IMG/VR virus record: IMGVR_UViG_3300046170_000344
Coordinates: 1-32,745 of that record
Length of the DNA stretch: 32,745 bases
Strand: one strand, 5' to 3'
From: a virus
Part shown: positions 1-32,745 of the stretch, in pieces
Position numbering within the stretch: the first letter of the stretch is position 1
Layout of the letters: every line of letters begins with the position of its first letter
The notes under the pieces: generated by a model
The model's database searches: none
Told to the model about the DNA's origin: nothing
Seen by the model: the letters and a program-made list of their open reading frames with translations, nothing else
Program-made: the position numbers and the translations under genes

Positions 1-853
1 TGAAACCAATATTATTCTTTTCCATCTTTAATTTTATTGGTTCATCAAACGGTGTACATCTTCCTCCTGTTTCCATTTCTTTTATTTTTAAAACTAATAA
101 GTTTGAGTATATCCAGTCTGTTGGATGAGATGTGTACCTGTGAATACAAATCAGATCATCACAACGGTTTCCCCATTTACCTCCTCCTTCAACACTAGCA
201 ATGTTTAATGGCATTGGCAATCCTTCATATTCATGTCCTTTAGGGTGCATACGTCTTAAAGCTTCAGTTACTCCATGAGCATTTAAGAATAATGTAATGT
301 TGTTTCTTTTAGCAAACAATCTAAATTCTGTACTAACTTGATAGTCATATTCATGACCTCCTACTTCTTTATATAGTTGTTTGTCTTTTATTAAAGAGTT
401 GTATGGATCTATTAGTATAGCATCATAATCCCAAGCATCTTTAATGTCTTTTGCTTCTTCAAGTAATTCTTTGTATGTGTAAAGTTCTTCAACGTCTATA
501 ATCTTAAAATAAGAATCAGACCATTCTAGTGCGTCTTTTATCTCTGCATCTTCAGCCTTTGTAATAGGCTTACGCATTTTAAACTCTATTATTTTTCTTT
601 GAATTGATTGAGGTGTGTTTTCTGAAGACCAAATTAAAAACCTCTTTTTGTGTTTAAGAGCCCATATGACGAACAAATACAATATAACAGTTGTTTTACC
701 AACATTAGCATGACCAATTAATAAATTGAAATTGCCTTGTTTGTATCGTAAGTATTCGTCTATGTCTGGAACTCCTATTTTTAAACCTTCCTTAACTCTT
801 CCGTGTTTAATATCTAAAAGTTTCTCAAATATTTTAGAAGAGTTTACTATCAT
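1..853 (-). CDS. DnaB/RecA-type replicative helicase (3' end outside window)
   Basis: The first 284 residues are visible, starting at ATG 853-851, which overlaps the TAA of the upstream SSB-like gene by one base (TAATG). Walker A is GHANVGKTT at residues 47-55 and Walker B is DAILIDP at 144-150. A sensor-like stretch FLNAHGVTEALRR (about 189-201) follows. The RecA fold starts almost at the N-terminus, so the N-terminal DnaB primase-binding domain is absent. This resembles phage Twinkle/DnaB-like helicases that unwind DNA at the fork. The neighbouring DUF3127 SSB-like and NinG genes support a replication/recombination role. A RecA-type recombinase or KaiC-like ATPase cannot be fully excluded, because the C-terminus is outside the window. 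Confidence 0.82.
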   Translation of the reverse strand, partial: MIVNSSKIFEKLLDIKHGRVKEGLKIGVPDIDEYLRYKQGNFNLLIGHANVGKTTVILYLFVIWALKHKKRFLIWSSENTPQSIQRKIIEFKMRKPITKAEDAEIKDALEWSDSYFKIIDVEELYTYKELLEEAKDIKDAWDYDAILIDPYNSLIKDKQLYKEVGGHEYDYQVSTEFRLFAKRNNITLFLNAHGVTEALRRMHPKGHEYEGLPMPLNIASVEGGGKWGNRCDDLICIHRYTSHPTDWIYSNLLVLKIKEMETGGRCTPFDEPIKLKMEKNNIGF

Positions 854-1164
854 TAGAATGGAAGATTATCGTTAACGTCTGGCATTTGTGCGTTTGATGT
901 TGTTTCAGCAACAGCATTAACTATTTTCCATCCTGTAACGTTTATGTAGTATTTACCTTTGTACTCGTTAGATCTTAAATTAACTCCTACGTTAATTGTT
1001 TGACCAACTTGTAAGTTGTTTACTAAATCAATTTTATCATTTAAAAATTCTACTGGTATCGTTTGTGGATATTTTCCAGCAGTCTCTACTAATACAGTTT
1101 TTTTCTTTAACTGTTTTATAGTTTCTAAACTTCCTATTGATTTAATTGTACCTGTTAATTCCAT
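853..1164 (-). CDS. DUF3127 single-stranded-DNA-binding-like OB-fold protein
   Basis: This 103-aa protein begins MELTGTIKSIGSLETI and contains the YPQTIPVEF and QVGQTINVGVNLR stretches typical of the DUF3127 family, an OB-fold family common in Bacteroidota and their phages. It ends in an acidic/hydrophobic tail DVNDNLPF, the classic C-terminal tip through which SSB proteins recruit partners. I infer it is the phage SSB, coating single-stranded DNA for the helicase encoded immediately downstream (one-base overlap). The family assignment is from memory of its sequence pattern. The SSB role is inference from the fold, the tail and the context. Confidence 0.8.
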   Translation of the reverse strand: MELTGTIKSIGSLETIKQLKKKTVLVETAGKYPQTIPVEFLNDKIDLVNNLQVGQTINVGVNLRSNEYKGKYYINVTGWKIVNAVAETTSNAQMPDVNDNLPF

Positions 1165-1166
1165 AT

Positions 1167-1406
1167 TTATTTTTTATTATCTAAATTATATAACATTTTA
1201 TAGTCCTCTGTTGTTGGTAACAGATTTTTCTCGAAATAAAGATACTTTCCTATTAGGCTTATGTCTCCTAGTATTTGTTGTTTCTCTTTATCGGTAGCAG
1301 CTCTCCATACAGGATTAAGTGCTATTTCGGTAGCTCTATCTACAGCTCCTTGTTTACTTATAGAATCTTGTGTGTGTGTGATTCTAGTTGTCTTGGTCTT
1401 TGTCAT
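1167..1406 (-). CDS. Small hypothetical protein (79 aa)
   Basis: I do not recognise the family. The N-terminus (MTKTKTTRITHTQDSISKQ) is Thr/Lys-rich and polar, and the rest looks helical. It overlaps the upstream 54-aa gene by 23 bases and lies two bases before the SSB-like gene, so it is cotranscribed with replication genes. The overlap and tight spacing support real coding. No catalytic motif or membrane segment is visible. Confidence 0.6.
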   Translation of the reverse strand: MTKTKTTRITHTQDSISKQGAVDRATEIALNPVWRAATDKEKQQILGDISLIGKYLYFEKNLLPTTEDYKMLYNLDNKK

Positions 1407-1548
1407 CTTTAAAAAAATTATTTATTATTAGTTGTTTATCTTGTTTACTTAAAAAGTCAGCTTGTAGTATTTCAAATAAAGCAGATCTTAATCTATCTAT
1501 TTCTTCTTGCTTTTGTTTAAGTAATTCTATGTAATGTAATTCAATCAT
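1384..1548 (-). CDS. Small hypothetical helical protein (54 aa)
   Basis: ATG is at 1548-1546 and TAG at 1386-1384. The product starts MIELHYIELLKQKQEEIDRL and is strongly helical, Lys/Glu/Gln-rich in the first half, a likely short coiled coil, and ends in a charged DDKDQDN tail. It is the first gene after the terminator at 1607-1633, so it begins a small replication operon running to the helicase. No family is recognised. Support is the open frame, the overlap with the next gene and the coding-like composition. Confidence 0.5.
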   Translation of the reverse strand: MIELHYIELLKQKQEEIDRLRSALFEILQADFLSKQDKQLIINNFFKDDKDQDN

Positions 1549-1604
1549 AATATAAAGTTAAACAAAATAATTAAATATTATAATAAAATGTTAATAAAAT
1601 ATAT

Positions 1605-1635
1605 TTAAAAAAAAAGAGGGAAATTAATCCCTCCT
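1605..1635 (-). terminator. Intrinsic terminator after ninG
   Basis: Read on the minus strand, stem GAGGGA, loop TTAATT and stem TCCCTC (1633-1616) are followed by nine T (1615-1607). This is a perfect 6-bp hairpin with a long U-tract, placed about 40 bases after the ninG stop codon, where transcription should end. Confidence 0.85.
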
Positions 1636-1670
1636 TTAAACAAAGAACAATAAAAACTAGAAAAGTTTCA

Positions 1671-2060
1671 CTAATGAAAAGAAAATTGTTTTATTCTATC
1701 ATTATAATCATCAATCATTTCCATAATTTCTATGTCTGTAAATTTAGTAATTGTTCTGCTTTTTTCATAAAGTTCTTTTGACAAGTTTTCACCAATGTAT
1801 AAACTAAATTTATATTGTTCCCCATATCTAAAGACATTGCACGCTACACACTGTGCATAAACATTTTGTTCATCCCATCTTGTAGCATAATGTTTTCTTG
1901 AAATAAAATGACCTGCTTGTATTTTAGTCCAATGATGGACTTCTCCACATGTAGCACATCTACAGTAGCCTTCAGGATCTGCATCACGTTGTCTAATGTA
2001 TTTAGAGAATACAGTATCTAGTTTCTTTATTAAGTTCTTTCGTTTAGGTTTTCTAGGCAT
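1671..2060 (-). CDS. ninG: NinG/Rap-type recombination nuclease
   Basis: The 129-aa protein matches the lambda NinG (Rap) pattern. A basic N-terminus (MPRKPKRKNLIKKLD) is followed by a zinc/HNH-like core with C33, C35 and C38 (CRCATCG), then W44, the GHF motif with H51, SRKH, the TRWDEQN segment, and C71 and C74 (QCVACN). Lambda Rap is a structure-specific endonuclease that cuts branched recombination intermediates. Here it probably resolves or processes branched phage DNA, together with the RecE-like nuclease further upstream. It is the last gene before the intrinsic terminator. Length is somewhat below the about 200 aa of lambda NinG, but all core residues are present. Confidence 0.88.
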   Translation of the reverse strand: MPRKPKRKNLIKKLDTVFSKYIRQRDADPEGYCRCATCGEVHHWTKIQAGHFISRKHYATRWDEQNVYAQCVACNVFRYGEQYKFSLYIGENLSKELYEKSRTITKFTDIEIMEMIDDYNDRIKQFSFH

Positions 2061-2062
2061 TT

Positions 2063-2296
2063 TTATTTGTCCATACTTGTTATTAGAATCTTTCCAGACT
2101 CTGGATCTATTTCTTTTATTTGTTTATAGATGTATTTAGAATTAGCTTTTACTTCATTCTTTTCTGTTTTAGATGAATCTAAACCAAGATTAGTATATTG
2201 GATTGCATCCAATTTTAATAATTCATCTGTTCTATCTTTAACAGTTAAATTAAAATCACTTATAATTTTATCAGCTAATCTTCTTATATCATCCAT
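2063..2296 (-). CDS. Small conserved phage hypothetical (77 aa)
   Basis: The product starts MDDIRRLADKIISDFNL and ends ILITSMDK. It is charged and helical, with the segment LLKLDAIQYTNLG that I recall from Bacteroidota phage genomes without an assigned function. It lies two bases upstream of ninG and is probably cotranscribed with it. A Bacteroidota-type promoter -7 box lies about 37 bases upstream. No enzymatic motif is visible. Confidence 0.65.
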   Translation of the reverse strand: MDDIRRLADKIISDFNLTVKDRTDELLKLDAIQYTNLGLDSSKTEKNEVKANSKYIYKQIKEIDPESGKILITSMDK

Positions 2297-2332
2297 ATTT
2301 TAATTGTTTTATATTAATTACCACTAACCCAC

Positions 2333-2340
2333 CAAAGTTA
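2333..2340 (-). promoter_or_regulatory. Candidate Bacteroidota-type promoter -7 box
   Basis: TAACTTTG on the minus strand fits the TAnnTTTG consensus of Bacteroidota housekeeping promoters. It sits in the roughly 105-bp gap before the 77-aa gene and ninG. No clear -33 TTG element is found at the expected distance, where the sequence is A/T-rich, so this is only a candidate. Confidence 0.33.
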
Positions 2341-2402
2341 TTCACTTTTTTTTTAAAAGTAAATAGGTAAGCTTATTTTGTTTTAAACAGTAAATGTTAA
2401 TA

Positions 2403-2534
2403 TTATCTCTTCTTACCTTGTCCTCTATAAGGTTTCTTATATCCTACTTGACTTCTTGAAGCGTTCTTTGAATGGACACCTTTTCTTTTTTTTCTAGATG
2501 GTTTAATATAAACACTTATTGTTTTTCTTGCCAT
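2403..2534 (-). CDS. Small, highly basic phage protein (43 aa)
   Basis: ATG 2534-2532 overlaps the holin stop codon by one base (TAATG), and the TAA is at 2405-2403. The product has a short hydrophobic start (MARKTISVYIKP), then a very Lys/Arg-rich body with KKRKGVHSK and the C-terminal signature KKPYRGQGKKR. I recall similar short proteins with a GVHSK...YRGQG pattern as frequent, uncharacterised genes in Bacteroidota phages. The charge suggests nucleic-acid binding, but that is inference. Confidence 0.7.
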   Translation of the reverse strand: MARKTISVYIKPSRKKRKGVHSKNASRSQVGYKKPYRGQGKKR

Positions 2535-2908
2535 TAATTAGACTTGTTGTTTAGTTTCTCAAACGTTCTCATTCCTCCAAGTCCTAACATTCCTATTAAT
2601 ACTGTCATTAAATGTTCCATCTGTAATGCTGGTGGAACTTGTTCTTGTCCTAAAAACCAAATCAATAAATCTCTTAATACAAAGTTGTATGCTAATGCCA
2701 CTCCACAAACCCATCCAATAAAAGGACGCCATCCAGCTACGAAAATTGTTCTGTGCTGTGCTTCTACTTTGTTTATCTCTGATTGTAATTCTATTAATTG
2801 TTGTGGATCTATTTCTTTTCCTTTAATAAGCTCTCTGATCTCCATACCTAAACCACCTATATCAGATGAGTCTTTTATTCCTAATAATCTTTTTAATATT
2901 TTAAGCAT
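2534..2908 (-). CDS. 3-TM holin (GTA-holin-like)
   Basis: This 124-aa protein has an amphipathic, charged N-terminal half (about residues 1-52). The segment RPFIGWVCGVALAYNFVLRD and a second hydrophobic region ending MLGLGGMRTFEK then form two to three membrane helices. The RPFIGW...LGLGGMRT.EK pattern is that of the three-transmembrane holin family first described for gene transfer agents. It would form inner-membrane lesions that release the endolysin. It overlaps the M15 endolysin gene by 8 bases, the expected lysis cassette arrangement. Confidence 0.85.
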   Translation of the reverse strand: MLKILKRLLGIKDSSDIGGLGMEIRELIKGKEIDPQQLIELQSEINKVEAQHRTIFVAGWRPFIGWVCGVALAYNFVLRDLLIWFLGQEQVPPALQMEHLMTVLIGMLGLGGMRTFEKLNNKSN

Positions 2909-3260
2909 AAGTCCAAATTACTTTTTGTGTTTTACTGGGATCTGAATCTACATGTATAAATGTGTTAGCTATGCCTATTCTATAGAATCCAGCTTTAATA
3001 AGTGCTGATAGTATTTCGTATCTTGCTGTACTGGATGTTGCATGTATATCGGCAGCAAATCCTCGTAGATGTGATGAATTCTCTGTTCCTCCCACTTTTG
3101 CATTATGTTCTTCAGTTCTGAATCCTGAATTAATCCTGAATGGTATCCCTGCAATTTGACGTGCATGGTTGAGCATGCGGAGAAAAGTTGGATCCATATT
3201 ATGACCACTATCAGGAAAGTCAGGCGAGTCAAATTCACTATACTTAAAATAAGATTTCAT
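2901..3260 (-). CDS. M15-family peptidase endolysin
   Basis: The 119-aa protein has the peptidase M15 (VanY/D,D-carboxypeptidase-like) zinc-site residues. The SSHLRGFAADI motif carries H64 and D71, and FIHVD carries H103 with D105. RINSGFRTEEHN (about 42-53) is the usual SGyR stretch before the active site. It probably cleaves peptidoglycan cross-links or stem peptides at host lysis. There is no signal peptide, so export depends on the holin encoded next. ATG 3260-3258 is the natural start, giving a full-length compact catalytic domain. Confidence 0.9.
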   Translation of the reverse strand: MKSYFKYSEFDSPDFPDSGHNMDPTFLRMLNHARQIAGIPFRINSGFRTEEHNAKVGGTENSSHLRGFAADIHATSSTARYEILSALIKAGFYRIGIANTFIHVDSDPSKTQKVIWTYA

Positions 3261-3270
3261 TAGACATTAA

Positions 3271-3369
3271 TTACATCTTTAATTTACCAAGCCATTTGTT
3301 CCAGCCTTTAGCAACTGCAATATTAAATTTTTCTAACCTGTTTGCTATGTATCTTAATATTCTTACCAT
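3271..3369 (-). CDS. Very small basic amphipathic protein (32 aa)
   Basis: ATG is at 3369-3367 and TAA at 3273-3271. The product begins MVRILRYIANRLEKFN and ends GKLKM. It is basic and amphipathic, with Trp residues in KGWNKWLG, like a membrane-surface peptide. It lies between a small membrane protein and the endolysin, so a role in lysis is possible but not shown. No homologue is recognised. Confidence 0.5.
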   Translation of the reverse strand: MVRILRYIANRLEKFNIAVAKGWNKWLGKLKM

Positions 3370-3372
3370 AAT

Positions 3373-3528
3373 TTATTTTTTATCGTATTTATCTAAAAGT
3401 TGTATTGTCTTGATAACTGTATAAACCAACGTTGCTATTATTAAGAGTGCTTGTAGTGCTTCATTTATTTGTGTCATACTTACTATATAAACTCCTAATC
3501 CTAATAATGTTGGTTCAAATCCATTCAT
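3373..3528 (-). CDS. Small membrane protein of the lysis region (51 aa)
   Basis: ATG is at 3528-3526 and TAA at 3375-3373. The sequence has a hydrophobic start (FEPTLLGLGVYIVSM) and a longer hydrophobic segment ALLIIATLVYTVIKT, ending in a charged LLDKYDKK tail, so one or two membrane helices. Its position just upstream of the endolysin and holin suggests a lysis accessory such as a second holin or antiholin. That is inference only. It starts 10 bases after the fibre gene stop. Confidence 0.6.
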   Translation of the reverse strand: MNGFEPTLLGLGVYIVSMTQINEALQALLIIATLVYTVIKTIQLLDKYDKK

Positions 3529-3538
3529 TTTTATCTCA

Positions 3539-5017
3539 TTAATTTATTTTAAAAGCCATATATATATAAGTGCTTCCACTTCTGTTCATTCCGTGATATG
3601 AGCTTTTTAATTGAAACCCATTATCATTAAAATCAATTTTGTAATTAGTTGTATCATTGTCTTCAGCAGAACTAGAGTTAGCTATTAATGCTTTACTAAT
3701 AGGATTAGCACCACCACGAACACTATCAAATATCCACCAAGGATTTGCATTATCTGCTTCTTTAATCATAATCCAATCAGGTCTAAAACCTAATGTTACA
3801 GTTGGTCCTGTTGCACTTCCATTACCTTGATAGCTTGAAATCTTGCTATATCCTTCTATTGACGTAAAGAAATAAGCTATATGAGTATCTCCAGCTCCAT
3901 TTTGGTCATCACCACCATTTAGATTTAATACTGAACTGTCATAAGACATTTGAGGATAAGCAGTAAAAGCATTAGTAAGATTTAAATAACTATAACTAAA
4001 AGTACCTGTTGCATCTGAAAACACAACCCAAGCACTTGCATCGTTTGTATGTTTAATAACAACAAAATCTGGTTTTTGACCTAATCCGTGAGGAACTTGT
4101 TTACCTGATACACCATCACCTTCGTATTTTACAATAGAAAATCCTGCATTAGCGTTTGCACTAATTACGACTTCTCCAGGTGCGCCAAAAGTTAAATCAT
4201 CATTGTCAGATGCAGTTTCATTGTATAGCTCTGTTACATTTTCTTGTGTTAATGCGGCATCATAAAATCTTAATTGGTCAATGTCCCCTGTAAAATCAGG
4301 ATTACCCCTGTTTGTCCCAAAAGCTTTAGATGTAAAAGATATAGGGTCATAGCTTGGAAAAGTACCAACATTAACACCGTCAACATAAGCTTTAGTATCT
4401 GAAGGTGTAAAATTAAATACAATATGATGCCAAGTATTTTCTGTTATAATACCTGTTGCTGTTAAATTGCTTTTAAAAGTACCACTATATTTAGTTAATA
4501 ATAATAATTTACCATCTCCATATAGTACTGGTCTAAAATAATTATTAACATCTATCCAAGCAGAATATATTGAATAACCTGTAGCATCTGTACCAGTTCC
4601 CATATCTGTAGCTTTCATCCAAAAAGACATAGAGAAAGATGAACCGTGTAAACTATTGCTAAAATTTATTTTACTACTATTGCCTACAACAAAAGATGCT
4701 GCCTTGTTAAACTTTCCAGTTGAATAAGTTATGTTTGAAGTCGTACCATTGTAATTTCCTCTAACATCATTAGCATTGTCCTCAAATTTATATACTGCTA
4801 AAGCTGACCCTCCAAAGATTGTAGGTTCGTTATCATCGGTTTTCCACGCCCAACCAATAAAATCCTCGCCATTATTGTTTATACCACTTGCATCACCAGT
4901 ATAAGTTACTCCATTATCATCAAAACTTTGTATATATCCACAACCTTGATTTGTTACCTCTGCACTCGTTACATTAGAATATATTGTTTTATTACCACCT
5001 CTTATTATATCAAACAA
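3539..5017 (-). CDS. Tail fibre, C-terminal part (LamG plus fibre modules; frame-separated)
   Basis: This 492-aa frame is the continuation of the upstream fibre gene rather than an independent protein. Its first residues (FDIIRGGNKTIYSN) complete a fibre module whose first half (LGFKAGLIWLKNRDTTG) ends the frame at 5019. It contains a LamG/concanavalin-like domain (about residues 75-265; AVYKFEDNANDVRGNYNG to GDIDQLRFYDAALT). Two copies of a phage fibre module follow (GLGQKPDFVVIKH and LGFRPDWIMIKEA, each with a W-rich FD.RG-type segment), and the end is TYIYMAFKIN. Such modules form trimeric adhesins that bind surface glycans. The nominal start M at 5017 is not a credible initiation site, because it lies inside a conserved module. 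Confidence 0.75.
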   Translation of the reverse strand: MFDIIRGGNKTIYSNVTSAEVTNQGCGYIQSFDDNGVTYTGDASGINNNGEDFIGWAWKTDDNEPTIFGGSALAVYKFEDNANDVRGNYNGTTSNITYSTGKFNKAASFVVGNSSKINFSNSLHGSSFSMSFWMKATDMGTGTDATGYSIYSAWIDVNNYFRPVLYGDGKLLLLTKYSGTFKSNLTATGIITENTWHHIVFNFTPSDTKAYVDGVNVGTFPSYDPISFTSKAFGTNRGNPDFTGDIDQLRFYDAALTQENVTELYNETASDNDDLTFGAPGEVVISANANAGFSIVKYEGDGVSGKQVPHGLGQKPDFVVIKHTNDASAWVVFSDATGTFSYSYLNLTNAFTAYPQMSYDSSVLNLNGGDDQNGAGDTHIAYFFTSIEGYSKISSYQGNGSATGPTVTLGFRPDWIMIKEADNANPWWIFDSVRGGANPISKALIANSSSAEDNDTTNYKIDFNDNGFQLKSSYHGMNRSGSTYIYMAFKIN

Positions 5018-5018
5018 A

Positions 5019-5576
5019 TTATGGTATGTATAACCCAGTAGTATCTCTATTTTTTAACCAAATTAATCCAGCTTTAAAACCTAAACTATCTATGCTCAAA
5101 GTAGCTTGTGTACCTGTATAAGCTACTGTATTAAAACTTTTTGCTACTGTTGGTGCTTCTGTGTCAGGGTCTGCAGCAAATGCCATATAGATATATGTCT
5201 CACCATTTCCATTTGTTGAAACTGATGTATCTCTAATTTGAAATCCATTAGAGAAAAAGTCCATAACATCTACAGCTGCTTCAGCATTACTGCTATTTGC
5301 AATTAAATATTCCCTTCTTGTATTAACTGGAGCTCTTTTATTATCTACCATAATCCAAGCTCTTGATGAGTTTAAACCCTTATACATTACAAAAGCAGGT
5401 TCAAACCCTGTTTCTACAATTGGTCCATCTGTTGAACCATTACCTGTGTATGAGCCAAAAGATGAAAAACCTTCGACTGACTGCAAAAGCATAGCTACTA
5501 ATTCTTTTCGTTTCCTTGTGATTGCATAATTACTAAATATATTGTGGTTCTGAACAAAAAATATTATTGTATTCAA
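5019..5576 (-). CDS. Tail fibre, middle part (frame-separated fragment)
   Basis: From about residue 33 (SVEGFSSFGSYTGNG) to the end (LKNRDTTG) this 185-aa frame is a normal phage fibre module with TGFEPAFVMYKG, AWIMVDNKR, YLIANSSNAEA and ETYIYMAF. It then starts the next module at GFKAGLIWLK. The first 30 residues do not fit the pattern, and the matching sequence there lies in other frames. At the downstream end, the run GGG near 5032-5035 is followed by a stop. Skipping one base gives GYTYHNLFDIIRGG, which continues exactly into the next frame. The total from 5576 to 3539 is 3n+1 bases, consistent with a single +1 lesion. Confidence 0.7.
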   Translation of the reverse strand: MNTIIFFVQNHNIFSNYAITRKRKELVAMLLQSVEGFSSFGSYTGNGSTDGPIVETGFEPAFVMYKGLNSSRAWIMVDNKRAPVNTRREYLIANSSNAEAAVDVMDFFSNGFQIRDTSVSTNGNGETYIYMAFAADPDTEAPTVAKSFNTVAYTGTQATLSIDSLGFKAGLIWLKNRDTTGLYIP

Positions 5577-5970
5577 TCACATTAGTTTGATTGTAGTATT
5601 TAAATGCTAATGCACCAAATAAAGCATTTCTGCCAAACATCCAGTGATGATCACTGTATTTTTAAAATTACAATAGGAGGTGCCACCCAATCCGTGTTCA
5701 CTATGAAGTTGTTGAGCTAATTGGTTAAATGTAACAATAGAAAATCCAGCATCAACATTACTTGATTGTACATTTGTGCTTCTGTAGTAATTGTGATGTT
5801 GTAGTTCCTCCGTTTGCTTTCCAACCCAGCAACATAATTTTCGCATTTCATTTATGCGTATATTTCCAACAGTAAAACCACCTGTATCAAAAGTTTGAAA
5901 GTAATTAACTCAATTATTTAGCATTATTAGATTGAGATATTTCTTTGTTCCCCTCTTGTAGAATCTATCA
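5577..5970 (-). pseudogene. Indel-riddled fibre-gene remnant
   Basis: No intact gene is present, but fibre-module sequence is recognisable in changing frames. One frame (6007-5927) gives DHRNQESAHLTVMIDSTRG, the normal continuation of GFTPDLVWI at the end of the upstream frame. Another (about 5846-5690) gives SSNVDAGFSIVTF and HSEHGLGG. A third (5823-5794) gives WKANGGTTTS. Near 5660-5620 a further frame gives DHHWMFGRNALFGALAF. At least four shifts are needed to join them. Either this part of the fibre gene is decaying or recombinant, or the local sequence quality is poor. The sequence resembles one module of a continuous gene 7464-3539. Confidence 0.65.
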
Positions 5971-7464
5971 TTACAGTAAGATGAGCAGATTCCTGATTTC
6001 TATGATCCAAACTAAATCAGGAGTAAATCCAAGACCATACTCATAAGTAACATTACTTGCAGTACCGTCATAAGCTCTCATATCATCATTTGCATTTCCT
6101 TCAAATCTATAACTTGCTATAAGTGAGTTTTCATTATACAATGTAGTTACTTCACTTGCTGATAATGTTTTGTTGAATATTCTTGTTTGGTCTATTTCAC
6201 CTTTAAATTTAGTTCCACCTAATTGGTCAGCACCTATACAGCCCCCTGTGTTATTTGATTGTAATGCTATTTCTTTTGTTAATGTACCTGCAGAACTACC
6301 ATTAATATACATTGTATGTACATTACTTGTAGAATTATAACTAAAAGCTATATGAGTCCAAACGTCAGCACTAAAAGTAAATGAACCTGAAAAGAAATCA
6401 GCAGCACCATAATTATTATGATAAACTTGATTGTTACCTCTAACAATATACCCTGTTGCTTGAAAAGTTCCTGCATTAGCTCCTTGTGCAAATAAACATT
6501 TATCACCTGATACATTATCAAACTTTACCCACATACTTACAGAGAAATCTACATCACCTGTTAAAAACCCTAATGCAGATATTGAAACTTTAGAATTACT
6601 ACCATCATAACTTGCTGCTTGTCCATATCTTCCTGCTGCATATTGAATCGCAGCTCCTGTTGCATCATAATTCCCACTTAAATCTGTTTCATCATTTTCA
6701 AATCTATAAGTAGCAACACAAGAACTATCGCCAAGTACTTGTAGTGTGTCTGTTGTATCTTCTGATAGTGGGTCTAATGATTCTACTGTTTCTACTGTTT
6801 CTGCATATAGTGTTGAAACTTCTGATGATGATAGAGCTTTAGTGAATATTCTTACTTGGTCAATTTTACCCTCTAATCCACTATATACTGTTCCGCTACC
6901 AAATTGAAATCCTCCTATATCTAAAGTTGTTGATGATGATACTTGAGTGTCAGCAGTCAAGGTTACACTTGCTTCAAGTGAACCATTTATATATAATTTT
7001 AATACAGAATTATCTCTTATTGCCGCAACGTGAACCCAAGTTGTCATTGGTGCATTAAAAGTACTTGTTGATTCTATATATTGTGTTTGATGTGTAAACC
7101 TAATTTTTTTACTTGCACTTCTAAAATCAAGTATTATAGCGGCATAGCTTGGAGAATAAACATTATAGTTACCTATATAAAAAATTGTATTATCGCCTTG
7201 TGGATAACTATGTATTTGAGTCCAAAAAGAAAAAGAAAAATCTACTGTTCTATCATTTAAATCGCTAACAAAATTAGTTGTAGATATTCCTGTGTCAATA
7301 GAACTACCTCCATTAAAATAAGCACCTGCACCAAACTTACCTCCGTTAATAGAATGTGATGTAGAACCATCTCCTTCGTATAATACGACCCCAAAGTGTT
7401 CTGATGGTACTAATCCTCCTGGTGCTGCCGCAGCTCCCTGTAATAATCTCTTATTTACAGCCAT
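5971..7464 (-). CDS. Tail fibre, N-terminal part with two LamG domains
   Basis: The N-terminus (MAVNKRLLQGAAAAPGG) is a common start for Bacteroidota phage fibre proteins, followed by a YEGDGSTSHSINGGKFG stretch. Two LamG/concanavalin-like lectin domains follow (about residues 45-225 and 245-445), recognisable by the SFSFWTQ and SVSMWVKF strands, the TWVHVAAIRD and VWTHIAFSY strands, the YINGS turns and the terminal KIDQVRIFTKALS / EIDQTRIFNKTLS. The last residues before the stop (GLGFTPDLVWI) begin a fibre module that continues out of frame. It is therefore the 5' part of a fibre gene of about 3.9 kb. The protein would sit at the tail tip and bind host surface sugars. Confidence 0.82.
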   Translation of the reverse strand: MAVNKRLLQGAAAAPGGLVPSEHFGVVLYEGDGSTSHSINGGKFGAGAYFNGGSSIDTGISTTNFVSDLNDRTVDFSFSFWTQIHSYPQGDNTIFYIGNYNVYSPSYAAIILDFRSASKKIRFTHQTQYIESTSTFNAPMTTWVHVAAIRDNSVLKLYINGSLEASVTLTADTQVSSSTTLDIGGFQFGSGTVYSGLEGKIDQVRIFTKALSSSEVSTLYAETVETVESLDPLSEDTTDTLQVLGDSSCVATYRFENDETDLSGNYDATGAAIQYAAGRYGQAASYDGSNSKVSISALGFLTGDVDFSVSMWVKFDNVSGDKCLFAQGANAGTFQATGYIVRGNNQVYHNNYGAADFFSGSFTFSADVWTHIAFSYNSTSNVHTMYINGSSAGTLTKEIALQSNNTGGCIGADQLGGTKFKGEIDQTRIFNKTLSASEVTTLYNENSLIASYRFEGNANDDMRAYDGTASNVTYEYGLGFTPDLVWIIEIRNLLILL

Positions 7465-7466
7465 AT

Positions 7467-7949
7467 TTAATCTATATTAGGGAAATCGTATGTCTTAACT
7501 TTCTTTTTAGTAGTTAATGCACTGATTTCTGATTCAACTGTCTCTGATAATTCTCTTAAAGCTACTCTTGCATCTACAACATCTGCTGGTACATCTTCTC
7601 CATTATCTGCTTCTCTAATTATATACCAGTCAGTCTTTGCAAGTTCGTTTCCTATTCGTGCTTTAAAGTTATTGATTGCTTTTTCTTTTAATTCTGCTAA
7701 TGTTTCACTCCAAGTTATATCTTCAGTATCTTTTCTAAACACTGATGAAGCTGAATCAAAATATATTTCTCCAAGTGTATGTATTCTTGAGTCATAACTT
7801 TCGTCTATGATTACATCAAATAGTCCAGCACTTCTTAATGCATCAGCTGACATAGCTCTCGCATTTAAATGATGACCTGTTGAAGATCTAAATGATTTTG
7901 GTACGTCTGGGTACGTTGTGATAATTCCGTTGTTGTTTACTGCTTTCAT
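7467..7949 (-). CDS. Fibre-associated protein / tail fibre assembly-like (160 aa)
   Basis: I chose ATG 7949-7947 (MKAVNNNGIITTYPDVPKSF). The open frame extends 16 codons further, but that would overlap the upstream gene by 47 bases. The C-terminal half (KARIGNELAKTDWYIIREADNGEDVPADV...ALRE) resembles the C-termini of phage tail fibre assembly and DUF4376-type proteins, where an R...L..TDW segment precedes a short helical end. It sits directly before the big fibre gene, as expected of a fibre chaperone or a short fibre subunit. Assignment is by pattern and context, moderate confidence. Confidence 0.55.
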   Translation of the reverse strand: MKAVNNNGIITTYPDVPKSFRSSTGHHLNARAMSADALRSAGLFDVIIDESYDSRIHTLGEIYFDSASSVFRKDTEDITWSETLAELKEKAINNFKARIGNELAKTDWYIIREADNGEDVPADVVDARVALRELSETVESEISALTTKKKVKTYDFPNID

Positions 7950-7950
7950 A

Positions 7951-8397
7951 TTATACTGCTTCTTGTGAAATTGAACCCCATTGTTCAGTAGCTCCATTTG
8001 TAGATACTACTTGTATTAAATTTGAAACTGTTCCATCATATGTACCGCTTATCTCTTTTAAAGATGTTGGCAGTGTTAATGCAAAGTCTCCTGTTACTAT
8101 AATGTCTTTAACCATTCCTGTTGATACACTACTAAATGTTATTTCTGTTGCTTCAGTTATTGTAAGTGTATAAACTTGTGCGTCTGTAAAATCTATATCT
8201 ACTGTTGCTCCTGCTGTAAGAGGATCAATCGTTGTGAATTCCTCTGCTAGTTTAGAGTATGTTATTGAATCATCTGCTACACCAGCACCGTCATATAACT
8301 CTGTAAAGTTATCATTTGTTTTATCAAATGCGGATCTTATTGGATCTCCTGTTCCGTCATTTGCTGTTGTTCCTATATTTATCGTTTGTTTTGCCAT
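7951..8397 (-). CDS. Short tail-fibre-type structural protein
   Basis: The N-terminus (INIGTTANDGTGDPIRSAFD, then KTNDNFTELYDG) is a widespread module of phage tail-fibre and appendage proteins. The rest (about residues 60-148) is a Thr/Ser-rich beta-structured domain. At 148 aa it is short for a receptor-binding fibre and may be an attachment or collar protein. ATG 8397-8395 follows the 54-aa gene after two bases. The module is well known; the exact place in the virion is not. Confidence 0.7.
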   Translation of the reverse strand: MAKQTINIGTTANDGTGDPIRSAFDKTNDNFTELYDGAGVADDSITYSKLAEEFTTIDPLTAGATVDIDFTDAQVYTLTITEATEITFSSVSTGMVKDIIVTGDFALTLPTSLKEISGTYDGTVSNLIQVVSTNGATEQWGSISQEAV

Positions 8398-8399
8398 AA

Positions 8400-8564
8400 T
8401 TAATATAATGTTTTATCTGCTGTAAATAATGTGCTGCTTGCTAATACTAGCGTTGTGTCTGCTCTAAAATACGAACCGTCAGCGTCAAAAGGGTATATTA
8501 TACCCCATCCATTTTCTTCATTTACATTTCCCCACCACGATACGTCATATATTGTTCCAAACAT
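8400..8564 (-). CDS. Small structural-region protein (54 aa)
   Basis: ATG 8564-8562 and TAA 8402-8400. The product starts MFGTIYDVSWWGNVNE and contains GWGIIYPFDADGSYFRADTT, a compact Trp/Tyr/Gly-rich protein. It is preceded by a variant of the 15-nt leader found at other morphogenesis genes (TATTGTAATAGTATG). It lies between the connector-like and fibre genes, so a small virion protein is likely. No family recognised. Confidence 0.6.
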   Translation of the reverse strand: MFGTIYDVSWWGNVNEENGWGIIYPFDADGSYFRADTTLVLASSTLFTADKTLY

Positions 8565-8576
8565 ACTATTACAATA
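8562..8576 (-). promoter_or_regulatory. Conserved leader box (variant) before 54-aa gene
   Basis: Minus strand TATTGTAATAGTATG including the ATG. It differs at two positions from the perfect copies TATTGTTATAATATG at 25805, 15557 and 11271. It may be a translation-initiation or promoter element. Confidence 0.4.
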
Positions 8577-8679
8577 AGTTTTTTAATTTTTTGTTATTCT
8601 TTGTCAAGTCTATAATGTATTTTTTTAATCTTTGCATGTTATAGGCTTTTGGTTTGTATTTTTTCTTTATAATACCCAT
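8569..8679 (-). CDS. Very small basic protein (36 aa)
   Basis: ATG 8679-8677 lies inside the end of the connector gene and overlaps it by 13 bases; TAA is at 8571-8569. The product begins MGIIKKKYKPKAYNMQRLKK and is extremely Lys-rich, ending KNNKKLKNLL. Its basic composition partly reflects A-rich DNA, so coding status is uncertain. The overlap with the upstream stop and close spacing to the next start support it. Confidence 0.45.
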   Translation of the reverse strand: MGIIKKKYKPKAYNMQRLKKYIIDLTKNNKKLKNLL

Positions 8680-9167
8680 CCCTCAAAACTAGCATCTTTA
8701 TCAGGATATACATCCTCGTTAGAGTTACTCTTGTATTCTGGAAAACTGTCATTATTAAAGCTCATGTAGCTAATAAATCTATCCGTATAGTACTGGGCTA
8801 AATTTCTTTCCTTTTCAATAAGAAAGTCAATTTCCGTTTTGTCTACGTTTGTTGCATTTTCGCTTGAGTGTTTAAATACTCCTTTATTAGCGAGTGTATA
8901 TGCAGCAAAAGGCAAATACTCTACCATAGCCCAGTGAATAAGCATTGGCTTTACATAATCTGTAACTAGATTTAAATAACTTCCAGTTAAACTACTTGCT
9001 ATTATGTCAGCCTCTATCTTATTTAATAAATCTGTACCTAAATAGTTTTGAATATGAATGTCTTGTGCTATCTTGATAAACTGAATAAACTTATCAGTAT
9101 CAACATTACCATTCATTGCTGTAAACTTTACTATATCTTTTCTACTAATTAATAATGCTTGTGCCAT
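8667..9167 (-). CDS. Head-tail connector-like protein (166 aa)
   Basis: The 166-aa helical protein includes FIQFIKIAQDIHIQNYLG, YVKPMLIHWAMVEYLPFAAY and FLIEKERNLAQYYTDRFISY. I recall this pattern from Bacteroidota phage genes next to the portal (DUF6712-like). Their all-helical nature and position match gp6-type head-tail adaptors that dock under the portal. Here it lies two bases downstream of the portal gene. The adaptor role is inference from context and secondary structure. The family membership is from memory. Confidence 0.65.
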   Translation of the reverse strand: MAQALLISRKDIVKFTAMNGNVDTDKFIQFIKIAQDIHIQNYLGTDLLNKIEADIIASSLTGSYLNLVTDYVKPMLIHWAMVEYLPFAAYTLANKGVFKHSSENATNVDKTEIDFLIEKERNLAQYYTDRFISYMSFNNDSFPEYKSNSNEDVYPDKDASFEGWVL

Positions 9168-9169
9168 TT

Positions 9170-10924
9170 TTATCTAGGGTTTTTATATCCATTATTTGGC
9201 ATATCTTTAGGAGCTATTGCTGCTTTTTTATGCCCTGCTGGTCTTGGTTTATAAGATTTAGGAATACTATCTACTTCTTTGCTACTTGCTAAAGATTTAT
9301 CTTCATAGTATTCTCCATCTTTTTTCTTTTTTAATTTATAAAGTCTTTCTTCCCACAGGTGACCACAGTTTGGTCCTCCTTTATATTTAAATAGATCATA
9401 TGATTGTCCTTTATGTCCAAATGATTTATTTACTCCTGCTCTTGAAGCTTTATCTATATCTTCTAATCTATACACAACACCATTTCTTGTTCTTTTCATC
9501 ATGGTAGAACAAAACTTTCTTGATTGTCCGCTAGTGTATTTTTCTTCGTAAGCATATCTTACTTTGTATACGCTTTTATCTAAAGTACTTTCATCTGATG
9601 GTTTAGACTTAACTGATTCAAGTTCTAAATCACCATCTATTACTTTTTGTTTCCATTCTTCTAAACCTTCGTTCTCTTCAGAATACTCTCTCTTTCCTAT
9701 AAGATCATAATCCTCCATGATCTCTCCCTCTAACTCTGCTAGAAAATCATCACCCATATCATCTGTAAGATCTGGTCTTTCTTCTGCTAATTTAACTCCT
9801 GTCTCTTCTTCTCTTGCTTCGTCTGTTACAGCATTATCTGTTTCTATGAAAGCAAGCGGCTGAAGCGTTTTAAAGTACAAATTAAGGCTTATCTCGTTTA
9901 CTGCGAGTATAGAGTCTATACAGCCAATTAAAAGCTCCTGATAAGGCTTTATTGTAACGTTGTCAAATAACAAAGAAGCTGTCTTAATTTCATCAGAGTT
10001 TGATCCTAGTCCATTATTTTCTGTTCTTATACCTAGAAGTAATGGTGATGTTACTCTGTGCCCTATAATAAGTTTATTTGAACACTCTGTAGATAAATAC
10101 TGATAATGTGCTGGTGCATCATTTAAAGGTACATCATCTATTGTTGTTTTGCTTTCTGCGTTGTTGTTAAATGCTATAATTACTTTTTCTCCTCTTGCTC
10201 CTGTAAGCTTATTCATTACATCTGACTTAACCTGCATTTGCTTTTCTCTATCTGGAACGCCATTATTAAAATTAACAACTTTAGTTCCTGAAAAATTATT
10301 TTGCACATCATTGATTAAATAGTCTGATATTTCTGACTCTAATTCAGCATAAGCTAATGCTCCTTGATAATCTACTGGACAATAATAATCATATCCACTT
10401 ACATATCTTTTTACAATTTTAATCTCTGGCTCTTTACCATTACCAAATCCAAAAGCAGCTATTCTTTTAGGTTTACTATTTGCTTTTATCTTGCTCCAAT
10501 CATGGAAATAATAGTAAGCTTCAACTTCTCCATCATCATTACATTTTTCAGCTCTTAATGTTTGTCTTGGGAAATGCTCTGACTTTACTACTTTACCATC
10601 TTGATATAAAACCTGAAAACTTCCCTCTCCTAATAGTTTTAAATCTAGAATTACATTTCTTAAATCTTCATTTTTAAAAATAGATCTCATTGCGGCATAC
10701 TCATCTGGCTTTTGTGAGCTATCTGTTGCATCTAATCCCTTACCATATATTAATTGCGATATTCCTTGAATAATTGCATTGTTTGTTGCAGAATTAATAA
10801 ATAAATTAATTAAGTAAGAATAGTAATCATTGTTTTCTCCGTAATTAACCCAATCCCTATGTTTATCTTCTGATATTTTAGGTTTATTATATTCTGATAA
10901 ATTTACTATGTGTAGATTCTCCAT
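9170..10924 (-). CDS. Portal protein with C-terminal extension
   Basis: The 584-aa product has portal features in its first about 370 residues: an early NYGENNDYYSYLINLF stretch, LLGEGSFQVLYQDGK, the GYDYYCPVDYQGALAYAELE segment and a conserved TSPLLLGIRTEN...LGSNSDEIKTA region, which is the usual portal pattern. After an acidic linker (about 370-430) a second domain follows with YKVRYAYEEKYTSGQSRKFC, RLEDIDKASRAG and GPNCGHLWEERLYK. Cys/His and the NCGHLW motif recall minor-head (Mu gpF-like) C-termini. The portal forms the dodecameric DNA gateway. The extra domain may be a fused minor head protein. It ends in a Lys/Pro-rich tail. Confidence 0.85.
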   Translation of the reverse strand: MENLHIVNLSEYNKPKISEDKHRDWVNYGENNDYYSYLINLFINSATNNAIIQGISQLIYGKGLDATDSSQKPDEYAAMRSIFKNEDLRNVILDLKLLGEGSFQVLYQDGKVVKSEHFPRQTLRAEKCNDDGEVEAYYYFHDWSKIKANSKPKRIAAFGFGNGKEPEIKIVKRYVSGYDYYCPVDYQGALAYAELESEISDYLINDVQNNFSGTKVVNFNNGVPDREKQMQVKSDVMNKLTGARGEKVIIAFNNNAESKTTIDDVPLNDAPAHYQYLSTECSNKLIIGHRVTSPLLLGIRTENNGLGSNSDEIKTASLLFDNVTIKPYQELLIGCIDSILAVNEISLNLYFKTLQPLAFIETDNAVTDEAREEETGVKLAEERPDLTDDMGDDFLAELEGEIMEDYDLIGKREYSEENEGLEEWKQKVIDGDLELESVKSKPSDESTLDKSVYKVRYAYEEKYTSGQSRKFCSTMMKRTRNGVVYRLEDIDKASRAGVNKSFGHKGQSYDLFKYKGGPNCGHLWEERLYKLKKKKDGEYYEDKSLASSKEVDSIPKSYKPRPAGHKKAAIAPKDMPNNGYKNPR

Positions 10925-10925
10925 A

Positions 10926-11273
10926 TTATAGTACTATAAAATCGTTTGTTGTTTCTTGTGGTTCATACTCGTTATTATTTACTGAATAATTTGTTACAGT
11001 TTGATTAGTACAAAATATTTTATCTTTATAAATAACATTTCCACTTTTTTTAATTGTTAGTGTATAAAACGTATCTTCCACTAACGTAAATACATCTGAA
11101 TACTGATAGTAATAATCTAGTAAAGTAAATGTATTTGTATCTTCATCATATACTGATGAGTTTGTTGTTTCATTTATAATTGATATGTTATAAATGTTGC
11201 TGTCAGATGCTTCGTATTCTCTTGGAATAAAATTTATCGTTTGAGAACTAGAACTGTTCTGTAATATTATCAT
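10926..11273 (-). CDS. Conserved phage hypothetical, virion-associated (115 aa)
   Basis: This is a beta-rich protein starting MIILQNSSSSQTINFIPREY, with FYTLTIKKSGNVIYKDKIFCTNQ in the middle and ending TTNDFIVL. I remember similar genes next to the portal in Bacteroidota phages but know no function. It follows the terminator after the tail tube gene and begins with the perfect leader box. It is probably a small structural or connector protein produced with the portal. Confidence 0.6.
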   Translation of the reverse strand: MIILQNSSSSQTINFIPREYEASDSNIYNISIINETTNSSVYDEDTNTFTLLDYYYQYSDVFTLVEDTFYTLTIKKSGNVIYKDKIFCTNQTVTNYSVNNNEYEPQETTNDFIVL

Positions 11274-11285
11274 ATTATAACAATA
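11271..11285 (-). promoter_or_regulatory. Conserved leader box (perfect copy) before 115-aa gene
   Basis: Minus strand TATTGTTATAATATG, the ATG included, identical to the copies at 25805 and 15557. It is downstream of an intrinsic terminator, so a new transcript or efficient initiation would be needed here. Confidence 0.45.
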
Positions 11286-11320
11286 AAATAAATGTTATTT
11301 TGTTAATTATTAAGCATAAA

Positions 11321-11344
11321 AAAAGGCACCAATTAGTGCCTTCT
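11321..11344 (-). terminator. Intrinsic terminator after tail tube gene
   Basis: On the minus strand AAGGCAC, loop TAATTG and GTGCCTT form a 7-bp stem at 11342-11323, continuing into a T-run. It lies about 20 bases after the tail tube stop codon and would limit readthrough into the portal genes. Confidence 0.85.
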
Positions 11345-11364
11345 TTATCTAATTCAAAGGATTA

Positions 11365-11916
11365 TTAAGAGTTAGTTCCTTCAGTTGGAGTAGCAAACCC
11401 AGCATTAGTTAATGCAGTATCTACATCTGCAGCTGATTCTATAAAGTTTGCTGGAACTTTTTCCTGTGCAGTGAACGTTAATGTATAACCTGAAAGGTCA
11501 CCCATTGCTGCTCCTGTTACTATTGTTCCTCCACTTACATCCGCTCCGTTTTCTAATCCCATTATAAATAGGTTTTCATTATAATCTTCAACAACAATGT
11601 GAGGTCTACCATAAGCTAATAATTTTAACTCTTTGTTATCCTCTTTTGTAAGTTTTTTAAGTGTAAGATTTAATGTTTGCTCAAAGAAAGTTGTTCCGTT
11701 TTCTCTAGAAGCATTTACTGTTTGTTCAAATGAAGAATTTCCTTTTACTTCGTATTTAAAACTAGCAACTGATGTTCCTACGCTATCTACTACATCTGTA
11801 TCAGTAACGTAAGTAACAGCTGTATAGTCACTGAAATCAGAAATATAAATATTTTTAATTCCACCTACTACGTCTTTACAAGGTTCTTTTCTTCCTTTAG
11901 TTAAATCACAAGCCAT
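11365..11916 (-). CDS. Major tail tube protein
   Basis: The 183-aa protein is beta-rich with a Thr-rich core. It contains FFEQTLNLTLKKLTKED, LKLLAYGRPHIVVEDYN, FIMGLENGADVSGGTIVTG and GDLSGYTLTFTAQEKVPANF. This pattern is that of Bacteroidota siphophage tail tube proteins, which stack as hexameric rings around the tape measure. It is flanked on both sides by intrinsic terminators and follows the capsid gene, consistent with independent high expression. Assignment is by pattern recall and location. Confidence 0.78.
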   Translation of the reverse strand: MACDLTKGRKEPCKDVVGGIKNIYISDFSDYTAVTYVTDTDVVDSVGTSVASFKYEVKGNSSFEQTVNASRENGTTFFEQTLNLTLKKLTKEDNKELKLLAYGRPHIVVEDYNENLFIMGLENGADVSGGTIVTGAAMGDLSGYTLTFTAQEKVPANFIESAADVDTALTNAGFATPTEGTNS

Positions 11917-11929
11917 ATTATTTTTATTT

Positions 11930-11963
11930 TAAAAAAAAAGGTAGGCAGTTTAGCTACCTACCC
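11930..11963 (-). terminator. Intrinsic terminator after major capsid gene
   Basis: On the minus strand GGTAGG...CCTACC (11962-11940) forms a hairpin followed by nine T (11939-11931). It lies about 25 bases after the capsid stop codon. Confidence 0.85.
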
Positions 11964-11987
11964 TTTCTTATGTTATACAATCTTTAA

Positions 11988-12935
11988 TTACGCTGTTGCG
12001 TATAATACAATGTCAGATCCGATTGCGTGCTGAATACCAGCAGTAAATCTCATTACGATTCTTACATTTTGAGAACCATCAAGATCAGCCATGTCTAATA
12101 CTTTTACTTCGTTGTGATCTGATAATAAACCTGTACCGAAGAATAAGTTTGATTTTTCTGCAGCAACTGCGTCATTGCTAGATAAACCTTGTGCTAATAC
12201 AACTGGAATACCATCAAACTGAAGACCTGCTCCTTTTGAGTACCACTGTGTACCTTTGTTATCAGTACCTGCTGCACCTAAACCAGATGCTCCAAATCCA
12301 CCTAATGCTCTTACGTAGTTTCTATACATATTAGAAGGTAAGTAGATAGTCATATCTTCTGAACCATATGCTGCAGAAGGAATTGCATCAGCAATTTTAG
12401 CTAACTCTTCAATAATGTTAGCTGCTGTTGATGCTGTACCTGTTACGTCATTTACATCAGTATCTGCTCCTAAAGTAGTTATAAATCCATCAAACTCTCC
12501 GTCTGTTGCATTTGTTCCTGTCCAGATATTGTTTTCCATTTTCTGTGCAACTTTAGCTGATACATGTCCGATTAAGAAATCAGAGAATGAAGGAGGTAAA
12601 GTTTCGTTGATTGCTGAATATCCCATTTGAACTGCTTCCCAATCTTGAACGTAGTCTTTTTTACAAAGCTCTAAATTCACTTGGAATTCTTCTGGTTGTA
12701 ATATTCTCTCTGTTAATGTTAAAACATCTGCCTGACCTGAAAAGTCACATGCACCGTTTTTAACAAGACCAGTAGAAGCAACTTTTTTCATTACTTCTTT
12801 GTATTTTACATTTGGCTTAACTGTTATTAAGTTATTAGCTAATGTGTTTCCACTTAAAAGAGCTGCAGAAACATATTTTCCTGCAAATTCTCCTGCATAA
12901 GTAGAAGTTATTGGTGTTACTGTACTATTTGCCAT
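11988..12935 (-). CDS. Major capsid protein
   Basis: The 315-aa protein has the composition and layout of an HK97-fold capsid: an N-terminal arm (MANSTVTPITSTYAGEFAG), a helical stretch around ILQPEEFQVNLELCKKDY, a long Gly/Ala-rich central region (FGASGLGAAGTDNKG), GIPVVLAQGL and a final FTAGIQHAIGSDIVLYATA strand. The gene lies after the scaffold-like gene and before a strong terminator and the tail tube. Codon use here is less AT-biased than the neighbours, as expected for a highly expressed gene. I do not see a cleavable prodomain. Confidence 0.85.
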   Translation of the reverse strand: MANSTVTPITSTYAGEFAGKYVSAALLSGNTLANNLITVKPNVKYKEVMKKVASTGLVKNGACDFSGQADVLTLTERILQPEEFQVNLELCKKDYVQDWEAVQMGYSAINETLPPSFSDFLIGHVSAKVAQKMENNIWTGTNATDGEFDGFITTLGADTDVNDVTGTASTAANIIEELAKIADAIPSAAYGSEDMTIYLPSNMYRNYVRALGGFGASGLGAAGTDNKGTQWYSKGAGLQFDGIPVVLAQGLSSNDAVAAEKSNLFFGTGLLSDHNEVKVLDMADLDGSQNVRIVMRFTAGIQHAIGSDIVLYATA

Positions 12936-12946
12936 TTTTATTTATT

Positions 12947-13597
12947 TTAATTAAAATTTGATATTGTTTGCATTACCCTGTCTAAAGTATTCATAGGTCT
13001 AGAATTTGAAGGAATGTTTAATTGTGTTTTTTCTTCACTTTCTGGATTGTGTTTTACTTTTTCTACTTCAGATAAGATTTCTTTTGTTGGTTCTTCAGAT
13101 AATTCTTCTTTAACATCTTCAGAAGCCATTTCTTCGTCTTTTTTACCGTAACCTAATTCTTCAATCATAGTTACAATATCTTCGACTGCTTTTCTTACTT
13201 CTGCTAACTCTTCTTTTGTAGCGTAATCTGCTGCAGCTTCAACTTCTTCCACTTCAGCTTCGCCAATAGAAGCAATTATACCTTCTTGCTCTATAGTTAA
13301 TTTTAAACCATCTTCAAGAGTGTATTCTCCAACTGGTAGAGCAACTTTTTCGTCTTCAGTAACAATAAAGATCTCGTTACCAGCTTCAAAAGCTTCTGCT
13401 TCTACTGTTGTACCATTTTCAAGCTGCATAGTTGCTAGCTCTACTTTAGTTTCCTCTACTTGATCTGTAGCTAATTCAGTAGTTTCTTCTTTAGTCTCTT
13501 CAAGATTAATATCTTGCTCCTCTAAATTTACTTCTATTTCTGCAGCGTTCATACCTAGTAGGTCTTTTACTTGTTTTAACATTTCTGTCGCTTTCAT
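12947..13597 (-). CDS. Scaffold-like acidic protein upstream of capsid gene
   Basis: The 216-aa protein is very Glu-rich (EETKEETTELATDQVEET), helical in the second half (ATKEELAEVRKAVEDIVTMI, about 125-145) and ends LDRVMQTISNFN, a short C-terminal tag that I recall from capsid-proximal proteins of Bacteroidota phages. Acidic, coiled and directly before the capsid gene, it fits a scaffolding protein that would be removed by the XkdF-type protease encoded upstream. The centre (ENGTTVEAEAFEAGNEIFIV) is a small beta-domain. The role is inferred from position and composition. Confidence 0.65.
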   Translation of the reverse strand: MKATEMLKQVKDLLGMNAAEIEVNLEEQDINLEETKEETTELATDQVEETKVELATMQLENGTTVEAEAFEAGNEIFIVTEDEKVALPVGEYTLEDGLKLTIEQEGIIASIGEAEVEEVEAAADYATKEELAEVRKAVEDIVTMIEELGYGKKDEEMASEDVKEELSEEPTKEILSEVEKVKHNPESEEKTQLNIPSNSRPMNTLDRVMQTISNFN

Positions 13598-13609
13598 AGT
13601 ATTACAATT
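13595..13609 (-). promoter_or_regulatory. Conserved leader box (variant) before scaffold-like gene
   Basis: Minus strand AATTGTAATACTATG including the ATG; three differences from the perfect copies. Confidence 0.35.
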
Positions 13610-13634
13610 AAATTAATTTCTGTTTGTTATATTT

Positions 13635-14114
13635 TTAAGATGCTTTTGCTTGAATTATAAACCATTCAGTACCATCACACCATACTGTTATACCTTCATA
13701 CGCTTTATTAATTCTATAGTGAGTTGTTTCACCATCTAATGTTTGTCCACTTCTTGGTGTTAAATCAGCGTGTGTGTTTGTTGTGTATGAACTGTCTGTT
13801 ATTAGTCTTATTTGTCTATTTAAGTTTTTTGTTGCTGTTGCGTCTGGTAAAGTTATCTCTACTGTATCACTTCCACCTGACCAGCTTAACTTAATCATCT
13901 CTGCATTGTCATAAGCAGAATCATTTAAATCTATATCACTACCTCCAGATATAACCGTAATGTCAGTTGATACTAAATGTGTAACTATTAGATTCTCTAA
14001 ATTAGATATTGTAGTTTTTTTAGTTTCTGATGAATGAACAATAGCTATTACTTCTGATCCATCTAAATCTGAAGCTGATACTAAACTTAATTCTGATATT
14101 TTTTTATTTGCCAT
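13635..14114 (-). CDS. Decoration- or fibre-like structural protein (159 aa)
   Basis: The N-terminus ANKKISELSLVSASDLDGSE followed by VIAIVHSSETKKTTISNLE is a very common phage structural module (KISEL...GTE..pivqsg.TKKTTvs) found in tail and head appendage proteins. The rest is a beta-rich domain with TVEITLPDATATKNLNRQI and ending TEWFIIQAKAS. It lies in the head-gene block between the protease and the scaffold, which would fit a capsid decoration protein, though the module also occurs on tails. Confidence 0.6.
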   Translation of the reverse strand: MANKKISELSLVSASDLDGSEVIAIVHSSETKKTTISNLENLIVTHLVSTDITVISGGSDIDLNDSAYDNAEMIKLSWSGGSDTVEITLPDATATKNLNRQIRLITDSSYTTNTHADLTPRSGQTLDGETTHYRINKAYEGITVWCDGTEWFIIQAKAS

Positions 14115-14117
14115 TTT

Positions 14118-14318
14118 TTATAATTCTATTTTACTATTATTTTCTTGTAATATATAATCTCCATTTTCTTGCAACAAAAATCCTATTGGTCCTGTAAGGT
14201 TACCTATTCCTTGTCTCATGTAATCTTGGTCATCACAACATTCTATTGAATATGTATCTCTATCTCTACATAAACACCCTCTTCTTCCTGATGATGGAAC
14301 GTTATATCTTCTTTTCAT
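14118..14318 (-). CDS. Small Cys-rich phage protein (66 aa)
   Basis: I use ATG 14318-14316 (MKRRYNVPSSGRRGCLC), overlapping the protease gene's final base; six further upstream codons are open. Four Cys (GCLCRDRD, ECCDD) lie in the first half, then MRQGIGNLTGPIGFLLQENG. The basic start, the CLC/CC pair and RQGIGN are a pattern I recall from Bacteroidota phage head regions. The Cys may bind metal, but no function is known. Confidence 0.6.
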   Translation of the reverse strand: MKRRYNVPSSGRRGCLCRDRDTYSIECCDDQDYMRQGIGNLTGPIGFLLQENGDYILQENNSKIEL

Positions 14319-15559
14319 TACTTTATTGGTACACAATTAGGAACTCTTCTTCCGTTTTTCATTTTAAAACCTATCATTTCATATCCTGCTTGACAAGGTT
14401 CTTTTAATTCTTGCTCGTGATCTTCACAAGGCATAAACCAAGTTTTACCTTCTAGTTCATGTTCATGAAATCCTTCACATCCCATTTCTTCTGCCTTTAT
14501 TATTGCTTCTTGCTTTGTATCATATGCTCTTTTACCATCTATTACAATAGAAGCTAATTTTTCGTCTTTTAGTTCATCTAAACTTTTTAATTTACTCTCT
14601 GCCCAAGACTTTGCAGATTTACCACCCCATAATAAATAAGAAATATATCCACATGCTTCTGTGTCTCCTGTCTTATAGTACTCTTCTGCTCTAGATAAGT
14701 AGCTATACATTCTTTTTATTGTTTGTACTGATAGTTTTTCTTTTCTTGCTAATTGTTGAGCTCTTACTTTACCAACTTGTGTTGCACATTTGTTGTTTAC
14801 TTTTTTATTTAACTCAATACCTCTCTTTGCATTGTTAGCAACAGAGTTTGGATAGTCATTATAAGTTTCTAGTTCTATTGTTTTACCAGACTTATATCTG
14901 TTGTCTTTTTTTATAATTGCTTTAACAGCACTTAACAGCTCTTGTGCATCTTCTTCTTCTATTTTTTGGATCTCTTTGTCTTGACAAATACAAGTTTTTA
15001 ATTTTGCATCACAACCACAATCTGAAAGTTTATTAGGCTCATTAGGTCTTTCTAGTTTATCAGCAAAATAGCCTTCTATTGAAAACCCTTTAACTTTACC
15101 TGTTTTAATATAGTTATCCCAAACATCATCATTGTCTACTTTCATAGAAACCATCCAAGTACCTAAAGGCACATCCATGTCATATAGTCTTGTCTTATCT
15201 TGCTCACCTTCTACTATCCAGCTCTCTACTACTGTAAGTCCATTTAATGGTGATTCGTGTTCTAATGTAGATCTATGTTGTTTAGCTCTTTTTAAAAACA
15301 ACTCACTTGCTTTTCTTACAGTATTTCTAGAAAAGTATATATAATACTCTTTATCACCACTTTTTCTGTAAATTGGTTTGTTAGGGATTAATGCTGGACC
15401 TAGTAAAAGCTTTTTCTCTTTATCTAGTTCTGCTAACTTAAATTCTTGATTCTTTAAAAAGACAAAATCTTCTTGAATTGCTGGGTTTTCTACTATACTT
15501 ATTGCATCAATTCCTGAAACATTGTCCTCTTCGTCTATAAATAATTCTATGATGTCCAT
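14318..15559 (-). CDS. XkdF-like prohead protease with C-terminal extra domain
   Basis: Residues about 60-172 match the putative phage serine protease XkdF pattern: PNKPIYRK, HRSTLEHE with H101, VVESWIVE with S113, DVPLGTWMVSMKV and KVKGFSIEGYF. It probably matures the prohead by cleaving scaffold or capsid. A Cys-rich spacer (DCGCDAKLKTCIC, about 180-192) leads to a second helical domain (about 235-325; RAQQLARKEKLSVQTIKRMY, YLSRAEEYYKTGD, YLLWGGKSAKSWAESKL), and the end is GRRVPNCVPIK. I recall this second domain in phage head proteins, but not its job. Fusion of protease and that domain is common in this phage type as far as I remember. Confidence 0.75.
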   Translation of the reverse strand: MDIIELFIDEEDNVSGIDAISIVENPAIQEDFVFLKNQEFKLAELDKEKKLLLGPALIPNKPIYRKSGDKEYYIYFSRNTVRKASELFLKRAKQHRSTLEHESPLNGLTVVESWIVEGEQDKTRLYDMDVPLGTWMVSMKVDNDDVWDNYIKTGKVKGFSIEGYFADKLERPNEPNKLSDCGCDAKLKTCICQDKEIQKIEEEDAQELLSAVKAIIKKDNRYKSGKTIELETYNDYPNSVANNAKRGIELNKKVNNKCATQVGKVRAQQLARKEKLSVQTIKRMYSYLSRAEEYYKTGDTEACGYISYLLWGGKSAKSWAESKLKSLDELKDEKLASIVIDGKRAYDTKQEAIIKAEEMGCEGFHEHELEGKTWFMPCEDHEQELKEPCQAGYEMIGFKMKNGRRVPNCVPIK

Positions 15560-15571
15560 ATTATAACAATA
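15557..15571 (-). promoter_or_regulatory. Conserved leader box (perfect copy) before protease gene
   Basis: Minus strand TATTGTTATAATATG including the ATG, in the 31-base gap after the tape measure gene. Identical to 25805 and 11271. Confidence 0.45.
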
Positions 15572-15590
15572 TTGTTTTTATTATTTTGTT

Positions 15591-17303
15591 TTAGTTTCCT
15601 AGTGTTGCTTGATTTGCAGTTTTTCTATCTAAAGCCTGTTGGCTACTTACATCTGTACTAACAACATATGCTCTTACTGGTTTTTGTTGTGCTCCTGCTA
15701 TTGTTTGAGCTAGTTGACTTGTTTCTGTAGCTCCTACTACATTAAATGCTGGTGGAGTTGATATTGCAGGTGTTGGTATTGATCCTCCTGTACCACCTTT
15801 AGCATAAGATGGTGGTGTAGGTAATTTTTGATCTCTTATTTTTTTAACATTAGCAAGACCAGCTGCTATAATAGCTGCTCCTCCAATAAATCCAAATACA
15901 CCTCCTTGTTTAAATGCTTTGTCAGCTCCTGCATAAGTGTCTATTATTGCAGATGTAATAGCCAATGCTTTTCCATATTTAGTGTCTTCTCCAACTAAAC
16001 TAGCTATTGCTCCTAATGCACCTGAAACTGCTGCTACTTTAGCATCTGCAATTTCTTTATCTCTTTTATTTTCTCGTGCAGTAGATTCTGCTTGAAATTT
16101 AGCAAGTTCGTTTTCTGCATTAACTCTTTCTTGTGTTCCTACTTTAAAACTATCTATTCTTGTTTGTAAAGTTTTTTCTATCTCTATTCTTTCTGCTGCT
16201 TCTATTTCTTTTAGTTTTTCTAATCTTATTACTTCATTATCTATTAATTCTGCATTTGCTAGTTTAGTTATTTGTGCTACTTCTTGAATTCCTTGTGCTT
16301 CAGAAGTTTTTAAATCTATTAATTCTTTTTCTAATGCTGCTTGGTTTGTTAATTGCTCACTTGTAAGTCCTGTTACTCTTGCCTTAACTGCTGCAAGTTC
16401 ATTTTCAGCTTCTATTAATGCTACTTTTAGATCTATGTTGTCTTCATCTAACGCTAATTCTGCTTCTGCCGCTGCAACAGCTATTTGAGCATTAGTTTCC
16501 ATTAACTCTTGTTGCTCTTTCAATATTCTTGCTAGTTCTTCGTTAGCTACTATTCTTTCCTCTACAGTTAATCTTGTGTCGTCTCTTAATTGTCTTTGTA
16601 TTTCAGCTTGTCTATCATAATCTTCTATTATACCTGCATTTTCTGCTCTTGCTATTTTATTTAAGTTGTTTAGTTTAGTGATTTCTTCTGCTTGGTCGAT
16701 TATTGATGTTGTATATTCTGTTGTTGCTTCTATAACTTCTTTTGTAGTTTCAACAACTTTATCTACCGTGTCATCTACTCCTGTTAGTACATCAACATAT
16801 TCTTTTCCTGCTTCTTTAACAGAATCAAAAGCTCCTTTAAAATCTCCTTCAAATACTTTTACAATAGCTTCACTTAAATAACCTAAAACTTCTAAAGCTG
16901 AATTAAATCTTTCAATAAGATTGTCTTTTATTGCTTTACCTAATGCTTTTAAGTTTTCTACTGGGTTTTCAAATATGTCTTTAAAGAAACCTACTACCGT
17001 TCCTATATTAGATTCTATAAATACAAATAAATCATTAAAAGCTAACTTTAAAGCTGTGGTAGCTGTAGCAAAAGTATCTACTACTTTTTGATTAGAAAAG
17101 AAAGTGTCTTTAAGTGTGTTTAATACTGCATCAAATAATTTTGCTGCTCCAACTCCTTTAAATATAGCGTTTAAACTAAACATTGATTTACCTGCAGCTT
17201 TAGCTCCTTCTTGTATACCTTTAAGACCTACACCTACTGTTTGCAGGTTTTTTTCAGCATCTTTAGCTTTTACATTAATATCTATGTTTATTTCTTGTGC
17301 CAT
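15591..17303 (-). CDS. Tail tape measure protein
   Basis: The 570-aa protein begins MAQEINIDINVKAKDAEKNL, as many tape measures do (INIDVKA...). It has hydrophobic helices near 50-120, a long Glu/Ala/Leu coiled region (about 215-420) and a hydrophobic stretch GFIGGAAIIAAGLANVKKI near 475-495, then a Gly/Pro-rich end. It sets tail length and helps DNA ejection. With the usual about 1.5 angstrom per residue it would give a tail near 85 nm. No lytic domain is visible. Start ATG 17303-17301 overlaps the preceding stop by one base (TAATG). Confidence 0.85.
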   Translation of the reverse strand: MAQEINIDINVKAKDAEKNLQTVGVGLKGIQEGAKAAGKSMFSLNAIFKGVGAAKLFDAVLNTLKDTFFSNQKVVDTFATATTALKLAFNDLFVFIESNIGTVVGFFKDIFENPVENLKALGKAIKDNLIERFNSALEVLGYLSEAIVKVFEGDFKGAFDSVKEAGKEYVDVLTGVDDTVDKVVETTKEVIEATTEYTTSIIDQAEEITKLNNLNKIARAENAGIIEDYDRQAEIQRQLRDDTRLTVEERIVANEELARILKEQQELMETNAQIAVAAAEAELALDEDNIDLKVALIEAENELAAVKARVTGLTSEQLTNQAALEKELIDLKTSEAQGIQEVAQITKLANAELIDNEVIRLEKLKEIEAAERIEIEKTLQTRIDSFKVGTQERVNAENELAKFQAESTARENKRDKEIADAKVAAVSGALGAIASLVGEDTKYGKALAITSAIIDTYAGADKAFKQGGVFGFIGGAAIIAAGLANVKKIRDQKLPTPPSYAKGGTGGSIPTPAISTPPAFNVVGATETSQLAQTIAGAQQKPVRAYVVSTDVSSQQALDRKTANQATLGN

Positions 17304-17443
17304 TATTTGTTCTTTTTAAATTGTTCGTATGCTTCTTTTATTGTTTCTGGCATTTTATTCTTACCTAGTGCTATATCTATATACTCTCCTTTTATGTTTT
17401 CTTTTCTTGCTATTCGCAATAATTCTAATATATTTCCTAACAT
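17303..17443 (-). CDS. Small hypothetical protein before tape measure (46 aa)
   Basis: ATG 17443-17441, TAA 17305-17303. The product MLGNILELLRIARKENIKG...NKMPETIKEAYEQFKKNK is helical and charged. It overlaps the end of the glycosyltransferase-like gene by 7 bases and the tape measure start by one, so translational coupling is likely. Its position directly before the tape measure is where tail chaperone pieces may occur, but the sequence gives no support for that. Confidence 0.6.
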   Translation of the reverse strand: MLGNILELLRIARKENIKGEYIDIALGKNKMPETIKEAYEQFKKNK

Positions 17444-18322
17444 GTTGCTTCTAATACTTGCTTATAATAATAATAACTACAATGCGTTTTTGTTATATCA
17501 AGATTTGTTGGTGGTTTTGATTTCATATAATGAGATTTAACAAAAAGACCTTCATGTTTACTTGTAACTCCTGCATTGTGTAAAATCCTCTTGTCCTCTA
17601 ACATACTCATAGGATCTGTTGCCCATGCAAAGTTTAATTCTTCTGAAATCTCTGTTTTATAACCCTTTTTTCCAAAACTGCCACAAAGTAGCCCACATTT
17701 CAGCTGTCCACGCTTGAATAGGGTATGTTCCTTTGTACAATTCCATGTGATTAACGTTATAGTCTCGCATAGCTCTATAAAGTGCGTTAGAATTGACATA
17801 TACGTCTTTCCAGAATTTACCGTCTGTTCCTGTAAATATCATTTGTGCTCCTCCAGAATCCTCTTGTCTTTCTTTTAATATATTTTTATCAATTTTTGCT
17901 GCATCACACATAATATCTAAAATTTCTTCTCCTTTTGATACTATATAATTATATCCTATGTAAGATTTAGTATTTGACATATAAACTTTGTCAGTTTGGA
18001 ATCTTGGTAAAGGTTTTGTTAAAATAGTATCTGCATCTGCATAATAATACTGTTCACCTTGCGTACAAGAACAACTACCAAAATATTTAGACATTAAATA
18101 AGGTTTTACAGAGGGAGCATATGGTTCAGCTTTATAAGGATAACTATTAAAGTTTACACCTTTATATTTCTCTCTTAATTTAGCAAAACTGTATTCACCT
18201 ATGTCTCCTAGTAAAATAATTATATCGTGAGATTTTACTCCTTGCTTTAAATATGAATGAATCATAGTGTCTATTTGCCATTCATAATATTTCGTTTCTG
18301 GTTGTGCTGATATATATTTCAT
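17437..18322 (-). CDS. Glycosyltransferase-like protein, interrupted by a +1 shift
   Basis: The frame from ATG 18322-18320 gives 221 aa starting MKYISAQPETKYYEWQIDTM, with an acidic DxD-type motif YYYADADTI (D96, D98) in the usual place for a nucleotide-sugar-dependent GT-A enzyme, then PIQAWTAEMWATLWQFWKKGL and a stop at 17659-17657. The continuation EISEELNFAWATDPMSM...HNAGVT...FVKSHYM is in the next frame and ends at 17437. Skipping one base in the A6-G3 run (17671-17663) gives FWKKGYKTEISEELNF, a smooth 294-aa protein. The total length is 3n+1. It could modify virion or host glycans. A donor or acceptor cannot be named. The break may be a sequencing indel. Confidence 0.65.
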
Positions 18323-18498
18323 TATTGTTGCTGACAATCTGGACACGTAGTTGGTCCTGTTAATGTACTTCCATTCCAATAATAATACTCGGTAAAGTCT
18401 GCAGTAAAGTATCTGTTTGTTGATAAAACTGCACTACAAGTATCATCTTGATAAATTATTGTAGCAGATGATATGTCATTTGCGTTCATATAAACTGC
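18322..18498 (-). pseudogene. C-terminal repeat piece of the 1555-aa tail protein in the +1 frame
   Basis: After a one-base skip at AAAA (18502-18499), the frame from 18498 reads AVYMNANDISSATIIYQDD, then CSAVLSTNRYFTADFTEYYYWNGS and TGPTTCPDCQQQ, with its stop at 18324-18322. This completes the third copy of a Cys/Tyr-rich repeat whose first half (CGTQQLYYGISAQTACC) ends the 1555-aa frame. The unshifted frame instead ends in an unrelated SSLYERK. An internal ATG at 18489-18487 could alternatively start a free 55-aa peptide. The TAA overlaps the next ATG (TAATG), as at other junctions in this genome, which favours this frame as the real gene end. Confidence 0.6.
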
Positions 18499-21400
18499 TT
18501 TTAGTTGTAAATGTATCACAACAAGCTGTTTGAGCAGATATACCATAATATAATTGCTGTGTTCCACAAACTACAGTCGTAGTTGTAGTTGTTGTAGTCG
18601 TTGTTATACAAGTTCCAGTTATAATACCATAATCTGTAGGTGTTTGGACAAATGCAGTACCAGATATATCAAAACATTGATTAGGAAATGTACTAATACT
18701 TAAACTAATATCACCTACTTGAAAATCAGAATCTATTTGAACATATACTGCAAATCCATCACTTTGTCTTTCCATTACAAATACATTATCTGGAGCTTGT
18801 GTTGTTGTTGTAGTAGTAGTTGAAGTAGTAGTAGTTCCAGTACAATCTATACATTCATCATATCCTTCATAATCATATTTTGGTTGACCATTTACACAAC
18901 TTTGTCCTAATACCCAGTCAGTGTTTTGGTCTCCTAATGCTGATTGTGGATCTGAATAACATACTCCTGTAGATACATCTTCTATAACTGCTGGGAATCC
19001 TGATGTTGAATCATTACCAACTACTATAGTTGAATCACCACCACATTCTGTATATCTTCTAAACACATCAAGAGCAGGTTTTGTAGGTATAGCATCACAA
19101 GGGTCTGTTGTAGGTTTAGGTGGACAATTTCCATCACCCAACCACACGTTTTCTTGTGGATCATAATATCTATAATTTATTCCATCAGTATAATAACCTG
19201 TTGGTGCATATACTCCTGTTCCTAATGCTGATGGGTCATCATACATATATTCGCTTGTTGTTGCTGTCATTAATGTTTTATTATTATCGAAATAATAATA
19301 ATCAAATACTCTCGAAGCATCATCACAATATTGTGTAGCTGGATTCCATCCTGTTCCTAAATAATATAAACCATTAGCATCAACACAGGTTGTACATACT
19401 CTAAATCCTTCATTAAAGAATCTTCTTTCTGTAGGACTGCTATCTAAAGCATAATATCCAGAAGGTGCTGCTTGTGTACAATCACTATAACTATATACAT
19501 AAGTTGTATTACAGAAATTAGAAACCGTAGGTTGTAAGTCTGCACCTAATACATAATAAAATCCTTTACTTTGTGGGTTTTCACAAACATCACTCTGTGT
19601 TGAGAATCTTAAATAAAATACAGATTTAGTGACCAAACAAGGATCTGTAGTCGTTCCATCATCTGTACAAGTAGAACACCCTATACCTTCTCCATCTCCT
19701 ACTGTAATACCATTTTCTGTTTCCCAATCAAAAGCTGTTGAATTATCACTAGCATACCAACAATTTCCATCAATAGTTACATATGAACCTGTATTTTGGT
19801 TCCCTACAGTTAATGTATCTCTGGTTCTAATGTATCTTGTGTCTAGTGCAACTGATTGACCCGGACATCCTGTTACTTCGTAGTAATTATAAACTATTAA
19901 TCTAATTGTACTATTAGAAAATGTAGTTGTAACTGTCTGACTTGTTGTAAATGTTCCCCCTGCATTATTAACTGTTGGTGGTCCTACTTGCCATTCATAA
20001 CCTGAACGAAGTTGAATAGTTGTATTAAAATTAAATTCTGTTCCTGCATTTTGTGTTAATGTTGCTCCATCTTGAGAACCACTTAAAACATATCCATCTG
20101 TAACAGGTGAATAACCAGAAGCTACAATATTTGAAGTATCTACATCTAAAGTTATTGTAATTAAGTTTTGATCTGTAAAAAATACATCATGTACATCTTG
20201 TGCTGTAACAGTACCATCACTTGCAGTTACTCTATAAGTATAAGTTGCTTCTGAAGATTCATTTGCATCATAATAACTATTTGTTTCTCCTGTTTCATTA
20301 ACAAAAGTTTCACCACCATCAGTTGATCTTGCCCATTGATAACTTGTCGGTGTAAATCCGCTTGCTGTTGTTGTTAATCTAGCATTTGTATTTGTTGTTG
20401 CTTGTGTTGGACCATCTATTGTAATAAAATCTGTTGTTAACTGCACAGCACCTGAAAGAGTGGTATTAACAGTTAAGTTAGAAGTTCCAACAGTTCCCTG
20501 TGCATTTTGTATAGTTGGACCAGTTGTAAATTCATAACCAGAGTTTGCAGTAACCTGTGTATTAAATGAATATGTTTGACCTTCTTCTAACGATAATGTG
20601 TCTCCTGTTTGATTTCCACTAATATTATATCCTGCTGATGCACCATTAATATTATTTACAATATTTAACGTAATTGTGTATTTTTTTGGTGTCCATACTA
20701 CAATATGTGTATCTGCAAAATCTTCATCATCGCTACTATCTATAGCAGTACAAGTATATGTAACATTCCCTGTATCATCATTTGTTATGGTTACACTTTG
20801 TGTTGTTTCACCTTCTGCCTCTCCACCTTCCCATAAATAACTAGCTGTACCTATAAAGTTATTAGGTGTTGCAGTTAAAGTTATATCATCTGTTGTTTGT
20901 CCTGTTGTTGGTCCTTCTATAATAAGGCTTCTACCAACATCACATGTTTTATCAACTGTTGGTGTTGTTCCATCAACTGTACAGAAAGTAGAATCTGCTG
21001 TACACTCTGTACAAATATCTTCATCTATTGTTGTTGTAGTTTCTATAGGAACAGAACCGCCAATAGATACTACAATTTTATTTATTAGTTCTAATTTACT
21101 TCTACCAGTATTAAAATCTGTCTCTATTCCATTTATTGTATAGTTTCTATCCTGTATTGCTATTGTGTCTGCAAGAATAAACTCTTGTAGCATTTTAATA
21201 GGTAAATATGCGTATATAGTTGTAAGTCTTTTATTGTTTTGAAATACTTGTGCTATATAATCCTGATAATAAACTTTAAATAATGTGTCCTCAAATGAAT
21301 TAGTATTTGTGTATTCATTTAATTCGTTTCTAAAGTTTATGTTCTTCTCGCTTTCTATTGAATCTAAATCTAAACTATTAGTAGGTATAATATATTGTGT

Positions 21401-23143
21401 TATATCACTAAAATTTGTACCTGACACATTTGGACTTGCTGCATCTTCTGTAAGAAGAAATCTAATTGGTGTCGCACTTGTTTGATTGTATGCATAAAAC
21501 AACAATGGTTTACCGAAATAAGGATCTGAATTATCATCTACAAACCAACCTACTTGTGGATCTATATTTCCATCAGTTGTAACTAATCTTTCATACTTCA
21601 TGTGCTCAAAAGGTAGAATTATTTGATATGTCTCTGGATTTGCATCATAATAATCATCACCTCTATATTCTTCTGTTGCCCAACTTAAATTAGATAGTTG
21701 TTGGTGTTGTTTTGCAAGCTTTGTATCTAATCCTTCATATTTAAACTCTACTTCTTTATAAGGTAGAGCAACATCTACATTTGATTCTGTTGTGTCTACA
21801 TAATTCGTTATATCCCATACTGTATCGGAATCATTATAATATTCATTTAAAGTCTTTACTATAATAGTTCCGTTTTCTGTATATGCAGTTAAATTGAACA
21901 TTTTGAATATACCAGTTAAAAAGTCTATTACTTTAATCTCTGGTATTTGTTCTGATATAATAAATTCTCTTGTATTATTAAATATATAATTTGTTTCTAA
22001 TGGATATTCTGCTGTATCAAAGTCATCATAACCTCTTTCAATATCCCACTGTGTATTAGTAGTTAGCGTAAATGAGCTTTCTGTTGATGTTATAAATACA
22101 GTATAGGTACCATTACCTAATAATATGTTAGGAAACGATACACTAGTTCCGCTTAATTCTTTTGCTCGGAAAGGTTGTCCATTCTTTTTTATAGTTACAG
22201 TTGCATCTATTGATGTTGCTGCTGTTATAGTTAATGTAGCTCTTAATGCAGAAGTAGCATTTACAATTTCTATTCTATCCCCATAACTTATTACTTGTGA
22301 TATTGCTTGCCCATCATCTATATCAAACCCTGTAACTTGTTTTGTTACTTTTTGCTCTTCATAAGCTTTACCTTTTTTTCTATGTAGCCATAAGTATAAA
22401 CCATAATATGCGTCATTAGTTGTAGAAAAGAAATCTGTACTAAATGTAAGTCCATATTTGTCTTCTATGGCTTTTATAATCGCATCTGCTCTTATAGCAT
22501 ACTTTAGCTCTTCAAAATAAACACCCTGATGATTTGTTCCAGAAGGATGTAAATTACCACCAGCTGCATTTGGATATTCAGTAGTTTCTGACGATTCATA
22601 AAATAATCTTGTTGTATGTGTTACTAATGGAGCAACTACACCTTTAGGATATGTAAGAGTAGAACTATCTGCTCTTGTATAGGTTTTTGATATTCCACCT
22701 TGTAGTGCTGACTTTACTGTAGCAGCATCATAATCTGTATCAAATGCAGTTAAGTCTAATGCACTTAAATCATCATCTCCTATTAGGTCATTTAAATCTA
22801 TTGTGTTACCAAAGAATGTTATTCTATATACATTTGGTTCACCATCTTTTAGATCTACTCCATTTAATTTTATTTTTCCTGTTTTAAATGGTCTACTATT
22901 TAATTCTATTATTGAATCTTTTTTTAATCTTGCATCAAAGCCATCAGAAATAGAATAATTATAGTAATGTTCAAATATCTTATTATTAGTTTTAGAAGCT
23001 GGAATATTAAATGTTCTAGTAAAATCAATAAATATTCTAGATATGTCTTTAACATTCTGAATTGATTGAACAATGTTTACTGATTCATCATCAAACAAAT
23101 CTACTCTTGTTCCCTCTATGTATAACTGTAAATAAGCTTTCAT
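18476..23143 (-). CDS. Large modular tail-tip/adhesin protein (1555 aa)
   Basis: The first about 700 residues (MKAYLQLYIEGTRVDLFDDE, ISRIFIDFTRTFNIPASKTN, PFKTGKIKLNGVDLKDGEP) look like the Bacteroidota phage tail-tip/baseplate hub type I recall. They are followed by a linker with Cys pairs (DEDICTECTADSTFC). About residues 740-1080 hold two copies of an Ig-like plus beta-repeat unit. Residues about 1170-1340 hold two Cys/Tyr-rich repeats, and Thr-runs near 1440 and 1520 act as flexible stalks before a third, frame-broken repeat. The architecture is that of an adhesin displayed at the tail tip. Host-binding is inference; the modules are visible in the sequence. Confidence 0.75.
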   Translation of the reverse strand: MKAYLQLYIEGTRVDLFDDESVNIVQSIQNVKDISRIFIDFTRTFNIPASKTNNKIFEHYYNYSISDGFDARLKKDSIIELNSRPFKTGKIKLNGVDLKDGEPNVYRITFFGNTIDLNDLIGDDDLSALDLTAFDTDYDAATVKSALQGGISKTYTRADSSTLTYPKGVVAPLVTHTTRLFYESSETTEYPNAAGGNLHPSGTNHQGVYFEELKYAIRADAIIKAIEDKYGLTFSTDFFSTTNDAYYGLYLWLHRKKGKAYEEQKVTKQVTGFDIDDGQAISQVISYGDRIEIVNATSALRATLTITAATSIDATVTIKKNGQPFRAKELSGTSVSFPNILLGNGTYTVFITSTESSFTLTTNTQWDIERGYDDFDTAEYPLETNYIFNNTREFIISEQIPEIKVIDFLTGIFKMFNLTAYTENGTIIVKTLNEYYNDSDTVWDITNYVDTTESNVDVALPYKEVEFKYEGLDTKLAKQHQQLSNLSWATEEYRGDDYYDANPETYQIILPFEHMKYERLVTTDGNIDPQVGWFVDDNSDPYFGKPLLFYAYNQTSATPIRFLLTEDAASPNVSGTNFSDITQYIIPTNSLDLDSIESEKNINFRNELNEYTNTNSFEDTLFKVYYQDYIAQVFQNNKRLTTIYAYLPIKMLQEFILADTIAIQDRNYTINGIETDFNTGRSKLELINKIVVSIGGSVPIETTTTIDEDICTECTADSTFCTVDGTTPTVDKTCDVGRSLIIEGPTTGQTTDDITLTATPNNFIGTASYLWEGGEAEGETTQSVTITNDDTGNVTYTCTAIDSSDDEDFADTHIVVWTPKKYTITLNIVNNINGASAGYNISGNQTGDTLSLEEGQTYSFNTQVTANSGYEFTTGPTIQNAQGTVGTSNLTVNTTLSGAVQLTTDFITIDGPTQATTNTNARLTTTASGFTPTSYQWARSTDGGETFVNETGETNSYYDANESSEATYTYRVTASDGTVTAQDVHDVFFTDQNLITITLDVDTSNIVASGYSPVTDGYVLSGSQDGATLTQNAGTEFNFNTTIQLRSGYEWQVGPPTVNNAGGTFTTSQTVTTTFSNSTIRLIVYNYYEVTGCPGQSVALDTRYIRTRDTLTVGNQNTGSYVTIDGNCWYASDNSTAFDWETENGITVGDGEGIGCSTCTDDGTTTDPCLVTKSVFYLRFSTQSDVCENPQSKGFYYVLGADLQPTVSNFCNTTYVYSYSDCTQAAPSGYYALDSSPTERRFFNEGFRVCTTCVDANGLYYLGTGWNPATQYCDDASRVFDYYYFDNNKTLMTATTSEYMYDDPSALGTGVYAPTGYYTDGINYRYYDPQENVWLGDGNCPPKPTTDPCDAIPTKPALDVFRRYTECGGDSTIVVGNDSTSGFPAVIEDVSTGVCYSDPQSALGDQNTDWVLGQSCVNGQPKYDYEGYDECIDCTGTTTTSTTTTTTTQAPDNVFVMERQSDGFAVYVQIDSDFQVGDISLSISTFPNQCFDISGTAFVQTPTDYGIITGTCITTTTTTTTTTVVCGTQQLYYGISAQTACCDTFTTKSSLYERK
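19120..19635 (-). repeat. Cys/Tyr-rich repeats 1 and 2 in the tail adhesin
   Basis: Protein-level repeats of about 80 residues. Copy 1 (about 1170-1250) has VFYLRFSTQSDVC, VYSYSDC, PSGYYAL and CTTC. Copy 2 (about 1258-1340) has LYYLGTGWNPATQYC, VFDYYYFD, PTGYYTDGINYRYYD and GDGNC. Copy 3 overlaps the frame break at 18500. Shared plan: aromatic strand, CC/C pair, second strand, GYY turn, final Cys. Confidence 0.7.
19910..20930 (-). repeat. Duplicated Ig-like plus beta-repeat unit (two copies of about 170 aa)
   Basis: Unit 1 starts IIEGPTTGQTTDDITLTATP near residue 740 and continues with ITLNIVNN...GYNISGNQTGDTL, ANSGYEFTTGP and NAQGTVGTSN. Unit 2 starts ITIDGPTQATTNTNARL near 908 and continues with ITLDVDTSN...GYVLSGSQDGATL, LRSGYEWQVGP and NAGGTFTTSQ. 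Order and spacing agree, so this is an internal tandem duplication that has since diverged. Confidence 0.75.
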
Positions 23144-24079
23144 TTATCTAACTCTATCAATATGTTCGTGAGCATGCTCTACTTCTATTGTATAGTTTAT
23201 TAATTTATCGTTTGCTTTTGTTTTTAATGTTAATGAACTTGTTGATACATCTATTGGGTGATATTCCGTACCCATTTTCATCCATACTTGTTCTGATAAC
23301 AATAATTGTTTCATTGGTTCATTCATTCCCTCATCTACAAAACCAGTATTTAATATCATTCTCTCTTGTCCTGTTTTTCTTAATGTTCTATATTGATGTG
23401 CTGTTCTTGAATAAGTTCCTGTTGTTGATAGATTATTGTTTTTGTATTTCTGAACAGTAGTTGTCATTGTTTCAGTACTCTTTTTGTCAAAATATATATC
23501 TTGTAAAGCTCCATATTTATTTACAAACGTAACCTTCATAGGCATATATTTAGAGCAATCAGTTCTTTCTATTGTTATTGTTTGTGCTGGACTACCTACA
23601 GCAATAGAATTTGTACTACCTGTAAATGAATTATAAACAATAGTTCCTGCTGATAATACAGGTATAAAACCACCTTCACCTTCTGGTACATATATAGTTG
23701 TGTTGTCTTGCATTAAACAAGATCCAGTATCACAAAATAGTTTAGTATTAGAATTATTATAATAATCCCAGTAACCATCAAAACCATTATAAGTAAATGT
23801 GTCAGGATCTCCTATTGTACTTCCAGATGCATTAGTTGCAGTATAATATGTTATCTCTCCCTCTATATTTATTTTTTGAGATAAATAACTTCCACCGTAT
23901 GTTATGTCTAGATAATCTCTTGCTAGTTGTGATATTTCATATGTTACTGCATTAGTAGGCGTGTTTTTTATTATAGTGTATCTTGTTACACCATCAATCT
24001 GTAATATAAGCTTTGCTGATGATGCTGTTGCTCTTGTTTTGTATATATAAAAAGGACTTCTTAATAATATATTTGCCAT
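23144..24079 (-). CDS. Tail/baseplate structural protein (311 aa)
   Basis: This beta-rich protein begins MANILLRSPFYIYKT and contains AKLILQIDGVTRYTI, CDTGSCLM, YMPMKVTFVNKYGALQDIYF, EGMNEPMKQLLLSEQVWM and a final INYTIEVEHAHEHIDRVR. I recall the family from Bacteroidota phage tail regions, always adjacent to the large tip protein. It directly precedes that gene without a gap. It is probably a distal-tail or baseplate component; the exact role is unknown to me. Confidence 0.65.
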   Translation of the reverse strand: MANILLRSPFYIYKTRATASSAKLILQIDGVTRYTIIKNTPTNAVTYEISQLARDYLDITYGGSYLSQKINIEGEITYYTATNASGSTIGDPDTFTYNGFDGYWDYYNNSNTKLFCDTGSCLMQDNTTIYVPEGEGGFIPVLSAGTIVYNSFTGSTNSIAVGSPAQTITIERTDCSKYMPMKVTFVNKYGALQDIYFDKKSTETMTTTVQKYKNNNLSTTGTYSRTAHQYRTLRKTGQERMILNTGFVDEGMNEPMKQLLLSEQVWMKMGTEYHPIDVSTSSLTLKTKANDKLINYTIEVEHAHEHIDRVR

Positions 24080-24082
24080 GTT

Positions 24083-24613
24083 CTATTGTTTTATTGTGTA
24101 TTCTAAAAATTCTTCTACGTCTAATCCATAAGCTTTTCTTAAATCTTCTGGTAATCTCTTAAATCCTTTTTCAAAAGGTTTAGTAAAAAATAAACTTGCT
24201 TTTATTCCTTTATTCCATACAGATCGTGATATTATATAAGCTGTAGATTCATAACTTGTAAATCTACCTTTTGCATCTCTAAATTGAAATCTTTTTGCTT
24301 CTATCCATTTCTTTATTCCTCCAGATAGTCCACCTTTCTTTCCAGTTCCTGTACCAAACTTAAATGGACTTTTAGTAGATTCTGGATATGTACTTGTTGC
24401 TCCTTTTACACCTTCATCTTGGAACTTACCATAATCTTCCATCATAAATTTTAAGCTGAAAGAATTAGGTCCTACATCTATTATGCCTTTTAGAGAATTA
24501 TAGAGTTGTTTAGAAACATTCTTATTCTTTCTAGTTAGATTAGCTCTAGACTGTTGGATTACATAATCTTTAAATGCTTCTAATGCTTTTCTTGTATTCT
24601 CGTTGTTTAGCAT
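24083..24613 (-). CDS. Neck / tail-completion protein (HK97 gp10-like)
   Basis: The 176-aa protein has an N-terminal helix (TRKALEAFKDYVIQQS), then YGKFQDEGVKGATSTYPES, SPFKFGTGTGKKGGLSGGIKKWIE, FRDAKGRFTSYESTAYIISRSVWNKG and SLFFTKPFEKGFKRLPEDL. This is the general pattern of head-tail joining proteins of the HK97 gp10 type, which are expected between terminase and tail genes. It overlaps the upstream gene by 7 bases. Assignment is by pattern and gene order. Confidence 0.7.
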   Translation of the reverse strand: MLNNENTRKALEAFKDYVIQQSRANLTRKNKNVSKQLYNSLKGIIDVGPNSFSLKFMMEDYGKFQDEGVKGATSTYPESTKSPFKFGTGTGKKGGLSGGIKKWIEAKRFQFRDAKGRFTSYESTAYIISRSVWNKGIKASLFFTKPFEKGFKRLPEDLRKAYGLDVEEFLEYTIKQ

Positions 24614-25062
24614 ATCGTCATATCATTTTGAATTTGTACATCAAATGTTGCTACCCATCCTGCTAGCTTATTTTCAAATCTATCTGTAAAAGGCTCACAT
24701 GTAACATCAGCTTCGACTTGGTATTTGTCTGTATATAAATCTCCTCTTTGTAATAATGCTACTAATCTATCAAGTACACCTAGTTGTGTGTTTAATACAT
24801 CTTGCTCATTGTCATTACCTAAAAATAAGTCTGTTGTTTCTTCTTTGTTTATATCAACTACATCCATACACATAACAGAAATATTAAAGGTTAATACTTT
24901 TGAGTTAATAGTACATTGATTTACCATTACATGAGATAAAGGAAATATAGTTTGTTTGTCAAGATCTACATTATCAAAGCTTCCATAAGAAACAGTATTT
25001 ACAAAAGGCTCTGCTTCTAATGTTTCTTTTATCTTGTTTGTTATGTTATAAAATCCTGTCAT
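24607..25062 (-). CDS. Tail terminator-like protein (151 aa)
   Basis: The product starts MTGFYNITNKIKETLEAEPF and contains IFPLSHVMVNQCTIN, FNISVMCMDVVD, LGNDNEQDVLNTQLGVLDRL and the end WVATFDVQIQNDMTIC. I recall this as a frequent Bacteroidota phage gene. Its alpha/beta plan, size and place just before the gp10-like gene are like tail terminator (gpU-type) proteins. Its ATG overlaps the stop of the -1 frame of the chaperone gene (ATGA), so translation is likely coupled to the frameshift product. Confidence 0.65.
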   Translation of the reverse strand: MTGFYNITNKIKETLEAEPFVNTVSYGSFDNVDLDKQTIFPLSHVMVNQCTINSKVLTFNISVMCMDVVDINKEETTDLFLGNDNEQDVLNTQLGVLDRLVALLQRGDLYTDKYQVEADVTCEPFTDRFENKLAGWVATFDVQIQNDMTIC

Positions 25063-25807
25063 ATAGTTTTTTGTTTAATTAATCTTTTTTCTGCTTCTGC
25101 TTTGTCTTGTTCATATGCTAAATAAAATAATGCTTCATGCATGTTTAGTTCACTGACAGATTCAATTTTGGTTGCATCTCCTCCAGCCAATTTATGTAAC
25201 GAGCTATACCAGCCCCACTTCCTAGCAAATCCTCTCTCTGCTGAATAGTCATTCCCTTCATAACCTCCTGATTCAAAGATTTCAGGATAGTTTTCAACAA
25301 CTCGTTCTTTAAATTGTAAAAAAAAAGTATAGAACCCATTACAATATCAAGAGGCATCTGTTTATATTTTTCAGAATCTTCTGATCCTTTATAGTCTTCT
25401 ATGATGTATTTGTCTTTTAGTGTGTCTTTTATTGGTCTGTATAATACCGCCATAGCTTTGTGCATGTTGCTCCAGTCTCCTAGTGTAGTATCAAGATCTA
25501 TATATTCTCCTAAAGTTATTTTGTCTAAATCTGGAACAAAGCCATAAGCTATTCCATCCATTGTAAAAGTAGGTACAAGTTTAGCCTCTTTATTAAATAA
25601 GTCATTAATGATTCTTACAACTTCCATTACACTATTAAACTGTACTTTAATAACATTCTGAAGATTAAGATTACAGAAGATTTCTACTGTCTTGTGTAAT
25701 AAGAAATTAGAGTTTTGATTAGCCTCTGTGTTTATCTTTTCATACTTCTGGTATTGCTCTAAACTAATCTCTCTTAAAGATTCTGGAACTTGTATCTTAA
25801 CTTTCAT
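25059..25807 (-). CDS. Tail assembly chaperone, -1 frameshift product (gpGT-like, 249 aa)
   Basis: Residues 1-163 are read in the zero frame to GSILFF at the T9 run (25326-25318). A -1 shift continues with LQFKERVVENYPEIFESGG, YSAERGFARKWGWYSSLHKL, DATKIESVSELNMHEALFYL and ends KRLIKQKTI at 25059. The -1 frame is open for 86 codons. Its KWGWY...LAGGD...LN.HEAL.YLA pattern is one I recall from Bacteroidota phage tail genes. The stop overlaps the next ATG (ATGA). Together this resembles lambda gpG-gpGT, in which a rare frameshift adds a C-terminal T domain that recruits the tail tube while G coats the tape measure. The mechanism is inferred. An alternative is a one-base sequencing deletion in the homopolymer. 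Confidence 0.72.
25145..25807 (-). CDS. Tail assembly chaperone, zero-frame product (gpG-like, 220 aa)
   Basis: The unshifted frame starts MKVKIQVPESLREISLEQYQ and runs past the T9 site for 57 more codons: YNLKNELLKTILKSL, then QREDLLGSGAGIARYINWL and the end KLNLSVN. That tail is helical and protein-like, and I recall similar ends (helix, GDGI-type turn, helix) in related phage proteins, so the region seems to encode protein in two frames. The middle (ITLGEYIDLDTTLGDWSNMH, KAMAVLYRPI) is a conserved-looking segment. It is the first tail gene after the terminator and has the perfect leader box. Function as G-type chaperone is inferred from size, position and the frameshift layout. Confidence 0.68.
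   Translation of the reverse strand: MKVKIQVPESLREISLEQYQKYEKINTEANQNSNFLLHKTVEIFCNLNLQNVIKVQFNSVMEVVRIINDLFNKEAKLVPTFTMDGIAYGFVPDLDKITLGEYIDLDTTLGDWSNMHKAMAVLYRPIKDTLKDKYIIEDYKGSEDSEKYKQMPLDIVMGSILFFYNLKNELLKTILKSLNQEVMKGMTIQQREDLLGSGAGIARYINWLEEMQPKLNLSVN
25318..25327 (-). other. Candidate -1 slippery site, C-T9
   Basis: Minus strand ATA CTT TTT TTT TAC: a run of nine T in which T TTT TTT (25325-25319) is a standard -1 heptamer in the correct phase. Both tRNAs can re-pair fully after slipping one base. I did not identify a clear stimulatory hairpin downstream. Confidence 0.65.
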
Positions 25808-25819
25808 ATTATAACAATA
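25805..25819 (-). promoter_or_regulatory. Conserved leader box (perfect copy) before chaperone gene
   Basis: Minus strand TATTGTTATAATATG, the ATG included, shortly after the intrinsic terminator at 25839-25867. Identical to 15557 and 11271. Confidence 0.45.
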
Positions 25820-25838
25820 ACTTATTCAGTTTTTTGTA

Positions 25839-25868
25839 TAAAAAAAGAGGACCATTTCTGATCCTCTC
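25839..25868 (-). terminator. Intrinsic terminator between terminase block and tail block
   Basis: On the minus strand GAGGATC, loop AGAAAT and GGTCCTC (25866-25847; all seven positions pair, one as a T-G wobble) are followed by T7 ending near 25840. It separates the early/terminase genes from the tail operon. Confidence 0.85.
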
Positions 25869-25899
25869 AAACATAACTAACTAAATGAAAAAAGTTTTA

Positions 25900-26205
25900 T
25901 TAAGTACTATTGTCTCTTTTTATCCTCATCTCTCTTTGTATTGCATCATAAGCTCTATCATATGCCCATTCATATACTTCTGCTATTTTATGTTCTAGTT
26001 CTTGTGTTCCTTGTGAGAACACTTCTGTTCCTTTTTTAATTTGTCCTTTATAATCTAGTACAAGTATTACAGGTGGTTTCTTTCCTAATCTTGTTGGTTC
26101 ACGATAAACTCTTATATCATTATCAATACACCATTTGAAGATCTTCATCTCCTTCTCGTACTGATCTTTGGTTTTCAGCTCTATCGATTTCAGTTTCGAT
26201 TTCAT
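25900..26205 (-). CDS. Hypothetical protein (101 aa)
   Basis: The 101-aa product has a Lys/Glu-rich start (KSKLKSIELKTKDQYEKEMK), then FKWCIDNDIRVYREPTRLG, PPVILVLDYKGQIKKG and a helical end VYEWAYDRAYDAIQREMR. It overlaps the upstream gene by 83 bases with this start; an internal ATG at 26148 would cut the overlap to 26 bases and is equally possible. No family recognised. It is the last gene before the terminator. Confidence 0.6.
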   Translation of the reverse strand: MKSKLKSIELKTKDQYEKEMKIFKWCIDNDIRVYREPTRLGKKPPVILVLDYKGQIKKGTEVFSQGTQELEHKIAEVYEWAYDRAYDAIQREMRIKRDNST

Positions 26206-26323
26206 TAATTACTTTTAAAAGTTTTTTACTAATTCTTATTGATGAACCTTGTGACAAGCCACCATGATTAAATAATTCTCGGTTGATTATTAATAGTCTC
26301 TTTCTAGCTTCCTCTAATGACAT
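26123..26323 (-). CDS. Hypothetical helical protein (66 aa)
   Basis: The product MSLEEARKRLLIINRELFNH...ISKKLLKVINEIETEIDRAE is charged and helical. ATG 26323-26321 overlaps the small membrane gene's end by 20 bases, a compact arrangement shared by this whole block. No motif that assigns a function is visible. Confidence 0.55.
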   Translation of the reverse strand: MSLEEARKRLLIINRELFNHGGLSQGSSIRISKKLLKVINEIETEIDRAENQRSVREGDEDLQMVY

Positions 26324-26459
26324 AAAATAAAAAGTGTATTAGCATTATCATCCAGAATGTGTATAGTCCTGTACCCCAAAAGAAGTACTTTATTATTCTT
26401 TCCTGTAGTTTTTTGTCTACTGGCATATTGATTTCTTTTTTTGTTGCTTTATAATACAT
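26304..26459 (-). CDS. Small membrane protein (51 aa, or 40 aa from internal ATG)
   Basis: ATG 26459-26457 gives MYYKATKKEINMPVDKKLQE followed by IIKYFFWGTGLYTFWMIMLI and HFLFYVIRGS; TAG is at 26306-26304. A second ATG at 26426 is possible. It has one clear membrane helix, basic on the N-side. It overlaps the upstream small membrane gene by 11 bases, so the two may act as a pair. Function unknown. Confidence 0.55.
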   Translation of the reverse strand: MYYKATKKEINMPVDKKLQERIIKYFFWGTGLYTFWMIMLIHFLFYVIRGS

Positions 26460-26676
26460 AATCAACAATGTAAGTTAAAGTTCCAAGTATTCCTAACACA
26501 ATAAATATTACTATGTAAAAAAATATTCCCCAGAGTATCGTTTGTTTTTTATTCATTTCTTTGTTTCTAAAAAGATGCTGCCCATTCACACTAGACTTAC
26601 TAAATTCCTCACTAGGATCATAATCCATTGTTGATATCGGTTTTAGTGTTTTTATGTTACTACGGGTTATCAGCAT
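26449..26676 (-). CDS. Small membrane protein (75 aa; start uncertain)
   Basis: The C-terminal part MNKKQTILWGIFFYIVIFIV followed by LGILGTLTYIVDYVL is a strong single membrane helix after a basic start. The upstream 40 residues (LITRSNIKTLKPIS, MDYDPSEEFSKSS) are polar and may be a cytoplasmic domain or may not be translated, since M17 and M41 are also possible starts. It lies after the large terminase gene with a 63-base gap. No homologue recognised. Confidence 0.55.
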   Translation of the reverse strand: MLITRSNIKTLKPISTMDYDPSEEFSKSSVNGQHLFRNKEMNKKQTILWGIFFYIVIFIVLGILGTLTYIVDYVL

Positions 26677-26739
26677 CTGTATATTTATAGCTAATATATA
26701 AACATTTTTTAAACAATCAAAGTTTTTTGTTAATTATTT

Positions 26740-27912
26740 TTACCAAATGTGATATTCTCCTTTATTAGGATCTTGTAATTGTGAGGTTAATGCATATCTA
26801 GCTGCATCAATACTATGGTCTCCAGACATAGGGTTAGGCTTTTGTAGTGTGTTACCTTGCTTGTCTTTCATCCAGACATAACCCTGAAGCTCTTTAATTA
26901 AGTTCTTTGATCTTTGTGTAACAAATATATTGTTTTGGTTTATAAGGTTAATACCATACACTATACTATCTCTGCCTTTTGTAACTGGGAATACTTGATG
27001 TCCATATGTATTTAACTCTGCTATTGATTTAGGCTCTGCACTATCTGCCCATAAGCTTCCTAGTATCTGATTGTTTTTTAAGTATTGACTTATGTGTGAG
27101 TTTAACATTCCTTTTCTATAGAGTACTTCATCAAATATATATGCATCATCTAGTTTGTATAGTGCTACTAATGCTGCTTCGTCAACGGAGTAACCAAAGT
27201 CTAATCCATGACATAATAACCTAGCATGAGGTGGTATTACATCTATTTGTTTCCAATCAGGAATACAAGCTCCTTCAAGTGTTCCTATCTCACCTAGTCC
27301 ATAAACTCTCCACCAATTAGCCCAATAAGAGCTTTTAGAAGCCTTTAGACGAGCTTTCTCTATTTCTTTGATAATACTATCAGGAAGTTCATTATTGTCC
27401 TTGTAAGTTAATGTAATGAAGTTTGTATCTTCTGTATTGATTAATTCTTTATCTACCCAGAATAAATTAGTAGGGTTATAATCTAGCCAAATATCTCCAG
27501 AGGTTCTTATTGATAATTGCTGGTAAGCTTCAAAGCTAACATTGTTACACTCATTAATAAATAGATCTGTTCTTCTGGAACCTCTTAACTTATCTGGTTG
27601 GTCTGTAGAAAAGAACTCTATATAACTTCCATTAGAGAATGTGTATTTTAATGTTGTTCTATTATACTTCTCTTCGTAATATCTGTTTAATCCTTTTAGG
27701 ATATTTAGAAAGTCTTTTAATGCTCCTCTTCTTAAATGTGGAACTGATTCAGATACTACACTTATCTCGCTGCCTGCATTTCTTATTGCCTGATCTATTA
27801 AGATAGATAGTATACAAATAGTTTTACCAGCAGAAGTTCCTCCTCTTACAATCTTAACTCTTTTGTCTAGTGCAAGAAGCTTGTCAAACGCTATCGTTTT
27901 TCTGACTCTCAT
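26740..27912 (-). CDS. terL: Terminase large subunit
   Basis: The 390-aa protein has all motor and nuclease motifs. Walker A is RGGTSAGKT at 23-31 and Walker B with catalytic Glu is DLFINE at 116-121. The RNase H-like nuclease acidic residues are D238 (HGLDFGY), D290 (WADSAEPK) and D365/D369 (DHSIDAARYAL). It packages DNA into the prohead through the portal and cuts concatemers. Length fits compact pbsx/phage_terminase_3-type enzymes. ATG overlaps the small subunit stop by one base (TAATG). Confidence 0.95.
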   Translation of the reverse strand: MRVRKTIAFDKLLALDKRVKIVRGGTSAGKTICILSILIDQAIRNAGSEISVVSESVPHLRRGALKDFLNILKGLNRYYEEKYNRTTLKYTFSNGSYIEFFSTDQPDKLRGSRRTDLFINECNNVSFEAYQQLSIRTSGDIWLDYNPTNLFWVDKELINTEDTNFITLTYKDNNELPDSIIKEIEKARLKASKSSYWANWWRVYGLGEIGTLEGACIPDWKQIDVIPPHARLLCHGLDFGYSVDEAALVALYKLDDAYIFDEVLYRKGMLNSHISQYLKNNQILGSLWADSAEPKSIAELNTYGHQVFPVTKGRDSIVYGINLINQNNIFVTQRSKNLIKELQGYVWMKDKQGNTLQKPNPMSGDHSIDAARYALTSQLQDPNKGEYHIW

Positions 27913-28142
27913 TAATCAATAAACAGTGGAGTGTCTTCGTTTATTGTAATATCTTTTGTTTCTCTTGGTTTACCTGCGTAGTAATTATAGAACAACTGAA
28001 CATACTTAAAGTCTCCTTTTTCTACTCCAGCTTTCAGAGCTTGATATGCAGCATCTTCTAAAGGAGTTAGTTTCTCTATTAGATTAAGCTCATCTGCTTT
28101 AGGTTTTCTACCTGCTCCTTGTCTTTTTCCTCCGTGTGCCAT
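27912..28142 (-). CDS. Terminase small subunit-like protein (76 aa)
   Basis: The protein starts MAHGGKRQGAGRKPKADELN, the GGKRxGAGRKP motif typical of many phage small-terminase-like proteins, which acts as a basic DNA-binding arm. The rest is helical (EKLTPLEDAAYQALKAGVEK) and ends KDITINEDTPLF. It is short for a full small terminase, but the position immediately before terL supports the role of recognising the packaging site. Confidence 0.8.
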   Translation of the reverse strand: MAHGGKRQGAGRKPKADELNLIEKLTPLEDAAYQALKAGVEKGDFKYVQLFYNYYAGKPRETKDITINEDTPLFID

Positions 28143-28194
28143 AACTTGAAATAACTTGATTAATCAATAATACAATAAAAAAACTTATCATTTG

Positions 28195-28695
28195 TTAAAA
28201 CTCATTTAAATATCTATTCTCTATTTCCCAGTTGCCTGCATAGAGTTCAAAGGTAGTACCATCCTTTCTTGTTCTGATCGTACCTTTAGGGTAATAGTTA
28301 CCCTTTTCTTTAAACTGTTCTTTAGTTACCCATCCACACACTGTAAGAACTTTAGTGAATCTATTTATAGATGCAAATATAAATGCATCAGCTATATATC
28401 CTATTTGTGTGTCTAGAACATTATTCACATAGTAGTCTTTAGGATCTACTTTTCTTTCCATACATTTAACATCTGCCTTGTAACCATTCCATTCAATATC
28501 ATATCCTCCATCAAATCCTCCTAGTCCTGTCATTAGTTCTATGCCTAGATGGTCTCTTATGGTGTTTTCTCCTACTATTCCTATGTATTGATTTCTCTTG
28601 TTGCCATCTGCGAATCCTCTCATTCCAAAGTTAGTTCTTCCTACCAGCTTTTTGCTGTAGGTGATAATATCTTCGTTAAGAGGTATTTGTAACAT
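28195..28695 (-). CDS. Predicted PD-(D/E)XK-fold nuclease (166 aa)
   Basis: The 166-aa protein has the sequence order of a PD-(D/E)XK nuclease: a helix with E43 (GIVGENTIRDHLG), then GGFDGGYDIEWNGYKADVK with D66, D75 and K77, and later IADAFIFASINRF and LTVCGWVTKEQF strands and helix. D66...D75-x-K77 matches the catalytic PD...(D/E)xK spacing of restriction-like and Holliday-resolvase-like enzymes. The substrate is unknown; DNA end processing or host-DNA degradation are possibilities. The call rests on motif reading alone. Confidence 0.6.
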   Translation of the reverse strand: MLQIPLNEDIITYSKKLVGRTNFGMRGFADGNKRNQYIGIVGENTIRDHLGIELMTGLGGFDGGYDIEWNGYKADVKCMERKVDPKDYYVNNVLDTQIGYIADAFIFASINRFTKVLTVCGWVTKEQFKEKGNYYPKGTIRTRKDGTTFELYAGNWEIENRYLNEF

Positions 28696-29108
28696 TAGTC
28701 TAATAAGTCAAAGCTGTGATATTTGTTTTTTAGTTCTTCGTATTCTTTTTTAAGCTCTAGGTAATTTTCTAATAATCTCTCTAGATTGTATTCTAGTTTC
28801 TTGTCTGCTTTCTCATATCCTAGATACTTTCTAAACTCTTCTTTTATTTTAGTATATACGTTTAATAATCCTTCATCTTGCTTTAACCACCAGTCAAAAT
28901 TATTACATGCATGTAAGATAGTAGCGTGGTTTTTTGACACAGATCTACCTATTTTAGTATAGGTCATGTTCGTGTATTGACGAAGAAGCTTATAATACAT
29001 TGCTCTTGCTTCAACAAAATCTCTATCTCTACAAGTTAATGTGTGTTCGTTTTCTAAATCAATGTTAGTCTGATTTCTTATTATTCTTTTTAATTCTGAT
29101 GTTATCAT
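28695..29108 (-). CDS. Solo DnaA domain-IV-like DNA-binding protein with coiled coil
   Basis: Residues about 27-75 (RDRDFVEARAMYYKLLRQYT, IGRSVSKNHATILHACNN) match the DnaA C-terminal duplex-binding domain, whose signature loop R-D-H-(T/S)-T-V-x-H is here K-N-H-A-T-I-L-H. The AAA+ motor and the N-terminal DnaA domains are absent. A Lys/Glu/Leu coiled coil follows (about 90-130; LEYNLERLLENYLELKKEYE). It may bind DnaA-box-like sites in phage or host DNA, for origin marking or to interfere with host initiation; that is inference. ATG 29108 lies inside the upstream gene's end. Confidence 0.75.
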   Translation of the reverse strand: MITSELKRIIRNQTNIDLENEHTLTCRDRDFVEARAMYYKLLRQYTNMTYTKIGRSVSKNHATILHACNNFDWWLKQDEGLLNVYTKIKEEFRKYLGYEKADKKLEYNLERLLENYLELKKEYEELKNKYHSFDLLD

Positions 29109-29286
29109 AATATTTGTTTTCGTTTATAGCTTTTAAAATTCCTGCACATGCTTCATAATTCTCTAAAGTTTCATAAAGCTTTATAGCATTTTCTAGTTCT
29201 TCTTCTGAAGCTCCAGCTGCTAAATCCATCAGTGCCATTAGATAATATCTTTCTATTTGATCACTGAAGAGTTCCTCGTATGACAT
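29065..29286 (-). CDS. Small conserved phage hypothetical (73 aa)
   Basis: The product MSYEELFSDQIERYYLMALM...ACAGILKAINENKYYDN is helical and acidic, with a LENAIKLYETLENYEACAGI stretch that I recall from flavobacterial phages as an unassigned small gene. It overlaps both neighbours (26 bases upstream, 44 downstream), typical of this tightly packed block. No catalytic residues seen. Confidence 0.65.
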   Translation of the reverse strand: MSYEELFSDQIERYYLMALMDLAAGASEEELENAIKLYETLENYEACAGILKAINENKYYDNIRIKKNNKKSD

Positions 29287-30052
29287 ATTCGTTTAATTCT
29301 GATTCTTTCTTCACAAAGTACTCTTCAAATGTTTTAATTGCTCTCTCTAATTTTTCTTTCCCTGATAAATAAAAACTCTCACTTGCATCCCACATACCTA
29401 AATCTCCTTTGCCTTTATCTATTGCAAAGAAATAAAATTTATCATAACTCACATTAAACAATTCACAATAAATATAAAGTTGTACGTCATAAGAGTATTT
29501 CTTGGCTGAATATGGAAATGCCTTTACATCTGATGTTGTTTTTAAATCACCAATAAATCCATCACCTAATATATCCGCTTTAGCACGGAAGGGATAACCA
29601 TGTAACATTCCAATAGCTGGTATCTCAAACTTTGCTCCTCTTGTCATTCTTTGCCACAAATCATTCTGTAGTAAAGCGTCTACTGTATACATTGCTTTGT
29701 CATAGTCTTTTCTTGTATATACAAATTCATCTGATCCTATCTCTGCTACTTTCTCTGTATATTTTTTTGTTCTTGCTGATTGTACTTCTACTATGTGTAC
29801 TAGACTATCTACCTTGTCTGGTTCTAATGCTGCTAAATGTATAAGCCTTCCTGCTTTAAAAGCTGGGTTGTCTGACTTAAAGTTTAAACTTCTAGCATAA
29901 GCTTTAGGACTATCCATTAAATATTTTATAGAAGAAGAGCTCAATGCTGTTCTACCTAGCTCTCCATAGTAAAACTTATCGTCATCCATTTTAGGAATTA
30001 GATCTTCTGGTGAATATTGTTTTCCGTTAAGTAATGTTATTGTATTATTCAT
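29261..30052 (-). CDS. RecE-like PD-(D/E)XK exonuclease
   Basis: The 263-aa protein has the pattern of RecE C-terminal/DUF3799-type exonucleases: SSSSIKYLMDSPKAY at 38-52, FKAGRLIHLAALEPD with H72, E143 (AKFEIPAIG), D160 (FRAKADIL), D169 and K171 (GDLKTTSD) and the QxxxY-type helix YDVQLYIYCELF near 191. It would resect 5' ends of double-stranded DNA for single-strand annealing recombination. An annealing partner is not visible in the window; the SSB-like and NinG genes are downstream. Confidence 0.88.
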   Translation of the reverse strand: MNNTITLLNGKQYSPEDLIPKMDDDKFYYGELGRTALSSSSIKYLMDSPKAYARSLNFKSDNPAFKAGRLIHLAALEPDKVDSLVHIVEVQSARTKKYTEKVAEIGSDEFVYTRKDYDKAMYTVDALLQNDLWQRMTRGAKFEIPAIGMLHGYPFRAKADILGDGFIGDLKTTSDVKAFPYSAKKYSYDVQLYIYCELFNVSYDKFYFFAIDKGKGDLGMWDASESFYLSGKEKLERAIKTFEEYFVKKESELNEYVIRGTLQ

Positions 30053-30986
30053 AGTGTGTACAAATATATTTTATTTGTGAAGGATATAATTTAAACCATT
30101 CCCCTCTTATATTTTGTTCTTTATATTTATGATGTAATTCTTTTTCTAAATCTTTTTTAAATTGTTTAATCAACTCTAATGTTGGTTTTTCTCCTTGTAA
30201 TGTTTTTTCTCTATTTAAAGGATTTGATGACTTACCTATCTTATATGCTGAAGAACCGTCTGGATATTTTATATTATGGTCTTTTATTAAATAACAAACT
30301 TTCTCTTTAACAGATTTTCTTTTTTGTCCTTCTATATCTTTTTTAATAATAGAACTTTGACAAAGACTAAACACTTTCATATTTTCCAGCCTTTCATTTT
30401 CTTTTTCTAACCAAATTGTGTATTCCTTATTTTTAATCTTTTCTTTTCTTGCTTTAGTGTATATTAAATTCCTTGGGTAATTATCTGAAAATAAATCTTC
30501 CAGAAACTCATCCATATGATAAAGATAAGGTCTAATACCTAAATATGTTTTGGTCCAAAATCTTTTACGTTTAAAATCTTCTGCATCACGAACCATGTCT
30601 AAATAATAAGCTCTCTGTCCTTCATAATCGTCATAATAATAAGAACATCCATCTTCAGCTATATTCCAACTTTTACGAGTATAAAATTCTTCTCTATCTT
30701 TAAAATACTCATCTTCCCAATCAAAAAGTTGGTAGCTAAATTCATCTCTTATTATTCCTTTAACTTCTTCTTTATTGCTATTATCATAAACTATTTTTTC
30801 GGTAATGTATCCAAAGTTATCTTCAAATAATTTATTATAAGCATCTTTAAAATCTTTTATAGATTGACCATATGCTTCCCCTTCTCTTGTTTGATAAGGC
30901 AGTTCTATTCTTTTATTATCCCATCCTCTATCTTGATTGTATTCTATTATAATACCCTCCTCGTGTAAATGTATCGTATGTTTCAT
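30045..30986 (-). CDS. GIY-YIG (T5orf172/MUG113-like) protein with large unknown N-terminus
   Basis: I use ATG 30986-30984 (MKHTIHLHEEGIIIEYNQDR), overlapping the previous stop as ATGA; 313 aa. The last about 80 residues carry the GIY-YIG variant: CYLIKDHNIKYPDGSSAYKI then GKSSNPLNREKTLQ, a later ELHHKYKEQNIRGEWFKLYP. The YLI...YKIG pair, Arg in PLNREKTLQ, Glu and GEWF are the family's key places. The first about 230 residues (many Asp/Glu/Tyr/Phe, e.g. FDWEDEYFKDREEFYTRK) match nothing I know. It may be a nicking enzyme, a homing endonuclease or a DNA-repair nuclease. Confidence 0.75.
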   Translation of the reverse strand: MKHTIHLHEEGIIIEYNQDRGWDNKRIELPYQTREGEAYGQSIKDFKDAYNKLFEDNFGYITEKIVYDNSNKEEVKGIIRDEFSYQLFDWEDEYFKDREEFYTRKSWNIAEDGCSYYYDDYEGQRAYYLDMVRDAEDFKRKRFWTKTYLGIRPYLYHMDEFLEDLFSDNYPRNLIYTKARKEKIKNKEYTIWLEKENERLENMKVFSLCQSSIIKKDIEGQKRKSVKEKVCYLIKDHNIKYPDGSSAYKIGKSSNPLNREKTLQGEKPTLELIKQFKKDLEKELHHKYKEQNIRGEWFKLYPSQIKYICTHYE

Positions 30987-31276
30987 TCTCCTTTTTCTAA
31001 TTGGTCTTCTAATGCAGCAAGAGCTCTCCATGCTACTTTGCCTAGATGTAACATTCCATCATCATCTATAGGTTCTGTCGTGTGGTCTATTAGGTGTCTA
31101 GTTAAAGCATCTAGTTGGTCTGTTGATTTACTCTTATCCCAATGCAGAGGTTTGTCTGGATGATGTTGCTGGTTTCCTATGTAACTAATCTTTGATACAT
31201 ATTTAAGTGCTCTAGGAAAATACTTCAACACTCCAGTAAATACTGGCATTTCTTTTCTTTCTTTATGTTTACTCAT
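30983..31276 (-). CDS. dATP/dGTP diphosphohydrolase N-terminal-type protein (DUF5664)
   Basis: The 97-aa protein includes VFTGVLKYFPRALKYVSKIS, the pair HHPDKPLHWDKSKSTDQLDA, LTRHLIDHTTEPIDDDGMLH and LGKVAWRALAALEDQLEK. This H-pattern and the helical HL..VAWR.LA.LE end fit the DUF5664 family, now named for a dATP/dGTP diphosphohydrolase N-terminal domain. It could act on purine dNTPs, balancing the pool for replication. It overlaps both neighbours by 4 bases. Activity is from family naming, not shown here. Confidence 0.7.
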   Translation of the reverse strand: MSKHKERKEMPVFTGVLKYFPRALKYVSKISYIGNQQHHPDKPLHWDKSKSTDQLDALTRHLIDHTTEPIDDDGMLHLGKVAWRALAALEDQLEKGE

Positions 31277-31573
31277 AGTCCTAGCTTTTTTGCCTTATTA
31301 TATTTTATAACAATCTTATTGGCTTCATTAAGTTCTGCCTCTGCTCTTCTTGCTCTTTTAAGAGCTCTTACTTTGTCTGATCTATATGACTCTATAGTTT
31401 TTTCATATGTTCTTCTCTCGTATTCAAGATGTGCAACATAAATTCCTATCTCTGCCAAACATCCTTTGCAAAGTTTTATGTCTTCGTTGTTTGACTGTTT
31501 ACCCCACTTGAATTAATTTATTCCCGAGGGTCTCATAGTTTGTAACGTATTCTAATTCTTTGATTAATTCCAT
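31273..31573 (-). CDS. Small CxxC-motif protein, interrupted by a +1 shift
   Basis: One frame starts at ATG 31573-31571 (MELIKELEYVTNYETLGNKL) and stops at 31499. The next frame is open from 31512 and gives GKQSNNEDIKLCKGCLAEIG, then IYVAHLEYERRTYEKTIESY, a helix RALKRARRAEAELNEANK and the end KKLGL at 31273. It has no ATG; only a TTG at 31458. Skipping one G in GGGG (31505-31502) joins the two into a 99-aa protein with the CKGC motif; total length is 3n+1. A Cys pair with a basic helix suggests metal or nucleic-acid binding; function unknown. The lesion may be a sequencing error. Confidence 0.55.
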
Positions 31574-31574
31574 T

Positions 31575-31979
31575 TTATTTGTATTCATTGTAAATTGCTT
31601 CTAGTTTATTATACACTTGTCCAACAAAGCAAGGAGAACAATTAGTAAGTTTCTTTGTGTCTTTAAAAACTCTATTGTATATCTCTAACATTTTTGGTGC
31701 GTATTCTGTTATATTGTTCTTTTTTTCTTCAAATATATCTTTAAGATACAAAAATTCCTGTTCAGTGAAAAGCTCTGGTATTTTATATGGAAACAATTCA
31801 TTAAGTTTCTTTTTTCTTTTATCACATCCACAGTCTGCATCTAATGCTTCTGCTACAGTATCTACAACTTTTTTTATTCCTGTTGCTTTAGTTATTTTCT
31901 CAACTGTATCGCCAAATCCTTTAGCGGCTACTTTTTGTTGATATTCAAAATTGGCTTTAAATTTATTATAATCGTTCAT
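31575..31979 (-). CDS. Conserved phage hypothetical with DCGCDKRKKKL motif (134 aa)
   Basis: The protein has an N-terminal helical part (KVAAKGFGDTVEKITKATGI), a Cys pair in LDADCGCDKRKKKLNELFPY (about residues 46-65), then helices EFLYLKDIFEEKKNN and YNRVFKDTKKLTNCSPC. The motif CGCDKRKKKLN is one I recall in small Bacteroidota phage proteins. A metal-binding site is possible, but no function is known. ATG overlaps the sigma-like gene's stop region by 14 bases. Confidence 0.65.
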   Translation of the reverse strand: MNDYNKFKANFEYQQKVAAKGFGDTVEKITKATGIKKVVDTVAEALDADCGCDKRKKKLNELFPYKIPELFTEQEFLYLKDIFEEKKNNITEYAPKMLEIYNRVFKDTKKLTNCSPCFVGQVYNKLEAIYNEYK

Positions 31980-32505
31980 AATCTTCGTTTTTGTAATCTT
32001 CGTAATCTTCTTTTAATTTCTCTTTTAATATGTTTTTTGCATTCTTTAAAGTATTAAATATACTTACCCAACTTATTTTTGTTTCTGCTGCAATCTTTCT
32101 AATACTCATATTTGTATCTCTATATAAAACAAAAAGCTTTTTATCATACCAATGCCAGTCCTCTATTTCATCATCTATTTTTTCACAAATATAATTATAT
32201 GCTTCTTGTTCTCTTAAATCTGTTTTATCATCTAACTGAAGTACTCCATCATCAATAGAAACCTTCCTAACTTTTCGCTTACTATTATAGTATAAGTAGT
32301 AAGTAGTTCGTAAAGTGAAATACATATAACCCCTACGAATAATACCATTTTCAATAACCTTTTCTGGTTTAGCATATTTATATAATATTAAATAACTCTC
32401 TTGTACAATATCTTCTGCATAATCATATTCACCAAAACCATTAACTATTCTGATCCATTCTTTATGTTGTCTTGCCACTACTTCTAGCCAGTCTGCTCTT
32501 CCCAT
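31966..32505 (-). CDS. Sigma-70-like RNA polymerase sigma factor
   Basis: I choose ATG 32505-32503 (MGRADWLEVVARQHKEWIRI, 179 aa); the frame is open 11 codons further. Residues about 1-75 match sigma region 2 (YDYAEDIVQESYLILYKYA, and later YMYFTLRTTYYLYY). Residues about 132-165 are a region-4-type helix-turn-helix (SIRKIAAETKISWVSIFNTL, then KNAKNILKEKL). No region 3 or anti-sigma element is seen. It probably redirects host RNA polymerase to phage promoters. The target boxes are unknown; the 15-nt leader copies are a candidate. Confidence 0.78.
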   Translation of the reverse strand: MGRADWLEVVARQHKEWIRIVNGFGEYDYAEDIVQESYLILYKYAKPEKVIENGIIRRGYMYFTLRTTYYLYYNSKRKVRKVSIDDGVLQLDDKTDLREQEAYNYICEKIDDEIEDWHWYDKKLFVLYRDTNMSIRKIAAETKISWVSIFNTLKNAKNILKEKLKEDYEDYKNEDYERL

Positions 32506-32696
32506 TTCACTGTAACATTTATAAATCCTATGACACACTGTAAAGTGTATTCATCATAACCATCATCATATTGTTCTTTGTGAAATAATGCTCCTATCAT
32601 GAAACCTTTTATTAATGCTATATAAATATCTGCATTTTTGTATTGACCAATCATTACAAATATTGTAGTTATAACAAGAAGTATAATAAGTATCAA
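32484..32696 (-). CDS. Small membrane protein (70 aa; probable frame break in N-terminus)
   Basis: The frame from TTG 32696 gives ILIILLVITTIFVMIGQYKN, a strong membrane helix, then IYIALIKGFMIGALFHKEQY and a C-terminal FINVTVKWEEQTG. The first ATG inside the frame would remove the helix. Just upstream an ATG at 32740 opens MDKDLLDKNKKELLF and stops at 32693. A -1 slip or one extra A in the A6 run (32713-32708) would join MDKDLLDKNKKRII to the helix, a natural membrane protein start. It overlaps the sigma-like gene by 22 bases. Confidence 0.5.
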   Translation of the reverse strand: MILIILLVITTIFVMIGQYKNADIYIALIKGFMIGALFHKEQYDDGYDEYTLQCVIGFINVTVKWEEQTG

Positions 32697-32740
32697 AATA
32701 ATAATTCTTTTTTGTTTTTATCTAATAAGTCTTTGTCCAT
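32693..32740 (-). CDS. Short open frame MDKDLLDKNKKELLF (5' part of membrane gene or upstream gene end)
   Basis: Fifteen codons from ATG 32740 to TGA 32695-32693. It is probably the real beginning of the 70-aa membrane protein in another frame. It could also be the end of a gene whose start lies outside the window, since only 5 bases precede the ATG. Confidence 0.35.
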   Translation of the reverse strand: MDKDLLDKNKKELLF

Positions 32741-32745
32741 AAAAG

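Follow-up and report, generated by a model that had tools for sequence, protein, structure and literature searches.

A single gene on the minus strand of a 32,745-base IMG/VR virus record, analysed here over its full length (the window), appears to specify two tail assembly chaperone isoforms from one start codon through a programmed change of frame where at least nine thymines stand in an unbroken row; the probability of this reading is put at about 0.8. The majority of readings would pass straight through the run to give a gpG-like protein of 220 aa, i.e. a head and a 57-residue zero-frame tail, and a minority would move into the -1 frame there to give a gpGT-like protein of about 249 aa, i.e. 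the head and an 86-residue tail that ends at an ATGA. Both tails are functional, which makes about 57 codons dual-coding in the full sense. If the parts work as in lambda, the tape measure protein would be the binding partner of the head, and tail tube subunits would be brought in by the -1 tail. The switch itself would more probably than not come about by addition of an extra U by RNA polymerase on the T9 stretch, the main alternative being ribosomal -1 slippage on the U_UUU_UUU that the stretch contains. We infer the slippage, its level and the isoform ratio, as well as the chaperone function, from the gene comparisons that follow.

The zero-frame ORF (25145..25807, minus strand, as are all genes and gene features described below) starts with the ATG at 25807, runs for 220 codons ending KLNLSVN and terminates with the stop at 25147-25145; it would encode the short isoform of the putative chaperone and matches a protein family of unknown function (phrog_32199, E 2.8e-19), which is likewise matched by 60 of 60 homologues. 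Nine Ts lie on the coding strand at 25326-25318, within codons 160-164 (ATA CTT TTT TTT TAC), and this candidate slip site, CTT TTT TTT TAC (25318..25326), holds an in-phase T_TTT_TTT; at least nine Ts are present there in 274 of 274 distinct homologues. Upstream of it, codons 1-163 (25319..25807) form the head domain shared by the two isoforms, as indicated by AlphaFold2 pLDDT and by the substitution pattern. The -1 frame is already open upstream of the run and continues uninterrupted across it to 25059, contributing after the T9 a further 86 codons (25062..25319; LQFKERVV...KWGWY...LAYEQDK...KQKTI), the presumed C-terminal domain of the long isoform, that are found in all 274 homologues. The -1 stop (25061-25059) is the TGA inside an ATGA (25059..25062) whose ATG, at 25062, begins the next gene, and an ATGA occurs here in 140 of 154 homologues. 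Zero-frame codons 164-220 (25148..25318) are thus the 57 codons read in two frames, and both a two-frame substitution test and a simulation of frame openness mark this stretch as dual-coded. The gene had previously been described by a sequence-only reading made without database searches, whose 220 zero-frame codons, 86 further -1 codons and stop overlapping the next ATG are all correct, the minus strand being the only item left unstated.

Homologues were collected initially by a scan with the zero-frame protein that yielded 80 viral contigs, with T9 or T10 at the same codon in all 79 complete ones, and alignment-based searches with each frame then widened the set to 154 and finally to 274 distinct sequences, or 119 groups at an 80% nucleotide identity cut. 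The set takes in three contigs filed under Bacteroidetes genome bins together with the cultured Nonlabens phage P12024L; the family is one of phages infecting marine Bacteroidetes. Since the peptide search patterns came from elsewhere in the proteins and excluded the slip site, the T run was not selected for by the search. Alignment of both frames with homologues had been proposed by the sequence-only reading, and it shows the passage from a zero-frame head to a -1 frame tail at the T run to be universal (274/274), with no homologue in the set having a single continuous frame and no T run. The run is a T9 in 231 homologues, a T10 in 42 and a T12 in one; none of the 274 distinct sequences has a T7 or T8 at the slip site. 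In 0-based gene positions from the ATG, anchored on the nearly invariant Leu166, the run occupies 481-489 in 226 homologues (three more that are unanchored share the same VFFY reading), 480-489 in 32 and 478-487 in nine, with single instances of 481-490, 479-487, 480-488 and 478-489. The run thus shifts among seven registers yet always keeps at least nine Ts, and in each of these registers an in-phase T_TTT_TTT is present. Where the last Phe codon of the heptamer has become TTC or TTG, as in ten homologues, the run begins further upstream so that nine or ten Ts are left; an undisplaced TTC at that codon is seen in none of the 274.

Dual coding of the overlap was examined by a substitution test in 54 non-overlapping sister pairs, with a repeat in 29 independent new pairs from the distant searches, in which substitutions were classed by their effect in each frame and divided by the supply expected from the third-position spectrum. 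By zero-frame codon position the substitution rates in the 54 pairs are 0.053/0.028/0.198 in the head, where position 3 is dominant, 0.036/0.076/0.075 in the overlap, and 0.024/0.102/0.044 past the zero-frame stop. Relative to mutation supply, doubly synonymous changes in the overlap occur at 0.62 (the head synonymous rate is 0.64), changes nonsynonymous in the zero frame only at 0.25, in the -1 frame only at 0.20, and in both frames at 0.10. Within fixed -1 classes zero-frame synonymous changes are enriched 1.9-2.5x (p 6e-9 and 3e-4), and the corresponding -1 frame enrichment is 2.4-3.2x (p 1e-16 and 8e-6); the 29 independent pairs yield the same outcome for both frames, with zero-frame enrichments of 1.3 and 3.2x (p 0.02 and 1e-4). 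No enrichment is seen in the control frames, namely the -1 frame in the head, the zero frame past its stop and the third frame in the overlap. Purifying selection acting on both frames and absent from the controls shows that the dual coding is real, and the normal rate of change at doubly silent sites makes RNA structure an unlikely cause of the pattern. Along the overlap, the middle third gives the weakest zero-frame signal. The suggestion from sequence inspection that both frames are real protein over some 57 codons is therefore upheld, with replication.

Against these results two deflationary explanations of the frame change can be set. The T9 could stem from a sequencing or assembly error, or mark a frameshifted pseudogene; homopolymers are indeed error-prone, but the same transition recurs in 274 of 274 distinct sequences, in seven registers and in one cultured phage pair, so that this account has a negligible probability. 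An independent metagenome contig whose protein is 100% identical also has the T9, and an assembly error as the source of the frame change is in practice excluded. Of the A or T runs of eight or more in the window, moreover, the T9 alone lies in an ORF and the remaining four are intergenic. Three intergenic runs of nine bases lie at 1607-1615, 2346-2354 and 11931-11939; those at 1607-1615 and 11931-11939 read T9 on the coding strand and are possible terminators.

The other explanation holds that only the -1 frame matters past the run and that the zero tail is a shadow left open by chance. In keeping with this, AlphaFold2 models the zero tail poorly, the zero tail is short in the P12024L lineage, and the best-conserved zero-frame motif, GxGI, is the zero-frame reading of the -1 motif KWGWY; conservation of GxGI was for that reason rejected as proof of a zero-frame domain and the substitution test was used for the zero frame instead. 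A shadow should not, however, show the zero-frame synonymous enrichment found in the 54 pairs and again in the 29, with none in the control frames. Simulations that kept the -1 protein alone give a median probability of zero-frame openness of roughly half a percent per lineage (range 0 to 19%), which also speaks against chance. The zero frame is open in 62 of 62 groups tested (log10 product about -142, the groups being not fully independent), and the third frame has 2-13 stops in the dual-coded stretch. It is accordingly quite improbable that the zero tail is a mere shadow, and the dual-coding reading is retained.

Overlap length was seen by the sequence-only reading as unusual, and rightly so: the overlap is about 171 nt here, as compared to an average of 26-36 nt from slip site to stop in published chaperone sets (PMC10885494). 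Most homologues have overlaps of 51-88 codons. In the lineage of Nonlabens phage P12024L only 16-25 codons follow the run in the zero frame, so that a long zero tail is not universal, and since another lineage has 84-88 codons the zero tail must have varied in length during evolution. The latter lineage is a clade of eight contigs (L338, L341, L346, L347, L352, L370, L380 and L383) in which the zero tail is nearly coextensive with the -1 tail, giving an even longer dual-coded region.

The chaperone candidate is located in a tail morphogenesis gene cluster. The next gene (24607..25062, 151 aa) encodes a tail terminator by its fold: an AlphaFold2 model (pLDDT 80) compared with the PDB by Foldseek matches R4C, NF5, lambda gpU, T5 p142 and Mu at E 2e-5 to 1e-3, and the best 30 PDB matches are tail terminators and neck or connector proteins. 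The assignment of this neighbor, originally made by eye, is thereby borne out. Following it is a gene for a possible neck or tail-completion protein (24083..24613, 176 aa, phrog_29822), of whose relatives 2 of 36 weakly match phrog_5 "tail completion or Neck1" (best E 0.0024). Its start overlaps the end of the terminator gene (24607-24613), and start-stop overlaps thus chain the -1 product, the tail terminator and the following gene. As the ATGA is reached by the frameshifted reading alone, slippage may also feed translation of the tail terminator. Upstream of the chaperone gene lies that of the terminase large subunit (26740..27912; phrog_2, E 1.3e-33), which also matches TIGR01547 at E 2.9e-25, below the cut-off of that model. 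A lambda-like layout had been suggested for the region, but the order is not that of lambda: the gene has the terminase large subunit gene on one side and the tail terminator gene on the other, and the probable tape measure gene (15591..17303, 570 aa) is not adjacent and lies about 8 kb downstream. The latter protein is coiled-coil-rich and matches phrog_21537 "virion structural protein" (E 3.1e-20), and its assignment comes from reading the sequence. A gene for a 1555-aa protein (18476-23143), with a PKD-like stretch, a Cys-rich part and poly-Thr stretches near the C-terminus, was considered as tape measure and dropped, given its PKD-like and Thr/Cys-rich parts and the better fit of the 570-aa gene; more distant relatives have genes of about 500 and 330 aa at this position instead. 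A further tail-cluster protein of 240 aa (17657-18379) has a glycosyltransferase-like YYYADADTIL motif and belongs to a family of unknown function (phrog_4417, E 7e-47).

With its two predicted C-termini from a -1 shift and its place in the tail cluster, the gene is probably a tail assembly chaperone of the lambda gpG/gpGT type. AlphaFold2 models the head at pLDDT of about 75-91 to about residue 160 and the zero tail mostly under 50. Foldseek matches the homologue of phage P12024S at E 4e-15 and, weakly, the "Tail assembly chaperone protein" of phage ctCpR1 (E 0.013, prob 1.00), and the viral structure matches are mostly to unnamed proteins. Searches of Pfam, NCBIfam and PDB sequences returned no match naming the protein as a chaperone, and comparisons with the PDB by Foldseek and VIA-align yielded no credible match, a result with which known chaperone folds are still compatible. 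Flavobacterium phage 6H gp10, matched by Foldseek at E 1e-3, was set aside as a relative on account of a T_TTT_TTC and frame breaks, with confusing frames at its end. This gene (10352-10927 in contig L229) may be a distant chaperone, with a frameshifted extension perhaps concealed in the ~300 nt that separate it from the next gene. Were the candidate instead a virion protein or a head-tail joining protein with two isoforms, this would account for the lack of a curated family that names it and for its position beside the tail terminator, not beside the tape measure gene. This alternative is nevertheless unlikely, since a -1 extension of a roughly 200-aa tail-cluster protein is the known tail chaperone pattern, and the fold match to an annotated chaperone, although weak, points the same way.

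As to how the frame would be changed, slippage by RNA polymerase is, to judge from the genes, somewhat favored over slippage by the ribosome. A minimum of nine Ts equals the length of the 9-base RNA:DNA hybrid. A conserved, unbroken A/T run of at least nine at the frame change, the mark of transcriptional slippage, is present in 274 of 274 homologues, and it also speaks for polymerase that no other ORF of the window contains an A or T run of eight or more. Slippage on nine A or T is documented (PMC5009743), and insertions at A/T runs climb exponentially with length up to nine and are mostly of one nucleotide, which would result in the -1 frame (PMC5574713). The sequence-only reading had proposed a classic lambda-type programmed frameshift; its -1 anatomy stands, whereas for the level of the slip transcriptional slippage fits the rule of nine or more Ts at least as well as the ribosome.

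Ribosomal -1 frameshifting, i.e. tandem slippage of tRNA-Phe on the in-phase U_UUU_UUU of faithful transcripts as in lambda GT, is a less probable but serious competitor. The mechanism is the established one for tail chaperones (PMC5009743), other phage chaperone frameshift genes gave 6-7% when tested in E. coli (PMC3711429), and a heptamer of the required X_XXY_YYZ form, T_TTT_TTT, is in phase in every register. An in-phase T7 or T8 would suffice for the ribosome, yet 0 of 274 homologues have one. If the last Phe codon went from TTT to TTC, neither protein would change and T_TTT_TTC would remain, yet where this is seen the run is displaced upstream instead; a T is kept at this site in 62 of 62 groups of the first set, for which codon usage gives a chance of about 1e-6 if the groups are independent. 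The two flanking Ts can be explained in part by coding (residues 161-164, with V/L/I/F161 and Y/W164). U_UUU_UUU is a weak shift site in E. coli, far less shifty than A_AAA_AAG (PMC5009743), though what holds for the ribosomes and polymerases of E. coli may not hold for those of Bacteroidetes. Conserved stimulators of the kind that would assist a ribosome are not apparent: downstream of the run, an assessment of stem-loop folding gives a mean z of -0.23 over 27 sequences and no consistent signal, and upstream of it there is no loss of synonymous variation. Because every T9 holds an in-phase U_UUU_UUU, the length rule is favored rather than proven, and the comparative data are compatible with the ribosome.

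In the +1 frame a stop, TAA or TAG, occurs three codons past the run in 153 of 154 homologues and at codon 4 in one (TAA at 25309..25311 in the window). It would end +1-frame slippage products at once, and it may either guard against products of deletion or simply result from the two codings; as Leu166 in the zero frame together with Phe-Lys in the -1 frame can produce it, it was not counted in favor of polymerase slippage. Returning to that preferred mechanism, there is perhaps an even chance that a fixed stretch of nine or more Ts, by making the polymerase slip, sets the isoform ratio, while each isoform has a C-terminal domain of its own from the same ~57 codons and the two domains co-evolve in two frames.

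Two-isoform tail chaperones are themselves well known. The gene resembles lambda gpG/gpGT (Xu, Hendrix and Duda 2004; PMC5009743) in having one start, two predicted isoforms, a longer -1 extension and a tail cluster location. It differs in that a T9-T12 run takes the place of the G/A heptamer of lambda, in that about 57 codons are dual-coded with both readings under selection as compared to about ten in lambda, in its placement between terminase and tail terminator and away from the tape measure gene, and in the lack of detectable sequence similarity. Thermus dnaX and Shigella mxiE/spa, which undergo transcriptional slippage on ~9 A or T (reviewed in PMC5009743; primary papers cited in PMC3711429), are alike in their bare coding homopolymer of about nine and alternative C-termini; the present case is unlike them in being a phage tail gene with a long dual-coded overlap, and here the slippage is an interpretation of gene structure. 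The true homologue among cultured phages is gp40/gp41 of Nonlabens phage P12024L (NC_018272), with its P12024S counterpart, in which the head is about 30% identical, the T9 lies in ATA CTT TTT TTT TAT and the same -1 tail with KWGWY follows, whereas the zero tail has only 25 codons. In the P12024L record (NC_018272.1) gp40 and gp41 stand as separate hypothetical proteins and no frameshift is mentioned, despite the T9 frame change, and this annotation could be corrected. A literature search, extending to little of the subscription literature, found no paper that treats this family, a chaperone with a T run or polymerase slippage in the gene of a tail chaperone.

Frameshifting in tail chaperones is the textbook ribosomal case, and this family points instead to run length, not a heptamer with stimulators, as the feature that evolution protects. 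Gene callers overlook the -1 extension, so that in the only isolates the product appears as two hypothetical proteins. The 274 sequences constitute a deep natural data set for measuring selection on both frames of a dual-coded region. With this family, the question of polymerase or ribosome can also be put to a direct test in a gene for phage morphogenesis, as was done earlier for dnaX.
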